NCBI GenBank assembly: GCA_030424715.1
Contig: JAUHWH010000003.1
Coordinates: 194,148-258,147, forward strand
Reading direction: 5' to 3'
DNA: 64,000 bases
From: Bdellovibrionia bacterium
GTDB taxonomy: Bacteria; Bdellovibrionota; Bdellovibrionia; Bdellovibrionales; JAGQZY01
The notes beneath the pieces are model-generated. The model ran no database searches. It had not been told where the DNA came from and worked only from the letters and a program-made list of their open reading frames with translations. Position numbers and translations under genes: made by a program. Position 1 is the first letter of the stretch; each line of letters opens with the position of its first letter. Shown here in pieces: positions 1 to 64,000 of the stretch.

Positions 1-69
1 CTACTGGCTTATCATATCATTGGTGCAGGGACTCTCATGAGAAAAGGGAAAGTGAAATATGAGTTATAA
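1..69 (+). CDS. Possible 3' end of an upstream gene (partial)
   Basis: Frame 1 is open from the window edge to a TAA at 67-69 and would encode about 22 C-terminal residues ending in KVKYEL. If real it overlaps the start of the NADH dehydrogenase gene by 11 bases, which would suggest co-transcription. Frame 3 is also open over most of this short stretch, so the evidence is weak. No family can be named from so few residues. Confidence 0.3.
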   Translation, partial: LLAYHIIGAGTLMRKGKVKYEL

Positions 70-1372
70 AGTTGGAATAGTTGGAGCTGGCTTCGCCGGC
101 ATCACTCTGGCACAAGAGCTGGCGGGAGCATCTCGAATTGAGGTTGAGCTCATAGACCGAAGAAATCACCACCTGTTTCAACCGCTGCTCTATCAAGTCG
201 CGATGGCCGGTTTGAACCCCTCAGATATTGCGATTCCTATTCGCAAGCTTTTCGCTAAAGTAAAGAATGTTCAAGTGCTCCTTGGTGAGGTTAAAGATGT
301 TAACATTTCTAAAAAGCAAGTGTGCATGGATGGCCAGTGGAGACGTTACGACAAACTTGTCTTAGCATGTGGAGCAAAACATGATTATTTCGGTAATAGT
401 CAGTGGGAGCCATTGGCACCAGGGCTCAAGACGATAGAGCAAGCCACAGAAATTCGGCGTCGGGTTCTTACGGCTTTTGAGATGGCAGAAAAATGTGAAG
501 ATGATAAAGAGCGAGAAGCTTATTTGCGATTCTGCGTGGTTGGTGGAGGCCCCACTGGCGTGGAGTTGGCAGGTGCGATTCGAGAAATGGCCACCGTCAC
601 CTTAAAAGAGGATTATAAACAAGCCGACCTCTCTAAAACTGAAGTCTTTCTGATAGAGGCGGGCGATCGGGTTTTAGCAAGTTTTCACCCGAACTCCTCG
701 AAACAAGCCGAGAAGTCCTTAGAAGAGCTAGGGGTCACTGTCTTGAAGGGAGAACCAGCGAGAAATTTGAGCGTTGATGGTTTGGAAGTTGGCAACCAAA
801 AAATAGACGCACGCACAACCCTTTGGGCCGCTGGAGTGAAGCCTTCGAGTTTGGTCAATTGTATGCAAGTGAGCCAACACTCTTCGGGGCGTGTGAAGAT
901 TGAAAAGGATTTAAGTGTTCCGGGTCACCCAGACGTGTTCTGTCTTGGTGACATGGCCTACCTCGAAAATGATACGGGCGAAGGCCTGCCAGGTATGGCT
1001 CCGGTGGCACTACAGCAAGGAAAGCATCTTGCAAAAAATTTGAAAGCTGACCTTGAGGGACGCGACCGACAGCCATTTCACTACTTCGACAAAGGTCAGA
1101 TGGCCACCATCGGTCGCTCCAGAGCCGTCGCGGAGACAGCCGGACGCCAATTCTCAGGATTACCGGCATGGTTGGCTTGGGTTTTCATACACGTCCTCTA
1201 CCTACTGAGGTTTCGAAACAAAATGTTTGTACTGATGCAATGGATCTGGGGTTACTTCAGTTTTGGAAGGGGCGCTAGACTTATCGTTCAGAAGAAATGG
1301 CGGTTTTATGGCGGCGAAGATATCCAGTACCTGGGCAGCGAGAATGAAAGCAACAATGAGAAACAAGCTTAA
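59..1372 (+). CDS. ndh: Type II NADH:quinone oxidoreductase (NDH-2), NAD(P)/FAD-dependent
   Basis: This is a single-subunit, non-proton-pumping NADH dehydrogenase that passes electrons from NADH through FAD to membrane quinone. At 437 residues it is the usual length. An N-terminal FAD-binding GAGFAG lies at residues 9-14, an NAD-binding GGGPTG at about 162-167, a WAAGVKPS segment near 262, and the second FAD motif CLGDMAY near 298. The C-terminal part (LPAWLAWVFIHVLYLLRFRN) is the aromatic amphipathic membrane anchor typical of NDH-2. The ATG follows a purine-rich GGGAAAG. It could in principle be a related ferredoxin/quinone reductase, but the anchor favours NDH-2. A small exported-protein gene follows 46 bases later in the same direction. 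Confidence 0.88.
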   Translation: MSYKVGIVGAGFAGITLAQELAGASRIEVELIDRRNHHLFQPLLYQVAMAGLNPSDIAIPIRKLFAKVKNVQVLLGEVKDVNISKKQVCMDGQWRRYDKLVLACGAKHDYFGNSQWEPLAPGLKTIEQATEIRRRVLTAFEMAEKCEDDKEREAYLRFCVVGGGPTGVELAGAIREMATVTLKEDYKQADLSKTEVFLIEAGDRVLASFHPNSSKQAEKSLEELGVTVLKGEPARNLSVDGLEVGNQKIDARTTLWAAGVKPSSLVNCMQVSQHSSGRVKIEKDLSVPGHPDVFCLGDMAYLENDTGEGLPGMAPVALQQGKHLAKNLKADLEGRDRQPFHYFDKGQMATIGRSRAVAETAGRQFSGLPAWLAWVFIHVLYLLRFRNKMFVLMQWIWGYFSFGRGARLIVQKKWRFYGGEDIQYLGSENESNNEKQA

Positions 1373-1418
1373 TCATAAAGTGAATATCCATACATAGCAC
1401 CACCATTGAGGAGGAAAA

Positions 1419-1691
1419 ATGGTAAGAACAGTTATGACTCTTATTTTAACAGCGACTGCAACTCTCTGGATTACGAAGGTCTCGGCCAATAATTCAGTGG
1501 AGAGGGAAAGTGAGAGAATCGAACGAAAGGGCGAAAGAATTAGTAGAGATGCCAAGCATCTCGACAACACTGTAGCCGAAGGAGTTGAAGACACCTACGA
1601 GACCACCCAGGAAAAAGTCAAAAGCGATTCTTATGAAGTTGAAGAGTCAGGTGAGAACGCAAAAGACAATCTAGAGCCTGAAGAGTACTAG
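1419..1691 (+). CDS. Small exported hypothetical protein, highly charged
   Basis: A 90-residue protein with an N-terminal hydrophobic segment (MVRTVMTLILTATATLWI) ending near VSAN, which reads as a Sec signal peptide. The mature part is almost entirely charged and polar, with ERESERIERKGERI-like heptads suggesting a helix or coiled coil, and an acidic C-terminus. A very strong GAGGAGG lies eight bases before the ATG. It sits directly downstream of ndh on the same strand, so may be co-transcribed. No family recognised. Confidence 0.6.
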   Translation: MVRTVMTLILTATATLWITKVSANNSVERESERIERKGERISRDAKHLDNTVAEGVEDTYETTQEKVKSDSYEVEESGENAKDNLEPEEY

Positions 1692-1711
1692 GTTTTGAAA
1701 AAAGAAAGGCT

Positions 1712-2110
1712 TCAAGACTGTGTGACGATCACGTAGATGATGTAGATATGGGTAAGATGGTGCACCATCTGATCGAGTCCCAGTACGTTCCAGAAGCCGG
1801 AGGCTTTCAAATTATTGAAACGACCAAGGTAACGTGGCCCAGACTTCAAGCGATCCATTAAGAAGTGCACCACAAAGTCAAACACAGCAAGCCACCAGAG
1901 CCCAGGGGCAAAGACCAAGCAGATCCCCAGTGTGAGTACCGCGTGCACGAGACAATGGGTCATCAAGGGCACAAGAAAGCTCCACTCGGCCAGTGTTTTT
2001 CGAAGCATGTATTCCCGCTGGAGCGGAAAATCTGCAATAAAATGCTTAAATTGGTAAATGACCAAAAGAGTAAATGTCAGTTCAAGCTGCCCGTTCATGT
2101 TGAGATCCAT
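1712..2110 (-). CDS. DUF3307-like integral membrane protein
   Basis: A 132-residue, strongly hydrophobic protein with about four membrane segments. Conserved-looking polar residues inside the membrane regions (KHFIADFPLQ near 23-32, HCLVHA, FDFVVHFLMDR, LDQMVHHLTH near the C-terminus) match my recollection of the DUF3307 family, whose function is unknown. The ATG at 2110 has only a weak upstream ribosome site. It is convergent with the preceding small exported-protein gene. Confidence 0.6.
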   Translation of the reverse strand: MDLNMNGQLELTFTLLVIYQFKHFIADFPLQREYMLRKTLAEWSFLVPLMTHCLVHAVLTLGICLVFAPGLWWLAVFDFVVHFLMDRLKSGPRYLGRFNNLKASGFWNVLGLDQMVHHLTHIYIIYVIVTQS

Positions 2111-2167
2111 ATGTTAGCTATTTTCTTGGTGAGACCCTAATATTACAAGAAGATTAAGATATCTCGA

Positions 2168-2596
2168 CTATAGTTTATATTCCTTTTTACCACTAATTTT
2201 ATACTTCTTGTTTTCATAAACTTTACGTAATTCGCGCTGAATAATGGAGTAGTTCTTTCGAGCCCGTTCTCGCCTGGCCCGCATTTGACGGCGATTGGCC
2301 AAAAACTTTCGACGAGCTGCCTCTGGAAACTTTCTTGTTTTACGAACAAAGTTCTCCCGTGCTTTCTCTTTTTTGGCGGCGTATTTCTTGCGGATCTTCT
2401 TTTGGGTGTCGGCAACAGCGAGCCTCTGTTGTTCCCATTGTTTTCTGTTTTTCAAATAGCGATCAAAGCCCTTCTTACGTTGCTTCAGCTGCTCAATGGC
2501 CTCAGCCTTGCGCTCGGCAAGTGTTTCGGTCCCCGCCTCACAAAGACCACGGACTCCAAACAGGATGAAGCTGAGTGTAAGAATATATCGAACCAA
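2168..2596 (-). CDS. Small exported, extremely basic hypothetical protein
   Basis: A 142-residue protein with a short signal-peptide-like N-terminus (VRYILTLSFILFGVRGLCEAG) and a mature region dominated by Lys and Arg with regularly spaced Tyr, Gln and Glu, probably helical. The start is a TTG supported by GGAGGGT six bases upstream (about 2602-2608); no ATG exists near the signal peptide. The very high positive charge would suit binding to anionic polymers such as nucleic acid or lipopolysaccharide, but that is inference. It is divergent from sohB with about 118 bases between. No family recognised. Confidence 0.55.
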   Translation of the reverse strand: MVRYILTLSFILFGVRGLCEAGTETLAERKAEAIEQLKQRKKGFDRYLKNRKQWEQQRLAVADTQKKIRKKYAAKKEKARENFVRKTRKFPEAARRKFLANRRQMRARRERARKNYSIIQRELRKVYENKKYKISGKKEYKL

Positions 2597-2672
2597 AAGA
2601 CCCTCCGTTCATTTATTATATCGGTAAATCCCTAAAAAATTTGACCCCTCATAGACAAATAGCCAGGTTCTT

Positions 2673-2678
2673 TATAGT
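2673..2678 (+). promoter_or_regulatory. Possible sigma70 -10 element for sohB
   Basis: TATAGT lies 37 bases before the sohB ATG. A TAGACA at 2652-2657 could serve as -35 with a short 15-base spacer. The spacing is poor, so the assignment is weak. Confidence 0.25.
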
Positions 2679-2714
2679 ATCAGGACTCGACCTTTTCAGC
2701 CCCTGGAGAAAATT

Positions 2715-3722
2715 ATGATGGAATTCGCCCTCAGTTTGGCTCAATTTGCTCTACAAGCCGTCGTAATAGTGATTTGCCTCGTTGTGCTTATCGCCTTTAT
2801 TGCTTCATTAATAAGCAAGGGAAAGCAAGACTCTGACCTTAAAATCACTCACCTCAACAAAAAGTTTAATAAAAATCGTCGCCATCTGCTTAAAAACCGT
2901 CTTGAAAAGAAAGACTTCAAGAAAGTCTACAAAGAAGAAAAGGCCCTAGAGAAAAATCAGAGGCAAGAAAACTGCGCCTTTGTCCTCCGCTTCGACGGTG
3001 ATATCAAAGCCTCGGCCACCGAGCAGCTTCGCGAAGAAATCACCACGATCATCGGGGTGGCTAAAAAAACCGACCAGGTGGTGTTGGTGATAGAAAGCCC
3101 AGGTGGCATGGTGCACGGCTATGGCTTGGCCGCCAGTCAACTGCAGCGAATCAAAGACGCTGGCCTACCCTTGACCGTCTGCGTGGACAAAATCGCGGCC
3201 AGTGGCGGTTATATGATGGCCTGCCTCGCCGACAAGATTGTGGCCGCCCCTTTTGCCATCATAGGTTCCATTGGGGTTGTGGCCTCGGTACCCAATTTCA
3301 ACAAAGTTCTGAAGAAAAACGACGTGGACTATCTAGAGATCACTGCCGGAGAGTACAAACGCACCATCACGCCCCTGGGGGAGATTACCGAACCCGGCAT
3401 GAAAAAGTTCAAGGAGCAGATTGAAGGCATCCACACTTTGTTCAAAGATCATGTTATCGCCCACCGCCCACAACTCGACCTCGAGAAAGTGGCCACGGGC
3501 GAGTACTGGTACGGCCATCAAGCGAAAGAACTAAAGCTTATAGACGAACTGGGAACCAGCGACGAATGTTTAACAAAACTATACAGCGACCATAAAGTGC
3601 TCGAGGTGAAGCTCGAGGGTAAAAAGAGCTTCAAAGAGAAGCTTAGTGAGAATATGTCTTTTCAATTGGAGACTGTTTATACCAAAGTCGCGAACCTTCT
3701 TTGGAAGAGTCGATTTCAGTAA
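2715..3722 (+). CDS. sohB: SohB-type signal peptide peptidase family protease (S49)
   Basis: A membrane-anchored serine protease of the S49 family, expected to act in the periplasm on membrane or secreted substrates. It has 335 residues against about 350 for the E. coli enzyme. Residues 10-33 form a transmembrane anchor, followed by a basic linker. The conserved ESPGGMVHGYG loop lies near 137, and the catalytic Ser163 is in AASGGYMMAC. The candidate general-base Lys215 sits in GEYKRTITPLGE. The C-terminal YWYGHQAKELKLIDELG is typical of S49. GGAG lies six bases before the ATG. The downstream glycosyltransferase gene starts about 65 bases later. Confidence 0.88.
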   Translation: MMEFALSLAQFALQAVVIVICLVVLIAFIASLISKGKQDSDLKITHLNKKFNKNRRHLLKNRLEKKDFKKVYKEEKALEKNQRQENCAFVLRFDGDIKASATEQLREEITTIIGVAKKTDQVVLVIESPGGMVHGYGLAASQLQRIKDAGLPLTVCVDKIAASGGYMMACLADKIVAAPFAIIGSIGVVASVPNFNKVLKKNDVDYLEITAGEYKRTITPLGEITEPGMKKFKEQIEGIHTLFKDHVIAHRPQLDLEKVATGEYWYGHQAKELKLIDELGTSDECLTKLYSDHKVLEVKLEGKKSFKEKLSENMSFQLETVYTKVANLLWKSRFQ

Positions 3723-3787
3723 AGTTGAGAGTCCAAAAAAATCTATTTCACTTGTAAAACCTAGTGATTCTTCGGTTTAATGGAAGA

Positions 3788-4933
3788 ATGCATAAGGTTC
3801 TCTATATATGCCCAACCTCCGGAATGGGCAGCCCTGAAACTTTCATAAAGCAAACGGCGTCTCAGGTTAACTCGGAGGCCTTCGAAAATCACTACCTCTT
3901 ATTCACCACAGGCCCCTTGTATGACGAGCTTACTGCGGCCGGGGCGAATGTGCACCTCTTGTCTCAGCCGCCCCGATTGCTATTCATTGCGGACCGCCAA
4001 AAAGTGCAAGACAAACTCAAAGAACTCATTAACGCTTTAAATATCGACTTGGTGCACTCCACATCATCACTGGGTGCCATTTATTCGGCGTGGACCTGTC
4101 GCCAAATGGGTGTGCCCCACGTTTGGTTCCAACATTCTCCTGCCTCGGGCTGGAAAGATCGCCTGGCCGCAATCCTGCCCCACAAGGGTCTGATTGTGAA
4201 CTCTCACTATACGGGCAAAACCCAGCGCCGCATCGAGAACCCTATCCGATTCTTGATCCCGCGAAACAACCCCATCGAAAAAATCCTGTTAGGCACACCC
4301 ATCATTGAAATTCCTTCTGCAGAAGTACAAGCGGAGAAAAGTCGCTTGGCCCAAAAACACAACTTCAATACTGATGCCTTTGTCGCCTCAATGCTTTGTC
4401 GAGTGCAAGAGCGTAAAGGGCTTCATGTGTTTCTTTCCGCCCTGATTGAACTCAAAAAGCAAAATAAACTGGCAAACTTTCAAGCTCTCTTGTGGGGTGA
4501 ACAGACGCCGGGCAACGAAGCCTACTTCGGACGCCTCAACAAAACTATTATTGAACACCAGCTGCCCGTGGCTTTCGCTGGTCGTGCGAAGCACCCCTCT
4601 TTGGCCCTAGCTTGCTCCGACACCGTAGTGAACGCCTCTGTGCAGCCTGAGCCCTTTGGGTTGTCAATTATCGAGGGCATGATGGTGGGGGCGGTACCCA
4701 TTGTGCCCAACGAAGGCGGGCCAACAGAAATTGTGAGTCATGGTAAAAATGGTCTTGTGTTCAGGGCGAGGCAAGCCTCGTCTTTGGCTCAACAACTGGA
4801 AACTTTGATGAAGGATGCCGATCTTAAAAATAAATTAGCAGAGAGCACTCAGACTTCGGCTCGTCAAAAATACAATTCTGAACGAGCCATCGGTCATCTC
4901 GAGACCTTCCACTTAAAGGTCATAAACAATTAG
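3788..4933 (+). CDS. Glycosyltransferase family 4 protein
   Basis: A cytosolic GT-B fold retaining glycosyltransferase, probably acting on an envelope polysaccharide or lipid-linked acceptor; the substrate cannot be read from sequence. The N-terminal domain begins KVLYICPTSGMGSPE. The C-terminal nucleotide-sugar domain carries RVQERKGLHVFLSAL and the EX7E motif in EPFGLSIIEGMM followed by VPNEGGPTEIV. I chose the ATG at 3788, which places the Rossmann strand at the N-terminus; the frame is open back to a GTG at 3764. Its stop overlaps the stop of the convergent downstream gene by four bases (TTAG). Confidence 0.82.
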   Translation: MHKVLYICPTSGMGSPETFIKQTASQVNSEAFENHYLLFTTGPLYDELTAAGANVHLLSQPPRLLFIADRQKVQDKLKELINALNIDLVHSTSSLGAIYSAWTCRQMGVPHVWFQHSPASGWKDRLAAILPHKGLIVNSHYTGKTQRRIENPIRFLIPRNNPIEKILLGTPIIEIPSAEVQAEKSRLAQKHNFNTDAFVASMLCRVQERKGLHVFLSALIELKKQNKLANFQALLWGEQTPGNEAYFGRLNKTIIEHQLPVAFAGRAKHPSLALACSDTVVNASVQPEPFGLSIIEGMMVGAVPIVPNEGGPTEIVSHGKNGLVFRARQASSLAQQLETLMKDADLKNKLAESTQTSARQKYNSERAIGHLETFHLKVINN

Positions 4934-5553
4934 GCGCGGCAGCGTCTCGCTCTGCGAATTGGGCCAATGATCTTAGTCACAGCATCGGCAAGAGCGACGA
5001 TATCCTCACCCGATCGCAACTCGGCTTTGTTGATTGCATTTAATGATTGCATGATTTTATCGAAACTCATCTCTGGAGCATCCACAGAGTCTTTGATCTT
5101 GGCCTCGAGAATGGTGACATAGTGATCGATCAAACCCAAAAGCTCTTCGGCTTGGTCTTGTTGGTTTTTATTTTTCAAACCTTTAGCAAGAGTTAAGATC
5201 TTGGCTCGTACCGTGTAAGCGGTTTCGATGCCCTCGAGAATAGCGGCTACCTCTTGCTTGCGTATCTCATTACCCTCAAGCTCTGATCTTTTTGATCTTA
5301 GCACTGCTTCTAGAGCTGTCATTTTATTCTCGAAAGTTTTTTGTACGGATTCTGGAGCTTTTCTTACGGACTCAAAAGCATAGGTTCGACCAAACATGCC
5401 ACCGGTGTAGGCGAGAATGTCACTCACCTTTGGTGAAAAAGTACGAGTTTGCCCTTGTGATCTTGGCTTGCTTCCACCACCATCACGTGCTCCACGATTG
5501 GCAAAGCTCACACTGGAAACACACAACACCAATAATACCGTTAATAACTTCAC
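4930..5553 (-). CDS. Exported hypothetical protein, downstream partner of the 1220-residue protein
   Basis: A 207-residue protein with a clear signal peptide (KLLTVLLVLCVSSVSFA) followed by a Gly/Arg/Ser-rich stretch and a mostly helical body. The GTG start overlaps the TGA of the large upstream gene (GTGA), so translation is probably coupled, and the GGAGAAAAG before it lies inside the upstream gene. The C-terminus is Arg/Cys-rich (RRARRCRA). The coupling implies a shared function with the large protein. No family recognised. Confidence 0.65.
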   Translation of the reverse strand: MKLLTVLLVLCVSSVSFANRGARDGGGSKPRSQGQTRTFSPKVSDILAYTGGMFGRTYAFESVRKAPESVQKTFENKMTALEAVLRSKRSELEGNEIRKQEVAAILEGIETAYTVRAKILTLAKGLKNKNQQDQAEELLGLIDHYVTILEAKIKDSVDAPEMSFDKIMQSLNAINKAELRSGEDIVALADAVTKIIGPIRRARRCRA

Positions 5554-8500
5554 TGCTTTTCTCCTTCTAACATTTCAAAATTAAAACTCTCATGAATCAG
5601 CTGATTTAAACTTTCTATCTCACTAAACAGATTCACAATTTTTTCTCCGAAGGCGAACCTAAGGCGTAATCGAATCAACTCTTCAGGGTTTTCAGATCGA
5701 GCCACAATCTCATCATTCATTTCTCTCAGTTGCATTTCCGCTTCGCCTGACAACCCGTCTGTCCTGTAAACCTGTTTTACTTGATCAATGTAAGACTTGC
5801 ACGATTCTTCACTAACCATGTAATTTTTCTCAGGAATGCTGTTTAGAAGATTGACAATACAAGCTTGCAACGAGGGCTTCAGACTTCGCAAACTCTCGGT
5901 GGCTTCTTCATCAAGAAAACGCTCTGACGCCCGTGTATAGAGGCTCATTTCGTTGAGAAGACTCTCCGAGAGGCCATCGACAGAGATCATACCGGGCGCT
6001 TGCGCCTCCTCAGAGCCCGATGCCCAGGGCATCATGCGAGACCATTTTGTGACTTGCTGAGAAAACCAGCTGCCATGGTGACCGCCACCCGAACCCACAG
6101 TGGATTTGAAGAGATCCTGCACCAAAAGTTCATCGTAGCGCTGTCGCATGGCTTTGAGTCGATCTATGGCTCTTGGCAGCATATAGCTGTTCCACCAGCT
6201 CTCGGCTTGTCGCTGCGTTGAAAACATCAGCGGATGATCATAATCCGCTGGCGCCTGGATGTAGGCATTTTGTAGGCCGTAATAGATATCTTCGTCAGGA
6301 GCCACGAACAGGCTTTTTGTGGCACTGGGGCCAGAATAGTCAGTAGCGTATACCGGAAAAAATAGTTTCAAACAGACATTGTCGTCTCGCAGATGGGGGA
6401 ACTCAAATTCTAGAGCAAAGCCATCTTTATCGCCCCACCACCGATTGAACAGACCCTCGGTGTCGGACATACCACAGATGAGATTTGCCAAAGCGTATTC
6501 GCCCATCGTGGCTGTTTTGACCCCCATGTGACGATTGGATAGTTGGGTGCTCTCTGGGCCTTTGCCATTGGCTGCAAAGGATTGGCGATTTTCCTCGATC
6601 ATGTCGTAATAGGTGCCGCGCAGTCCTCGTTCGTGGATGGTGTCTTTTGCGAACAGAGGATTGAAAAACTCCAGGGCATTATTAATTTTTTTATAAAGGG
6701 CAAACTGATCATTGGTCATGCCGCGGGGGTTGCAGCTCATCCGCCCTCTCTGGGGTGCGTTGTCGCTGTCACCGTCTAATACAGAGTCACAATTGTTTCT
6801 TCTCGGTAACGAGCCATACATGTGGGGACTCATTTCTTTCCAGATCATCAAGCCACGTCCTACCTGATTGCTGTCTTTTGAAGTGATCAGCCGTTCTATC
6901 AGTTGAAGTTGAAAAGGATTTAACTCGAGACCAGCAAGAAGCTCAAAACCTCTGAAGTCGTCGGCTAGCATAGAATCATAAAACTCGACTCCTCTGTTTT
7001 TAGGATGCTCCACCTGAATATCACCCACGCTGATGAACCTCAAAATCTTGTGGAGCAGTTGTACAGTTTCGCCAGGTCTAGGAACATTCTCTTTACCGTT
7101 TATACCGTAATAAATATCACCATCTCTGTTGACCTCTAACTCGTAATCAAGATCATAGAAGTAGAGGTATTTCTCAAAGACTTGGTATTCAGGATCCACC
7201 GTCGACAGCTCACCTGATTGCAAACGTTGGAGAACCTCAGGAACCTCTTGGTTATTGCGACCGTAGCGATAGGCGCTTTCTCTGAGATTTTTTTTCATCC
7301 CCTCAATAGCCGACGAATCCGGGAGAATACCTCGAAGTAGCTGATCGATCTCGGACTCCTTACGAGCTTTAATATCCTCTAATAGTTCACTCTTACCACT
7401 GAGATGCAACTCGCGACTCATGGACAACTGGCTGACTTGCTCTTGACTGGCAAAGTAATTATCGAGAAAGCTTTTCAGCTTCAAGCGCCAACGGGAGTGA
7501 GTGAGATGAAACTCTTTTAAAACTTTCTTTTCTCGCCACAGACGCCCGTATTCACTGATGCTCTCAAGCTCGGCTAGCATTGGGATGCGCGTGCACAGAG
7601 CGCCAGCGTTGGTCTGCCCTCGGATGCCTCCATGGTGGGTCGAGCACACCTCAGCATTATTGAGCTTCAGGTCGGCGGTCTGCAGACGAGCAACCGCATC
7701 GTCGGTCAACTCGGATGTCAATTCACTCTCATAAGCTATAGGACAAGAGCTGGCTCTTATTTTTTTTCGTTTTGCGAAATTCTCTGCCGTCTCCCCATCT
7801 CGAGGCTGGGAGAAGTCCTGGGCGCAAAAGCCCGTTTTCACTTCTATATAGTTGGGCTCAGCACCCTCGCCCTGGACGGCCTCGAGACGTTGTTGCAAAC
7901 GATCCGTCTGGGGCTCTAAAATTCCATGCAAATAAAAGGGACTGAACACATGGTGGTTTAAGACTTCAAACAAGCCTAAAAAGACCAAGAGACGTCCCAC
8001 ACCGACAGCCACGCCGCCAACGCCCGTAGTGCTGAAGGCCATGGTGGCCCCTTGTAAGGCTCGCCCCGCTTTTGTCATGCCCAAGACACCTTGGGCACCC
8101 GACATAATGAGTGCCGTGGACGCCAGTCCGGCGATGCCCATGCCGATCTCTTCTTGCAGGAACTGCCGTGACTTTAAAACACGGCGAGCATTTTGACAGT
8201 TGGCTGAAAGGCTTTTGGAGACATCCACAGTCTCCCCCGGCTGACTATTGAATAGAGCTTGCATCAACTGAGGGCTAATAAGTATGGGATTTTTGATAGA
8301 TTCAGCGGTCACAGGGAAAGCAGGGGTCTCTGACTCTCGGGAGGCCGCAGGAGCTTTCGAAAAGGTGTCAGCAATACAAGCCTTAATATGCTCGTTCCTG
8401 ACCAGAGTTTGAAAGGCGTGGTCGGCCATAAAACCAATGGCGAGAGACAACTGGGGTATCAGAATGGTTTTTGTCCAACCTTGTTTGAGCCCGTAGTTGG

Positions 8501-9212
8501 GGTTCAATTTCGATAGTGTCTTATTAAGGACGGCCGTTCCAGCACGTGAAGCCACGATAAAGGCCGAAAAGCCCATATAAAAGATGGGGTCTGCCAACAT
8601 TTTACCGATCTCTTCGAGGCAAGCCGGGTCTTTGTCAGAGGCTTCCCAGAAAGCGGGCCCCTTCATAGCCAACACGTTGCCACCAAAACACGTGGAGATC
8701 CGAATCAGAGCCAGAGCCGTCGCAAAACGAGCCAGCTCGGGACCAACATGATAAACACCGGCTTTCGTGGACTTCCAAACCCGAAACGGTTCTTGGCTGT
8801 GAATTTGCTTAAGATGAATCTCCGCCGCTTCCGGAGACACAATAAATTGCTGAAGCTGTTTGGTGATGGCTGAGGCCTGGCGAATGCTTCGTTGTTGGCT
8901 CAGAGGAAAGAACGTTGGCTTTGCAAACTGAGAAGCATAGCGTTCAAACTGCATTCTCGACTGAGGTTGCAATGCAAATTTATTGCGAGTTCCTTTCTCA
9001 TTAATGATTTGCATTTCACCCACATGGGTGCGCACCAAATCGTAGCGCCTTTGATTGTAGTTGTCTTCTGCAGAATCTAGACGATTAAAATCCTCAACCA
9101 GAGCTCGCGCCTGCTCGAAGACGGAGGTCGACGAGCTAGAGGGCGCAGTCTGAGCTATGACGAGGATTGGGGCTAGGATCAATAAAGACTGGATAAGAAC
9201 GTGTTTTAACAT
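5550..9212 (-). CDS. Very large exported protein of unknown function (about 1220 residues)
   Basis: The protein begins MLKHVLIQSLLILAPILVIA, a good signal peptide ending near IAQTAP. The start at 9212 is preceded by AAAGGT; the frame runs back to 9257, but that extension would put a non-signal sequence in front. Between roughly residues 150 and 450 there are several hydrophobic stretches (for example LARFATALALIRIS, MGFSAFIVASRAG, VGGVAVGVGRLLVFLGLF), suggesting membrane insertion. The rest is long, mixed and partly helical, with few repeats. It forms an operon with the next gene through a GTGA overlap. No motif I recognise as catalytic. Confidence 0.7.
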   Translation of the reverse strand: MLKHVLIQSLLILAPILVIAQTAPSSSSTSVFEQARALVEDFNRLDSAEDNYNQRRYDLVRTHVGEMQIINEKGTRNKFALQPQSRMQFERYASQFAKPTFFPLSQQRSIRQASAITKQLQQFIVSPEAAEIHLKQIHSQEPFRVWKSTKAGVYHVGPELARFATALALIRISTCFGGNVLAMKGPAFWEASDKDPACLEEIGKMLADPIFYMGFSAFIVASRAGTAVLNKTLSKLNPNYGLKQGWTKTILIPQLSLAIGFMADHAFQTLVRNEHIKACIADTFSKAPAASRESETPAFPVTAESIKNPILISPQLMQALFNSQPGETVDVSKSLSANCQNARRVLKSRQFLQEEIGMGIAGLASTALIMSGAQGVLGMTKAGRALQGATMAFSTTGVGGVAVGVGRLLVFLGLFEVLNHHVFSPFYLHGILEPQTDRLQQRLEAVQGEGAEPNYIEVKTGFCAQDFSQPRDGETAENFAKRKKIRASSCPIAYESELTSELTDDAVARLQTADLKLNNAEVCSTHHGGIRGQTNAGALCTRIPMLAELESISEYGRLWREKKVLKEFHLTHSRWRLKLKSFLDNYFASQEQVSQLSMSRELHLSGKSELLEDIKARKESEIDQLLRGILPDSSAIEGMKKNLRESAYRYGRNNQEVPEVLQRLQSGELSTVDPEYQVFEKYLYFYDLDYELEVNRDGDIYYGINGKENVPRPGETVQLLHKILRFISVGDIQVEHPKNRGVEFYDSMLADDFRGFELLAGLELNPFQLQLIERLITSKDSNQVGRGLMIWKEMSPHMYGSLPRRNNCDSVLDGDSDNAPQRGRMSCNPRGMTNDQFALYKKINNALEFFNPLFAKDTIHERGLRGTYYDMIEENRQSFAANGKGPESTQLSNRHMGVKTATMGEYALANLICGMSDTEGLFNRWWGDKDGFALEFEFPHLRDDNVCLKLFFPVYATDYSGPSATKSLFVAPDEDIYYGLQNAYIQAPADYDHPLMFSTQRQAESWWNSYMLPRAIDRLKAMRQRYDELLVQDLFKSTVGSGGGHHGSWFSQQVTKWSRMMPWASGSEEAQAPGMISVDGLSESLLNEMSLYTRASERFLDEEATESLRSLKPSLQACIVNLLNSIPEKNYMVSEESCKSYIDQVKQVYRTDGLSGEAEMQLREMNDEIVARSENPEELIRLRLRFAFGEKIVNLFSEIESLNQLIHESFNFEMLEGEKQ

Positions 9213-9436
9213 ACCTTTGTTAGGTGCAAATGGCATTCCGGCGGCAGTAAATTTCAATGAGTAAATTCAATAACTTAGCAGGCTCAGTTGAGCCTTTGCA
9301 GAAGGTTCGACAATTTTCGGTCACAGCTAGTTAGACAATTGACCATTTCTCAGACAGTGAACGAGCCCCTTCATTTTGAGCGACTTCGGGCTGACCTAGG
9401 GCCGGAGTCTTTTCTCCCCTCTGACCAAGCTCGCAC

Positions 9437-9442
9437 TATAGT
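9437..9442 (+). promoter_or_regulatory. Possible -10 element inside a short palindrome
   Basis: TATAGT is embedded in the perfect palindrome CACTATAGTG (9434-9443), 16 bases before the glycosyltransferase ATG at 9458. No good -35 box is visible at the expected distance. The palindrome could equally be an operator. Confidence 0.2.
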
Positions 9443-9457
9443 GATAAAGTAAAATCT

Positions 9458-10639
9458 ATGAACCCAACCTTTCCTCTCACTATCATCTCCGATAATATCG
9501 ATCCACGATCCGACGACAGCCGTGCTTTGCTCGCCCTTTCCAAGCAATTGAACCAACACGTTCCCCTGACACTGCAAAGCCCGAGTGTCGATGAGCCGAC
9601 ACGATGGCAAGACCTCACTTGGATGAATCGGGATGCCGGAAGCCTGGGTTCGCTTTTTCTGCGTGCGCTCACTGATTTTTTTGATAGCGACACCACTTCT
9701 CCGGGGCCTATTCAAGTCCATGGACCTTTGCAGAAACGAGCCGACGTTTTTTTTGTCTCCTTTCTCCATCGCGCTTGGCAGAAAGTGGCCACCGAACTGG
9801 GCAAAAGCCATCCCTTCAAAAGAAAAAAAAACTTGGAGTCATTGCGGTCCCAATTTATGAGTCTCCTCGAGATGCGCTACTACCGTGCTGACACCCACTA
9901 TATCGCAGTCTCCCATGTGCTGAAAAAGCAATTGATGGAACAATTTTCGATCCCTTCAGATAGAATTCGACTGATTCACCATGGCGTCGATCCAGAGGTT
10001 TTTCATCACTACTCTCAAAAAGAAACCTCAACCGAAACACGGGCTCTCTGTCGCGAACGTTTCGGTTGCAGTGATGCCGACCACCTGCTTCTGCATATCG
10101 AGACAACAACGTCTCGCTCGGGAATCCTTAAGAGCCTCGAAACCCTTCAACAAATGATCCTGCTTGGGTCGGAGCACCTCAAGCTGTTGGTGGTCCATCG
10201 AGGGGAAGCGAAAGGGCTTGAAAAAAAAATCACCGCATTGGATTTAAAGAACCAGGTCATACTCACCGAAGACTTGCTTGAGAGATCTCACTACTACTGG
10301 ATGGCCGATCAGCTGTTTTTTGCAAGCGACTACGAGCCTTTTGGACTCTGCGTTCTAGAAGCTATGGCTTCGGCTCTCCCCGTCTTAGTCAGCGACAGCG
10401 TTGGAGCGGCAGAACTGATCAGGCCGGGCGTGAACGGAGAGACTTTCAAATCCGAACACTTGCATGATGAAATCAGTGATCTTATTTTTGAAAACCTAAA
10501 AAATCCAGAACGAACAAAACAGCTCGGCCTAGCGGCTCGAGAGACTGCCTTACAAAATTCTTGGACAACCGTCGCTGAAGAATACAAGGCTTTCTACGAC
10601 GAGCTCATTGCCAATAACTCGGATTTTGCGACTCGATAA
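9458..10639 (+). CDS. Glycosyltransferase family 4 protein
   Basis: A 393-residue GT-B glycosyltransferase. The N-terminal acceptor half contains PIQVHGPLQKRADVFF-like and HYIAVSHVLKKQL segments, then RIRLIHHGVDPEVFHH, a frequent GT4 signature between the domains. The donor domain shows EPFGLCVLEAMASALPVLVS followed by GAAELI, the EX7E motif. It is divergent from the large exported-protein operon and is a second GT4 within 6 kb. The pair may decorate a surface polymer, but no polysaccharide cluster is present. Substrate unknown. Confidence 0.8.
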   Translation: MNPTFPLTIISDNIDPRSDDSRALLALSKQLNQHVPLTLQSPSVDEPTRWQDLTWMNRDAGSLGSLFLRALTDFFDSDTTSPGPIQVHGPLQKRADVFFVSFLHRAWQKVATELGKSHPFKRKKNLESLRSQFMSLLEMRYYRADTHYIAVSHVLKKQLMEQFSIPSDRIRLIHHGVDPEVFHHYSQKETSTETRALCRERFGCSDADHLLLHIETTTSRSGILKSLETLQQMILLGSEHLKLLVVHRGEAKGLEKKITALDLKNQVILTEDLLERSHYYWMADQLFFASDYEPFGLCVLEAMASALPVLVSDSVGAAELIRPGVNGETFKSEHLHDEISDLIFENLKNPERTKQLGLAARETALQNSWTTVAEEYKAFYDELIANNSDFATR

Positions 10640-11041
10640 GCTCCGCCACAATCAATTCATTGAGAGCAAATTTCTCGGAACAACACACAGACTCGGCACC
10701 AAACAGCTAATCCGACAAAGAAAGAGCAGAAAAAAGAGTCGTCGGAAGTGCATCTGAAAACAGCTAACAAAGAAGAATTTGGAACCATAGTCGCAGAGGC
10801 AGCCAGCCCCGATCATGACATTTTATTAATCTAAAACCCTTACACCCATCGTAAACTGTCTTTACATTACAGATTCTGTATTTTTTGAACAGAAAAAGCC
10901 GGTAAAAAAAGCACATACTGCCCTTCACTGCCGAATGACCTTGCGCATCCCAGACCTTTAAACAGGGTATTGTTAAGAGGCCCATTATTTTGGACAAGCC
11001 CCCACCCATGTGTTGAGATTTTAAGTGTGAAGAGATTTGAA
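10640..11041. other. Intergenic stretch with no supported gene
   Basis: About 400 bases between the glycosyltransferase and the next small exported protein. Both strands hold only short open frames without ribosome sites or protein-like composition. I see no clear terminator hairpin, promoter pair or repeat. Confidence 0.4.
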
Positions 11042-11314
11042 ATGATCAAAACACTTAGTGCCATGTTTCTCGCTCTGTCTTTGCTGGCTCCCCAGTCAAC
11101 GATCTCTAGCTCTCACACACCGGTCACGATCATCCCCGCTCTAAATATGGCGTCTCTCCCGAGGGGCGACGAGAAGGCCGAATTCATTCAAAGTAAAAAG
11201 AGAACTTTATACCCTTTGGTCGCATTCAACAGGACGCCACAGAAGGCGATGCTGTTTGAGACTCAATTGTTAACTATCACTAAAAAGGAAATCACGGATG
11301 TTATATTTTCTTAA
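11042..11314 (+). CDS. Small exported hypothetical protein upstream of endonuclease I
   Basis: A 90-residue protein starting MIKTLSAMFLALSLLAPQ, a signal peptide, with a short polar and basic mature region and no recognised domain. I chose the ATG at 11042 because it begins the signal peptide and follows AAGAGA; the open frame extends to 10970. Its 3' end overlaps the endonuclease start by 17 bases, so the two are probably co-translated. It could be an inhibitor or accessory factor of the nuclease, but the sequence does not show this. Confidence 0.5.
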   Translation: MIKTLSAMFLALSLLAPQSTISSSHTPVTIIPALNMASLPRGDEKAEFIQSKKRTLYPLVAFNRTPQKAMLFETQLLTITKKEITDVIFS

Positions 11315-12161
11315 GCGTGCACTTGTCGGTTTAACACTCTTTGTAGCGGTCGCGGCCTTCGCCGACCCCCACCTCGCCAGCAAGGCTGACTTTTACTACG
11401 GGGAAGAAATAACACAACTGGGACGAAGCCCTTTAAAGTCTCACCTTCACCATGTCTTAAAGTCCTACCATATCTCCAACACTCAAACCTTTGATAAGAT
11501 CGTTCGTAACTGTGATATTGGGTCCAATGACAACTGCTACACCCACAAACACTACTCATACAAAATGGCCCGACGGTACCTTTTTGGATACCTCCATCTT
11601 AAGGGAGACAGCCCAACGTCATACAACATTGAATCTGTGTACTGCGGCGATTCTATCACCAATGAGCAGTTGCCCAATAAACAGTCTTTAGGCCCCATGC
11701 AAATCCCTTCGGCCAACGTAATTAACGCAGAACATGCATGGCCTCAAAGTCACTTCACCAACAACTTCCCAAAACACTATCAAAAGTCCGACCTTCATTC
11801 TTTATATCCCGTCAGAATGCGAGTGAATTCCACTCGCGGTAACTTCCCCTTTGGTAAGGTCGAAAGCATTGTCAATCTCGCTTGTGATGAGGCTGCCCTC
11901 GGGAAAGACAAAAACGGACAAAGAGTTTTTGAACCCTCCGACGAAGTGAAAGGGAATATCGCAAGATCGCTGTTTTACTTCGCGACCCGCTACAACACAA
12001 AGATCGACAGTCAGCAAGAGAGTGTTTTACGCCAATGGCACAAACTTGACCCCGTCGACGAAGAAGAAGCCCTTCGTAATCAAGAAATTTATGAAATTCA
12101 ACACAATCGCAACCCCTACATTGATCACCCTGAATGGGTCGATAAGGTGAATGATTTTTAA
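11298..12161 (+). CDS. Secreted endonuclease I (EndA/NucM family)
   Basis: A 287-residue exported nuclease expected to cut DNA, and possibly RNA, non-specifically in the periplasm or outside the cell. The signal peptide runs to about VAAFA-DP. The family core is present: NAEHAWPQSHF around residue 148, with the His of the beta-beta-alpha metal finger, then KSDLHSLYPVRMRVNSTRGNFPFG. The C-terminal FYFATRYNTKID and WHKLDPVDEEE also fit family members. AAAGGA precedes the ATG. In a predatory bacterium such an enzyme would help digest prey DNA, but that role is inference. It overlaps the small exported protein upstream. Confidence 0.85.
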   Translation: MLYFLKRALVGLTLFVAVAAFADPHLASKADFYYGEEITQLGRSPLKSHLHHVLKSYHISNTQTFDKIVRNCDIGSNDNCYTHKHYSYKMARRYLFGYLHLKGDSPTSYNIESVYCGDSITNEQLPNKQSLGPMQIPSANVINAEHAWPQSHFTNNFPKHYQKSDLHSLYPVRMRVNSTRGNFPFGKVESIVNLACDEAALGKDKNGQRVFEPSDEVKGNIARSLFYFATRYNTKIDSQQESVLRQWHKLDPVDEEEALRNQEIYEIQHNRNPYIDHPEWVDKVNDF

Positions 12162-12332
12162 CTGATCATTTTTTTTACACCGCCGACCAAAAAAGGTGTC
12201 AAAAATTGTTACGCTCACAACAAGCCTAAGGTGAGTACAGCCGAAAGTGACATTTCTGCGCCTAGGTAAAACACTTTTTTTAAATTCTTTTCAAAGTGCA
12301 TGAAACTTTTCATACAACGAGCCCTTCCCCCT

Positions 12333-12338
12333 TATAAT
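12333..12338 (+). promoter_or_regulatory. -10 box (TATAAT) with an adjacent palindrome
   Basis: A perfect TATAAT lies 48 bases before the ATG at 12386. The -35 position falls on ATGAAACTTTTCAT (about 12300-12313), in which ATGAAA and TTTCAT form an inverted repeat around two bases. There is no good -35 match, so the promoter may need an activator binding the palindrome. Confidence 0.4.
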
Positions 12339-12385
12339 AGAGCCATCACCAATTGAACTTTTAAAAAGTTTTAAGGAGGAATACA

Positions 12386-12766
12386 ATGAGTACAAGAGCA
12401 AAAATGTTGAACGTTAGATCACAAGTGGTCATAAGCTTAGCTCTTATCTTTGGAAGCAGTTCTTATGCACAGGGCATGCAAGCTGTAAACAATAACTTCA
12501 CCCCCACCTATAAAGTGGAGAAGTGTGACTGTTTAGGTTTTAGCGAAGACATCCCCACCTTTCTTTCCGATTTGAGCGACGGTCATCAAGATATTTACGG
12601 CGAAGGAAAGTCTTTAAAAGAGGCTCAGAATAGCGCACAAAACATGTGTGTTGAAACTTATAGAAACTTTGCCAGTGTATCAAAAACTGAAGATCCGAAC
12701 TCTGTCACTCGGTCTGGCTGCCATCAATTACGCAGCACACCCGATGGTGACTGGGTCGCTATTTAA
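12386..12766 (+). CDS. Small exported Cys-containing hypothetical protein
   Basis: A 126-residue protein with a signal peptide (MLNVRSQVVISLALIFGSSS, cleavage near SYAQG). The mature part has four Cys: a CDC motif early (VEKCDCLGF), one in NMCVETYRN and one in SGCHQL. The pairing suggests disulphides in the periplasm. AAGGAGG lies eight bases before the ATG, predicting high expression, and a TATAAT sits upstream. The next gene in the same orientation also encodes an exported protein with an early CxC, so the two may be distant paralogues. No named family. Confidence 0.6.
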   Translation: MSTRAKMLNVRSQVVISLALIFGSSSYAQGMQAVNNNFTPTYKVEKCDCLGFSEDIPTFLSDLSDGHQDIYGEGKSLKEAQNSAQNMCVETYRNFASVSKTEDPNSVTRSGCHQLRSTPDGDWVAI

Positions 12767-12813
12767 ACTTTGTCACAATCTTTATATGGGTTGCTATAAG
12801 CAATCCTTTCTAG

Positions 12814-12859
12814 GGCAATAAGGGATCTTTCGTTTAAGATCTTTTTATTGCCATTTTTT
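12814..12859 (+). terminator. Rho-independent terminator
   Basis: GGCAATAA (12814-12821) pairs with TTATTGCC (12845-12852) and an inner GATCTT/AAGATC extends the stem. A run of T follows at 12854-12859. It lies 48 bases after the preceding stop codon. Confidence 0.65.
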
Positions 12860-12978
12860 ATCGTTTTTACTCTTGAAAGACCCATCGAAGCTAAAATCTT
12901 TACAGTTCATTGATCGCCCCCTCCCATTCAGCTCCTAGGTTTGTTAGCTTTTCCTCAATGCCAACAAGGGGGCACAAT

Positions 12979-13383
12979 ATGACAGCATTAATACTCAGCT
13001 TAATTTTCTCTCAAGTTTCATGGGCCGATGCGCCGACATCTGTCGTGGTTTATGCGTACTGCGAATGTCTCGTCGCCGATCTTGATGGTGGAGAGTTAAT
13101 CCCTCCGGCGCTGGATTCGTCACCACTTGCCCTTTCGCAATCGGGCTTTCGAGTGAGAGGACAGTCTGTTGTTGATGACCCGGTAGAAGCCGCAAGCTGC
13201 CTACCCAATGACGACGGTGACATCCCGTTAAACTGTTCAGCGGCCTTCAAAGCCCAATGGAATGCCAACTACAAATGCGGCCAACTGGCTCAACAGTATC
13301 GCCCTAATGACATCAGAGGCTTTCTCAAAGGCACGGCTATTCCCGAAACTTGCCAACTCGAGGTCGTCGACCTTCCTCGATAG
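12979..13383 (+). CDS. Small exported Cys-rich hypothetical protein
   Basis: A 134-residue protein starting MTALILSLIFSQVSWA, a signal peptide. The ATG at 12979 follows AAGGGGG at a good distance; the frame is open to a TTG at 12910, which would mask the signal peptide. The mature protein has Cys in YCECLV, ASCLP, LNCSAA, YKCGQL and ETCQLE, six in all, consistent with disulphide bonds. The early CEC resembles the CDC of the previous gene. Function unknown. Confidence 0.6.
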   Translation: MTALILSLIFSQVSWADAPTSVVVYAYCECLVADLDGGELIPPALDSSPLALSQSGFRVRGQSVVDDPVEAASCLPNDDGDIPLNCSAAFKAQWNANYKCGQLAQQYRPNDIRGFLKGTAIPETCQLEVVDLPR

Positions 13384-13407
13384 GGCAACGATGATATCAA
13401 GCGTGGT

Positions 13408-14337
13408 TCATTCTCCTTTTTGAATCACACTGTAGTAAATCGGGCCCCAGCCGTCACGGTCGGGCAAGAACTGTTGCCCAAACTCGGTTTTCTCTGATGG
13501 GCCAATGGGATCAAGCTCAAGAATGTCGATCTCATTTTTTTTACGCTTGATCAGTTTTCTTATGACTTCGTCATTCTCGTGGGGAGAGATCGAGCAAGTG
13601 CTATAAACAATTCTCCCACCCGGTTTTAAAGCCATAAATGCCGAAGACAACAGCGAGTACTGTCGAATTCCAAAACTCTTGGTTCGCTTTACTTTCCAAG
13701 TTTGCAGTTCGGACTTCTTGTGAACCACGCCGCGCTCACCGGAGCAGGGAGCATCGAGTAATATACGGTCAAAGTCTTGCTTTTTATTGAGTCCGATAAT
13801 GGACCCATCGACGCCGCGGATTTTTACGATGGACCTGACTTCTTTCGGCAAATAGCGCTTGAAAACGCTCATCATGCGAAACTTACGTTTGGCCGACATC
13901 TCGTTGGCCACAAATCGACCACTCAAGTCCAGGCACTCCCCTTCTTGAGCCGCTGTTAGGCTTTCTAACAATACCAAGCTTTTGCCCCCTGGTGCGGCGC
14001 ACATATCGAGGACGGCGTCTCCCGGCTGCACAGCGAGACTCTGGGCCGCAATAATACTGGCCGGGTCCATCCGGTAGTAAGGCAGCATGGGGGTATCGAA
14101 GAGGCCCAGATCAAAGCTTTCATTGATCTCAAAACAATGGGGTAAAAACTCGTGAGGGGCCCCAATGCCCTCCTCTGCAGAAGCCTGCGCTTGTTCTTGC
14201 CGAAAGAACAGATTGCGCCGAGCCACTTTTTTATCGTCTTTTAAAAGAGCATCGTGGATTCCAGTCCAGCGATCACCGTAAACTGAAGTAAAGTATTCAT
14301 TGAAAACGACAGTCCCGTCGACAGATTTTTTACTCAT
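13408..14337 (-). CDS. NSUN/RsmB-family RNA (cytosine-5) methyltransferase, NSUN3/4-like
   Basis: A class I SAM-dependent methyltransferase predicted to make 5-methylcytosine in RNA. The SAM motif DMCAAPGGK is at residues 111-119. The two family Cys are in DAPCSGERG (Cys198) and YSTCS (Cys248). The stretch YYRMDPASIIAAQSLAVQPG before motif I resembles, from memory, the animal mitochondrial NSUN3/NSUN4 branch more than RsmB, RsmF or RlmI. The RsmB N-terminal NusB-like domain is absent. The ATG overlaps the stop of the upstream mscS-like gene (ATGA), so it is the last gene of a four-gene operon. The target, probably rRNA or tRNA, is not determinable. Confidence 0.82.
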   Translation of the reverse strand: MSKKSVDGTVVFNEYFTSVYGDRWTGIHDALLKDDKKVARRNLFFRQEQAQASAEEGIGAPHEFLPHCFEINESFDLGLFDTPMLPYYRMDPASIIAAQSLAVQPGDAVLDMCAAPGGKSLVLLESLTAAQEGECLDLSGRFVANEMSAKRKFRMMSVFKRYLPKEVRSIVKIRGVDGSIIGLNKKQDFDRILLDAPCSGERGVVHKKSELQTWKVKRTKSFGIRQYSLLSSAFMALKPGGRIVYSTCSISPHENDEVIRKLIKRKKNEIDILELDPIGPSEKTEFGQQFLPDRDGWGPIYYSVIQKGE

Positions 14338-15164
14338 GGACGCTCGCTGCTCGACTCAATCTTGATCGGCTGATTGATCTCCACTCGGTGGGTGATCGGC
14401 TCCATGCCTGAGGCCTTGACAGCACGATGAATTTCTTTGGGGAACTCAGATTGAAAGGTCAAAAAATCCTCAGACGTTGACCAAACTCTAAAAATGACTT
14501 CGGTGTGGTTTTCTTTAAACTCGCTGACATAAAAATAAGGTACGGGCTCGTCAAGAGCCAATCCGTTGCGTCCGGCCACATCTTTAAAAATCTCTTCAAG
14601 ACGAGTCAAACTATCCCGACTGGATAAAAGATATTTCACATCCAAGCGACGTATGGGAAAAAAGCTCACATTGCTGACCGAACTACCAATCACAATCTCG
14701 TTAGGGATCCTAACCATCCGATTGTCCAGTGTCCGAAGAGTCAGTGAGAGCAAATTACGTGACACCACCTCTCCCTTAAAGTCGTTCACCTCGATAATAT
14801 TGCCCACCACAAACGGACGCTCAAAAACCAAAAACACACCACTGATTAAATTAGAGATAGGCGTTCGGGCGGCAAAACCTATAGCCAAAGTCATAAGACC
14901 CGTGGCGCCGATTACGACCTTCATGTCCACCTTGATCAGGTTTAAGAACAGCACAAATAGGATAAAGTTGAAACTGTAAACAAATATTTTTCGGCCACTT
15001 AAAGCCTTACGCGGATCTTCTAGACTCTGGATGGCAAGATGAAAAATCCAATCTAAAATCTTCAGCACCAGTTGCCCAATCAGAAGGATTGCAATTCCGA
15101 TAATCAAATTGCGCCAAGGAAAGCCGTTTTGAATGGTTAATAAAGCTGTTAGAAGTTCTTCCAT
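14334..15164 (-). CDS. Small-conductance mechanosensitive channel (MscS family)
   Basis: An inner-membrane channel that opens under membrane tension to release osmolytes. The 276-residue protein has three N-terminal membrane segments. The last forms the pore helix, with the glycine/alanine-rich ATGLMTLAIGFAARTPISNL, followed by the beta domain (ERPFVVGNIIEVNDFKGEV, RIPNEIVIGSSVSN). The C-terminal alpha/beta domain is complete. One base separates it from the DUF432-like gene upstream and it overlaps the RNA methyltransferase gene downstream by four bases. Confidence 0.87.
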   Translation of the reverse strand: MEELLTALLTIQNGFPWRNLIIGIAILLIGQLVLKILDWIFHLAIQSLEDPRKALSGRKIFVYSFNFILFVLFLNLIKVDMKVVIGATGLMTLAIGFAARTPISNLISGVFLVFERPFVVGNIIEVNDFKGEVVSRNLLSLTLRTLDNRMVRIPNEIVIGSSVSNVSFFPIRRLDVKYLLSSRDSLTRLEEIFKDVAGRNGLALDEPVPYFYVSEFKENHTEVIFRVWSTSEDFLTFQSEFPKEIHRAVKASGMEPITHRVEINQPIKIESSSERP

Positions 15165-15165
15165 A

Positions 15166-15981
15166 TTATCTCATTATCTCGGTGGTCGAAGTGAAAAGAG
15201 TTTTTGGTATTTTCTCACGTGGCTGCTGCACGACCTGCAGATCGCCCTCTGTATCTTGGGGAGGGAAAATCTTTAAATCTCGCAGGCGCTTGTTCTTGTC
15301 TAATCTTACAGACAAAGAGCTGGTCACAAAAAGCCCCCTATTGTCTTGGTAAAGCGTGAGGTAGTTAACGGGGATCTTCAATTTCTCTATAGGAATGGGC
15401 TCCGTTGAGCTGTTCTCCATATAAAGATGAGTCAGGGCTCGATGGGGGCGAAACGGCAAATTTTCTTCAATAAGGGCAGCGTGAATCTTGGTAAAGTAAC
15501 ACAACTGACCCATCGTAGGAGACTCACCAAACCAGGTTTTCACACGATGCAAGACAGGGATCTCATCAATGACCAACCCAGAATGCTTATCCAGGAGGCG
15601 CACACTCATTGGCGTGCTCAAAAAAATCTTGGCCTTCTCGCCTGGTAAAACCATAAAGGTGGTGTCGGGCTTTACCACAAAAGGCAGCTCTCCTAGGCAG
15701 GGCAACACCTGCAACAAGGGCTCGTTGTCAGAATAGGCAAAGCGCTTCTCGGTTAGCAGATTTTTGGGATACATCCCCGTGAAAGGGTATTGATAATGGA
15801 AAGACGAATCCAGCCAGTCGTTAGAAGTCATCCAACGCACACGGATCTCAGAGGTGCTTTTTTCCAGATAAAAATCCAAGGGACCAAAGCGAAGATGAAA
15901 GCTTTCACCATCTTTAAGTTCGAGATCAGTCAAGAAGACCTTGAGCTCTTCGGCTTCATTTCGTTTCAATTTGGGCTCCAA
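15166..15981 (-). CDS. DUF432-like protein
   Basis: About 272 residues, mostly beta-strand in character, with FHLRFGPLDFYLEKS near the start and no signal peptide or membrane segment. From memory it resembles DUF432, a family I associate mainly with archaea and with MscS neighbours; this is recollection, not a search. The start is uncertain. The frame is open to a GTG at 16026, deep inside the upstream gene. I use the TTG at 15981; another TTG at 15969 overlaps the upstream TGA as TTGA. MscS begins one base after its stop, so the two proteins may act together, perhaps as a channel regulator. Confidence 0.55.
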   Translation of the reverse strand: MEPKLKRNEAEELKVFLTDLELKDGESFHLRFGPLDFYLEKSTSEIRVRWMTSNDWLDSSFHYQYPFTGMYPKNLLTEKRFAYSDNEPLLQVLPCLGELPFVVKPDTTFMVLPGEKAKIFLSTPMSVRLLDKHSGLVIDEIPVLHRVKTWFGESPTMGQLCYFTKIHAALIEENLPFRPHRALTHLYMENSSTEPIPIEKLKIPVNYLTLYQDNRGLFVTSSLSVRLDKNKRLRDLKIFPPQDTEGDLQVVQQPREKIPKTLFTSTTEIMR

Positions 15982-18005
15982 TCGGATAGGATCACACGAC
16001 TCCCTTTCACCTTTGGCCGTATACACCCAACGAGGGCGGCGTGGCTATAACCGATTTGCCTTAAATCTTGCAAAGCTTCACGCCAATGCTCTGGTCGCAC
16101 ACTAAACACGAGACTTCCCTGACTGAGAGAATCCCACAAAATAGCATTGGTTAAAGAAACATCATCTTTTTGAAAAGCGACATCACTCTGAATCCGAGTC
16201 CAATTGATATCTAATCCTGGATGTGAAACCTTTTCACCTATCAAGGGATCGACCCCTTCCCAACGTGGCACTTCTCGAAAATTAACCATCAACTGCTGAT
16301 GTGCCGGCAACTTTTGCAAGCAGTGATACAGAAAACCCCATTCTTCTATAAGCACGGGGGCACTCATCCCCCATTTATCGGTAAATGCCAATAGCTGTTC
16401 CATATCCGACACCAGAGGCTCATTGATTGTTTTTTGAATCCAGGTTGAATCAAAACGATCGCTCAAACGCCCAGCCCACAAAAATCCAAACCCCAAGGGG
16501 CGAGTCATCAAAACATAGTCATGGGGCTGAAACTTCTCTTGCTTGTCAGAAACGACTTCACCGCCCATGGTGACATTGAGGTGCCAGTGTTTACCATCAA
16601 AGGTATCGCCACCATCGATTTCAATGCCGTGCTTGTCAGCAACGCCTTCAATGGCCCGAAAAGTGGACTCAAAAATATGATTTAGCAAATGGTCTCTTTC
16701 TGCCGGGAGGGTCAAACTAAACCGGAGTTGTTTGGGTTTCACGCCACGAGACAAACTTTTTAAGATGGCCGTTTCCGTAATCTTAATGGCCGATAAAGCA
16801 AAACTGCCCCACGAATTGAATCCATTGAATGAGTTCAGTCGAAAAGACCGAGCCCCTTCATTAGAACCAGATATCACCAGCCCCTGCCATGGTCGACTCA
16901 TATGCTGAGCTTGGAAAGATAAAGCCTCATGAAGCTGGTGACGGCTTGTCTCGAGAACCTCGATTTTTTTCAAATTTTTTAAATCCGATTCTTGGTAAGA
17001 CCACCAGTTTTTTGTGACTTTTAAACTGTCGACTTTCTTTTTATCCCGGCAAGACAGCAGAGGCGTGTCGGCATTTTCTCGAAACAAATTTTGTCTTAAC
17101 ACGCTGGCCACTTCGCTCCCCTCCAGCGCTCGCACTTTGAGGCTTTCTGTCTCGAACTGAACGTTGTCACCAGTCAAAAAAATCTGGCCCAGCCCCTGTA
17201 GCTCACGAGACACGAAAATGGTCTGAGAATCGCCCTGAAAAATTTTGCCTAAAAAGTCAGAACTGCGAAAGTGACTGCAGGGGATCAAAACGTCATAGCT
17301 GAGCGTCGTTCCATCAACGAGTTGCAGCAGATGGTCTCGATTTTTGTCAACCATCGCGCCATAGACCATGCGCACGCCGGCGTTTTTAAGGGCCTCTTGT
17401 TTTCGCTCTTTTGAGGTTTTCAAAAAACGATTCTTCTCTAACACCTCATCTTGTAAAATGATGATGTCGCTGGATTCGGCACCCCCACTCAAACGGGCCT
17501 TAATTGCCACAGCTAACTGGGCTGACATTTTATTGAATCCACTTAGAATAACTCGAACCTCGCGGGGGCAGTGTTTGTGAACCTCCGCAAAGAAGCTCTC
17601 CATAGAGTCGAGAAACACATAGGGGTTGCCAGGGTTGATGGTTGTGACGGCCGGAATCGGCTCCCTGCCAAGCAGGGTGGGTTGCGTTTGAGTCTCAACA
17701 GAGAGACTGTGGTATTTCAAATTACCAAACTTCCTCAGCTGTAGAACCTGGTCTTCTTTAGCAATGCTCAGACAGGTGTCCTCTAAAAAGTAAACGCCCT
17801 TGCGCTGGCATGCCGTCCATAGATCCAATTGTGCGTCCGCCACCGAAATCTTTTGCAGGAGAGCGGGAGCCAAGAAGTCCGAGGGGAACACTTTAATATT
17901 TTGAGCCACCAACACGACAGGACGTTCCGCCATTTGTTTATTGGTCAAAGATTGAATCACTCGGTAGTGATACTCACCACCGCCCACTAACACTATGGGT
18001 TCCAC
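15966..18005 (-). CDS. NDH-like/SelD-like fusion protein, apparently degenerate
   Basis: A two-domain protein of about 679 residues. The N-terminal half resembles the NDH-2-like oxidoreductase half of known NADH dehydrogenase-SelD fusions. It has the FAD loop VLVGGGEYH, and LQGLGQIFLTGDNVQF followed by VRALEGSEVASVLRQNLF matches the usual LQS..VFA.GD...KAGV.AVRQ region. The second nucleotide motif is replaced by SGFNKMSAQLA, without the glycine cluster. The C-terminal half follows selenophosphate synthetase (GGDTFDGKHWHLNVTMGGEV; LMTRPLGFGFLWAG), but I see no active-site Cys/Sec-Lys segment or conserved Asp. The GTG at 18005 has AAGGGAG five to six bases upstream; a GTG at 18011 directly abuts it. 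First gene of the operon. Confidence 0.7.
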   Translation of the reverse strand: MEPIVLVGGGEYHYRVIQSLTNKQMAERPVVLVAQNIKVFPSDFLAPALLQKISVADAQLDLWTACQRKGVYFLEDTCLSIAKEDQVLQLRKFGNLKYHSLSVETQTQPTLLGREPIPAVTTINPGNPYVFLDSMESFFAEVHKHCPREVRVILSGFNKMSAQLAVAIKARLSGGAESSDIIILQDEVLEKNRFLKTSKERKQEALKNAGVRMVYGAMVDKNRDHLLQLVDGTTLSYDVLIPCSHFRSSDFLGKIFQGDSQTIFVSRELQGLGQIFLTGDNVQFETESLKVRALEGSEVASVLRQNLFRENADTPLLSCRDKKKVDSLKVTKNWWSYQESDLKNLKKIEVLETSRHQLHEALSFQAQHMSRPWQGLVISGSNEGARSFRLNSFNGFNSWGSFALSAIKITETAILKSLSRGVKPKQLRFSLTLPAERDHLLNHIFESTFRAIEGVADKHGIEIDGGDTFDGKHWHLNVTMGGEVVSDKQEKFQPHDYVLMTRPLGFGFLWAGRLSDRFDSTWIQKTINEPLVSDMEQLLAFTDKWGMSAPVLIEEWGFLYHCLQKLPAHQQLMVNFREVPRWEGVDPLIGEKVSHPGLDINWTRIQSDVAFQKDDVSLTNAILWDSLSQGSLVFSVRPEHWREALQDLRQIGYSHAALVGCIRPKVKGSRVILSDWSPN

Positions 18006-18118
18006 CAGCACTCCCTTGTCGTAAAGTTCGCAACCTATTCTATCGAAATCACTTTACTATTTGAAAGCTTCCGAGGCATGAAGTGGGCCAAGGTCCAGGG
18101 TTAAAAAAACAAGCAAGG

Positions 18119-18745
18119 CTAGTCTTTGATTGAAAAAAAGGCATCAAGGGCCATGGTCATCTTTTTAACGTATAGGCTGGGTAGTTTTTTGGTTTTATGA
18201 GGGTCAGTGGCCAGCATTTTCACAAAAATTCCCACGGCATATTCATGTATCATCTCGGTCACCGTCTCCGTATTCAGTCCACTGGTGAGCGCTCCTTCAC
18301 GTTTGGCTTGCAAGACATAACGATGCAACCGTTCGGTCCCCATGCGAAAGGCGCCAAGCCCGCCGTCCTCCATACTGCTGTAGTAGTAGGTTAATAGGAT
18401 AATCTTAGCTTCATTGGGGTTGTGGTAACCCCAGTTGAGGTTCTCGACACAGTGGGTGATTATGCAATCTCGCCCATTCATAGAGGGTTTTATTTTTTGA
18501 TCCACCCACTGATGGTTGCTAAAACTGACATATTTGCGGACCGCCAGCAATAAATTCTCTTTATCACCAAAGTGCTTGAGGATGAGGGGGTGTGAGGTTT
18601 TGGCCCCCTTTGCAATTTTTTGCAAAGTCACGGCGCTGTAACCCTTATCACTAAACAGGCGTAAAGCGGTTTTCATGATTCTGAGTTGGGTTTCTTGCCC
18701 TTTTGATAAAACTGAGTCTCCAAACCAATTCCATTGATTTTCCAT
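18119..18745 (-). CDS. TetR/AcrR family transcriptional regulator
   Basis: A 208-residue DNA-binding regulator. The N-terminal helix-turn-helix shows ALRLFSDKGYSAVTLQKIAKGAKTS-like sequence, broken here as ALRLFSDKGYSAVTL and ILKHFGDKENLLLAVRKYV. The C-terminal ligand-binding domain is helical and variable, so the inducer is unknown. AAGGGG lies eight bases before the ATG. It is divergent from the peptide-binding lipoprotein gene with about 106 bases between, the usual arrangement for local control; an ATGCT...AGCAT arm pair near 18790-18822 could be its operator. Confidence 0.85.
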   Translation of the reverse strand: MENQWNWFGDSVLSKGQETQLRIMKTALRLFSDKGYSAVTLQKIAKGAKTSHPLILKHFGDKENLLLAVRKYVSFSNHQWVDQKIKPSMNGRDCIITHCVENLNWGYHNPNEAKIILLTYYYSSMEDGGLGAFRMGTERLHRYVLQAKREGALTSGLNTETVTEMIHEYAVGIFVKMLATDPHKTKKLPSLYVKKMTMALDAFFSIKD

Positions 18746-18851
18746 GGCTTATACCCCTTTTCTCGCGGTCACTCTTGCCGACAACGCCGAGATGCTTTTA
18801 TAGTACCATTATCGAGCATTTTTAAAGATTCGCAACGGAGAGCTAAAAAAA

Positions 18852-20438
18852 GTGAAGTTTTGTCATTTTTTTGATACAAAAAATGTATCATTCTTATCCT
18901 TAATCCTTTTTTTAGCGCCTCTTTGCTTATCCCATTGCACTGACTCAGCCCCTCTCGCACAAAAGAATAAGCACTCACTGACTGTCAGTTTTGGTCCAGC
19001 ACCTAGCACTCTCGACTGGCACCTGACAACAGATTTCCGATCAAGCACCGTCAACATAAACACCATGCAAGGCCTGTTCACCTATGATCTTGATAGCAAC
19101 AGCGTGTCCGTTCGCCCTCAATTGGTGAAAACCTTCGAAAACAAGAGCTTCAAAAAGTGGCAATTCTGCCTACGTGCTAGCGTCCAGTGGTCTGATGGTC
19201 GTCCGCTACTTGCCCAGCACTTTGTCGATGGATGGCAAAGACTTTTAGCTCCAGAGACTGCATCGCCTAGCGCTCATCAGTTTTTTCATATCAAGGGGGC
19301 TAAAGAATTCAATTCTGGAAACCTCGGCTTTGAGCAGGTGGGTATAAAGCCCACCTCATCCCAATGTTTTGCAGTGGAATTACAAACGGCAGACCCCGAC
19401 TTCCCCAGCCTGCTCAGTGCGCCTTACACCTACCCCATCCGAAAAGAGATAATCGCCGCGCACCCCAACACTTGGACTCATCCGGAGAATTGGGTTGGAC
19501 TGGGGCCCTACAACCTCGCCAACGGTGATCTAAAGCAAACTTTACTATTGGAGAAAAATGCCAAGCACTGGTCTAAAAAACCTTTCATTGAAAACATAGA
19601 GATCCAATGGATCGAAGACAAAAACACGGCAGTTCGTCTGTTTAGAAAAAAGAAGATAGACTTAGTGAAGTCTCCTGATTTTGATCAGGTCCAGGCGTTA
19701 AACCTTGAGAAGTATTATGTAACACAGAAGGGGGTTGGGATTTATTTTTTGGGATTCAACCTAACAAGAACTGGGGTGCAAGATCGTGCTCTCCGTCAAC
19801 GCATCAAGAGGTCCATTGACTACACAAGGTTGCAACAGCTCTTTGGCCACGACGTCACCCCCACAAAAACCATTGTTCCTTGGTCGATTTTTAACGACAC
19901 CCCTCTGCCTGTGAAAACCACGAACGCACCAAGCTCAAAGTCCTCTCAGCCTCAAAAACTGGTGCTCTACTCCAACAACAGTCCTCTTCATAAAAAGACC
20001 CTAGAACATATCAATTATGTTCTTAAAAAGAATTATGACATTTCGTCAGAAATTAAACTGTCCGATGCCGCCACCTATTTTTCTGATTTACGTTCAAAGT
20101 ATTCTGCGGACTTATATCGCCTCTCGTGGACTCCTGCCCAGATCACACCCATGGGGTTTTTAAAAATTTTCGCCAAAGACTCGGCCAATAACTTTAGCCA
20201 CTATCGAAGTGATACATTCAACAAACAGCTATCGCAATACTGGAAAGTATCAGATCCGAAGCAACGCCGAAGCATCGAAAAAAAGCTGGAACAGCAACTG
20301 CTCCATAACGACTTGGTAGTTATTCCTTTGTTTCGCCACATTCAAAGCTACCTATTGAACAGTGAAAAGTTCGATTACACCCCTCATTTCTCAGAGCGCC
20401 TCGAATTCGCCCGCATCCTACCAACCGATCGACAGTGA
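18852..20438 (+). CDS. OppA-like peptide-binding lipoprotein (SBP_bac_5)
   Basis: A periplasmic extracytoplasmic solute-binding protein, probably for oligopeptides, normally feeding an ABC importer; no permease or ATPase genes are adjacent. It has 528 residues with a signal peptide and lipobox LSHC (Cys29). Family features follow: FGPAPSTLDWHLTTD, VNINTMQGLFTYD, WQFCLRASVQWSDGRPL, and GLGPYNLANGD near the middle. The GTG start at 18852 has ACGGAG upstream. The orphan status suggests it supplies a permease encoded elsewhere or acts in signalling. A TetR gene is divergently transcribed. Confidence 0.82.
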   Translation: MKFCHFFDTKNVSFLSLILFLAPLCLSHCTDSAPLAQKNKHSLTVSFGPAPSTLDWHLTTDFRSSTVNINTMQGLFTYDLDSNSVSVRPQLVKTFENKSFKKWQFCLRASVQWSDGRPLLAQHFVDGWQRLLAPETASPSAHQFFHIKGAKEFNSGNLGFEQVGIKPTSSQCFAVELQTADPDFPSLLSAPYTYPIRKEIIAAHPNTWTHPENWVGLGPYNLANGDLKQTLLLEKNAKHWSKKPFIENIEIQWIEDKNTAVRLFRKKKIDLVKSPDFDQVQALNLEKYYVTQKGVGIYFLGFNLTRTGVQDRALRQRIKRSIDYTRLQQLFGHDVTPTKTIVPWSIFNDTPLPVKTTNAPSSKSSQPQKLVLYSNNSPLHKKTLEHINYVLKKNYDISSEIKLSDAATYFSDLRSKYSADLYRLSWTPAQITPMGFLKIFAKDSANNFSHYRSDTFNKQLSQYWKVSDPKQRRSIEKKLEQQLLHNDLVVIPLFRHIQSYLLNSEKFDYTPHFSERLEFARILPTDRQ

Positions 20439-20590
20439 CGTTGAACAATGGCGGAGAGTCACAAGACTCAGAGTAAGGCCCCCAAATTGACTCATGACAA
20501 GTCGTGCCGAAAGGTGTGGCCTCTTAATGAGGTCAGTGAACCCCTCGTTTGAGCTTTTCGTTGGCCTCTTAATTGCTCTATGTAAAGGTT

Positions 20591-23500
20591 ATGCTACTGA
20601 AAACCTTTAAACTAACGAAATTTCTGTCTAGTCTTTATACAGCTGTCTGTCTGTTTTTGGCAGCCCTGCTGTTGTCTTGCCTGTCGCAGGCCCGAGACAC
20701 CTGTCAGATCTTAGTGGCTGGAGATCTTTCGAAAGCGGCTATGGTGGCCCTGGAGAGTTCGAGCCATCAAGATCCGCTGGATCTATCAGAAATGCCTTCG
20801 ACGAGTTTGATGCAAAATGAATCTCTTAAAAAGACCCTAGGTCAGTACGACTTTGTTGTGGTGCAAGATGCCGAAGACAGTTTTGGTATCTTTTTTACAG
20901 CGGTTGACCCCCTTAAATCAAACCAATGGCTGCCCCTGAAGACCGCTGTGACCGGATTCAGTCAATTTGCGGAGTTGATTAATTGTAAAATGCTCAATCG
21001 CAGAAAAAGATCAACCCTCTCCTCTCGGAAAGCGGCAAAAAGTTTACATCGAAGATTTCATAAAAAACCACGCCTCGGTGAAATGGCCTTGGGTGAGGCC
21101 CTGCTTAGATTGGAGTACTACTTTTTAAAGAACACCAGCGGCACCGATATTAATTTTTCGGAGACACTAAAAAAATATAGAGCCCTTGTCGGAGAAACCA
21201 GTAATATTGCTAAAAATATTCAAAGTCCAAACCGACTTTTCAAAGAGTGGGTCTCTGTCTTGGCGGCCGCCTATTCTGACGAAGGGGCCAATGTGAACTA
21301 TTGTGCTGAATCGACCATGATGATCGAGGCTCTGGCAAGGGGGTGTACGAATTGCATGGGAGAGACGCTACTTTTCTTATCCCTCTTCTCGGACTCTGAA
21401 TTCAAAGCTCCTACTGGCTGGGATTTATCAGTAGAAATGTTCTCTGATCATATCCGTCCCATCCTCTACAACGAGGAATCCGGCAAAATTTTTGATCTGG
21501 CTTACGGGAAAATTCAAAATCGCCGAGGCGCTATTTATCCCTGGATAGAATATATTCCTGCAGTTCTCTATCAACTCAAAGAGGTCGTGCATCCTGTCGA
21601 AACACAATCCTACGAAGGCAGTCACCAAAGGGTTAGCTACAAACCATGGGCCTGCCTCGGGTCTTTCAGTAATAAGACACCTGCCCGAGTCCAAATGCCC
21701 ATTGTCAGTGGGTACTATGCTTGTGGAAATTTCTCTCCCGATGAGCCACCTGAGGGAGAAGTCGATAACTCGAGTCGCATCCAACCACTGGATAGCGAGT
21801 CGAACAAAGACGGTGATCAAAAGGGCTCCGGTATTTTGGGGAACGCTCTGAACACCGCTAAAAACCTCCTCGGGAAGGCGGGCGACCACTTCGGTCGCCG
21901 ACGACACTTCAGGGACCGATTTGCGGTAGAGATGTTCTTCAAATACAAGAAAACCTTTGTCGAATCAGATAAAATTGTGATCGATAATTTCGAGGAAAAA
22001 AGCATTTCTCGCGAGCAATTTATCGGTCACTTCAATCGTCCAAGGCTCTTATCAAAGCTAGGTGTTGTTGAAACTGAGGATAAAGAAATGAACCTTTTTC
22101 TCGCCCGAGTGAACAAAGCCGACGAGTGTCGAATCTTGCCTCCTCTCATTCCATTGCTGGATCAAAAAGACAGAGCCATTCACAAGTCGCGATCTGAATT
22201 TGAAATTGAAATTTCCGACCAAGCTCTTTTCCAACAACTACGAGCCTTACCCAACGAAGACAGGTACTTCCATTACATCCAGTGGCTGGAGAACGAAATT
22301 GAGAAGGGCCTACCACTTCTTGCCCAGGCCTTCGACCGCGACAACCTCGCTGAAAGTTTGATCTCTCAGTCAAACCACTATGAAACCATTAGAATGTTAG
22401 ACAACCTTATCGTGGCATATTTTGAGGTGTACCAAAGAATTTCATTTTGCATCGACGATTTCTTTAATACGAGTTCAACGTATTCCCCCATACTACAGTC
22501 GTTTTCACTGATCCCTTACTATAGTGAAAAAATTCAATCCATCGTAACCTATCAAAGAAAGATCTCAACGCAACCCATGGCCTTTTTAAAGGCGATTATG
22601 GCAGCACAAGACCAACTATCTGAAATTGTGGTAACACCAATGCCATCCGGGTTGGATTCTTTCATGAGCATGGACTTGCTCGCTCTTGACTCTGACAAAC
22701 TGCAGCGTCCTGGTTTTTTCTACCAGGACTTTGTGGATTTCTTTCTTCTCAACAAAGAATACTTTTTTGCCCCACCTGAGACCGAGCGAGACGAGACCTT
22801 TGGCAAAGTCAGACCCTTTGTCCCTATTAAAATTCAACAATACCTAGAGAGTCAAAAAAAAGAACATAACTACGTCGAAGTCAATTTACCAAAACTCGGT
22901 TTTCAATGTGAGAAAGGTGACTTCGGTTACCAGCCACGAGGCCTCTTCTATATCTATTGTGGTGCAGAAGACTCAAACAGTGCTTTTTCACAATTGGAAC
23001 AGGGCCATCGAGATAAAATTGGCAATAGTAAAATGAATCAGAAAGGCTTAGATGACGAGGGTATAACCCGTGCTGTGGTCGACGATAAATTTAAAGAGTT
23101 ACAAAAATCAAAAAAAACCAACAAGGTGATACCCTCCGGAAATCCCGACTCACGAAACTATGTAAACTCTTTTCCCGAATCCACAGACCCTCGACAAGAG
23201 GTGCTCATCGACGTCAAGTACTGGCCCACCTTGCTCAATATATTGCGAGAAACGGTTGATCATGGGATTTACTCGGCTTCATTGCACCACCTGCAAAGAT
23301 CGACAATCGAGGATTATATGCTCGCCTACTACAACGGATTGGACAGATTTCCTTCTCCCAACGGCTTGTCCAGAAACATTTTTGCTTCCAAACCTCAGGA
23401 TCTGGTGAAATTTGACAGACGCGTTCTTGGTCAGTTCACCGGGTTGGGAGACACCCGAATCAACATCAATTACGTCACCCCTGGGACCAATAAAGTATCA

Positions 23501-23875
23501 AAACAGGATTTTATATCGACACTCGCCAGTGACGGCAGTGCAGAAGAAAAACTAGCAGTTCTGCTCGAAAAATTTCATTTAAGAAAAACCGAAGAACTCA
23601 ACACAAGAATCCCCCGCCCCTTCAACGACAATCACTTTAGAAAAGCCATTTTTTTGGAAATGGAGAACAAACTCAAAAGAGGATGGTCATGGAACGAAAG
23701 CCCCAGCAGTCGATTCAGAGATCAAGAAGCCTTTTGGTTTCATCGATCCTTTCTTCTTGAGCCACGCGTCGGCCAAAAAGACTGGCTCAACTCTGATCAT
23801 CGCACGGACGATGTTATATTTCACGAATCTGTGGAGCCCGCCGCATTCTTCAAACAATCGATCGAAGCATACTGA
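20591..23875 (+). CDS. Large exported protein with a possible transglutaminase-like core
   Basis: About 1094 residues. The N-terminus has a basic region and a hydrophobic segment (LYTAVCLFLAALLLSCLSQA) ending near QARD, a signal peptide or lipid anchor. Around residues 240-310 a Cys-containing helix (GCTNCMGETLLFLSLF, Cys255) is followed by FSDHIRPIL and KIFDLAYG. This spacing resembles the Cys-His-Asp layout of transglutaminase-like peptidases, but it is weak and unverified. The remainder is long and without recognised domains. The ATG at 20591 follows AAAGG only two bases away; a TTG at 20573 is an alternative. Confidence 0.6.
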   Translation: MLLKTFKLTKFLSSLYTAVCLFLAALLLSCLSQARDTCQILVAGDLSKAAMVALESSSHQDPLDLSEMPSTSLMQNESLKKTLGQYDFVVVQDAEDSFGIFFTAVDPLKSNQWLPLKTAVTGFSQFAELINCKMLNRRKRSTLSSRKAAKSLHRRFHKKPRLGEMALGEALLRLEYYFLKNTSGTDINFSETLKKYRALVGETSNIAKNIQSPNRLFKEWVSVLAAAYSDEGANVNYCAESTMMIEALARGCTNCMGETLLFLSLFSDSEFKAPTGWDLSVEMFSDHIRPILYNEESGKIFDLAYGKIQNRRGAIYPWIEYIPAVLYQLKEVVHPVETQSYEGSHQRVSYKPWACLGSFSNKTPARVQMPIVSGYYACGNFSPDEPPEGEVDNSSRIQPLDSESNKDGDQKGSGILGNALNTAKNLLGKAGDHFGRRRHFRDRFAVEMFFKYKKTFVESDKIVIDNFEEKSISREQFIGHFNRPRLLSKLGVVETEDKEMNLFLARVNKADECRILPPLIPLLDQKDRAIHKSRSEFEIEISDQALFQQLRALPNEDRYFHYIQWLENEIEKGLPLLAQAFDRDNLAESLISQSNHYETIRMLDNLIVAYFEVYQRISFCIDDFFNTSSTYSPILQSFSLIPYYSEKIQSIVTYQRKISTQPMAFLKAIMAAQDQLSEIVVTPMPSGLDSFMSMDLLALDSDKLQRPGFFYQDFVDFFLLNKEYFFAPPETERDETFGKVRPFVPIKIQQYLESQKKEHNYVEVNLPKLGFQCEKGDFGYQPRGLFYIYCGAEDSNSAFSQLEQGHRDKIGNSKMNQKGLDDEGITRAVVDDKFKELQKSKKTNKVIPSGNPDSRNYVNSFPESTDPRQEVLIDVKYWPTLLNILRETVDHGIYSASLHHLQRSTIEDYMLAYYNGLDRFPSPNGLSRNIFASKPQDLVKFDRRVLGQFTGLGDTRININYVTPGTNKVSKQDFISTLASDGSAEEKLAVLLEKFHLRKTEELNTRIPRPFNDNHFRKAIFLEMENKLKRGWSWNESPSSRFRDQEAFWFHRSFLLEPRVGQKDWLNSDHRTDDVIFHESVEPAAFFKQSIEAY

Positions 23876-23941
23876 CCGTTAAGATCTTCAAGTAAAAAGA
23901 CCACCCGTCAATGATAAAACTAAGGGGATTCTTTGTTGGGA

Positions 23942-25264
23942 CTAGAATCTGAATTGATAGCGAGTGGAGTCGTAATCGCCCTCTGAAGCCCGCCGAGAGT
24001 CAAATAGCATTTGCTCCAGAGCCTGCCAGCCAAAATCGGGCCCTTCTACCAGAAGCTCTTTTATAAGAATACGTTTGGCTGCGACATTAGGATCGTGACG
24101 ATCCACAATTGGCGATTTTAGCAGTACGTAGAGGGATCGGACCAAATCGAAGTAGGCCTGGGTTTTCGCTGGGCTACCTGTAGGAGCTTCATAGTAAGTC
24201 TGGCGATAAACACCGACGACGTGATTCCAGGTGTGCAGCCAGGCTTGCCAGCTTTCTATCAGGGGAACCGGCTCGGCCTCTAGCTTGTTGTTGAAATCAA
24301 TCAGTTGCTTTTCAATCTTTATAATTTGCGAGACATCCTCGGCTCGCCCCCCAGTAAGGGTCGCGGGATGTATGGGGCGATCAAAGTTTTTATAAATAAA
24401 CTCTTCTCCTGAAACCTTCAGGAGGACCATACCATCAGAGAATTGCAAGGGTTTAGCTTCACCTTTTGAATTCACCACCATGACCGGAGCCAACCCATAT
24501 TTGCGATAGTGGGGCACTAACTTGGGCCTTGCCACACCATAAATCTGCAAATCATTTTGCTGAATCACATCTGTCTTTTTAAAAACCCGATAGTTCATAC
24601 TGTTGTAATGAGCATCGAGAACAAAGGCAATGTTTGCCATGGCAGACTCTACGCCATTCACGAAATGCTTGGGGGCGACCAACAAGCCCAGCTCCCAAAT
24701 CGTTGCCCTCTTACCAAAGCGCCGCTCCGGAAAGGTGAATTCATAGACTCTCTCAATGGGTGTCCGTTCGCGACCGCCGGCCGGCGTGTTCCACAAAATG
24801 CCGTGATTTAAAGTTTCCGTCGATCCATCGAAGATGCGAATACCTGAAACTTCGCCCTCGCTTAAGATCTCTACGTATTTGGTTCTCAACGGATCGAGAG
24901 CATCATCCCTTGCCTTAAGCATGACCATGTCTCTAGGCTGGTAATGTCCAGAAGCTCCGTAAGCCTCAAACAACCCAGCAATTGCTTTTTGGGTTCGTGG
25001 ATCTATTTCGTTCTCTCGAAAAAAATGCATTTCGCCACTACGAACACCCTGCGGTGAAGCCGTTGACAGACGTGAGCCATAGCGAATAACTTGAAACACT
25101 TTTTGACAATGGAGCACCCCACCCGGGCGCGTCGGCGAAAGATCGATCTGTTTATCATGGAGCCGCAAGACCATATCGCTCGCTTTGACTGCGACTGAAG
25201 ACACCAAAAAGGTAGTCAGAAAAAGAGAAAAAATAGCATTTTCATGAGGAGCCAAAGGTATCAT
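23942..25264 (-). CDS. Exported hypothetical protein (440 residues)
   Basis: The N-terminus (NAIFSLFLTTFLVSSVAVKA) reads as a signal peptide. The mature protein is rich in beta-strand and charged helices, with no Cys pattern or metal motif. The C-terminus ends in YQFRF, the aromatic ending typical of outer-membrane beta-barrel substrates of BAM, but the body does not look like a barrel. The ATG at 25264 is preceded only by TAAAG. It is convergent with the 1094-residue gene. No family recognised. Confidence 0.6.
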   Translation of the reverse strand: MIPLAPHENAIFSLFLTTFLVSSVAVKASDMVLRLHDKQIDLSPTRPGGVLHCQKVFQVIRYGSRLSTASPQGVRSGEMHFFRENEIDPRTQKAIAGLFEAYGASGHYQPRDMVMLKARDDALDPLRTKYVEILSEGEVSGIRIFDGSTETLNHGILWNTPAGGRERTPIERVYEFTFPERRFGKRATIWELGLLVAPKHFVNGVESAMANIAFVLDAHYNSMNYRVFKKTDVIQQNDLQIYGVARPKLVPHYRKYGLAPVMVVNSKGEAKPLQFSDGMVLLKVSGEEFIYKNFDRPIHPATLTGGRAEDVSQIIKIEKQLIDFNNKLEAEPVPLIESWQAWLHTWNHVVGVYRQTYYEAPTGSPAKTQAYFDLVRSLYVLLKSPIVDRHDPNVAAKRILIKELLVEGPDFGWQALEQMLFDSRRASEGDYDSTRYQFRF

Positions 25265-25381
25265 ATCTTTAGGTTTTTACAGGCACAGACTAGGAATTTT
25301 GAATATTCTCTAGGACTGTCAATGCATTAGTCAAGGTTTGCTGTCCCAGTATTAGTTTTTGCCCATTCTTCGCGACAGATC

Positions 25382-25450
25382 ATTCGGCTGCACCTCAGGG
25401 TGACAGTTACGTTGTTTCAGTTTAAGAGCCTTCGCTGAGCTCAGGAAGAC
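25382..25450. repeat. Two dispersed copies of a ~23-base repeat
   Basis: A 23-base unit at 25382-25404 begins ATTCGGCTGCACCTC and ends AGGGTGAC; a more divergent one at 25429-25450 begins CCTTCGCTGAGCTC and ends AGGAAGAC. They match the unit at 31481-31503 (CTTCGGCTGCGCCTC...GACGAC) that flanks the tandem array there. They lie between two minus-strand genes. Confidence 0.5.
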
Positions 25451-25463
25451 AATGTGACTAACT

Positions 25464-25494
25464 GGCTCCGTCTATCGAATAGACGGAGCCTTTT
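25464..25494. terminator. Strong hairpin, terminator-like
   Basis: A 12-base-pair perfect stem (GGCTCCGTCTAT with ATAGACGGAGCC, loop CGA) is followed by TTTT on the plus strand. The adjacent gene ends at 25498 on the minus strand, where no U-run would follow the stem, so it may end that transcript by structure alone or belong to a plus-strand RNA. Confidence 0.5.
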
Positions 25495-25497
25495 GTA

Positions 25498-25896
25498 CTA
25501 AGAGCACTTGTATTTGATTTGCCACTCTTTTTTCTGCAACGTTGTAGAGCTGGTGGCTTTACTGGGGTCTGTTCCGGCACTTGTTAATGGAATTCCGAAT
25601 AAGGAGCCCATCTTCTTGCCCTCGGTACCGGCTTTGCGTGTCTCGTTAGACTTGGTTTCAGTCCCAATCACCACTTCGCCTTCTTCAAGAACGGCGAATT
25701 TTTTAGCGCCACATGACTTACTCATCATGCCTTCTGCATGTTGACGATCTTGCTCATTATGATCGAGCTTGAGAGCGACCACCCCGCCCACTCGAGGCTT
25801 CATTTTGACCCTTCTCGCGTAAGGCTTGTAAGGCATCGCCTGACAACCTGCTAAAAATAGAACGGCTATTGATATTAAAAACACTTCTTTTTTCAT
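25498..25896 (-). CDS. Small lipoprotein of unknown function
   Basis: A 132-residue protein with signal peptide and lipobox LAGC (Cys18). The mature part has VVALKLDHNEQDRQHAEGMM, CGAKKFAVLEEGEVVIGTET, then a Thr/Ser/Lys-rich stretch and a C-terminal WQIKYKC. The two Cys after the lipid-modified one could form a disulphide. AAGGGG precedes the ATG. It is the third gene of a lipoprotein operon, 15 bases after the previous gene. Role unknown. Confidence 0.65.
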   Translation of the reverse strand: MKKEVFLISIAVLFLAGCQAMPYKPYARRVKMKPRVGGVVALKLDHNEQDRQHAEGMMSKSCGAKKFAVLEEGEVVIGTETKSNETRKAGTEGKKMGSLFGIPLTSAGTDPSKATSSTTLQKKEWQIKYKCS

Positions 25897-25911
25897 TATT
25901 ATCCCCTTTGT

Positions 25912-26532
25912 TTAAAAGCTAAAAAAGTATGCCCCGTTAAGTTGTGTTCCCGTAAAGTCGTTGTCGATACCTGAAATCAAACTACCCTCAAGAAACAGTC
26001 CCGAAGTGTCTCCAATTTTGACACCCAAGGATGCCGAAAGAAGGCCTCCGTCCCCTGGGTTCGCAAAGTCGCTACTGATGGCTCGAAAAATGTATTTCGC
26101 AGCCGTGTAAAGGCTGGTCATTTTTGCCACGTTGTAACTGACATACAAAGGCAAGATCAGGTCGATGATAGTCACCTTTTGGGTCACCGACATGGACTCG
26201 GACTCAAAATTGAGATAGCCCAAACCAAGACCGGTCGCCATGGCGAAGTCACCACTTTTCAAAAAATTGTATTTCATGTCCGCTGTTATGGAACCAATCA
26301 GAGCGAGTTTCAAACCCACATCAATATCATCCCACATACCCCGACGATAAGCGTATTCGATTAGCGGTAGGCTAATATCATCGCCCCCTACAAAATCGTC
26401 ACTGCTGTAAGTTCCAACACCCACGGCATGGGAGGATTCTCCAACGGGTAGCACTTCGGCGGTTTGCATCGTCGAGACACTGGCGCAGTGACACAACAAC
26501 AATAAAAGTCCAAATCCTATTATATTTTTCAT
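25912..26532 (-). CDS. Outer-membrane lipoprotein with beta-barrel-like body
   Basis: A 206-residue protein with a hydrophobic N-terminus ending LLLLLCHCASVS, a lipobox-like site with Cys14 or Cys16. The body alternates polar and hydrophobic residues with many Gly and aromatic positions, and ends in GAYFFSF, the C-terminal Phe typical of barrels. It begins TAEVLPVGESSHAVGVGTY. Middle gene of the three-gene lipoprotein operon. No named family. Confidence 0.6.
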   Translation of the reverse strand: MKNIIGFGLLLLLCHCASVSTMQTAEVLPVGESSHAVGVGTYSSDDFVGGDDISLPLIEYAYRRGMWDDIDVGLKLALIGSITADMKYNFLKSGDFAMATGLGLGYLNFESESMSVTQKVTIIDLILPLYVSYNVAKMTSLYTAAKYIFRAISSDFANPGDGGLLSASLGVKIGDTSGLFLEGSLISGIDNDFTGTQLNGAYFFSF

Positions 26533-26547
26533 TTCTTTGCTCTTTCG

Positions 26548-27039
26548 TTAAAAGGTTTCAATTTTAAGAGTCGAATAAATGGTGAGACAATCGTTGCCCG
26601 TTTCATAGGTGATGCGAAGCAAATGACGTTCTTTCGGATAAGCGACAAAGGTCTCGAAGAGTTTCAAGCTCTGTCGAGACAACACCCGACCGCTTTCGTC
26701 CACGATCAGCCAACTGACATCGCGATTCTTTGTGCACTCCCCGTCATAGATAGGCTCAAACTGGGCCAAATTCAGGTTCAAGCGCTGGTCGGCACGCAGT
26801 TCAAAATCGACGATTTGTTTACCAAAACCAGTGAACAAGGTGAAGTCGATAGCTTCATCCAACACGAGGGGCTGTAAACCAAAATAAGTATACTCTCCCG
26901 CAACGGCCGGCACGTTGAGAGGACGAATCGTCTTCTTAAAATTATTAGGACCCAACAGAGGTGGCGGTGCTGGCGAATCACTACTCACCGAACAGGCCGA
27001 CAAAAATACAAGCGTTAAAAAAGCCATAGCGAACTTCAT
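26548..27039 (-). CDS. Lipoprotein of unknown function
   Basis: A 163-residue protein with signal peptide and lipobox LSAC (Cys16), then a Pro-rich linker (SPAPPPLLGP) and a beta-rich domain with two Cys (GECTKN and NDCLTI) that could be paired. AAGGGAG lies before the ATG. It is the first gene of the operon with the beta-barrel-like and small lipoproteins; the upstream 455-base region carries the probable control sites. No family recognised. Confidence 0.65.
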   Translation of the reverse strand: MKFAMAFLTLVFLSACSVSSDSPAPPPLLGPNNFKKTIRPLNVPAVAGEYTYFGLQPLVLDEAIDFTLFTGFGKQIVDFELRADQRLNLNLAQFEPIYDGECTKNRDVSWLIVDESGRVLSRQSLKLFETFVAYPKERHLLRITYETGNDCLTIYSTLKIETF

Positions 27040-27494
27040 ACAAAAACTCCCTTCCTGGTCTATTGATTAGACCCTTCAATTAAAAATGAGGCTCCCTTAT
27101 TTCCCATAAGTAACATTTCATCAAGCTTTTTTTACATTTTGTAACTTTTAGGTCTTTGCATTGGTTTGTGCAACGTGACAAAGCCTGTGTTTAATAAACA
27201 GAAAGCCTGCACGTACCGATGAGCTATGCTCGGTTCTCATGTCACGAATGGACGGGAAATGAAAATTCTACCAAATCACTCTCAATGGGCTGAAATGCAG
27301 CCTCGCCATTGGTCTTGGTGGATAACAATCACTAAAATCCTTCCTCAACGCCAAAGGCTTTACCCTAAACGGAATGAGGAGATCGAGACCTTTCACCGGT
27401 TTCCATGCAATCATGTGAGAAGAAACTTTTTTTGACTTTCTTGTGGCATTCGATAGCCTGTCTCTACTAACAAATTTAATTTTACGGGGGACCT
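27040..27494. other. Long divergent intergenic region with a repeat-flanked palindrome
   Basis: About 455 bases separate the minus-strand lipoprotein operon from the plus-strand small lipoprotein gene. The clearest structure is at 27180-27209, described separately. A short plus-strand open frame at 27226-27435 has unlikely composition and no ribosome site. The region probably holds promoters for both directions. Confidence 0.45.
27180..27209. promoter_or_regulatory. Candidate operator: palindrome flanked by direct repeats
   Basis: TGTTTAATAAACA (27188-27200) is a perfect palindrome with one central base. It is flanked by AAAGCCTG at 27180-27187 and again at 27202-27209, 22 bases apart, about two turns of the helix. 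It lies in the centre of a divergent intergenic region. Confidence 0.4.
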
Positions 27495-27698
27495 ATGAAG
27501 TCGTTTAAATTTTTATTGCTTGCTGCTTTTCTTGTTGGAGCTACTGGTTGTGCTTACGGACACTCGCTTCGGGTAGGAAAAAACAAAGTTCTTGTTTTGA
27601 AAAATGATCATCTCCTTTTTGGAATCATGAGAAAGGCCCACATCTGCGATGTTACGCCATCAGGTCTCGCTAATTGCAGTGAAAAAGAAAACCCTTAA
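27495..27698 (+). CDS. Very small lipoprotein
   Basis: A 67-residue protein with signal peptide and lipobox (GATGC, Cys19). The mature part is short: YGHSLRVGKNKVLVLKNDHL, then an ICDV and ANCSEK Cys pair. GGGGGA precedes the ATG. A bidirectional terminator follows its stop. It is divergent from the lipoprotein operon and may share control with it. Function unknown. Confidence 0.6.
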   Translation: MKSFKFLLLAAFLVGATGCAYGHSLRVGKNKVLVLKNDHLLFGIMRKAHICDVTPSGLANCSEKENP

Positions 27699-27721
27699 TA
27701 TCCATTGAACATGGTTCGATT

Positions 27722-27753
27722 AAAAAAAACCGAGGTAACACCTCGGTTTTTTT
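27722..27753. terminator. Bidirectional rho-independent terminator
   Basis: CCGAGGT (27730-27736) pairs with ACCTCGG (27740-27746), with poly-A before and poly-T after. It can end transcripts of the small lipoprotein gene from the left and of the hmgA-DUF423 operon from the right. Confidence 0.8.
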
Positions 27754-27799
27754 ATGCCCATGGCAATTTTTATTTGAAATGAATAAACATCAAGACTCT

Positions 27800-28183
27800 C
27801 TAAATGATTGAGCTTTTTGTTCGGATCACTGCCAACGCAAAAAGTAACCAACCCACCATAAACAGGCTGCCGCCCACTGGTGTGATCATCGCGGCCACCC
27901 GCAGGTCCAATAGCACATAGATGTAAAGACTGCCCGAGAACAGAACAATGCCTAACAAAAAAGAGACGCCGGCCCACAAGCTCGACGACCATTTCTCCCA
28001 ATGGCTCCACAATCCTAAGCCTAACAAGGCAAGGGCATGAAAGCGCATATAATCGTTGGCCGTCGCTAACACGTCCATTTTGTCAGGCTCAAGAAACTCT
28101 TTCAGACTATGAGTACCAAAAGCCCCCAGCGCCACTGAAAGCAAACCTAAAACACAACCCCACAACAACCAGATGCGTCCCAC
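27800..28183 (-). CDS. DUF423 family membrane protein (YgdD-like)
   Basis: A 127-residue inner-membrane protein with four hydrophobic helices. The N-terminus (GCVLGLLSVALGAFGTHSLK) and the later GVSFLLGIVLFSGSLYIYVL and ITPVGGSLFMVGWLLFA are typical of DUF423, function unknown. Its GTG start overlaps the hmgA stop (TAGTG), so the genes are translationally coupled. No ribosome site of its own is obvious. Confidence 0.82.
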   Translation of the reverse strand: MGRIWLLWGCVLGLLSVALGAFGTHSLKEFLEPDKMDVLATANDYMRFHALALLGLGLWSHWEKWSSSLWAGVSFLLGIVLFSGSLYIYVLLDLRVAAMITPVGGSLFMVGWLLFALAVIRTKSSII

Positions 28184-29457
28184 TACTTATCTCCAAACAT
28201 TGGCTTGAAGTTTTGCCAACAGTCCGTGTACTTTTTATCTAATGAATCGGTTTGCATAGCAAAGGTGGTCGGATGAAAAACATGACAAGTCTCAAACATA
28301 AAAGCCATGGTATCAGAAACCTTTTGGGGCTCTTCGCCTTGGGCCATGCCTTTCTCAAGAGTCGTCGTATCCGGTCCATGGGGTGACATGCAATTATGCA
28401 AGCTGGCGCCTCCAGGGACGAACCCCCCTTGCTTGGCATCGTAGGCGCCATGAATCAGTCCCATGTATTCACTCATGACGTTGCGATGATAATAGGGTGG
28501 GCGAAACGTGTTCTCCCCCACCAACCAGCGTGGCGGGAAAATCACAAAATCCATATTGGCTGTCCCCGGCGTTGAAGAAGGAGATGTGAGAACCGTAAAA
28601 ATAGAGGGGTCTGGATGGTCGTAAGAGATTGTCCCCATGGTGTTGAACTTTCTCAGATCATAACGGTAAGGCACATAGTTCCCGTGCCACGCCACCACAT
28701 CAAGAGGACTGTGCCCTTGTTCGTAAGACCAAAAGTGGTGCTGGAACTTCGTGACCACCTGAGAGCTACTTTTGATCTCGAAAGCCGCCGTTGGGTGTTC
28801 GAAGTCTCGTGGATTCGCCAATCCGTTGGAACCGATAGGGCCCAGATTGGGTAACACAAAGGGATGTCCTGTGTTCTCACCGAGATACCCACGGGACCAG
28901 CCTGAACTTTTTGGATTCACTTGAAACTTCACTCCCCGAGGAATCACTGCAATCTGTTGCGGTTCTACCTCTAGCCCACCAAACTCAGTCAAAATCTCTA
29001 GAGACCCTATTTCAGGAATGATTATAAGTTCACCATCCGCATTGCAAAAATAGCGATCGCCCATTGATTTGTTAAAATGATAGTGATGGGCGGCCACACC
29101 CGCAGCCGTTCCTGTGAGCGCCATGGTCCGCACACCTTCAACAAAATCACAATCGGCCTGGGGGTTTTCAAGAGGTTGCCAGCGATACTGAGACGGAGAA
29201 GTCGGCTCGGCTTGCGAGCGCTGAGTCACCCAAGTGGTTTGCTTGAAGGGGGCGTAAGGGCCATGAAAGGTGGAGGGATGAATGCGGTATAACCAGCTGC
29301 GAAGATTTTGGGGGCGCTCCATAGTGAAAGCGCTTCCCGACAACTGTTCTGGGATCAACCCACTCAATGGAACCTTTGGTGAGTTTTGCCCTTTCGGCAA
29401 ACACCCTTTTTCCGCTTCCGATTCAAAATGGTTACCAAAGCCGGTGAAATAATCCAT
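28183..29457 (-). CDS. hmgA: Homogentisate 1,2-dioxygenase
   Basis: A non-haem Fe(II) ring-cleaving dioxygenase that converts homogentisate to maleylacetoacetate in tyrosine and phenylalanine breakdown. At 424 residues it is close to usual length. Family signatures: GFGNHFESEA at the N-terminus, LNPKS-type VNPKSSGWSRGY, and the iron-ligand regions YYHRNVMSEYMGLIHG and ASLHNCMSPHGPD with the expected Glu and His residues. AAGGGG precedes the ATG. The other pathway genes (hppD, maiA, fahA) are not in the window; an MFS transporter is divergent. Confidence 0.94.
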   Translation of the reverse strand: MDYFTGFGNHFESEAEKGCLPKGQNSPKVPLSGLIPEQLSGSAFTMERPQNLRSWLYRIHPSTFHGPYAPFKQTTWVTQRSQAEPTSPSQYRWQPLENPQADCDFVEGVRTMALTGTAAGVAAHHYHFNKSMGDRYFCNADGELIIIPEIGSLEILTEFGGLEVEPQQIAVIPRGVKFQVNPKSSGWSRGYLGENTGHPFVLPNLGPIGSNGLANPRDFEHPTAAFEIKSSSQVVTKFQHHFWSYEQGHSPLDVVAWHGNYVPYRYDLRKFNTMGTISYDHPDPSIFTVLTSPSSTPGTANMDFVIFPPRWLVGENTFRPPYYHRNVMSEYMGLIHGAYDAKQGGFVPGGASLHNCMSPHGPDTTTLEKGMAQGEEPQKVSDTMAFMFETCHVFHPTTFAMQTDSLDKKYTDCWQNFKPMFGDK

Positions 29458-29576
29458 ACAAACCCCTTATTTAACAAGGTTTTCTTATCCATCATACCCA
29501 ATCACAAAACAAGCTCTGATGCGCCATTATTGTAGACACCCATTGCCAATCACGAAGCCAACGAATAAAAGGCTTC

Positions 29577-30818
29577 ATGGGCTACTGGAAACTGCTGAAA
29601 CTCAACCCTCGCACCATCGGATTTGGCTTTCTAGTCACCTTTTTCTCGGGCCTAGGTCAAACCCACTTTATTTCACTCTTCAACCCCATCATCACCCAGC
29701 GGTTTGACCTCACGGCCACCGAGTATGGCTCGCTCTATTCTCTCATCACCCTTCTTAGTGGCTTTGCCATCACATTTATAGGTCCACTGATTGATACCGT
29801 TGAGCTTCGCAAGTTCACCTTGGTGATTGCCTTTGGCCTGATGAGCAGCCTGGCTTTGATTTACCCGCTCCATTCTCTTCTCACGTTAGGGCTGGGGCTG
29901 TTCGGACTGCGTCTCTTTGGACAGGGCCTCTGCTCGAGCTTGTCCTCTATCGCTATCGCCCGTTATTTTACGGAAAACCGGGGTCGGGCCTTGAGCCTCA
30001 GCCAAATGGGTTTTCCGGTCTACGAAGGCTTGATCACCCCACTGGGTGCAGCACTGATCACATCCATGAGCTTTCAAAGTTTTTTGGTGATCTTCGGTCT
30101 GTCTCTTCTGATGGTGTTTGCGCCGATCGCGTTTTTTCTCACCCGACAAATTCCTGAATTTAACCAGGTGGCGCCCCTCCCTGATGGCGCCTCAACAATC
30201 AAATCCCCGGCGCCCCCAACAAACGGCAGCAATTGGAGTCGCCGACAAGTTTTTACTGACAAACAAGTGTATTTTCTAATCCCCCAAACTCTGATGCCCC
30301 CCTTTGCTCTAACGGGCATCTTTTTTCATATGGCTCTGATTGCAGAATTAAAGAACTGGAGCCTTGAGCTTGCCGCTTCAGGACTGTTTTTCTTTGCCAC
30401 TGGACGCATCGTTAACTCTTTTATCACCGGTCCACTGGTGGATCGCCTGTCGGCCATAAAGCTCTTTCCATACTACCAGCTGCCGCTGACTCTCGGATTT
30501 CTTATTCTGGGTCTTGGAGCTCCGACCTGGGTGCCCGCATTATGCTTTCTGCTCTTTGGCTTGAGTGTTGGGAGCGGCGGCCCCATAAAGTCAGCCATTT
30601 GGGCCGAGCTCTACGGTGTTCTGCACCTGGGGGCCATCAAAAGTCTCTTTGCCTCACTCATGGTCCTATCGACAGCGGCGAGCCCCGTGTTGTTTGGCTG
30701 GATTCTTGATCGCACCCATTCACCCCAACCCCTACTGGTCGGTCTTTGCGTGGCCAGCCTTGCCTGCTCTGCCCTGTCTTTTTGGGGTCTCAGAATGAGA
30801 CAGTCGTCTCTCGCTTAG
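29577..30818 (+). CDS. MFS transporter
   Basis: A 413-residue, 12-helix major facilitator superfamily permease. The loop between helices 2 and 3 has GPLIDTVELRKF, and RYFTENRGRALSLSQMGFP is a common MFS segment (motif C-like region near helix 5). The second half starts near the QVYFLIPQTL segment. AAAAGG lies five bases before the ATG. It is divergent from hmgA, so an aromatic-acid or related substrate is possible, but nothing in the sequence defines it. Confidence 0.8.
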   Translation: MGYWKLLKLNPRTIGFGFLVTFFSGLGQTHFISLFNPIITQRFDLTATEYGSLYSLITLLSGFAITFIGPLIDTVELRKFTLVIAFGLMSSLALIYPLHSLLTLGLGLFGLRLFGQGLCSSLSSIAIARYFTENRGRALSLSQMGFPVYEGLITPLGAALITSMSFQSFLVIFGLSLLMVFAPIAFFLTRQIPEFNQVAPLPDGASTIKSPAPPTNGSNWSRRQVFTDKQVYFLIPQTLMPPFALTGIFFHMALIAELKNWSLELAASGLFFFATGRIVNSFITGPLVDRLSAIKLFPYYQLPLTLGFLILGLGAPTWVPALCFLLFGLSVGSGGPIKSAIWAELYGVLHLGAIKSLFASLMVLSTAASPVLFGWILDRTHSPQPLLVGLCVASLACSALSFWGLRMRQSSLA

Positions 30819-30858
30819 CACGAACCTCCCCACACCGATCTTCCCCCACGAAAACAAT

Positions 30859-30887
30859 TTGGGATCGCCCTTGGTATACGTTATTCT
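30859..30887 (+). promoter_or_regulatory. Possible sigma70 promoter
   Basis: TTGGGA (30859-30864) and TATTCT (30882-30887) are 17 bases apart, 26 bases before the ATG of the QNCG lipoprotein. Both boxes are moderate matches. Confidence 0.35.
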
Positions 30888-30912
30888 TTAGGCTGACTCT
30901 TGAGGGGAGATT

Positions 30913-31425
30913 ATGAATCTTTTAAAAATTGTTCTGCTGGTTGTTCTCAGTGTCTTTCTTTACCAAAATTGTGGCAGCGATCCGCAAGCTCAAACGGTAT
31001 CGACAGATCCCATTGTATCAGCCGCGTCTCTCGGTAAAATTAAAACCAGCTCACCTCTTGCAATCAAAGTACAGCAACAATCTATGCAATTGGATCTCGT
31101 GAGTTTCGAGGTCGTGGCGGCCGATGCTGCCGAATGGGTCGGCTCTTGCCTCGTCGATAGCAAAGCCCAGAGGCTTCAAGAGTTGCTCAATGATGCTTCG
31201 ATCTGCGAAACCGACCATGCCGTGCCCGAGGATGCCCTCTGCGCCATGATCTATGTGGAACCCTACATGAGGATAGCAATAGAAGGTGAGAGCGATCTGG
31301 TCGCCGTAGGCGAACAAAATAGCAGTTGCCCGAAATACACCACCCATCTTTGCGAGAACGATGAAGAGACGAGAGAGCTTATTCAATCGATTGACCCCAA
31401 CAAGGACTTAGTTTCTTGCAACTAA
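30913..31425 (+). CDS. QNCG-type lipoprotein of unknown function
   Basis: A 170-residue protein with the N-terminus LLVVLSVFLYQNCGSD, in which Cys20 is the likely lipidated residue although YQN is not a classic lipobox. The same ending occurs in the gene at 45584-46624. The mature part has several Cys (GSCLVD, SICETD, ALCAMIY, SSCPKY, HLCEND, VSCN), suggesting disulphides. GAGGGGAG lies before the ATG. The 23-base tandem repeats follow its stop. No family recognised. Confidence 0.6.
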   Translation: MNLLKIVLLVVLSVFLYQNCGSDPQAQTVSTDPIVSAASLGKIKTSSPLAIKVQQQSMQLDLVSFEVVAADAAEWVGSCLVDSKAQRLQELLNDASICETDHAVPEDALCAMIYVEPYMRIAIEGESDLVAVGEQNSSCPKYTTHLCENDEETRELIQSIDPNKDLVSCN

Positions 31426-31480
31426 AAAAACTGACCCACTTTGGACAATGAGTAGCTGGTTTATTGGTTTGGTATAGGTC

Positions 31481-31636
31481 CTTCGGCTGCGCCTCTGGAC
31501 GACAAATTTCTGCGCCACTGGACGACGAGTTCCTTCGAACTTGGACGACGAGTTCCTTCGAACTTGGACGACGAGTTCCTTCGAACTTGGACGACGAATT
31601 TCTTCGTCTCTGGATGACCTGTTTTCTTCGCCCTCT
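31481..31636. repeat. 23-base tandem repeat array
   Basis: Five units start at 31498, 31521, 31544, 31567 and 31590, each 23 bases, read as GACGACGAGTTCC followed by TTCGAACTTG; three are identical. Degenerate units flank them (CTTCGGCTGCGCCTC at 31481; GATGACCTGTTTT at 31613), and a partial copy CTTTGCTTAGTTCAGGATGA lies near 31671. The period is not a multiple of three and the array lies between convergent genes, so it is non-coding. Confidence 0.85.
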
Positions 31637-31700
31637 GTACGGTACTGGATTCGTTGGTTTGGCAAGGGGCCTTTGCTTAGTTCAGGATGACTTTTGCCCC

Positions 31701-33500
31701 CTAAGATTTTGATTTGATCCAGTCGTCGATGAGTTCTTCAAGAATCGTTAACGGGACCGGGCCGTTGGTAAGAATCACTTCGTGAAATTCGCGGATATCA
31801 AAGCCTGAGCCCAATTGTTTTTTGGCTTTCTTTTTGAGTTCGAGAATTTTGAGTAAACCCACCATGTAGGCAGTTGCCTGCCCCGGCATGATGATATATC
31901 GATTGATCTGACGAACGTTGTCCGCATGATCCCCGGGTAAGTTTTTATCCAAGTAAGCGATGGCTTTTTCGCGCGACCACTTTAAGTGGTGGATTCCTGT
32001 ATCGACGACCAAACGACAGGCCCTTGTGAGCTCCATAGAAAGCCTTCCGAAATCAGAATAAGGATCATTGTAAAACCCATGGTCTTTCGGAAAGCGCTCA
32101 GAATAAAGCCCCCAACCCTCCACGTAAGAAGAGTAGTGTCCGAACCGTCGAAACTTCGGCAAATGATTGAGCTCTTGAGCAATGGAAAACTGCATATGAT
32201 GCCCAGGAATGCCCTCGTGATAGGCCAAGGCTTCAGCCTCCCAGGTTGGCAAGGCCTCCATATTGTAGAGGTTCACGTAGTATGTACCAGGGCGGGAGCC
32301 ATCGGCGGTGGGTGTGTTGTAAAATGCCATGCCTGCTGATTTTTCACGAAACGGCTCGACAGCCTTTACAACAATATCGGCCTTGGGTTTGGTGATAAAG
32401 AAACTATCCAAACGCTTTTTCATGGCAGCGATGTATCCTTTGGCCTTTTTCAGATACTGGGCCTTCCCCTTTTTGTTATCTGCGAAAAGAAACTTTTTAC
32501 TCTGCATATGTTTAAAGAAGTCCTGCAGAGAGCCTTTAAATTTCACTTTCTTTTGAATGGAACTCATCTCATCATGGATGCGAGCCACATTTTTCAGTCC
32601 CAGTGCGTGAATCTCATCGGCGGACAAATCGGTGGTGGTCATTTTTTTAAGACGATACTGATAATAAGACTCCCCCTTCGGGAACTTCCATACCCCATCC
32701 TCTGTGGTGGCTCGCTTCTCTTGCTTTTCAAGAAAAGCAATCAAGTCGGCATAGGCCGGGCCGACGGAGTTCAACAAGGCCGCTTTGCCTTGTTTTAGAT
32801 ATTCAGCACGTTTGTTTTTTTTAAGTTTTAACTTATTAATCTTCTGCTTCATATCTTTGAACAATGGAGAGTCTTGTTTTGATTTTACAAAAGGACGACC
32901 TGAAACAATATTTTTCGAATCATCGATGACTTTCTCAAAGACAAATTTGGGCAGGACCACACCTTTGGTTTCTGAACGCATCAGGTTGTTAACGACTTCT
33001 CCAAAAACTCGCCTGAACTCTTTTAAACGCGCGAGATAGTTCTTCAAATCCTGCTCCGTCTTAACCCGATGGATCGACATCATAAAACTAGGCAAAGTGC
33101 TTTGAATACCAAACATTTGGTTCACCGGATACCCATAATCATTCCAGCGCAGTTCATCGATCTTCTGCTGCAGACGGATTTCATAAAGAGCATAACTCAA
33201 CTGATCTTCTTTGGAGAGCTCATCTTTGTCGAAGCTCCTTAAAATCTTGAGATGTTTTTTAGCATCGTCTTGCATGGTCTGGTAAAATTTGGCGGAAAAA
33301 CTGTTTAATTGATCTTGCTTCTTTTCGATGCCCAGGTAGGCCATATCTTCGGGCTGTTTTTCAATAAAATGGTCGAAGCTCCAATCGAGAAAGGTGCGGA
33401 ACTGCTCGGTCTCGGTGTCGCCCTTAAAGTCCGGACGCTGATAGGCACAGCCCCCCAAAAATAACACAGATAACATCAAAACTAGTAATTGCCGGCGCAT
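31701..33500 (-). CDS. DUF885 family lipoprotein, putative metallopeptidase-like
   Basis: A 599-residue protein with signal peptide and lipobox LGGC (Cys18). The long helical body ends with the DUF885 hallmark YHEGIPGHHMQ at about residue 428, then RYG-type YVEGWGLYSERF and MELTRACRLVVDTGIHHLKWSREKA. The HEGxPGHH site looks like a zinc site, and family members are often annotated as putative peptidases without a firm substrate. GGAGGG lies before the ATG. It is convergent with the QNCG lipoprotein across the repeat array. Confidence 0.83.
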   Translation of the reverse strand: MRRQLLVLMLSVLFLGGCAYQRPDFKGDTETEQFRTFLDWSFDHFIEKQPEDMAYLGIEKKQDQLNSFSAKFYQTMQDDAKKHLKILRSFDKDELSKEDQLSYALYEIRLQQKIDELRWNDYGYPVNQMFGIQSTLPSFMMSIHRVKTEQDLKNYLARLKEFRRVFGEVVNNLMRSETKGVVLPKFVFEKVIDDSKNIVSGRPFVKSKQDSPLFKDMKQKINKLKLKKNKRAEYLKQGKAALLNSVGPAYADLIAFLEKQEKRATTEDGVWKFPKGESYYQYRLKKMTTTDLSADEIHALGLKNVARIHDEMSSIQKKVKFKGSLQDFFKHMQSKKFLFADNKKGKAQYLKKAKGYIAAMKKRLDSFFITKPKADIVVKAVEPFREKSAGMAFYNTPTADGSRPGTYYVNLYNMEALPTWEAEALAYHEGIPGHHMQFSIAQELNHLPKFRRFGHYSSYVEGWGLYSERFPKDHGFYNDPYSDFGRLSMELTRACRLVVDTGIHHLKWSREKAIAYLDKNLPGDHADNVRQINRYIIMPGQATAYMVGLLKILELKKKAKKQLGSGFDIREFHEVILTNGPVPLTILEELIDDWIKSKS

Positions 33501-33620
33501 GGCGTCCCTCCCCTAATCAGAGGGGGTAGCCTAACCCATTTTAGCCCAGACTGTCATCCACCATGGCAGTGGACATCATTGGGGCTTTCTGGCATTGTGT
33601 CATTTCATAGGAGCTCTGGG

Positions 33621-33869
33621 ATGATTGAAATGAAAAGTGTTGATGATTTACGCAACTCAATTCAAGCCATTGTGGTCAAGGACTTTGGCGATTTTAAACG
33701 TAAAACTGTGACCTACCTCAATCGGTTTTCTGAGAACAATGAACTCGATGAAGAGCAGCAAAAGCATATGTATTTTTTAAAGTGGTATATCCAGTTTCAT
33801 CCCAACTTCGAACTTGCCGAAACCAAGCAATGGACTCTCAATCAAATTGAAAAATTCAAAAGCCATTAG
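33621..33869 (+). CDS. Small hypothetical protein, cytosolic
   Basis: An 82-residue protein (MIEMKSVDDLRNSIQAIVV start) with no signal peptide and a helical, charged composition. The ATG at 33621 follows AGGAGC at a good distance; the open frame extends to 33489 but that part overlaps the divergent DUF885 gene start. Its 3' end overlaps the next gene. No family recognised. Confidence 0.5.
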   Translation: MIEMKSVDDLRNSIQAIVVKDFGDFKRKTVTYLNRFSENNELDEEQQKHMYFLKWYIQFHPNFELAETKQWTLNQIEKFKSH

Positions 33870-34509
33870 ATCTCGACTCCTGACCCCGCTTTTTGCCATG
33901 GCAGTGATACCTCTCGGCCCAGCCTCTCAGTGGCACGAATTTGCCTATAGAAACATCACTCCTAACAAAGTGAATTATGGTGATAACCAGATCACTTTAA
34001 ATGTAAAAAGCTCGGCATCTCCCCTACTCCACGTTTTCGATAAACCCACAAGCCTTGACAACTTTTACGCTTCGGCAACAGTGCAGTCTAAAGATGAGTT
34101 GAGTTTTCAAATTGCGAACCAGGGGGCCCGCGGAGCAGATGACGCCATCTTGAGAATCGGCTTTGTTTTGGCTGGATCACAACGTTTAAGCTGGTGGCAA
34201 CGTCAACTGGCACCGCAATGGGTCCTGAAGATGGAAAAACTTTTGCCAGCAGGTGCAGGCGTCGGGAAAATTCACTTTTACTCCACCTGCCGCAATCCCA
34301 AGTTGCTGAACAAAGCCCGGATCCACTTTTTAGACTCTAACATTCACGAGAAGTGTGTGACTCTTTTGAAAACCAAAGGGACTTTTGAGCTGCATGCCAA
34401 AGACATGGGTTTAAAAAATGTACTGGCGCTGTGGATTGCTGGCGACTCTGACGATCTTAAAGAGACCTTTCAAGTCTCCGTCGAAGAAATCAAAATTAAT
34501 TACAAGTAA
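33847..34509 (+). CDS. Exported hypothetical protein
   Basis: About 220 residues. I take the TTG at 33847, which gives a proper signal peptide (basic KNSKAIRSR, then LLTPLFAMAVIPLGPAS) and overlaps the previous gene by 23 bases, so coupling is likely. An ATG at 33898 would cut the signal peptide. The mature part is beta-rich, with KVNYGDNQITLNVKSSASP and later ILRIGFVLAGSQRL. Its stop overlaps that of the convergent downstream gene by 14 bases. The protein may be a carbohydrate- or lipid-binding domain, but I cannot identify it. Confidence 0.5.
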   Translation: MKNSKAIRSRLLTPLFAMAVIPLGPASQWHEFAYRNITPNKVNYGDNQITLNVKSSASPLLHVFDKPTSLDNFYASATVQSKDELSFQIANQGARGADDAILRIGFVLAGSQRLSWWQRQLAPQWVLKMEKLLPAGAGVGKIHFYSTCRNPKLLNKARIHFLDSNIHEKCVTLLKTKGTFELHAKDMGLKNVLALWIAGDSDDLKETFQVSVEEIKINYK

Positions 34510-34744
34510 AGAGCATCTTGAACTCTTTGTAAGTCCCATGGGGACCGCCCACTTTGTCGATGCGAGTGCTTCTTGAAACAGAATAACCGCTGGGGCACTG
34601 ATGACGGGCTTTAAGGTGGCACTGCTGCAACCAGTATTTACAGACCACTTGCTTCAATGGCCCTTTCGCGGGGCGCTGATTCGCACAAGATATCCACAAG
34701 CTCGCGGAACATAATAATAGAGTTACAAAAACAATCTTTTTCAT
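34496..34744 (-). CDS. Small Cys-rich exported protein, possible lipoprotein
   Basis: An 82-residue protein with a signal peptide (KKIVFVTLLLCSASLWISC), whose last Cys20 may be lipid-modified although WISC is a weak lipobox. The mature part has VVCKYW, QQCHL, HQCPSG and LFTCN, four Cys that could make two disulphides. It is convergent with the exported protein on the plus strand, sharing 14 bases. Function unknown. Confidence 0.5.
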   Translation of the reverse strand: MKKIVFVTLLLCSASLWISCANQRPAKGPLKQVVCKYWLQQCHLKARHQCPSGYSVSRSTRIDKVGGPHGTYKEFKMLFTCN

Positions 34745-34780
34745 ATGAACAGTCTAGCCAAGCTTAAGCCTGAAAACAAA

Positions 34781-35197
34781 TCAATCCACCTTTTGGCGCA
34801 TTTTCTTTTTGTCTCCAAGCTGTTTCTTTTCTTTAATGCGCTTTTCTACAGACGATCTTGTGGGCTTGGTTTTACGACGGGGCTTGGGTTTAGTCAGGGC
34901 AACCTGCAAACTCTCCACTAGATTTTTAAAGCACTGCTCTTTGTTTTGGGGTCTCGTGCGATACTGATCACTATAGAACACCAAAATCCCTTGTTTGTTT
35001 AAACGATTTTTTAGCTTTCGGGCCACAATGGTTTTTTGATCAGAGTTGAGAGCTTCACTGCTGAGCAAATCCCAATGGAGCTCCGCACGCGTCTCGGTCT
35101 TGTTCACCTTTTGCCCACCAGGTCCCGAACTGCGAGAAAACTGATAGACAGCCTCAAGGTCTATTTTTTTTCTTTTCGAAGCACTCAGCTTAAACAT
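34781..35197 (-). CDS. arfB: Peptidyl-tRNA hydrolase ArfB (ribosome rescue)
   Basis: A 138-residue release-factor-like protein that releases nascent chains from ribosomes stalled on mRNA lacking a stop codon. The catalytic GGQ is at residues 27-29 in SSGPGGQKVNKTETRAEL. The C-terminal tail is highly basic (PKPRRKTKPTRSS, KRIKEKKQLGDKKKMRQK), as needed to enter the empty mRNA channel. No clear ribosome site precedes the ATG. It lacks the codon-recognition domain of RF1/RF2 and so is not a class I release factor. Confidence 0.9.
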   Translation of the reverse strand: MFKLSASKRKKIDLEAVYQFSRSSGPGGQKVNKTETRAELHWDLLSSEALNSDQKTIVARKLKNRLNKQGILVFYSDQYRTRPQNKEQCFKNLVESLQVALTKPKPRRKTKPTRSSVEKRIKEKKQLGDKKKMRQKVD

Positions 35198-35222
35198 ATT
35201 TTAATGGTAAAGGAAGATGTCG

Positions 35223-36080
35223 TTAAACGCGAGGACCGAATCGAAAGAACTTACCCCTTGAGGCAAAATAGTTGCCACACAAACATAAGAACACCAACAC
35301 CACTCCCACAATTTGTGCCAAACCAAGCACTTCGTCAAACAGACTCCACCCCAACAAGACACCCCAAAATAAGCCGGCGTAATTAAAGATCATCACATTT
35401 GCCGCAGTTTCCATTTGATAGGCCAAGGTCATAAAATACTGCGCCACTTGAGTCAGCACCCCGATCCCAATCAACAATAGCCACTCAGCCCCTTGGGGCG
35501 TCTGCCACTGATAGATCATCACCGGTCCAACGATGGGAACGGTGACCAACGGAAAGTAGAGAATCACCACCAAAGGGTCCTCAGACAGCCTTAAATAGCG
35601 CACACACGTATATGCTAGCGCCGCCGATAGTGCCGCGAAGAGGCCCAGGAGGATCCATGGCCACGCCACAGGGTCGGCCTGACCTCGCACCAGAAAAACG
35701 CCAACAAAGGATGCCACTAGAAAAACCCACTGCCAGCCATTGGCCTTCTCTTTTAGAAAGACGTGGGCAATGATGACCGTAAAAATAGGAGTTAAATTGA
35801 TCAACGTGATCGCTACTGCCAACGGAATATTCTGCAAGCAAATAAACAGACAGAGCAAACCAGAGGTTCCAAAAATCCCTCGCAGCAACAAAACCTTTTT
35901 ATTTTTACCGGCAAAATCGCCGCCTTTTCGCCAGATGAAAAATAGACAAATCACTAGAGAGGTAAAAGCACGAAAAACCACGACTTCCGTAGCGGGCAAA
36001 TGAGACAGGTACTTTACGACCACATTAATAACGGAAAACACACTGGTTGCGACAACCAAGTACCACATCGCTCGATTCAT
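35223..36080 (-). CDS. DMT superfamily transporter (EamA)
   Basis: A 285-residue inner-membrane protein with ten predicted helices in two EamA repeats. The first repeat includes LPATEVVVFRAFTSLVICL and LTPIFTVIIAHVFLKEKANG; the second includes GLFWGVLLGWSLFDEVLGLAQ. This fits drug/metabolite exporters, with substrate unknown. It lies directly upstream of arfB on the same strand, 26 bases between. Confidence 0.8.
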   Translation of the reverse strand: MNRAMWYLVVATSVFSVINVVVKYLSHLPATEVVVFRAFTSLVICLFFIWRKGGDFAGKNKKVLLLRGIFGTSGLLCLFICLQNIPLAVAITLINLTPIFTVIIAHVFLKEKANGWQWVFLVASFVGVFLVRGQADPVAWPWILLGLFAALSAALAYTCVRYLRLSEDPLVVILYFPLVTVPIVGPVMIYQWQTPQGAEWLLLIGIGVLTQVAQYFMTLAYQMETAANVMIFNYAGLFWGVLLGWSLFDEVLGLAQIVGVVLVFLCLCGNYFASRGKFFRFGPRV

Positions 36081-36215
36081 GCCCTATACAATCATATTTC
36101 TCGAAAAAGGGGTATCACTGTGCTAGAAACCGGCCCGACTGGCCAAAAAATGTTGGCCTTTTAAAGAAGTTTCTTTTAGAAATGAGCCATAGAAAATTCA
36201 AAATCGAGGTGAATT

Positions 36216-36494
36216 GTGGGTAAAGAAGTCACGCTAGAGCTTTATGGAGATGTTTATAACTTTGAGATCGAAGATGACGAGTCCATTTTAGACGGAGCCC
36301 TTCGTAACAATGTCGACGCGCCCTATGCCTGTATGTCCGGCACCTGTAACTCTTGCCAAGCCACGGTGGTCGAGGGCGATGTGAGAATGGAAGACGCTGA
36401 CGCACTCACCGATGATGAAATTGAAGAAGGAGAAGTACTCACCTGTTGTGCCTTTCCAACCAGTGACAAGATCAAGGTAAAATACCCCGACTGA
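36216..36494 (+). CDS. Plant-type 2Fe-2S ferredoxin
   Basis: A 92-residue cytosolic electron carrier with the CX4CX2C loop in ACMSGTCNSC (Cys39, 44, 47) and the fourth ligand at Cys77 in LTCCAF. It resembles the ferredoxin domain of phenylacetate-type oxygenase reductases but is free-standing. The GTG start follows GAGGTG. No reductase or oxygenase gene adjoins it, so its partner is unknown. A strong terminator follows. Confidence 0.87.
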   Translation: MGKEVTLELYGDVYNFEIEDDESILDGALRNNVDAPYACMSGTCNSCQATVVEGDVRMEDADALTDDEIEEGEVLTCCAFPTSDKIKVKYPD

Positions 36495-36602
36495 CGATTC
36501 ACCATTCCCGCCACTGAGTCAGTGCCGACCCGACGTCGCTCATTGGAGGGGTTTTCTCCCCGATACAGCAACTGAAGTCAGCGCGCTTACTATTGAGTGC
36601 CG

Positions 36603-36636
36603 CAAAAAAAAAGCCCATCGATTGATGGGCTTTTTT
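36603..36636. terminator. Bidirectional rho-independent terminator
   Basis: AAGCCCATC (36611-36619) pairs with GATGGGCTT (36624-36632) around a GATT loop, with A-run before and T-run after. It can end the ferredoxin transcript (plus) and the FKBP transcript (minus). Confidence 0.85.
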
Positions 36637-36656
36637 GATTTCGTGAAAAACTTGGC

Positions 36657-37361
36657 TTATTTTTTATCGGCCTTGTCTTCTTTCACGATTTCAAGAAGCT
36701 CGACTTCAAACTTGAGGGCCGCACCTGGTGGGATTTTAGGAGGAGCACCACGATCGCCGTAAGCGATGTCTGGAGGACAGTAAAGCTCACTTTTGCCGCC
36801 CACTTTCATTTTTTGTACACCTTCGTTCCAACATTTGATCACGCGATCGAGGCGAAACGCAGCCGGCTGGTTTCTTTCACGAGTCGAATCAAAGACAGTG
36901 CCGTCTCTAAGAGTTCCGTGATAGTTCACTTTCACACGATCGGTAGCCTTTGGACTATCACCTGTTCCGGCCTGAGTCTCAACATAAACAAGACCCGACT
37001 CGGCTTTTTGAGCGCCAGAAGCTTTTGCCGCTTTCTCTAGGAATGCTGTGGCTTCTTTTTTCTCAGTCTCAGCAAAAGCTTTTTGACGGTTACGGATAAG
37101 GTCACCGACTTTTGCTAGGAATTCTCGAGACTCAACTTTCGCTTTTGCACCTGATGCGCCATCATCGATACCCATTTTCAAAACAGCCATTTCTTTTTTG
37201 CTGAGCTGAAGAGTTTTAAGTTTTGAACCCATATCCATACCAATGGCGTAAACGGTTTTCTCGTCGTCACTATCCAATGAAGGTTTGGCCATGGAGCCCA
37301 TTTTATTACATGCTGTTAGTGCCACAATACTTGCTGCGGCTAAGAAAACGATTGGTTTCAT
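36657..37361 (-). CDS. FKBP-type peptidyl-prolyl isomerase lipoprotein
   Basis: A 234-residue periplasmic folding catalyst of the Mip/FkpA type. It has a signal peptide with lipobox LTAC (Cys18), an N-terminal helical dimerisation part (DDEKTVYAIGMDMGSKL to about 115), and a C-terminal FKBP domain with VKVNYHGTLRDGTVFDST, PAAFRLDRVIKCWNEGVQKM and CPPDIAYGDRGAPP ending in FEVELLEIVK. All the usual drug-binding-pocket positions appear present. It lies convergent with the ferredoxin gene. Confidence 0.92.
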   Translation of the reverse strand: MKPIVFLAAASIVALTACNKMGSMAKPSLDSDDEKTVYAIGMDMGSKLKTLQLSKKEMAVLKMGIDDGASGAKAKVESREFLAKVGDLIRNRQKAFAETEKKEATAFLEKAAKASGAQKAESGLVYVETQAGTGDSPKATDRVKVNYHGTLRDGTVFDSTRERNQPAAFRLDRVIKCWNEGVQKMKVGGKSELYCPPDIAYGDRGAPPKIPPGAALKFEVELLEIVKEDKADKK

Positions 37362-37486
37362 TCGATCACTCCTTTTATATGAACAAAACGATGATGAACT
37401 TTTTTTTTCTGAATTTCACTGCCTAACGCGTCGCAATCCCTTTGTTTTCATGACTCTTGGTCCAAACAACATCATAGTCTTTTCCC

Positions 37487-38734
37487 ATGAAGCCAAACAT
37501 AGATCGTAAAATTTTTTCTTGGGCGCTGTATGACTGGGCCAATTCGGCTTTTGCCACCACCGTGGTTGCCGCCTTTTTCCCCATTTTTTTTAAAAAATAT
37601 TGGGCGGCCTCACTGCCTGCCACTGAAAGCACGTTCTACCTTGGGACCACTATGTCGCTGGCGGCGCTTTTGTTCGCAGTTTTTGCCCCCATTTTAGGCA
37701 GCTTCGCTGACCTGTATGGTATGGCGAAAAGAGGCCTGGTCTTCTTTGCGAGCTTGGGGAGCTTGGTCTGTTGTTTGTTCTATTTTGTGCCCCAGGAATC
37801 TTGGATGGTGGCGCTGGCACTTTACGGACTGGCGTGGATCGGTTTTTCTGGTGGCAATCTGTTTTACGACTCGCTTATTTTTACGGTGAGCGATGAAAAA
37901 CACATGAACTGGGTCTCTTGCTTTGGATACGGACTGGGATACCTCGGCGGTGGTGTTTTGGTGGTCGTAAACGCTCTGATGGTTACCAAACCAGAACTTT
38001 TTGGCTTCACTGACTCCGCCGAGGCCGTCAAATGGGCTTTTATTAGCGTTGGTGTCTGGTGGTTTCTGTTTAGCATCCCACTCATCCTTTTTGTGAAAGA
38101 AAGAAAACCAGTGAACAAAAAGGCGAGCTGGCTGGTTGGCTTTAAAGAAGTTCTCCAAACGCTGCAAAAAATCAGGAAACACAAAACGCTCGTACTATTT
38201 TTAATCGCTTACTTTTTTTACATCGATGGTGTTCACACGATCTACAAGATGGCTGTGGATTTTGCTCTCTCCATCAACCTACAATCGGCAGACCTTATTA
38301 AAGCCATTGTGATTGTACAATTTGTGGGCTTTCCGGCCACCATCGTCTTTAGCTACTTGGCTAAAAAAACAGGTACGAAAAATGGAATTCTGCTAGGGAT
38401 CGCAATCTACAGTGTGATGTGCCTTGCCGGAGCCTTTATCTCAACGGCCACTCATTTTTATATTCTTGCTGTCGTTTTAGGGTTGGTCCAAGGGGGCGTA
38501 CAAGCATTGAGTCGGTCGATGTACGCTGGTCTCATTCCTGACAAAAGCCATTCCACAGAGTTTTTTGGTTTCTACAATATGTTCGGAAAGTTCTCTGCCG
38601 TACTGGGTCCTTTTCTTGTGGGAATCACAAGTCTTATTTCAGACAATTCGCGATTGTCACTCTTGGCCATTTTGGTGTTGTTTGTGATCGGTGGCGCTTT
38701 GCTGATTCGAGTGTCAGAGCCTCGTACAATCTAA
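37487..38734 (+). CDS. UMF1-family MFS transporter
   Basis: A 415-residue, 12-helix permease. The opening SWALYDWANSAFATTVVAAF is the hallmark of the UMF1 (Atg22-like) family. SFGYGLGYLGGGVLVV and the later VQGGVQALSRSMYAGLIPDK fit the family as well. Substrates in bacteria are not established; amino-acid or metabolite efflux is a guess. The ATG has only a weak ribosome site. Confidence 0.85.
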   Translation: MKPNIDRKIFSWALYDWANSAFATTVVAAFFPIFFKKYWAASLPATESTFYLGTTMSLAALLFAVFAPILGSFADLYGMAKRGLVFFASLGSLVCCLFYFVPQESWMVALALYGLAWIGFSGGNLFYDSLIFTVSDEKHMNWVSCFGYGLGYLGGGVLVVVNALMVTKPELFGFTDSAEAVKWAFISVGVWWFLFSIPLILFVKERKPVNKKASWLVGFKEVLQTLQKIRKHKTLVLFLIAYFFYIDGVHTIYKMAVDFALSINLQSADLIKAIVIVQFVGFPATIVFSYLAKKTGTKNGILLGIAIYSVMCLAGAFISTATHFYILAVVLGLVQGGVQALSRSMYAGLIPDKSHSTEFFGFYNMFGKFSAVLGPFLVGITSLISDNSRLSLLAILVLFVIGGALLIRVSEPRTI

Positions 38735-38762
38735 AGATTGCAACGCGTTTTGAGACCTAAGG

Positions 38763-40181
38763 TCAATTGAGAACCTCTTTGCATAGTAAAGGTTTCGTTG
38801 AAGAACGATCTCCCCCTGCAACCGGATTGAGATTTGTTGCTGGTAGAGACTGCACTCCTCCAGCTCCGACCCCTGTTACCATGGTTCGAATGACCAGCTT
38901 GGTGTTTTGATTAAACCATTCTTGAATACTGTCGAGTTGGGCAAACTCGACAATATCAATAAGTGTCGCTGTGGCCTTGCGAAGCTGGTCATCCACAGAG
39001 TCTGTACGATTCGATACTGTTTGAGCCGTTCCTCCGGTAACACTAAAACCGAATTGACCTAATGAAAAAACCAACGTGGGGTTTCGAGAAACCAGTTGCT
39101 GAAGCTGATTAAACTGTAAGGTGCGCATCCCCAAAAACAAACTGAGACTGCCGTCTTTTACCTGTCGCCTTTGTGGAAATTCGTCGGATTTGGATTTTCG
39201 CAGAAACTTCGCCCCTCGAAAAGACTTCTTCGAGTTGTCTAACCAACCAAGGGCGGAGGCCAACTCCATGGTGCGGCCTTTCTCTATAGCTTCGAAATAA
39301 AAAGTTGTTGCCGCCCCGTCTTGAGTGATTTTGGTGACCCGATTAAAAAACAAGGTGGGTTTGTACTCCAGGTCGAGTAGCCGATTGAGATCACCGCTGA
39401 GGGTGATTTGAAATCGGTTGGGAATGCTAGGCCGATCTCGCCTCATCACAACCCAGTACTCACGGGGTGAATTTTGATGAAAAATTGTTACCGATCGGAC
39501 AGATGGATCCTCCCATGACAATATCTCGGCAAACTTTTTCAGTCGAGGCAGAGTTTCTGGGTGTCGCTCCACCCAAGCATCACGAAAATCAGGATTTGAG
39601 TTAAACTGGAGGAACAAGTCTCCCCAAGTTTGTATAGCATGATGCTCACGGAGACTTTTCGGCAGACTTTTATCCCAAAATGCGTACAGAGGATTCCTTG
39701 CCACGGATTCTTCAAGCTGAACGAGAAGAGCCTCTCTTTTCTCATGGATGGGTTGTGGACTATTGCGCGTAGACATCCACCTCTGCAAGTGAACCGCAGC
39801 ATCCATCGGCAAACGCAATCGCCATTGGTTAAAAAATCGCTCCTCGAGGACTCGCAGTTGCCGACGGTTTTTCTCAAACTGTTGCCACTCCTCCGGGTTT
39901 AGAAAGTCGTGTGGGTTGGAACTTTCGGTGACTCGCCACAAACGTTCTTCAATTTCGGACAATACCTCGGGGTTACTATAACGGAGATGGGAGATGTAAG
40001 CCCCCTGGGCGGTCACTGGAAAAAGTTTGTCGAAAATCAGTAGCCGAAACCGAGGTCTTGGTCGTAAGGACCGCATCTCCTCAGCTGTTGGGAGATCAAG
40101 GCCCTGCGCAATCACTGACAAGGGGTAAAAAACAAGGATTATAAATAGCGATACCCAAGTTTTTCGAATCAAAACCTTCAC
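38763..40181 (-). CDS. Exported hypothetical protein (472 residues)
   Basis: The N-terminus (KTWVSLFIILVFYPLSVIA) is a signal peptide ending near IAQG. The body is basic and helical in the first half (many Arg, Trp, Glu), followed by a beta-rich half with FYFEAIEKGRTMELASALG and SLFLGMRTLQF, and a disordered, Ser/Gly/Asn-rich C-terminus. The start is a GTG at 40181. No family recognised. Confidence 0.6.
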   Translation of the reverse strand: MKVLIRKTWVSLFIILVFYPLSVIAQGLDLPTAEEMRSLRPRPRFRLLIFDKLFPVTAQGAYISHLRYSNPEVLSEIEERLWRVTESSNPHDFLNPEEWQQFEKNRRQLRVLEERFFNQWRLRLPMDAAVHLQRWMSTRNSPQPIHEKREALLVQLEESVARNPLYAFWDKSLPKSLREHHAIQTWGDLFLQFNSNPDFRDAWVERHPETLPRLKKFAEILSWEDPSVRSVTIFHQNSPREYWVVMRRDRPSIPNRFQITLSGDLNRLLDLEYKPTLFFNRVTKITQDGAATTFYFEAIEKGRTMELASALGWLDNSKKSFRGAKFLRKSKSDEFPQRRQVKDGSLSLFLGMRTLQFNQLQQLVSRNPTLVFSLGQFGFSVTGGTAQTVSNRTDSVDDQLRKATATLIDIVEFAQLDSIQEWFNQNTKLVIRTMVTGVGAGGVQSLPATNLNPVAGGDRSSTKPLLCKEVLN

Positions 40182-40204
40182 CCACGTCTCAATCGTTAAA
40201 GTTC

Positions 40205-40224
40205 AACACTTTAAGTGTTATAAT
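40205..40224 (+). promoter_or_regulatory. Inverted repeat next to a perfect -10 box
   Basis: AACACTTTAAGTGTT (40205-40219) is a perfect inverted repeat around one base, running into TATAAT (40219-40224). A weak -35 (TTAAAG, 40196-40201) is 17 bases upstream. The promoter would fire on the plus strand into a gene-free region. Confidence 0.4.
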
Positions 40225-40230
40225 TGGCGC

Positions 40231-40438
40231 GGCGCCCCATTAGTACGAAAAACGGTAACTCATGAATATATTTCAGTAAATTGCGCTCCAAGAGGCTCTA
40301 TGTGCCGGCAACAAAAGACCAAAAGCGATTTCTCTTCGCTAATTTCTACGGTCTTTGATGTCTATGAGAGAGCGCGGGCTTTCTCTTGGATCTTTACCAA
40401 AGTGGGTAAATATTGGGGTCTTCTTTTTTTAATTTTTT
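40231..40438 (+). ncRNA. Candidate structured non-coding RNA
   Basis: Downstream of the plus-strand TATAAT are three successive hairpins: AAAGACC (40314-40320) with GGTCTTT (40350-40356) enclosing AGCGA/TCGCT; AGAGA (40367-40371) with TCTCT (40382-40386); and TTTACC (40393-40398) with GGTAAA (40405-40410). A T-rich run follows at 40424-40438. An alternative pairing ACCAA with TTGG would compete with the last hairpin. There is no open frame of note, and both neighbouring genes are on the other strand. Judged by eye only. Confidence 0.3.
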
Positions 40439-40487
40439 GAACTTGGACTTCGCTGCTGAGCGCTTCGCAAAATACAAAGCTATTTTT

Positions 40488-41462
40488 TTATAGCGAGCTT
40501 TCAAGTACGTGATTATTTTTGCCAATCTCCAACTCCTTCATCCCCACTAAAAGGGGGAAAACAATTTTTTTAGCAAACTCAGCGTGGGCTTGAGGCGTTG
40601 GATGACTGCCGAAGGGCAGATCCCCCTGGGCCTGACTCGCCTGCACAACCCATTCTCCTAATCCTCCTTTTTGCACTCGATCATCTTCATAAAACCACCA
40701 AGGTGACCAGTCGATGAGATCCCAAAGGTGTTGAGCCCAGGCATATTGCTCCACCAGTAAAGGTTGACCACGGGTGAGCTCCACGCCTCGGACGCTACCT
40801 TTTAAACTGCGGTCTGAACAAGAGCCCGAACCGATCCCGTCGGTCTCTGATTCACCGAGCACCTCTGGCGCCTGCTGGGCATCTCTTTTAATCTCAGCCG
40901 TCTGCGAAAAGATATTTTGCCAACACATCATTCTGTAAGGAACGCCGAGGCCTTTCAACATGTACTGTAAACCCAAAATTTCTTCGAGGGTTTCAATGAA
41001 TGACAGCTCAAAACTATGTTCATTCTTATAGTAGCTTTTAAATTTGCGAAAAGCAGGCTTACGAGTCCAAGGAGACAGGTAACGCTCAGCGGAGCCGCCC
41101 CCTTTAACCCAAAAACGAGAGTAATCTTGAGGGTGCTTGCCAAGGTCTCGTTCCACGTGGTTACAGATCTGCGGATCGAGCTGACGCCGCGGAAAGTGAT
41201 CGGCAAAATCCGGATTCTCATCTTGGGAGATAAATAGCTCATGGCGATTCGGCGAAGACCACATGATAAATGCAGCGACATCTTTCGGCCGGTGCTCTTT
41301 TAACAAACGGGAGAGACCGTAACGAAAATTACGAGCGATCAGACGATTCCCAGAAGCATACTCGGCATGATTATGAACAGGTAAGCCGGCACAACGACCC
41401 AATTCATGAGCCCAGCTGTGCTCAGGAGCTGTAAAACTGCATCCACCCGTTAAAATAACCAT
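40488..41462 (-). CDS. SGNH/GDSL-like hydrolase domain protein
   Basis: About 324 residues. The ATG at 41462 begins MVILTGGCSFTAPEHSW, where GCSF (Ser9) resembles the SGNH block I nucleophile; a TTG 42 bases further up is an alternative. Asn-containing YASGNRLIARNF could supply block III. Near the C-terminus SHPTPQAHAEFA gives the His of block V, but the usual Asp three residues before it is not there. This makes hydrolase activity uncertain. Similar free-standing SGNH proteins occur in phage and marine genomes. No signal peptide is evident. Confidence 0.55.
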   Translation of the reverse strand: MVILTGGCSFTAPEHSWAHELGRCAGLPVHNHAEYASGNRLIARNFRYGLSRLLKEHRPKDVAAFIMWSSPNRHELFISQDENPDFADHFPRRQLDPQICNHVERDLGKHPQDYSRFWVKGGGSAERYLSPWTRKPAFRKFKSYYKNEHSFELSFIETLEEILGLQYMLKGLGVPYRMMCWQNIFSQTAEIKRDAQQAPEVLGESETDGIGSGSCSDRSLKGSVRGVELTRGQPLLVEQYAWAQHLWDLIDWSPWWFYEDDRVQKGGLGEWVVQASQAQGDLPFGSHPTPQAHAEFAKKIVFPLLVGMKELEIGKNNHVLESSL

Positions 41463-41722
41463 GGCCAAATCTGAACACAGCCTCAACCATTGAGCAAGGC
41501 CCAAGTCTTAAGCATCTGACGCAAGTGCATCGACGCGCTTGCTGTCGGAAGCTGGCAACGAGACGGAAATTCCTTACTTTTTTTCGTCTTATGCTTACTT
41601 TTACCAATGGAAAAATTTCAAAACGGGCTTTTAAATAGGCTTTCCCGCCATTGTACCACTTCTTTTGATAACCCTAGGAGGTCCGAAGCTTCTGCGGCGG
41701 GATAAAATCTGGGGGGATTTTA

Positions 41723-43087
41723 ATGGGAGATTTTAAACGCTATTTTATTTTTATCGTTGTCGCTCTGACCTATAGCCAAATGAGCTTGGGCATCGACCAT
41801 GCCAAAGAAATCGCAGCAGCCCAAGAGTGGGCCAACTCTTTTGAGCGACCTTACCCGATCGTCATCTTCAATCGCGACGAACTTCACTTTCGCTTTTTAG
41901 CGGAGGGAGCCAGCGCCGAAACAGACACAGCCGAGAAAAAGCGACAGTCCATCATCGGTGATCATATTTTCAAAAAAACCGGCTTACAACTCGCCTCCAA
42001 TATTCTGTTGAATATTGAAACCCAACTCTACGTAACGCCCGGTGGTGCCGTCGCTATGCCCTTTCACGAATCCTACGACAACAACGGCCCCTACCAAGTC
42101 TGCACTGTTTTCGTGAACGCTCCCAATGGCAACTCACAAATTGAGGTTGAACGACTGACCGGCCTCAACGTGAAGGAGGCCTACGATGGTGAACACTACG
42201 CTCAACTACAGCTAAAAGAAGATTTTGATGTGATGTACCTTTTCTCATTGTATCATGAGGTGAGTCACTGTCTCGATCAAAGCTTTATGCCCGAGACCTA
42301 TAAGACCTATTCTCCAACAGCCCACGATGTGCACGCCTCCGAGTCTTTTGCTGAAACCCTTGCCTATCTTCAAATCTCAAAACGGCTGGGCAACGATATC
42401 GCCAAAGCTCGCTTACTCTACCGAATACTTTACTCTCGTCATGTCGGCACCTACCTCGCTCAAAATGTGAAGCTCTCTTTTGGTGACCCGCTTTTCGCTT
42501 CTGGCGGGGCCATCTATTACCTCGCACCATCACTTTCTAGAGCCTATCAATGGCTAGAAACAGGCAAAGTGAATCCTGAAAAAGTCGACAATGACACTCT
42601 CTATCAAGCAGCCGAGGCGATTGTCCGCGAGAGCCTTTTGGATTTCCGCTCCTTCTCAGCAATCGCAAGGAGTCTCGTTGAGCGCAACAAGATTGTCACT
42701 GAATATTCAACTTCATCATTTAATGACCCCGATTTGTTTTTCGACGCTTACCAAGATCTTATTCTCTACTACGCGACAACCGACAACTGGTTGAAGTTTG
42801 GCTTGGACCGCACCATAGAAAACCTCACCAACCATTTGCAAGAGGCCCCTCATCTACCCATTCAGAAGTTTTGTAAAACCCTTGGTGAAGATAATCCGGA
42901 TTCATTTATTCTGGTTCTCGATGAATATCGAAATCTTCTCAACTCTCAGGCATTCTCAGCAGAAAGCCGCTACAAGAGGTACTTAGAGCTCAACAGCCTT
43001 TCAAAAACTCTCAGTGGTCAATGCGCTGATACAATAGAGTCAGCCGCTACCAACTTCCTTGGTCAAAACCACCAAATCCATCATTAG
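41723..43087 (+). CDS. Exported HExxH protein, putative zinc metallopeptidase
   Basis: A 454-residue protein with a signal peptide (KRYFIFIVVALTYSQMSLG). The sequence LYHEVSHCLDQ holds HEVSH at residues 178-182, the zinc-binding HExxH. About 25-30 residues later ESFAETLAYL supplies candidate third ligands Glu207 or Glu211, as in gluzincins. I cannot assign a peptidase family and the substrate is unknown. GGGGGGA precedes the ATG. Its 3' end overlaps the convergent downstream gene by 41 bases. Confidence 0.6.
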   Translation: MGDFKRYFIFIVVALTYSQMSLGIDHAKEIAAAQEWANSFERPYPIVIFNRDELHFRFLAEGASAETDTAEKKRQSIIGDHIFKKTGLQLASNILLNIETQLYVTPGGAVAMPFHESYDNNGPYQVCTVFVNAPNGNSQIEVERLTGLNVKEAYDGEHYAQLQLKEDFDVMYLFSLYHEVSHCLDQSFMPETYKTYSPTAHDVHASESFAETLAYLQISKRLGNDIAKARLLYRILYSRHVGTYLAQNVKLSFGDPLFASGGAIYYLAPSLSRAYQWLETGKVNPEKVDNDTLYQAAEAIVRESLLDFRSFSAIARSLVERNKIVTEYSTSSFNDPDLFFDAYQDLILYYATTDNWLKFGLDRTIENLTNHLQEAPHLPIQKFCKTLGEDNPDSFILVLDEYRNLLNSQAFSAESRYKRYLELNSLSKTLSGQCADTIESAATNFLGQNHQIHH

Positions 43088-44138
43088 CCCGATCACGCTG
43101 CCAATCCGGGATGTCATCGTCTCGATCTCGATTCGGTTGTCGTACTGTTCTGCGCTGGTCGCCTAGAATTTTTCTGCGAAACTTCGCACGCCAACTGTCA
43201 GCATCCGCTTTCTTCAGCTCTATTGATAAATCGAGGTGAGCCAGTGCCAAGTCGTTTTCGCCAATCTTGTGATACAGCTCAGCCGCCCTAAACTCAATGG
43301 TACTACTATCGTCAGCATTGGCAGCCAATTTTCTTGCCTTTTGCAGACTATCCAATAGGAAATCGAGCTCGTTAATGAGACGACGACGAGAGGAGGTCTT
43401 TACTGAAACATGAACAAGATTATTCAGTATATAAAACGTGGCCGCCTCAAAACGGCTGGCTTCCGCGAGTGTTTTGTATCGCTCTCTTTTTGCATTCGCA
43501 CGGTACTGCGATGGTACATGATCATACAGGTTGTTGACTAAGCGATTGTAGGCTCGCGCTTTGAGATCATACCAACGAATATCACCATCACGTTGAATAA
43601 GTTGATTCAACTCTCCAATGGCTTCATCAATTCGTTCAGCGCGAATCAGAGACCAAATTCGTTTAGCGACAAAATCTGACTTTCCAGGTTCACGTCGAAT
43701 AAGCTCATCCGCTACTTTGAGGGCTTTTTCAGAACCAGCGAGTCTTGCACTTAAAATTTCGTAATAGACAACGAGATCAGAAGTCTCGAGCCCGCCCTGT
43801 CTCTGCAACTTTTGAGTTAAAATGGCAGTGGCGCTATCAACCAGGTGAGACCAGGGAATATTGTGGTCCCGAGTTAGTATACGTGTCACTGAAACAATAT
43901 CTTGACCATAAAAAGGGCTATCGGCCTGAACCTCAGTGGAAGTCAGTTTATCTTTTCCGTCTTCGCTGAGCTTAAAGTTCAAATCAGCAAGAAGCTCAGA
44001 GACAAAAGCGCTATCACTAGCAGAGGTCGAGGTATTCTTGAACTCGAAAACCTCAGAGCACAGGACCGTGGCTTGTGATGAATTCGCAAGAAGTAACATC
44101 ATTATAAAGGTCATATTAGCAACACAACAATTAAGCAT
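43047..44138 (-). CDS. Exported TPR-like protein
   Basis: About 363 residues starting MLNCCVANMTFIMMLLLANS, a signal peptide. The ATG at 44138 has GGAG eight bases upstream; a GTG at 44144 is closer to it. The middle has tetratricopeptide-like helix pairs (KVADELIRREPGKSDFVAKR, RIDEAIGELNQLIQRDGDIR, ELYHKIGENDLALAHLDLSI), suggesting a scaffold for periplasmic protein contacts. The C-terminus is Arg/Asp-rich. It shares 41 bases with the convergent HExxH gene. Confidence 0.6.
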   Translation of the reverse strand: MLNCCVANMTFIMMLLLANSSQATVLCSEVFEFKNTSTSASDSAFVSELLADLNFKLSEDGKDKLTSTEVQADSPFYGQDIVSVTRILTRDHNIPWSHLVDSATAILTQKLQRQGGLETSDLVVYYEILSARLAGSEKALKVADELIRREPGKSDFVAKRIWSLIRAERIDEAIGELNQLIQRDGDIRWYDLKARAYNRLVNNLYDHVPSQYRANAKRERYKTLAEASRFEAATFYILNNLVHVSVKTSSRRRLINELDFLLDSLQKARKLAANADDSSTIEFRAAELYHKIGENDLALAHLDLSIELKKADADSWRAKFRRKILGDQRRTVRQPNRDRDDDIPDWQRDRANDGFGGFDQGSW

Positions 44139-44144
44139 GGACAC

Positions 44145-44727
44145 AGCTCCGGAGAAGAAAATTTAGAGAAATTTAACATAGCGAGAAACTACTCCGATCC
44201 AGTCAGAATGACCATTTTTCACAGGCAACCGTGAATTTTCTCTATTCCGTATAAATATTTTTCATCAATCGACCGTTTCCACTGGGCGCGGCATGGGCGC
44301 CTAAACCGCTGCCGCCCACCTTTTCGAGCTCAACCGTTTTTCATAAACCATAGGTGGTCTGTGTCCGCCCACCTCGAGGAGCCCCCAATGAGTGGACGCG
44401 ATGGGGCTTGTGCCACGCTTTATTTCAGCCAGAGAACAATTTTATGGAGGTTGTTCCGTTGCATTTTCAATTTTTTAGTGGAACCTACCTTTTGAATAAA
44501 TCACCGGAGCTGACTCTCTCGGCGAGCGAGCCCCAATCTAAAATGGCAAACATTATGTAACACTCCTTTGTGCCAACCCAAGGGATTGCAAGACTGCGGA
44601 ACAAACAATGTGTCTATTTTTCAAAGGTTGAAAGCTCATCAGAGGGAAAGGGGCTTATTGACATCACGGTCGCAAGACGATCTTATTATACGTGTAAAAA
44701 AATGACCACACATAAGGACGAACCCAC
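44145..44727. other. Longest gene-free stretch in the window
   Basis: About 580 bases with no credible open frame. It contains CCGCCCACCT twice (44312 and 44365), an inverted repeat AGGTGG/CCACCT at 44352-44374, and GTTCC/GGAAC arms further on. No tRNA-like fold is visible. The right end carries the promoter of the next gene. Confidence 0.4.
44658..44689 (+). promoter_or_regulatory. Probable sigma70 promoter of the beta-barrel-like gene
   Basis: A perfect TTGACA (44658-44663) is followed by TTATTATA at 44683-44690. The best -10 (TATTAT, 44684-44689) gives a long 20-base spacer; TCTTAT at 44681 gives 17. The ATG is at 44728. Confidence 0.45.
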
Positions 44728-45513
44728 ATGAAACCCCAAAGCCTGTTTTTCATTTTATTAGTGACCTTTTCTTTTAGCCAAACTCTCTTTGCAGCTACAG
44801 TGATGAAGATCAAAGGTGAAAAAGCCTTGGTAAAAATGGCGGTCGGCGAGTTTAAAAAAGGCGATACCCTTACCATCTATGACAATGATAACGAAGCTGT
44901 TGGAAAAGCTCGAGTTTACAAGACCAGAGGAATAAAGGCCTACGTCAAGGTCACCTCTGGCTTTGTTGAGAAAGGCTACAGAATCAGCGGAGAAACAGAA
45001 AATTGGAGCTCTAACGAGAACAGGAACACCTCGCGCGGACAAAGCGCCGCTCGCGGCTACTTGGGCTTGTCTTTTGTCGACGGCCTCAGTGATTCTCCAA
45101 TTACTTTTGCCGGGGACTATATGTTCTCTAAAAGCCTTCTTGGTGGCGTTCTTCAAAACTGGAACCTGTTGGGTGGGCTGCTTTATTGGACTAACGACAT
45201 CGGAGGAGTGAGTGTTTCAATCTTAGAAATTGGTGCCGGCCTCGAAACCCAGCTGACCCAGATTAATAAAATAAATATTAGCGCTGGTTTCCGTGGCGGT
45301 ATTGCCCGAGCCGAGGCCGCTGTCTCAACAATCATCGGCCGAGTTTCTGCCTCTGACACCAACTTGTTCGTCAGTGGTCATGTGAATGCCATGTACCCAA
45401 TCAATGATCAACTCCAGGTTGGAGGAGAGTTCCGACTCCCCTACTATCTCGACGACAACTACGACTTCTTCGACATCTACTATTTACTAGGATCGGTGCA
45501 ATATAATTTCTAG
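44728..45513 (+). CDS. Exported protein, SH3-like N-domain and beta-barrel-like C-domain
   Basis: A 261-residue protein with a signal peptide (QSLFFILLVTFSFSQTLFA). Residues about 25-90 (IKGEKALVKMAVGEFKKGDT, TRGIKAYVKVTSGFVEKGY) read as a small beta-rich domain. From about 105 the sequence alternates and is Gly/aromatic-rich, ending SVQYNF, the C-terminal aromatic of outer-membrane barrels. A role as an outer-membrane protein is likely, with unknown function. Confidence 0.6.
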   Translation: MKPQSLFFILLVTFSFSQTLFAATVMKIKGEKALVKMAVGEFKKGDTLTIYDNDNEAVGKARVYKTRGIKAYVKVTSGFVEKGYRISGETENWSSNENRNTSRGQSAARGYLGLSFVDGLSDSPITFAGDYMFSKSLLGGVLQNWNLLGGLLYWTNDIGGVSVSILEIGAGLETQLTQINKINISAGFRGGIARAEAAVSTIIGRVSASDTNLFVSGHVNAMYPINDQLQVGGEFRLPYYLDDNYDFFDIYYLLGSVQYNF

Positions 45514-45583
45514 TGATTGTGATAGGTGACGTCTTCACTACCATTGAAGATCGCCCCTTGCCGCACTTTCGAAACAATGTATT

Positions 45584-46624
45584 TTAGAAATTCACCGTAA
45601 GACTAAAACTATCTTGTGGCACGATCACTTTGTAAACATCGTTGCTTGTCGAACTTTTTACATCCAACCAAACGTGATCTCTCAACGTCTGCCTAATACT
45701 AGCCTCGCTCTGGGCTTCACCCACGTTGACTTGATAAAGCGGACCTTGTCGATGTAGAAACTGCCCGTTAGCACCGGTGCGATGGACCCAAACGCCATTA
45801 CGACACTCCATCTGACGGGTAAAAGCGGTCGTCTGTAGAGTGTAATGAAACGAGCCATCTTGGCGAGGTACTTTATTCATGACCTGAGACGTCGCACTGA
45901 AGATTTGGTCTCGAACCCCACCCTCATCCACGAGAAGGCCCCCAGAAGAACCATCCTGCTTCAAAGCGCTTAGAAGACAAGATTGTCTTGGAGAGGGAAC
46001 GGCACCGGAACCACCGGAACCACCGGAACCACCGGAACCACCGGAACCACCGGAACCACCGGAACCACCGGAACCACCGGAACCACCCGAATCACCCGAA
46101 CCACCCAAATCACCCGAATCACCCGAATCACCCGAATCACCCGAATCACCCGAATCACCCGAATCACCCGAATCACCCGAATCACCCGAATCAATCGGTA
46201 AAGCATCTGCATCGGTAAACACTCTCAAGTTTATCTCGATCTCGTTATTGTCAGACAATCGAACGTAATAAGCACCTTCGTCTTCCACATTCAGGTTGTC
46301 GAAAATAATTTTATCGGACTCAATCCGAAAAGACGAGGGGCGATCAAAAGGAGAACGGACTTCTTTGATGTCGCTGCCATAGCTCGAAGTTCGAAAATTT
46401 TGACCGATATTAATAACCAGACGCTCTCCGGCTTTTTCATAAAGATTGAAAGAATCGCGGCCGTCGGCAACAGATAAGTCTCTCGTTTCGATATCTTGAG
46501 AATAGAGTGTCGATGAGTTTGAAAGCGTGGATCCGGCCATCTCGCCGCCACCGCAGTTCTGAAAAAGAACTAAAGATGCTAAGACAAAGACACCAAACGC
46601 TAATATGGATTTGTTAGTAGCCAC
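45584..46624 (-). CDS. QNCG-type lipoprotein with Ig-like domain and GDS/GGS repeat linker
   Basis: A 346-residue surface or periplasmic protein. The N-terminus ends LASLVLFQNCGGG, with Cys24 the likely lipid site. Residues about 60-125 look like an immunoglobulin-like domain (IIFDNLNVEDEGAYYVRLSD). A linker of about 20 GDS and GGS triplets follows, encoded by nine-base repeats. The C-terminal part (SGGLLVDEGGVRDQIFSATS, CRNGVWVHRTGANGQFLHRQ) has two Cys. The start is a GTG after GAGGGGGG. It shares its signal-peptide ending with the gene at 30913. Confidence 0.65.
   Translation of the reverse strand: MATNKSILAFGVFVLASLVLFQNCGGGEMAGSTLSNSSTLYSQDIETRDLSVADGRDSFNLYEKAGERLVINIGQNFRTSSYGSDIKEVRSPFDRPSSFRIESDKIIFDNLNVEDEGAYYVRLSDNNEIEINLRVFTDADALPIDSGDSGDSGDSGDSGDSGDSGDSGDSGDLGGSGDSGGSGGSGGSGGSGGSGGSGGSGGSGGSGAVPSPRQSCLLSALKQDGSSGGLLVDEGGVRDQIFSATSQVMNKVPRQDGSFHYTLQTTAFTRQMECRNGVWVHRTGANGQFLHRQGPLYQVNVGEAQSEASIRQTLRDHVWLDVKSSTSNDVYKVIVPQDSFSLTVNF
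46003..46194. repeat. Nine-base repeat tract encoding a GDS/GGS linker
   Basis: On the plus strand CCACCGGAA is repeated about ten times, changing to TCACCCGAA repeats in the second half. In the minus-strand gene it encodes (GGS)n and (GDS)n. Such tracts readily change copy number by slippage without breaking the frame. Confidence 0.85.
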
Positions 46625-46918
46625 GAGCCCCCCTCGACCAAAACCTTATTATAAAGTGATTGCTAAATAAGAACAAATCCTTTCCACGGGCTATCTCAAG
46701 TCGACACACTTCCCACGGTGTTACATCTCTCAGAATATTTTGAAAATAGGGAAAAAATGAAAAACCCAACACTCGCGGGGTTCAGTTCTCCTGTCCCAAA
46801 TTAAGACGCTTGCAGGTTTGGATGAAAGACCAACAACGCTAGCTTTCGAGAAACCACTTCTCAGCCATAGAGAGATGAGTCCGCCCCTCACCTCTCCTAA
46901 GGTCTAAACAAAGAGTCT

Positions 46919-49192
46919 CTAGCGTTTCTTTTTAGTGGTTGATGTCCCTTGGGCTGAGACCGCACGGACGATCTTTTTTACTTCGTCCTCAGTTAAAAAA
47001 CTCCCCTGCAAACGCTCGATGGCTTTCCCTTGAGCAAGATACAGCATGTCTCCGTTACCTAAAAGCTTTTCCGCCCCGGGTTGATCCAAGATGGTTCTTG
47101 AATCGACATTGGAGGAAACTTTAAAAGACACACGGGTTGGAAAGTTTGTTTTAATCAGACCCGTCACGATGTCACTGGACGGTCTTTGTGTCGCCATGAC
47201 CATATGAATGCCAGCAGCTCGCGCCTTTTGAGCGATACGAGTGATCGGTCGCTCCACTTCATTTCTTTGGGTCAGCATAAGATCAGCGAGCTCGTCGATG
47301 ACAATGACGATGTAAGGCATTTCCTCGAATTTCCAATCGATTTTTTTATTCAAACGTCCTTCGATGGCTCGTTTTGAACTCTTCTTAACCGAGGCGTTAA
47401 AGCTGGTTATATTTTTTGACTGCATGTCTGAAAAGATTTGATAACGCTTGTCCATCTCTTTTTCAGCCCACAGCAATAAGTTTTTAGCTTCTTCAACATC
47501 GGTGATCACAGGTTTTAAGAGATGAGGAATTCCGTTGTAAGGGCTCAGCTCGATCATCTTTGGATCGATCATTAGAAAGCGAAGCTCTTTGGGTGATTTG
47601 TGGAAAATCAGCCCAGAGATTAATGAGTTCATAAACACAGACTTACCAGAACCGGTGGTTCCAGAGACCAGTAGGTGGGGCATTTTAGTCAGATCACTGA
47701 CGTGGGCCTTGTTATAAACATCGATACCTAAAGGCACGGGCAAGGCCATAGATTTGGTTTTCATGCAGGTTGGGATCATTTCAGAAAAACGTAACATTCC
47801 AAGCTCTTTGTTAGGAACTTCAATACCTACAGTGGTTTTACCAGGAATGGGGGTCAAAATGCGAATGGCTTTGGCTCCGAGAACAAGGGCCAAATCGTCA
47901 CTGAGACTTTGAATTTTTGACAGCTTCATGCCCGCTTTTGGCATAAATTCAAACATAGTAAGGGTCACACCTTGATGAGCCGCAATCACTTCGCCTCGAA
48001 TGCCGAAGCTCTCTAGCCTTTCGCCAATCATGGCGCAGACTTCTTTGATTTCTTTATCAGACTTTTTGGTTTGCTTGCTTGGCTTTTCAAGAAGACTGGT
48101 TTCCACTTTTTTATAGCGTTTTGTCCAAGCTTTGATTTCCATATCATCTGGGATCACAACATCCACCGGAGGAGCGTCTACAGTTTTAGCTTCTTCTTGG
48201 GTCGGTTCACTTTTTTTACGCGTGGACTTTTTGCGAGTTGCCGATGCCGACTCTTGCCCACTCTTGGATTCTTCTGTTGGAGGGTTCATGGGGGCTACAC
48301 TTTGGCCCACGGCTTGTTGGACAGCCTGTTGCATCATCGCTTGAACTTTATCTTCAACAGCTTGCTCTGAGCCCTCTTCGGCGTTCATCTCACGCTGGAC
48401 AAGAACACCCAAGTCCTCTGGTGTGTGAAAGTGATCTGTTGTCAAACGGCCGCCTTGAAAGGGCGCAATGGTGGTGTGACTTTTTGAGTAATCAAAACGA
48501 GGCTTGAGGTCCGCGCTTCTTTGCATGGGCTTCGCCATCCCGGCGTACTGAGGCTTTTGATCAACGAAGTTCATCACGCATTCGCCCATATCTTTTAAAA
48601 AGACTGGTCCTTGCTCTCTCACCTTTCCAGCAATCTCTTGCAAGATATCTTTCATAACATAAAAAGAATGAACGATTTCCATATAACCGGCCGAAATACC
48701 AATCACTGAAGTTAAAGAAAACAGAATCACCATGGCACCATACAAACCAAAGTTACGAAATAGCATACCACCGATCACAGAGCCGAACCAACCACCGTTG
48801 CCGTAGTAAAACAGGTTCGACGTCGGCCAACCGTTGTAAGCTTGTAAGACAGTGAGAAAACTAGAAATAAGTAAAAGAACAGTAAAGTAGATGGCAAAGC
48901 TTTTGATATAAACAGCAGAACTTCTTAGGCTGTCACGAAGGGTGTTCGAAGTCGCCAGTGTTAGGTGCCCCATATGGAGAATGAAAATTACGAAGAAAAA
49001 GTAGGTGTATCCAAATGATTGAAAGCCACTTTTGATCAGCGAGGATCCGGTCACACCAGTGGCGCTCACAAAGTTCGTGCCCGACAGCGAAAGGTAAAAA
49101 AGCCCTCCGACCGCAATGGACAATGAAAGTGTGATCGTCAGCAGAAAGACGATTTCTTGAAAGCGAGTTTCGAGTCGAGATATTTTCAGCAT
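46919..49192 (-). CDS. ftsK: FtsK/SpoIIIE-family DNA translocase, apparently lacking the gamma domain
   Basis: A membrane-anchored ATP-driven DNA pump that clears chromosome ends from the division septum. The 757-residue protein has four N-terminal membrane segments, a polar linker with Lys/Ser/Glu-rich tracts, then the motor. Walker A is SGTTGSGKS (Lys517); Walker B is YIVIVIDELADLML near 633; MVMATQRPSSDIVTGLIK follows. It stops shortly after the motor (EDEVKKIVRAV) with a TSTTKKKR tail, so I see no winged-helix gamma domain, which reads KOPS and contacts XerD in E. coli. GAGGAAG precedes the ATG. Confidence 0.88.
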   Translation of the reverse strand: MLKISRLETRFQEIVFLLTITLSLSIAVGGLFYLSLSGTNFVSATGVTGSSLIKSGFQSFGYTYFFFVIFILHMGHLTLATSNTLRDSLRSSAVYIKSFAIYFTVLLLISSFLTVLQAYNGWPTSNLFYYGNGGWFGSVIGGMLFRNFGLYGAMVILFSLTSVIGISAGYMEIVHSFYVMKDILQEIAGKVREQGPVFLKDMGECVMNFVDQKPQYAGMAKPMQRSADLKPRFDYSKSHTTIAPFQGGRLTTDHFHTPEDLGVLVQREMNAEEGSEQAVEDKVQAMMQQAVQQAVGQSVAPMNPPTEESKSGQESASATRKKSTRKKSEPTQEEAKTVDAPPVDVVIPDDMEIKAWTKRYKKVETSLLEKPSKQTKKSDKEIKEVCAMIGERLESFGIRGEVIAAHQGVTLTMFEFMPKAGMKLSKIQSLSDDLALVLGAKAIRILTPIPGKTTVGIEVPNKELGMLRFSEMIPTCMKTKSMALPVPLGIDVYNKAHVSDLTKMPHLLVSGTTGSGKSVFMNSLISGLIFHKSPKELRFLMIDPKMIELSPYNGIPHLLKPVITDVEEAKNLLLWAEKEMDKRYQIFSDMQSKNITSFNASVKKSSKRAIEGRLNKKIDWKFEEMPYIVIVIDELADLMLTQRNEVERPITRIAQKARAAGIHMVMATQRPSSDIVTGLIKTNFPTRVSFKVSSNVDSRTILDQPGAEKLLGNGDMLYLAQGKAIERLQGSFLTEDEVKKIVRAVSAQGTSTTKKKR

Positions 49193-49357
49193 AACTTCCT
49201 CTATATATTATAAGTTTCGTTCAACGATTAAATGTGCAAAATCAACGCCTGCTGAAAGGCTCGTAGATTGCTCCTGACGATTCTCTAGCGACTCATTTCG
49301 TGCTTTTGGTGACAATTTTGGGCACCGAGGGGTGCCGCAGGAAAGATGAACCGTCGA

Positions 49358-50176
49358 TTAGTATGGAAAGGCGACAGATGAAGGGGCAACACCAATATTG
49401 TTGATCACACCCAAACCAGGAGATAGTCCACCCGCCGGGTTCATGGCAAACTGGAGGCCACCTAGAAACATATACATAAATTTGATCATCGCTAATTGAT
49501 TGGCCCCAGTCATAAGATCAAAAGCGATATTAAGCCTTTTACCAACCTGCGTTTGAGCCAGACTGGCCCCCTGGGGGAATAGGTTGTCTGACTTTAAAAA
49601 CTTGTTAAAATTCACAGTGTCCATATCTTCGAAGGTCACTCCACCTTCTGCGTCTGCCGATGCTTGAGTCGCCTCGCTGCTCTCGGCTTTGGTGGTCTCC
49701 CCACTTGGGGCGGGTGTCGCTTCATTGCCCAACTGAGAGTCATCAAAAAGACTGGCGTCAACACCAGTGGTTTCTGCGAAGGCCTGGCTAAATAGAACAG
49801 ACCATAATCCAATATTATGGGTTGATTTCATGGATAATCCAAAACGCGATCGAAAGGCTTTGGAAAAGGCTTTTTCGGACTCTAAATCTCGCGCTGAAAA
49901 GACCCTTCCATTGAGCTTAAAAAGACGGCCAGGCTTTCCCAGCCATTCCAAATGAAAAGGCATTCCCTGGAGACGAAAAAACAAAGCTTTTGGCGCAACC
50001 GCCAAATCAACAATGGGTTGTGCAGACAGCGCCTTTGGCAAAGCCTGAGCACTCTCTGCGTGGAAAGCTTCAACCAGGTCCGCCGCAGAAAAAGACTTGC
50101 GGTCGTCGATGGATGTCCACGCCAAACCGTGCAGGCAAACCAAGAGAGCTAAAATGTTGATCAGATGCTTTTTCAC
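49358..50176 (-). CDS. Exported hypothetical protein
   Basis: About 272 residues starting with the GTG at 50176, preceded by AAGGAGA; the frame is open to 50221, but the GTG gives a clean signal peptide (KKHLINILALLVCLHGLA). The first half is basic and mixed, with a Ser/Thr/Glu-rich middle (ATPAPSGETTKAESSEATQA). The C-terminus is Gly/Met/Phe-rich, with MIKFMYMFLGGLQFAMNPAG, hydrophobic enough to insert in a membrane. No family recognised. Confidence 0.6.
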   Translation of the reverse strand: MKKHLINILALLVCLHGLAWTSIDDRKSFSAADLVEAFHAESAQALPKALSAQPIVDLAVAPKALFFRLQGMPFHLEWLGKPGRLFKLNGRVFSARDLESEKAFSKAFRSRFGLSMKSTHNIGLWSVLFSQAFAETTGVDASLFDDSQLGNEATPAPSGETTKAESSEATQASADAEGGVTFEDMDTVNFNKFLKSDNLFPQGASLAQTQVGKRLNIAFDLMTGANQLAMIKFMYMFLGGLQFAMNPAGGLSPGLGVINNIGVAPSSVAFPY

Positions 50177-50363
50177 AAAAATCTCCTTACCCCTTGAAGA
50201 AGCAAGAAATATTCCCGTCAAATCAAAAGCAGACCGATTACAGCGACTTGTGCCAGCCCTGCCTCAACATGAGACAATAATTGGCACCGCTCTGTAAAGG
50301 GTAGGAACAAACCGGCTCGAGTTGAGCGCGCCCCTATTATAAGGGACGCCCGCTGAACTTGAA

Positions 50364-52805
50364 TCAACCCTCGCGGTTGACGTATTCCTCTTGCGTGAAG
50401 GAGTCGACTTGGATGGCATCATTACGCATCTCTTGGGCCTTTTTGACCATGTCATACTCTTCTTGGGAGATCACTTTTTGGGCCAAGGCCTCATCAAACA
50501 GTTGGGCCACACGCTTACGAGGCAAGGTCTTGGCACGAACCGCTTGCTTGATTTTACGCTCCACAGCCTCGGCACTTTTCACCATCTTAAAGGTCTGATC
50601 CAAACGAGTCAGAGGGTTCGTAGGATCATCGGGCAAATAGATCCCCGTCGTTAGGCGATCGCGCTGTTCCGTGTCTTGTTGAATCAGGTGAGCCACTTGA
50701 TGAGAAACCTTATCGGATATAGCACCGTCTAAGGAGTTGAAGCGAGCCCACCAAGCGACGGGACCATTGAAAAACCACGACAAGCCAGGGACCTGGATGT
50801 TTTCAAAAATACCTTCAAAGGCTTTTTGAATCTGTTGAAATCCGTGGTTGGCTGTGTACTCAATCAGTGGCCAATCCTCTTTGCGGCGCCCCTCTGATTC
50901 GTAACGTCGGAGCACACAAGTGATAAGATACATCCAACCGAGAATGTCCGCGAAGCGACCCGTGAGCTTACCTTTGGTTTTCAAAGCACCACCCAGAGTT
51001 CCCATAGCAACATCGGCCATGAATCCAAAAACGGCGGATGTCCAAGCCAGCTTTTGATAAATGCGACGAGCCTGCCCACCGGGGGTCATCACGAAACGGC
51101 CCCGAGTGAAGGTTAAGACTAAGCTTCGGCATAGGTTGGCCACCACGTGACCGATATGACCCCAGAAAGCTTTGTCAAAACCACCAAGGTCATTGTTCTC
51201 AACGGCCGCCACCTCTTTGTAGGCGTAGGGGTGGGCTCTCAGAGCCCCTTGACCAAAGATAATCAAGGTACGGGTCATAATGTTTGCACCCTCCACCGTG
51301 ATCCCAATAGGAGCCGCTATATAAGGATGGGCCATTACGTTGCGAGGGCCTCGCGAAATCCCGGCACCACCAAGAATATCCATGGAATCATTCACCACGG
51401 TTCTCATCATCTCGGTGTTGTAGTACTTAGCAATGGCTGTCACCACCGGCGACTTGATACCACTGTCAATAGAGCCCGCGGTGAAAATTCGGCAGGCCTC
51501 CATTATATAGTTCAGACCAACAATGCGGGCCAGAGGCTCTTCGACGCCCTCAAATTTACCGACGGACACGCCAAACTGTTTACGATTGGTGGCATGGGCC
51601 GAAACGGCGCGACTGGCGAACTTGCCGGCGCCGGCGGATTGCGATGGCAATGAAATACCACGTCCGGCAGTCAGACAATCCATCAGCATGCCCCAACCTT
51701 TACCACAGCCATCAAGGCCACCGACCACCGTGTCTTCAATGGAAACCACCACATCTTTCCCTTGGGTGGGACAGTTGTAAAAAGGCACTCCGAGTGGATC
51801 GTGACGCTCCCCTACAATCACCCCAGGGGTGTTAGTGGGGACGAGGGCACAAGTGATACCGACGTCTTCACCTTTACCCAAAAGATTCTCAGGATCTCGC
51901 AAACGAAAGGCCACGCCCAACAGAGTCGAAATGGCCGCCAGAGTGATCCAACGTTTGTTCCAGTTCATGCGCATGTACAACTTGCCGTCTTCGCCTTTAA
52001 AGACGACCGCTTCTGACTGAATGGAGCCGGCGTCACTCCCCGCATTGGGTTCTGTCAAGGCAAAGCAAGGGATCTCTTCACCGACGGCGAGTTTTGGAAG
52101 ATACTTTTTCTTTTGCGCCTCGGTTCCATAGTTATGAAGAAGTTCCGCGGGTCCAAGTGAGTTGGGGACCATGACAAATACGCCAAGACCGATGGAGCGT
52201 GTTGAAAGCTTCGCAATCACCTCACTATGGGCCAATGCAGAAAACCCCAGTCCGCCGTCGTGCTCGGGGATAATCATCCCAAAAAACTTTTCTTTTTTAA
52301 TGTACTCAAGAGCTTCTGGGGTGAACTCTCGGGTTTCCCAGAGCTTCCAGTCGTCGACCATTGAACAAAGGGTGTTTACTTTTTCATCAATGATCTTCTG
52401 CTCTTTATCAGTCAAAGAAGGATAGGGCTCTTTCATAATCTTTTTAAAATTGGGTTTTCCAGAAAACAAGTCCGACTCAATCCAGACCACGCCGGCATCC
52501 AACGCCGTTCTCTCGGTTTCTGAAATCTTGGGAATCAATCCCAGCTTTTTAAAGAGATTCAACAAAACACTCGAGACCAGTATGCGACGCAAAGGGGTGT
52601 TGAATGCCAACAAAACAACCGCAACTGTTGCAAACACCGCAAATGGCGCACCCCAACCGATCAACAGTCCAAGAATGACCACAGTCCAAACCAACAGAGG
52701 CACAGCAAAGTAACCCGACATTAAAACAATCAGGGCACTCAGAGCCATCAGCCAACCACAGTAGTCACCCGCTAAAAAACCAGAAAAACTTTGATACATT
52801 TCCAC
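50364..52805 (-). CDS. fadE: Acyl-CoA dehydrogenase FadE
   Basis: The flavin-dependent first enzyme of fatty-acid beta-oxidation, oxidising acyl-CoA to trans-2-enoyl-CoA. At about 813 residues it matches E. coli FadE. The N-terminus is hydrophobic, as in FadE, suggesting membrane association. The acyl-CoA dehydrogenase core shows FALTEPNAGSDAGSIQSEAV, VFKGEDGKLYMRMNWNKRWI and GAGISRGPRNVMAHPYIAAP. The C-terminal FadE-specific extension follows. The GTG at 52805 has AAGGAG five bases upstream; an ATG at 52799 and a GTG at 52811 are alternatives. Confidence 0.92.
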   Translation of the reverse strand: MEMYQSFSGFLAGDYCGWLMALSALIVLMSGYFAVPLLVWTVVILGLLIGWGAPFAVFATVAVVLLAFNTPLRRILVSSVLLNLFKKLGLIPKISETERTALDAGVVWIESDLFSGKPNFKKIMKEPYPSLTDKEQKIIDEKVNTLCSMVDDWKLWETREFTPEALEYIKKEKFFGMIIPEHDGGLGFSALAHSEVIAKLSTRSIGLGVFVMVPNSLGPAELLHNYGTEAQKKKYLPKLAVGEEIPCFALTEPNAGSDAGSIQSEAVVFKGEDGKLYMRMNWNKRWITLAAISTLLGVAFRLRDPENLLGKGEDVGITCALVPTNTPGVIVGERHDPLGVPFYNCPTQGKDVVVSIEDTVVGGLDGCGKGWGMLMDCLTAGRGISLPSQSAGAGKFASRAVSAHATNRKQFGVSVGKFEGVEEPLARIVGLNYIMEACRIFTAGSIDSGIKSPVVTAIAKYYNTEMMRTVVNDSMDILGGAGISRGPRNVMAHPYIAAPIGITVEGANIMTRTLIIFGQGALRAHPYAYKEVAAVENNDLGGFDKAFWGHIGHVVANLCRSLVLTFTRGRFVMTPGGQARRIYQKLAWTSAVFGFMADVAMGTLGGALKTKGKLTGRFADILGWMYLITCVLRRYESEGRRKEDWPLIEYTANHGFQQIQKAFEGIFENIQVPGLSWFFNGPVAWWARFNSLDGAISDKVSHQVAHLIQQDTEQRDRLTTGIYLPDDPTNPLTRLDQTFKMVKSAEAVERKIKQAVRAKTLPRKRVAQLFDEALAQKVISQEEYDMVKKAQEMRNDAIQVDSFTQEEYVNREG

Positions 52806-52965
52806 AGTCACTCCTTGAATAGAATCACTTTATTATGGGGCCTCATTCATGTCTTGTCAGTAGATTCACATTAGCAAAATATTTTTTTTATAACAGCGAG
52901 TCTCGTGGTCGAGTGTAAAAAAAACCACAGCTGACGAAATCAATAGTCTGTCTTAAGATAACTCG

Positions 52966-53361
52966 ATGATAAACGTTGTCGCTGCCCTACTGGTACAAAA
53001 CAATAACGTCCTTGTTGGACAACGCCCGCTCCATAAAAACCATGGTGGGCTCTGGGAGTTCCCGGGGGGCAAGATAGAACTTAACGAGAGTCCCCAACAG
53101 GCCTTATCCCGAGAGCTACACGAAGAACTGCAAGTACGAACCAACAAAACAGAACCACAGCCACTTGGCGATGTGGAATCAGCGGCCATCCGGTTGCATT
53201 TTTTTATTCAGCAACTGGAGGGGATTTATCTGCCTAAAGAGCATCGAGCCATGGCCTGGCTCCCCTTGGATCTCCTTAGTAATAGAGAGCTCTGTCCGAA
53301 CGACCGTGAAGGACTCAACCTCTACGGCCAAAAAATCAGGCTGTTTCTGCAAAATCTATAA
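52966..53361 (+). CDS. mutT: MutT-like Nudix hydrolase
   Basis: A 131-residue Nudix enzyme, probably an 8-oxo-dGTP diphosphatase that cleans the nucleotide pool. The Nudix box is at about residues 34-58: GGLWEFPGGKIELNESPQ with ALSRELHEEL following, all catalytic Glu present, though the usual Gly at its end is Gln. HKNHGG before it also fits MutT. It is divergent from fadE. The Cys and zinc-type extras of NudC are absent. Confidence 0.85.
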   Translation: MINVVAALLVQNNNVLVGQRPLHKNHGGLWEFPGGKIELNESPQQALSRELHEELQVRTNKTEPQPLGDVESAAIRLHFFIQQLEGIYLPKEHRAMAWLPLDLLSNRELCPNDREGLNLYGQKIRLFLQNL

Positions 53362-53537
53362 ACCCAATTTGTCACCAGCCTAGAAGATTTATAGGTTTTA
53401 GGATCAGCTATTATAAAAGCTAATACCTGGCCATCTATAAGAATAATTTCTAGTTTATCTAAGGTATCGTTATAAAAGCGGCATAACACATTGAAGAAAT
53501 CGTTAGGCGTCAGTCCGATGTTTCTAAAATGCCCCAA
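53322..53537 (-). CDS. Possible small protein antisense to the mutT end
   Basis: The frame gives a 71-residue protein beginning GHFRNIGLTPNDFFNVLCRF, then FYNDTLDKLEIILIDGQVLAF and a basic C-terminus. The composition is protein-like rather than random. The TTG start has a G-run about ten bases upstream. It overlaps mutT by 40 bases at its 3' end. It may be a gene remnant; confidence is low. Confidence 0.25.
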   Translation of the reverse strand: MGHFRNIGLTPNDFFNVLCRFYNDTLDKLEIILIDGQVLAFIIADPKTYKSSRLVTNWVYRFCRNSLIFWP

Positions 53538-53736
53538 GAGATTTCCCCCCCAATAAATCTCAATTGTTTGTTCTCTCGGTGGTGTCCCCCACCGAGAGAG
53601 TCCCTTTTTTTACCCTCTTCCAAACTCCAGCTTTGAACGCCGACTATGATCGTTAACGCTTTGCGTTTGAGCTAAAGGCCTAAGCCGTAGATCAAGGGGC
53701 GCTTTTTGCATTGGATATATGCAAACAGGAGGTCTC
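53362..53736. other. AT-rich intergenic region with a terminator
   Basis: About 375 bases between mutT and the zinc-ribbon-like gene. The left part is AT-rich and carries the questionable minus-strand frame; the right part has a strong terminator hairpin. No further feature is seen. Confidence 0.4.
53573..53611 (+). terminator. Strong rho-independent terminator
   Basis: CTCTCGGTGG (53573-53582) pairs with CCACCGAGAG (53589-53598), followed by a run of eight or more T. It probably ends the mutT transcript. Confidence 0.8.
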
Positions 53737-53940
53737 ATGGACGAGATGACAAGAGAGAAATTAGTGAAAAGACAACAACGGTACACCAGCTTTATGCGTT
53801 CTATGAACTGCTGCCCCTTGTGTGCCACGCCCCTAACCCTGATCCACGAGATCAATGAAGAAGAAGAGTTGATCAAAGAGACCGCCCACTGCGATCAATG
53901 CGACATCGAGACCCGCCGCAAAGACCACAATCGCCACTAA
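53737..53940 (+). CDS. Small zinc-ribbon-like protein
   Basis: A 67-residue cytosolic protein with CCPLCATPL and HCDQCDIETRRKDH, two CxxC pairs that form a likely zinc ribbon. AGGAGGT lies four bases before the chosen ATG at 53737; an ATG at 53719 is inside that ribosome site. Similar small ribbons often bind RNA or act as ribosome or stress factors, but no family is identified. Confidence 0.65.
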   Translation: MDEMTREKLVKRQQRYTSFMRSMNCCPLCATPLTLIHEINEEEELIKETAHCDQCDIETRRKDHNRH

Positions 53941-54029
53941 AAACGTCAACAAGCCGTCAGTTCTCTTGCCATAGAATTGACGGTCGGATTCCCTTGCCAT
54001 GACTGGCCAGAGTCTTTAATATCTCCCTC

Positions 54030-54677
54030 ATGAAAACACTATCGACCCTTTCTATGATCGCTGCTGGCCTTATCATCTTTTGCGGGGGACCCTCCGCCGC
54101 TAAATCTGAAAACAAGGCCGCGCCACCCACCAAAGCAGCCGCGAAAGGGAAGGCCAAAAAGGAGAAAGCGGTGTCTGTTGTTATTGAAACCTCCATGGGA
54201 ACTATCGAAGCTGAACTTTATCCTGATAAGGCCCCAATCACAGTGCAAAACTTTTTAAATTATACGGAGAAGAAGTTCTACGATGACCTCATCTTTCACA
54301 GAGTGATCCCTAACTTTATGATTCAGGGTGGCGGTTTTGATAAAGACCTCAAGTTACGGCCAACGGAAGCTCCGATCACCAACGAAGCGGCCAACGGACT
54401 AAAAAACACAAAAGGGACCCTTGCGATGGCTCGGACCCCCGACCCCCACAGTGCGAGTTCACAGTTTTTTATAAATTTGAAAGACAATGCATTTTTAGAT
54501 TTCACCATGCCAACGGCTCAAGGGTTTGGTTACACGGTCTTTGGTAAAGTGACCAAAGGCATGGACGTGGTCGAAAAAATCGGTCTGACCCCGACAACCG
54601 CCTCCGGCCAGATGCGGGATGTTCCCGTGACACCGGTTATTATCAAGAGTGTTCGCAAAGCTGACAGTAAGAAATAA
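54030..54677 (+). CDS. Cyclophilin-type peptidyl-prolyl isomerase, exported
   Basis: A 215-residue periplasmic folding catalyst. The N-terminus (KTLSTLSMIAAGLIIFCGG) is a signal peptide followed by an Ala/Lys-rich linker. The cyclophilin domain starts VVIETSMGTIEAELYPDKAP; the active site holds FHRVIPNFMIQGGG, MARTPDPHSASSQFFINLKD and GYTVFGKVTKGMDVV. The catalytic Arg is present. The domain is of the short PpiA/PpiB type. Six bases separate it from the DedA gene. Confidence 0.92.
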   Translation: MKTLSTLSMIAAGLIIFCGGPSAAKSENKAAPPTKAAAKGKAKKEKAVSVVIETSMGTIEAELYPDKAPITVQNFLNYTEKKFYDDLIFHRVIPNFMIQGGGFDKDLKLRPTEAPITNEAANGLKNTKGTLAMARTPDPHSASSQFFINLKDNAFLDFTMPTAQGFGYTVFGKVTKGMDVVEKIGLTPTTASGQMRDVPVTPVIIKSVRKADSKK

Positions 54678-54682
54678 AAAGC

Positions 54683-55345
54683 ATGGGCTTTGAAGATCAA
54701 ATAGCCAGCTGGTTTTTACAGATCGCTTATCAGCCCTACTTGGTTTACGGACTGGTCGTGGGATTGATGTTTGCCTCAAGCTTTGGCCTACCACTGCCTG
54801 AAGAAGTCACTATCATAAGCGCTAGCCTGACCGCCTTCATGGCGACCCACCCTGAGAGCTACCCACCACCCACGCCCGGGGCGCCTGGGGTCAACCCATA
54901 CACACTGGCTCTCATTTGCCTTCTTGCTGTGTTCATTAGCGACTATTTGATTTACTGGATTGGTTCTTACTTCGGAGACAAATTACTTCGCCACCCTCGC
55001 TGGAACAAGAAGCTGCAAGGCAAGTCTTTTCAACGGGTTCAAAAATGGATTCATGAGTACGGAACACTGGCTCCTTGTATCTTTAGGTTCACACCTGGCT
55101 TGCGCTTTCCTGGGCACATGATGTGCGGGGCCATTGGCCTACCACGCTGGAAGTTTATTTTAGTTGTTGGCCTGGCCGCAGCCGTCACCGTGCCCACCCA
55201 GGTGATCCTCATTAGTGTCTACGGCAAACTGATTCTCAGCGTGCTAAGCAAGGTCAAGCTTGTTGTCATCGGGTTGGCTATTGTCGCCTCTTTGATCTTT
55301 GTTTTGATGAAGTGGCGAAAAAAACAATCGATCGAACCATCATAG
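54683..55345 (+). CDS. DedA/VTT-family membrane protein
   Basis: A 220-residue inner-membrane protein of the DedA (SNARE-associated/VTT) family, several of which flip undecaprenyl phosphate. Motifs: SSFGLPLPEEVTIISASL near the start, DYLIYWIGSYFGDKLLRHPR, and FTPGLRFPGHMMCGAIGLPR with the family's conserved F.R..PG.R. Co-oriented with the cyclophilin gene, six bases after it. Its stop overlaps that of the next minus-strand gene by six bases. Confidence 0.88.
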   Translation: MGFEDQIASWFLQIAYQPYLVYGLVVGLMFASSFGLPLPEEVTIISASLTAFMATHPESYPPPTPGAPGVNPYTLALICLLAVFISDYLIYWIGSYFGDKLLRHPRWNKKLQGKSFQRVQKWIHEYGTLAPCIFRFTPGLRFPGHMMCGAIGLPRWKFILVVGLAAAVTVPTQVILISVYGKLILSVLSKVKLVVIGLAIVASLIFVLMKWRKKQSIEPS

Positions 55346-55921
55346 TCCCTCAAAGGCCTCGTCCTCACTTAAGATTTTTTCTCTGAGCCCCTCGAGAGAG
55401 ATCACTTCAAAATCAACAATGCCTCGATCAAGATTACACACCTGAGCCTCATCGTCGAACTGATAAACAGGAATCACTAAATACATCCCTGGTGTGGCCA
55501 AGGGTTCATCGGGGCCCACGGTTGAGAGATCAATGTCTTGAAGCTCTGCAAAAGACTCTCGCGTCATCAGTTCCGGACCGAGTGGATCATAACCACAGTA
55601 TGTTAATGCTTCTCCATTTTTAAAGCGGCGGTCGACCCGCTGCACGTCGTAGTCTCTGTATTTGAAACCCACCTCGAGGTCGTAAGGTTTGCTATGGGGC
55701 TCGTGCCTGTCGAAAAATGTGACTTTAAAGCTCCAGAGCCCATCGGATGATTCAAGGTTATACTGCTTCTCTTGCTGTTTTGGATTCTCGACTTCATGGA
55801 ATACTGTCATTGTGTCGACACTCACCGATGACATTTTGGCCGCGAAAACCAGAGGACCCGAGATCAGGAAGATTAAAAAAAGACTGAGTAGAGTAAGCTC
55901 ATGCCTATATGCACGTGACAT
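55340..55921 (-). CDS. Exported hypothetical protein
   Basis: About 193 residues, taking the ATG at 55921 (AAAGGA nine bases upstream); a GTG at 55939 is the longer alternative. The signal peptide is HELTLLSLFLIFLISGPLVF. The mature part is beta-rich and acidic, with DRHEPHSKPYDLEVGFKYRD and a C-terminal acidic helix. It overlaps the upstream M15-like lipoprotein gene by 17 bases, so the two are coupled. Role unknown. Confidence 0.6.
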   Translation of the reverse strand: MSRAYRHELTLLSLFLIFLISGPLVFAAKMSSVSVDTMTVFHEVENPKQQEKQYNLESSDGLWSFKVTFFDRHEPHSKPYDLEVGFKYRDYDVQRVDRRFKNGEALTYCGYDPLGPELMTRESFAELQDIDLSTVGPDEPLATPGMYLVIPVYQFDDEAQVCNLDRGIVDFEVISLEGLREKILSEDEAFEGL

Positions 55922-57065
55922 TATACTGAGTCCTTTCACACATCGGTAGAGACATATGGAGATGGTTGCGATGAGCGCTGTTGTCGGCGTAGGTCAAGGC
56001 TCCGGTTTTGCTACCACAAGACGAGCAAGGAGCATGAGCTTGTACTCGGCCACGCCAGCAATTGGCAAAGGCCCAGTAGAACGAGTGGTTCTGACGCTCC
56101 TCCTCGGCGCTTCCATCAGTGAAATCGCGATGCATGACAACCTTGCGAGATTCCGTTTCAGAAAAGTAGACACTAATGGCAAATAAATCAAAAGCTTGCC
56201 CGGTGGCATGGGTGGATTTTCTCCCACTCCCACTCACCTTGCGACTCGATCGAACCTGACCCGCTCCCGACGAATGGAACAAAACCCGTCGAGGTGTACG
56301 CCCAAAGGCCGTGGACCCGGCTTTGACTGCACAGTCCTGCCCATGTTCAGCAACAAAGTTTCTAAAGTCTTGCGAGATAACCACCTGACGATAGCAGTTG
56401 TTCTTACTGCTGTTGCTTCCAACCATCGGGTCAAAATCACAAGTGGGAACAGACACCGAAGTTAAATTGACCTCTTTGATGGCACTATGAGCGGCGGAAA
56501 CAGCCGAGCTCGAAAGACTGATTTCTAAAAGGTCGCTGGGGCTGACAGAACCCGTGGCGCCACCGGTCGTCGGTCGACCGGCAACCAGTCCAGAGCCATT
56601 GCTACTCGTGCTTGGCAGATAAATATCCTCGAGCAAGGTGACGTAGGCTTGACCACTGCTTGATTTTTGCGTGACCCAAAGGGACTGTCCCTCATAATAA
56701 ATTTTGACGTGATTGTTAACCACATCCAATGGCCAAAAGACATCAACATCCACCCCTTTGCTCACTTGAGTGGGACCGGAAGATGGCGCCGGAGAGTTGG
56801 TTCGAGGATCAGTTTTCAGTCGTAAAGGGCTGGAGTTTGTGGTGACACGAGCTTTACGAAAGCGGGGCTCACTGCCCATAAAGCTTATAAAGTTGCCATA
56901 TTCGTCCATGGTTCCCAAGCCTTGATCATTTTCAAAGACGGTGTCTGGATGAGTCGTGGCTTCAAAGCGACCACAAGCTGTTATCAATAGTAGGCCCAAA
57001 GAAATCATCACACCGGATTTCAATAAAAACAATAAACCTGCAAGATTATGATTTTTTGTGGGCAA
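55905..57065 (-). CDS. Lipoprotein with SH3-like and extensin/M15-like peptidase domain
   Basis: A 386-residue lipoprotein (lipobox ITAC, Cys31). An SH3-like segment is near residues 70-145 (TNSSPLRLKTDPRTN, VKIYYEGQSLWVTQ). The C-terminal domain shows STHATGQAFDL near 290 and HRNHLHMSLP near 370, the SxHxxGxAxD and HxH zinc motifs of M15 peptidases and extensin-like domains, which cut peptidoglycan peptides. Several Cys may form disulphides. The TTG start at 57065 follows AGGAG. It is the first of a two-gene unit with the exported protein downstream. Activity is inferred. Confidence 0.7.
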   Translation of the reverse strand: MPTKNHNLAGLLFLLKSGVMISLGLLLITACGRFEATTHPDTVFENDQGLGTMDEYGNFISFMGSEPRFRKARVTTNSSPLRLKTDPRTNSPAPSSGPTQVSKGVDVDVFWPLDVVNNHVKIYYEGQSLWVTQKSSSGQAYVTLLEDIYLPSTSSNGSGLVAGRPTTGGATGSVSPSDLLEISLSSSAVSAAHSAIKEVNLTSVSVPTCDFDPMVGSNSSKNNCYRQVVISQDFRNFVAEHGQDCAVKAGSTAFGRTPRRVLFHSSGAGQVRSSRKVSGSGRKSTHATGQAFDLFAISVYFSETESRKVVMHRDFTDGSAEEERQNHSFYWAFANCWRGRVQAHAPCSSCGSKTGALTYADNSAHRNHLHMSLPMCERTQYNVTCI

Positions 57066-57243
57066 CGAAACGGTCTCCTATTAATGGGTTGATCAAAAGA
57101 TCAACACCCCTAATAAGAGCAAAATCCATTCCAGCGCTAATGCCAAATTCCTTGCCCTTGGCCAAGGGCAAGCCTTCTTTTTTACATCAGAGTGACAATT
57201 TTTGTTCGACAAAAGACTCACAAAACCAGTCTGTAAAATGCTC

Positions 57244-58362
57244 TTAAGCGAAAATGAGAAAGCGGTTTTCGACCCCTGAATTGAGAATAGCCAGGTCTCT
57301 GGTCTTCTCTAGGGGGATCGAATGGGTCTTCCAGCGCGCCGGCATAAGAAACCCGATGCGATGGGGTCTGTACTTCTTATAGACGGCCGTCAGCACGTCC
57401 TGTGAGGCTCCTGGCAACCGTTTGCCCCACGGTGGGTTCAACACCAGAATACGCTGGCAATCGCTGCTAGGAACCTCTCCTTGGCCCTTTTTAAAGAGGT
57501 CCGCCACAGCCAGTTGGCATTGCTCTTGATTGAATTGCGAGAGATTTTTTTGCGCCACTTGCAGAGCCCGCTCGTTGTTATCGAAGCCAAAAACCTGCTC
57601 GGGTACAACCGACGCCATCGTGACTGCGGTCTTTGCGGCATCCACTTGCTCGCGCACATCCTCGTATGAAGGAAAGCTCTGAAAGTCGAACTTTCGATTC
57701 ATCACCTGATTCATCGATAGGGCTTCTTTAAGAAAGGTTCCAGAGCCGCACATCGGGTCGATCAATTCAAAAGGCCCATTGATCCCTTGAAACAGCGCCC
57801 GCAACAGTCCCGATGCGGTGCTCTCTCGCAGAGAAGCAATAGAGCCCTTAGTTCGGTCGCCCCGTTTGAAGCTGGCTTCGCCGGCGCAATCAAGACTTAT
57901 GTTACACTCGTCGCGGAACAAGCGAACGTAAATGGTTGAGGCGCCAGGTTTGTGTTTCACTTTGTGCTTTTGCAAGATCTCTGAGAGCACTTTTTGCACT
58001 TGGTGTTTCATGGAGATTCTTGAAGATTTAGAAGTCAGCTTAAAATCAAATTCAGACCCAGGGGCGAAGTACTGTGTCCAATCAATACCTTTTAAGCCTT
58101 TAATAAAATCTTTTTCATTGGGTGCTAAAAACTTTTTTTCTCGTATCAACATTCGAGTGTTGCTTCGCATGAAGTTATTTAAAAAAAAACCGAAGGCCGT
58201 GGGTGCAGAAAACTCAACGCCTCCGCGGACAATCTGGGCATCTGGGTATTCGGAGAGCGAAAAAAATGCTGCAGCCCGCCCCCACTTTTCGCAAAGCTCT
58301 AAGTGGGTGACGGACTCCAGGCCAGGGATGGTCGTGAGAAAAAAAGTCTTTTGGGCCAACAT
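57244..58362 (-). CDS. RlmL/THUMP-type RNA methyltransferase
   Basis: A 372-residue SAM-dependent RNA methyltransferase resembling the N-terminal part of RlmL (23S rRNA m2G2445 enzyme). The first half fits a THUMP RNA-binding domain (DFKLTSKSSRISMKHQVQKV, ECNISLDCAGEASFKRGDR). The catalytic half has LIDPMCGSGTFLKEAL, VFGFDNNERALQVAQKNL and the NPPWG motif in LVLNPPWGKRLPG. The RlmK half is absent. The ATG at 58362 overlaps the TAA of the large lipoprotein gene (TAATG), so the two are coupled. The target is not certain. Confidence 0.85.
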   Translation of the reverse strand: MLAQKTFFLTTIPGLESVTHLELCEKWGRAAAFFSLSEYPDAQIVRGGVEFSAPTAFGFFLNNFMRSNTRMLIREKKFLAPNEKDFIKGLKGIDWTQYFAPGSEFDFKLTSKSSRISMKHQVQKVLSEILQKHKVKHKPGASTIYVRLFRDECNISLDCAGEASFKRGDRTKGSIASLRESTASGLLRALFQGINGPFELIDPMCGSGTFLKEALSMNQVMNRKFDFQSFPSYEDVREQVDAAKTAVTMASVVPEQVFGFDNNERALQVAQKNLSQFNQEQCQLAVADLFKKGQGEVPSSDCQRILVLNPPWGKRLPGASQDVLTAVYKKYRPHRIGFLMPARWKTHSIPLEKTRDLAILNSGVENRFLIFA

Positions 58363-61300
58363 TACTTCGTTGGCTCGAAAGATCGCCCTGGATCGTTTGT
58401 ATCGTATGGCCATTCGGCCACGTTTTCTCCGGTCTCGTTCATGTAGGTGTACAGTCCCGGAAAAGTTGGCAGAACTTCAAAATAAGTTCGTCCTAATTCA
58501 TCGAGTGGCCAGTTTATGTCAGAGGCCTTATTTACAATCTCTAGCTCCGGACTCAAGTTGTCCTCGTGAGACCCTTGGAGCTCAAAACTGGCGGCGTCAC
58601 TGAAAGTACGGGACATGACATCTTTCACCCAGCGATTGTTGTCAATATAGCCAACTTCACGGGCTCCAATCATTGATGTGAACACTTGAAAATCCCGGTA
58701 ACCACGCAACTGGAGGAGCCACGGGTGATTGTGCAGATCGGCCGTATCCAACATATCACCCTCTGTAAAATGCTGAGTGAAATAGTAGTACTTTTCATTG
58801 ACTGGTAATGTCTCATCACTCACAGGACGCCCGGTACAGATCATGATCCCTTGCTTGTTAATATCCGAGTACTCTTCGACAACTCCGTCGTTGTTTTCGT
58901 CAATGTCTTGAGCTACAAATTCATTTTTCAAAAAGGACTTTGATTCAGTAATAAAATCTTTAACGAAAGCCGGATGGAAGCGCGCCACCATACAGCGTTC
59001 GTACTCACCGAGTTCAATATCAAATGTCGCCTGTTGACTCACCAAAAAGGTCCCAGAAGATACATTGGTTCCCTGAGTTCGACCAGCGCTTTCATCTCGC
59101 GAGTTGGCTCGAGTTAAGGTAAACGACCCAACAATGTTGCTAATCACTCGACCCAAGATGGGTATGCGACCAAGGGTGTTATCAATAAGCCCTGAAACAT
59201 GCTCCCAAGGTTTATAGCTAGCTCCGGTTGAGATTTTAATGCCATTACTGCTGGATAGGTTAAAGCTTGTGGTTAGATTGATATTCAAAGATTTACCACC
59301 GCGATAAACATAACGATCCGTAGTGCGATAAGTACGAACCTTTCGTTCTAATACGATAGGAGAAAAACTCACTTCACGAGGTTTCAGAGAGGCATCTGAA
59401 ACAATCCCCGGCTCCCAGCTCTTCTCATAGTCTTGATCTTTGTAGTACCCATACATTTGCCCGACAAAGCGATGACAAGCCTGTTCAAGCCCCAGAAGAC
59501 TGCGTGAATTCATAGTCGCCTTGTTCCAGGCTTTTTTGAGTCTTTCTTTTAAGACAATGTCTTTCTGGAAGTACTTTTCTTTAAAAAAGTCTTGCGCAAG
59601 AGCAAAACACATACGGTGCATCAACTTGCGAGACAAGGCAGGGTCCACTTTTGAGCTTTTCCAGCCATGGGTCATAACTTTAGTTAGGTCTTGCTCTGAG
59701 ATCGGCTCCCGCCCCACGGCGTAGTAATAATTGGTATTGTTGTAAAAGTGGCTACCACTTTCTAGGTCTTTTAAATGAGGGTTCGCTGCTTCTCGATCAT
59801 TCAACTGGGCGTAAAAGGCATCTACGGGTAACACATCGGGCCCATTGGTGATATCGCTAAAACAACTGTCGAGTCGAGAAATTTTGACATCCTGTGTACA
59901 GGGATAATCGATCCCTTTCAGCCTCGATCGTTGGTTGTCATTCAGCAAGGTGTACTTCAGGCCCATAGTCTTAACAAAATTTATGACTTGCGACGCCGTT
60001 TCCATTTTTCGAATGTTTTTTTCATCAATTTCTTTTTTCGCATCAATCAAATCATCAACGTCTACGCCATGATACTTTTTCAGATATCCATAATATTTAT
60101 TGTTTTCATAATTGGAATTTACAGAGTCCCCACTGGCGTACATCGGCTGATCCGCCATAGAAAGTTGAAAGTCCTCACCGACTTCTGTGGCAACTTCTAC
60201 ATTTCCTGGAGGAATTCCTAAGTTAATTTTTCCCTCAACAGAGTTTGGATCGTTCTGCAACAGAATCTGCTCAGGCTCCTCACAATAAGCTGTTCGGCAG
60301 TAATGTTCGTTTAAGATGTTCGTTGGCCTTAGAGAAGAACCATTGGTGTTGAATACAAAAGTCAACGGACCCACAAAAGTGCGCAATGGAAGCCCCGATT
60401 TACCATCATCTTCCGCGTTACCCGGTTCGTGGACTCCTTGATTTGATAACAAGCTAAAGTCAAAACTTGGAGTCAGCGGCGACGAGGTGAAATCAGCAAA
60501 CTTCAATTCTTCGATATCAACATTGAATTCATTTTCTATGAGGTCAGAGACCCTGCCATTCTTGCCGTCATACTGAGTTCCCATAAATAGAAACTTCATA
60601 TAGGGGTCGGACTCCTCAATCTGCTCAAGGTTCTCGGGACTTGCATCACTCACATTTTTTTCAATCTGATATTTTCTCTCCGAGGAGAAACGGCCCAAAA
60701 CACGATTGATGAGTTCTCTTTTGTCATTTCGATACTCAGTCAAATAAGGTAAACCTCGTTCATCTTTCAGCTTACGATAAGTGTCCAAACGCTTAAGGCG
60801 CTCTTCGATAGCCATACGATGTCGCTCGAACTCCTTAGACCCACTTTTGTATCTGTCGAGACCAAGAATCTGGTAGAGCTTCTTTTTGGCCGACGTTATC
60901 GAACCTTCGATTTCTACCAGCTGCTGTTCGGCCGTTTCTCTTTGCTTTATGTCCGTGTACTGATCAAGAATGGACTTTATTTCGGCACTCTCCTCATGCA
61001 AACCATATAGAGACTCGATCTCGGTGAATATCTCGTTGTAACGGCTCTCTAGCTCTTGACCTTTAATCTCTCCTTCAGAGTCTAAAAACATCTTGTTGAT
61101 CGATTTATCAATAGCTGTGGCAATTCTTAGCTTATGCTCGTCTATAGTTTCTAACTGAATAAAAAACTGATTACGAATGCGCATCAATCGCAAATCATCC
61201 ACCTCGAACTCAATTGGGGTGATTATCATCCCACCAAGAACTCGGATCAACTTAGTTTGAACAGAGATATAATGTTTTTTCGATTCTTTTAGATCCGTCT

Positions 61301-63725
61301 TTGACAATAGATCATGAGTCACGCGAGTGCCTCGCTCACTGGGGTCCTCGCTCCAAGCCATTCTGGCGCTAACTCCCGAATGGGACGCGCCATTGGCCGC
61401 CGCACTGATCGCTGCATTCGGATCACCATTCTCGATGAGAGACTTTTCATAGGACGTCTTGGGCAAATTCTCGAGAGCTTCCTCTGAGTCCCCTTCCCCT
61501 GTTTTAGTGATGTAGCCTTCGAAGTTTTTCTCTGCAAGTTCGTTGGCAATTCGAAAGGGCTCATTGAGTTTTTCGTCATAGATTCTGACACCATTGGCCG
61601 ACGGGTCAAGGTAGTCCTTTTGCAAAGCCACTTTCATCAAATAAACACCGTCACGAAGTTTTTCTGTACCCAGTCGACCGCGGACGATTGAGTTGTATTT
61701 TAATACGTAAGGATAGGCCTTGAATAAGACCGCTTTTTTCACCTTGAGATTCAAATATTTATCGATGGCATAACGAAACCCCATGGTCTCATACCGAAAG
61801 TCGGCAATAAACAACTGTGATTTTGGAGCGTTCTTCCGTTGCTCGATAATATCATTGTAATAATTCGCGGGCATATCGGGACCATCCCAACCAAAAGTCC
61901 ACTTCTCATCCCAAGGGTTCATATAGTATGTGAATTTTTCTTGGTAGTTGTTAACGATCTGATCTTGTCCGTTGGCATCTTTCTGAGTGCTCTGATCGAT
62001 ATTGTTACTAACCGACTGGGCTCTTTCTTTATCCGTAAGATTTTGGCCTTCGATAAGGGTAGAGCTGTTTCCATTATTCATTGTTCCCACATATGTGACG
62101 GTGGCATCCTTGGCCTCTAAAACCTCTCGACGATAGTACTTGTGAGAGAGTGTTCCAAACCAAGTCAAACATCCATCTTCGTTGGTTTCCCGACGCATTG
62201 TTCGCTCTCTATTGTCGTCTTCAGTGACCACGTTAAATTGAAGTCCTCGCCCGACAGAGCGACCTCTCCAATTCTCAATACAGGTGGTTACGGAGTACTG
62301 CAAAGTTCGATCAGTTGCCGACTCACCCGGCATGATTCTGACAAATCTCATTTTCAAAGGACTAAAGTAGAAACGACGCATATCTCTTATCGTCATGATA
62401 CGCTTGTCGATATCTTCAATTCCTACAACACTATCCAGGTATTTATCGTAATCCACCTGATCCATAGATTCAAAGAGCTCATTGAATTGATAATTCACGG
62501 TTTGTCGACGGATCCAATCATCATACTGTCCAAGGCGGAAAACTGCAGAGAAAGGTTTCAGCTGTCGATGCTCTTGAGACCTTGGCACAATCCGAACCAG
62601 CAGCTCAACACTGCCCAGCTCTGTTCTTTTTTCAAGCAAGAGAGGAACACTGGCTGCTAACATTTTGTCGGCATTCATTTTCCATTCAAAGGTGGTGTTA
62701 TTACGAGTGATCTGGGCGATGTTAGAACTCAAAAGGTGCTTTTCACTGTTGTCGGCGGCACCAGACGCAATAAGATTCATGTAAACTAAAAATCGTCCCG
62801 TATCAATGGGCTCTGGATGAGGCACGCCGGTCGAGTCTTTAACCCACATAACGGGCTTACCGGTCATATTAAGATTGATGTGCACGCCGTCATTGCGCTT
62901 CATCAGCATTCTATCGATTTTTTGACGAGTGGCCTTCTCTTCGGCGGACAGATTGTTCAGCCTTGCATTGTACTCGGCGATTCGCTGACGCTCTCTTTCG
63001 ACGGGCTCTACCGTCAGGTTTTGAAAACGGAGCTCGGCTTCACTGTCGAAAAGTTCACCCTTTAAAGCTGAAATAACATCGGGACCGGTCGCCCAACGCC
63101 CCGTGTACCACTGACTGCGATCAAAATCAGTCAGATCCATAAATCCTTTGGTTTGGGACTTATTACGATACATGTCCCAAGGATTAAAGCCGATGCGCTT
63201 AACCACTTTCCCTAGGTTTCCAGAAAGAGATTGAATTTCGAAGTGCAAGGCAATGTTTACAGAAGGAGCTAAATAATCAAAAACCGGAACCACTTGGGTC
63301 CAACGTAGACAGTTACCACTGTTCACCGTGATGGGATTGTACACGTGGGAGCGCCTGTTGGTTTCGTCCGCTCGCTCACCATCTTTGGCCCACATAATAT
63401 TAGAACCCAGCTCCGACTTGATATGGAACTTTTCATTCCGAATCGTCCCTTGCGAGGCGCGGTCACGAATGCCACACAACTTCATAAATATCTGAATCTG
63501 GTCGACCATCTTCCAGGCGCCTTCATTCATATCTGAAAACTTAATATCTTCTAACTGAATGTCACCGACTTCAAACTGAGCGGTGTTGTTATAGTCGATC
63601 AGACTACGATCCAAGGCGTGCTTTTGTAGATTGGACTGATCGTACCTTTGACCACGATCGGCTTTCACACAACCGACGAATGAGGCAACGACGAGCAATG
63701 GAAGAATGACTCTATATAAATTCAT
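58362..63725 (-). CDS. Giant lipoprotein of unknown function (1787 residues)
   Basis: A 1787-residue lipoprotein starting MNLYRVILPLLVVASFVGC, lipid site Cys19; GGAGA precedes the ATG at 63725. Beta-rich N-terminal regions are followed by a central charged helical and coiled-coil-like section (about 880-1060, many Glu/Lys/Arg). The C-terminal part near 1440-1560 contains GGKSLNINLTTSFNLSSSNG, VSGLIDNTLGRIPILGRVIS and a Ca-loop-like DENNDGVVEE. It may be a surface adhesin or envelope machine, but no domain is recognised. It overlaps both neighbours: 14 bases with the gene upstream and one base with the methyltransferase gene. Confidence 0.72.
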   Translation of the reverse strand: MNLYRVILPLLVVASFVGCVKADRGQRYDQSNLQKHALDRSLIDYNNTAQFEVGDIQLEDIKFSDMNEGAWKMVDQIQIFMKLCGIRDRASQGTIRNEKFHIKSELGSNIMWAKDGERADETNRRSHVYNPITVNSGNCLRWTQVVPVFDYLAPSVNIALHFEIQSLSGNLGKVVKRIGFNPWDMYRNKSQTKGFMDLTDFDRSQWYTGRWATGPDVISALKGELFDSEAELRFQNLTVEPVERERQRIAEYNARLNNLSAEEKATRQKIDRMLMKRNDGVHINLNMTGKPVMWVKDSTGVPHPEPIDTGRFLVYMNLIASGAADNSEKHLLSSNIAQITRNNTTFEWKMNADKMLAASVPLLLEKRTELGSVELLVRIVPRSQEHRQLKPFSAVFRLGQYDDWIRRQTVNYQFNELFESMDQVDYDKYLDSVVGIEDIDKRIMTIRDMRRFYFSPLKMRFVRIMPGESATDRTLQYSVTTCIENWRGRSVGRGLQFNVVTEDDNRERTMRRETNEDGCLTWFGTLSHKYYRREVLEAKDATVTYVGTMNNGNSSTLIEGQNLTDKERAQSVSNNIDQSTQKDANGQDQIVNNYQEKFTYYMNPWDEKWTFGWDGPDMPANYYNDIIEQRKNAPKSQLFIADFRYETMGFRYAIDKYLNLKVKKAVLFKAYPYVLKYNSIVRGRLGTEKLRDGVYLMKVALQKDYLDPSANGVRIYDEKLNEPFRIANELAEKNFEGYITKTGEGDSEEALENLPKTSYEKSLIENGDPNAAISAAANGASHSGVSARMAWSEDPSERGTRVTHDLLSKTDLKESKKHYISVQTKLIRVLGGMIITPIEFEVDDLRLMRIRNQFFIQLETIDEHKLRIATAIDKSINKMFLDSEGEIKGQELESRYNEIFTEIESLYGLHEESAEIKSILDQYTDIKQRETAEQQLVEIEGSITSAKKKLYQILGLDRYKSGSKEFERHRMAIEERLKRLDTYRKLKDERGLPYLTEYRNDKRELINRVLGRFSSERKYQIEKNVSDASPENLEQIEESDPYMKFLFMGTQYDGKNGRVSDLIENEFNVDIEELKFADFTSSPLTPSFDFSLLSNQGVHEPGNAEDDGKSGLPLRTFVGPLTFVFNTNGSSLRPTNILNEHYCRTAYCEEPEQILLQNDPNSVEGKINLGIPPGNVEVATEVGEDFQLSMADQPMYASGDSVNSNYENNKYYGYLKKYHGVDVDDLIDAKKEIDEKNIRKMETASQVINFVKTMGLKYTLLNDNQRSRLKGIDYPCTQDVKISRLDSCFSDITNGPDVLPVDAFYAQLNDREAANPHLKDLESGSHFYNNTNYYYAVGREPISEQDLTKVMTHGWKSSKVDPALSRKLMHRMCFALAQDFFKEKYFQKDIVLKERLKKAWNKATMNSRSLLGLEQACHRFVGQMYGYYKDQDYEKSWEPGIVSDASLKPREVSFSPIVLERKVRTYRTTDRYVYRGGKSLNINLTTSFNLSSSNGIKISTGASYKPWEHVSGLIDNTLGRIPILGRVISNIVGSFTLTRANSRDESAGRTQGTNVSSGTFLVSQQATFDIELGEYERCMVARFHPAFVKDFITESKSFLKNEFVAQDIDENNDGVVEEYSDINKQGIMICTGRPVSDETLPVNEKYYYFTQHFTEGDMLDTADLHNHPWLLQLRGYRDFQVFTSMIGAREVGYIDNNRWVKDVMSRTFSDAASFELQGSHEDNLSPELEIVNKASDINWPLDELGRTYFEVLPTFPGLYTYMNETGENVAEWPYDTNDPGRSFEPTK

Positions 63726-64000
63726 ACATAGTCTCCACTGCAAAATAGATGGTCTGTTGATTGTCTTGTTGTAAGCCATCAAGGCGACGAATAGATTGAT
63801 TCAATAGGTCGGCTTTGACGTAGTCGGCTTTGAAGTTCACACCCCAGTCTTTGGATTCTAGGGAAAAGTTAAGGGCGTTGCCGATACGATTGTTGTGCCC
63901 ATAGGCGTGGGAATTGTAGCGCGCCGGGACCGCATCAGACTCGATAAAGAAATCCACAAATTTGACGGCCGCAATCCAGCGTCCAAAGTCGTTGGCCACC
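63712..64000 (-). CDS. C-terminal end of a further gene (partial at window edge)
   Basis: At least 95 residues are open to the window end, with no start visible. The sequence includes FIESDAVPARYNSHAYGHNN and ALNFSLESKDWGVNFKADYV, beta-strand-like with many Gly and aromatic residues. Its stop lies 14 bases inside the giant lipoprotein gene, so it is the upstream member of the same operon. It could be an outer-membrane partner of that protein. Confidence 0.55.
   Translation of the reverse strand, partial: VANDFGRWIAAVKFVDFFIESDAVPARYNSHAYGHNNRIGNALNFSLESKDWGVNFKADYVKADLLNQSIRRLDGLQQDNQQTIYFAVETMYEFI

Follow-up and report, generated by a model that had tools for sequence, protein, structure and literature searches.

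Fusions of an NADH dehydrogenase (NDH) to SelD, combining the families TIGR03169 and TIGR00476, have been described in the literature (PMC4561486), an NADH oxidoreductase has been linked to the supply of substrate to SelD (PMC2432076), and a crenarchaeal SelD-like family has been proposed to have left selenium metabolism (PMC4210487). The locus discussed here, found in a 64-kb window (i.e., the whole stretch of DNA that was analysed) from a Bdellovibrionales bacterium, carries a degenerate relative of such fusions next to the genes of a DUF432 protein and an MscS-family channel, whose pairing is reported in this work. To our knowledge, only a handful of soluble proteins are recognised as dedicated partners of bacterial MscS-type channels. 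No function is described for DUF432 (PF04254), and the word DUF432 was not found in any paper of the open-access literature that we searched.

Results

Four open reading frames lie end to end at 13408-18005, all on the minus strand (Table 1), and are transcribed in the order NDH-SelD-like fusion (hereafter FUS), DUF432, MscS and m5C methyltransferase. FUS and DUF432 overlap by four bases (TTGA), DUF432 and MscS are separated by a single base, and MscS and the methyltransferase overlap by four bases again (ATGA); junctions as short as these usually indicate translational coupling. The most likely start of FUS is the GTG at 18005, which has the ribosome site AAGGGAG a few bases upstream and gives the same 679 residues as the initial annotation of this DNA; a longer reading frame from 18011 encodes 681 residues, and it is the one used for numbering the glycine motif. 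That annotation had described the four genes and their tight junctions correctly, leaving only the start of DUF432 uncertain. This start is now most likely the TTG at 15969, which overlaps the FUS stop by four bases, since a relative (G001) has an identical four-base overlap at this point. Scans of the locus for promoters and terminators gave results near the shuffled expectation.

Table 1. Genes of the operon and the FUS sequence motifs discussed in the text (window coordinates).
Feature	Position	Strand	Evidence or remarks
FUS, decayed NDH-SelD fusion, 679 aa	15966..18005	-	GTG start; TIGR03169 E 1.4e-17; hhalign
DUF432 protein, 267 aa	15166..15969	-	PF04254 28.2 bits (cut-off 21); TTG start
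MscS-family mechanosensitive channel (predicted), 276 aa	14334..15164	-	PF00924 E 2.9e-18; DUF432-paired clade
RsmB/RsmF/NSUN-type m5C methyltransferase, 309 aa	13408..14337	-	PF01189 E 6.9e-33
First glycine motif (dinucleotide-binding), VGGGEYH, retained; residues 9-15 in the 681-aa frame	17967..17987	-	alignment
Lost second (NADH) glycine motif, LSGFNKMSA vs IGGGAAGVE in relatives	17520..17546	-	alignment
SelD metal-site segment NSFNGFNSW vs [ST]xDGF/DFF in relatives, Asp lost	16809..16835	-	alignment
IDGGDTFDG, counterpart of the SelD GGHS loop (Asp in place of His)	16593..16619	-	alignment

The ancestry of FUS is seen in its matches to TIGR03169, the N-terminal partner of SelD (64 bits against a cut-off of 310), and to TIGR00476, selD (E 4e-9, 36 bits against a curated cut-off of 125), which are specific in spite of their weakness. 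The comparison of profiles is decisive: aligned by hhalign with four intact NDH-SelD fusions of the same phylum (G008, G257, G137 and G060), FUS matches with probability 100 and E 1.3e-44 over 640 columns, which cover both domains in the same order. By this measure FUS is a full-length homologue of the NDH-SelD fusions, and the resemblance noticed in the initial annotation is real. A SelD tree places FUS outside the clade of stand-alone SelD with weak support, and included one wrongly chosen row (L152, an MnmH-like protein); it serves as a hint only.

Proteins of the FUS type occur in three of the 369 genomes of the phylum, where they score 534-646 bits with a profile of the C-terminal half, whilst the next-best hits are ordinary SelD-type proteins with 60 bits at most. 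The evidence on FUS thus comes from three genomes of one family: that of the window (G000), the Bdellovibrionales metagenome assembly HKST-UBA04 (G001) and a member of another genus (G003); two further genomes of this family lack both FUS and DUF432. The DUF432 and MscS genes lie directly downstream of FUS in all three. G001 has the same four genes as the window with nearly the same junctions; the order FUS-DUF432-MscS is found in G003 too, but there the methyltransferase lies 3 kb off on the opposite strand. Upstream of FUS the genes differ between G000 and G001: the block that immediately adjoins FUS in G001 is set apart from it in G000 by about 9.8 kb (window positions 18.1-27.8 kb). Conservation thus holds for the operon as a whole and not for what lies upstream of it. 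The gene order is therefore not unique to this genome, recurring for its first three genes in a second genus.

The three FUS proteins were aligned with E. coli SelD (3u0o sequence) and with the four intact fusions, which have a CGGCGxK-type loop and share with E. coli SelD the metal-binding Asp, an NA[LI]SD-type motif and TD[IV][TS]GFG. The Cys/Sec-x-x-Lys segment is missing from all three FUS proteins in this alignment, as are about 60 residues preceding it, and other residues occupy the FUS positions aligned to the metal-binding Asp and the conserved Asn (D51, D68, N87, D91 and D227 of E. coli SelD). In the oxidoreductase half the second glycine motif is gone from all three, the first keeps its GxG and the His after it unchanged in each of them, and G000 alone still has the distal FAD motif GD. 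Judged by sequence, FUS is a pseudoenzyme for both ancestral reactions. The initial annotation had noted the lack of a visible Cys/Sec-Lys active site and of a conserved Asp in one half and of the second glycine-rich motif in the other, and the alignment bears it out on all three, with no intact catalytic Cys/Sec and ATP site found in FUS.

The genomes themselves show no selenium trait above cut-off, with no SelD, SelB or MnmH above cut-off, and no tRNA-Sec above the gathering score, in G000, G001 or G003; five relatives with MnmH over the cut-off served as positive controls. In the genomes with intact NDH-SelD fusions, MnmH (selenouridine synthase) lies directly beside the fusion, so that the ordinary fusion of this phylum appears to serve selenouridine. 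With its catalytic residues gone and no selenium genes above cut-off in its hosts, FUS has left selenium metabolism, as had been supposed for a SelD-derived pseudo-enzyme.

In spite of these losses, the FUS reading frame is uninterrupted in three diverged lineages (679-695 codons, that of G001 being read from a TTG whose assignment as start is provisional). The proteins of G000 and G001 are 39% identical (46% in the C-terminal half and 34% in the N-terminal half), and that of G003 is full-length and about 22% identical to the other two. When G000 is compared with G001, 35% of second codon positions but 66% of third positions differ, and conservative changes make up 34% of all amino-acid replacements, where 12% would be expected by chance; this pattern indicates that FUS is under purifying selection and is not a pseudogene.

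The association between DUF432 and MscS is much wider than the operon. A DUF432 profile search found members in 20 of the 369 genomes, and in 19 of these an MscS gene directly follows on the same strand, with gaps from -4 to +15 bases where the starts are clear (one of the 19 loci is cut by a contig end); the exception, G132, also has the weakest DUF432 homologue. As MscS matches number only 1 to 11 per genome, the chance of such adjacency is about 0.1%. A maximum-likelihood tree groups the 19 paired channels in a single clade with support 99/98, to which none of 21 unpaired MscS proteins of the same or related genomes belongs. In two genomes (G015 and G027) no MscS besides the paired channel was found. 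Acinetobacter baumannii has a similar pair: encoded 9 bases before an MscS gene is a DUF432 homologue (26% identity, E 3e-14) that carries no annotation beyond 'hypothetical' and has a Pfam score below the cut-off. A tblastn search of plasmids with DUF432 gave matches in Acinetobacter records only, and a scan of genome contigs with three DUF432 proteins matched G001 alone; seven diverse DUF432 proteins shared no stretch of sufficient conservation for such a scan. The near-constant adjacency, the separate clade and the A. baumannii pair together mean that DUF432 travels with one MscS subfamily in two phyla. Since most DUF432-MscS loci are without FUS, the latter is not needed for the pair; the initial annotation listed both genes but missed that they form a widely conserved pair which exists without the fusion. 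The correlation between DUF432 and MscS distances (r 0.73) is confounded by species descent and is not counted as support.

Some further observations touch on these loci. PF04254 has archaeal members, e.g., a match in Methanosarcina acetivorans. Polyphosphate kinase adjoins the DUF432-MscS pair in some genomes, and trehalose-phosphate synthase adjoins one such locus, in keeping with osmotic adaptation.

The channel of the window has the MS_channel beta domain (PF00924, 66.2 bits) and the C-terminal domain (PF21082, 23.2 bits), and is a predicted mechanosensitive channel. No signal peptide was seen by eye in the DUF432 protein. Its AlphaFold model, made from a two-sequence alignment, is beta-rich at low confidence (pLDDT 59), and a Foldseek search of this poor model against the PDB gave no match below E 0.001. 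The model of FUS, likewise from a two-sequence alignment, had a pLDDT of 34 and was not used.

The methyltransferase (PF01189, 114 bits) has both catalytic Cys motifs, DAPCSG and STCSISPHEN, with the PC in motif IV and the TC in motif VI of the RsmB/F-NSUN family. It adjoins MscS in two genomes of one genus only (G000 and G001) and is unlinked in G003, which makes it probably a co-transcribed passenger, an ordinary RNA-modifying enzyme sharing the transcript in one genus. The inclusion of the m5C enzyme in the functional unit, as initially suggested, is not supported, its link to the other genes being a loose one.

Discussion

The interpretation that we favour, with about even confidence, is that one MscS clade has a dedicated soluble partner in DUF432, and that FUS is a translationally coupled, non-catalytic third component of the channel operon. 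DUF432 would probably modulate the channel from the cytoplasmic side, possibly through physical interaction; given the lack of a visible signal peptide and the beta-rich prediction, it is most simply read as partnering the MscS cage in the cytoplasm. As to the fusion, an NDH-SelD protein coming from selenium-using ancestors may have lost both of its chemistries in genomes without selenium use and been retained as an additional soluble component, coupled in translation to DUF432. It would most likely act there as a regulatory or scaffold subunit without catalysis, and it may still bind a dinucleotide (or a nucleotide or flavin) through the one retained Rossmann motif. Gene context points to the DUF432-MscS partnership, and the co-encoding of the fusion suggests a channel regulator of a kind so far undescribed. 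The sensor or regulator proposed in the initial annotation would fit this picture, as an inference.

It could be that the four genes are co-transcribed but functionally unrelated, only DUF432 and MscS belonging together and FUS being there by inheritance. Bacterial operons often hold functionally unrelated genes, FUS is limited to one family, and the methyltransferase has already parted from the others in G003. However, the order and near-contiguity of FUS, DUF432 and MscS survive the divergence of FUS to about 22% identity, the genes upstream of FUS have meanwhile changed between G000 and G001, and within the family FUS and DUF432 are both present (three genomes) or both absent (two genomes). 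We regard functional independence of FUS as unlikely, though slightly the most credible of the alternatives.

Another possibility is that FUS is a neofunctionalised enzyme, kept in the operon for a different chemistry. Purifying selection agrees with this, and so do residues fixed in all three FUS proteins and atypical of SelD (R-x-x-P-R-W-x-G-V-D and a C-terminal LSDW), the preserved first glycine motif, and the change of the SelD GGH to GGD in G000 and GGE in G001. A new activity would, however, have to do without all the SelD metal-binding Asp, the Cys-x-x-Lys segment and the second glycine motif, and the remaining candidates are not shared, as the GD motif persists only in G000 and G003 has lost the GGD loop altogether. 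This makes a new catalytic function doubtful.

It is quite improbable, on the other hand, that FUS is a functionless remnant, left to decay after a selenium pathway was lost. It is the fastest evolving of the four proteins (39% identity to G001, as opposed to 49-62% for the others) and all its known catalytic residues are lost, but the long open frame in three diverged lineages, the codon-position pattern, the conservative substitutions and the better conserved C-terminal half all speak for selection. That FUS could still be a selenophosphate synthetase or some other selenium protein has its full-length homology to NDH-SelD fusions in its favour, but is already refuted by the residues themselves, Cys/Sec-Lys and the metal Asp being absent; nor does the host have SelB, tRNA-Sec or MnmH above cut-off, when the genomes of intact fusions have MnmH next door.

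Returning to FUS as a non-catalytic component of the channel operon, it is tempting to go further and speculate that DUF432 is a conserved accessory subunit which determines how the channels of a distinct MscS clade, present in at least two phyla, gate or stay closed, and that in one Bdellovibrionales family the dead NDH-SelD protein was recruited in addition as a redox or nucleotide sensor, which would let the metabolic state of the cell gate an osmotic channel. In this full form the idea is doubtful too. Even so, adjacency to one MscS clade in 19 of 20 genomes gives DUF432 a role that is concrete and can be tested, also in Acinetobacter, a genus of clinical importance. FUS, for its part, clearly exemplifies a selenium enzyme that has persisted, apparently without catalysis, after selenium use ceased; the annotation of a gene as a SelD-related fusion should not by itself be taken as a sign that its host uses selenium.

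How, then, does this locus compare to the known systems? FUS resembles the NDH-SelD fusions in its length and domain order, with the profile match running through both halves, but it is without their catalytic Cys-x-x-Lys, metal Asp and NADH glycine motif, its host has no selenium genes above cut-off, and DUF432-MscS adjoins it instead of MnmH. TIGR04369, the 'oxidoreductase/SelD-related fusion protein' of NCBIfam (fusion_not_SelD), is by its name also a SelD-related fusion other than SelD; FUS matches it with E 1.8e-17, but its 62.8 bits fall far below the cut-off of 700. This family had no member above cut-off among the 369 genomes and was not named in any paper of the open-access literature searched. 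Like FUS, the crenarchaeal SelD-like family is a SelD homologue with a proposed exit from selenium metabolism (PMC4210487); it keeps Cys and Asp residues, however, whereas FUS keeps none and is fused to an oxidoreductase half. The DUF432 protein of the window lies over the gathering cut-off of its Pfam family. The channel resembles the known small-conductance MscS in its beta and C-terminal domains, with the E. coli-type MscS model as its best NCBIfam match, and differs from other MscS proteins in belonging to the clade of channels paired with DUF432.

Genomic context of the DUF432 and MscS genes

At L120, a locus in another Bdellovibrionota genome (G109), MscS genes lie on both sides of the DUF432 gene, all on the same strand. 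The paired clade, i.e., the channels encoded directly downstream of DUF432 genes, includes the downstream MscS but not the upstream one. The sole DUF432 homologue without an MscS gene is at L121 (genome G132), where the next gene instead encodes a 220-aa protein that likely has a membrane helix.

A polyphosphate-kinase-like gene adjoins the DUF432-MscS pairs at L028, L031-L035 and L041 (family f10), and is confirmed by Pfam at L033, where Ppx/GppA is close by; at L029 the pair adjoins trehalose-phosphate synthase/phosphatase.

Within the window, ~9.8 kb separate the decayed NDH-SelD fusion gene from the block directly neighbouring its counterpart in G001, the relative with the same operon, and the 1100-aa protein encoded in this intervening stretch has no Pfam match. 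The 3.1 Mb genome that holds the window has 11 MscS-type channel matches, the highest of 17 genomes compared.

Features and their coordinates
Location	Feature
window 18119-27800	TetR regulator, solute-binding protein, 1100-aa protein
window 45584-46624	lipoprotein-like protein, long (GDS)n/(GGS)n repeat run
L099:4923-6671 (Acinetobacter baumannii CP035931.1)	DUF432 homologue, annotated 'hypothetical protein', and the MscS gene after it

Comparison with related systems

Intact NDH-SelD fusions at L027, L093, L094 and L095 contain GGCG[SGA]K and are adjoined by MnmH, the selenouridine synthase; together they form a selenouridine cluster in Bdellovibrionota. Outside this phylum, the A. baumannii DUF432 homologue has an MscS gene directly downstream, the same arrangement as in Bdellovibrionota.
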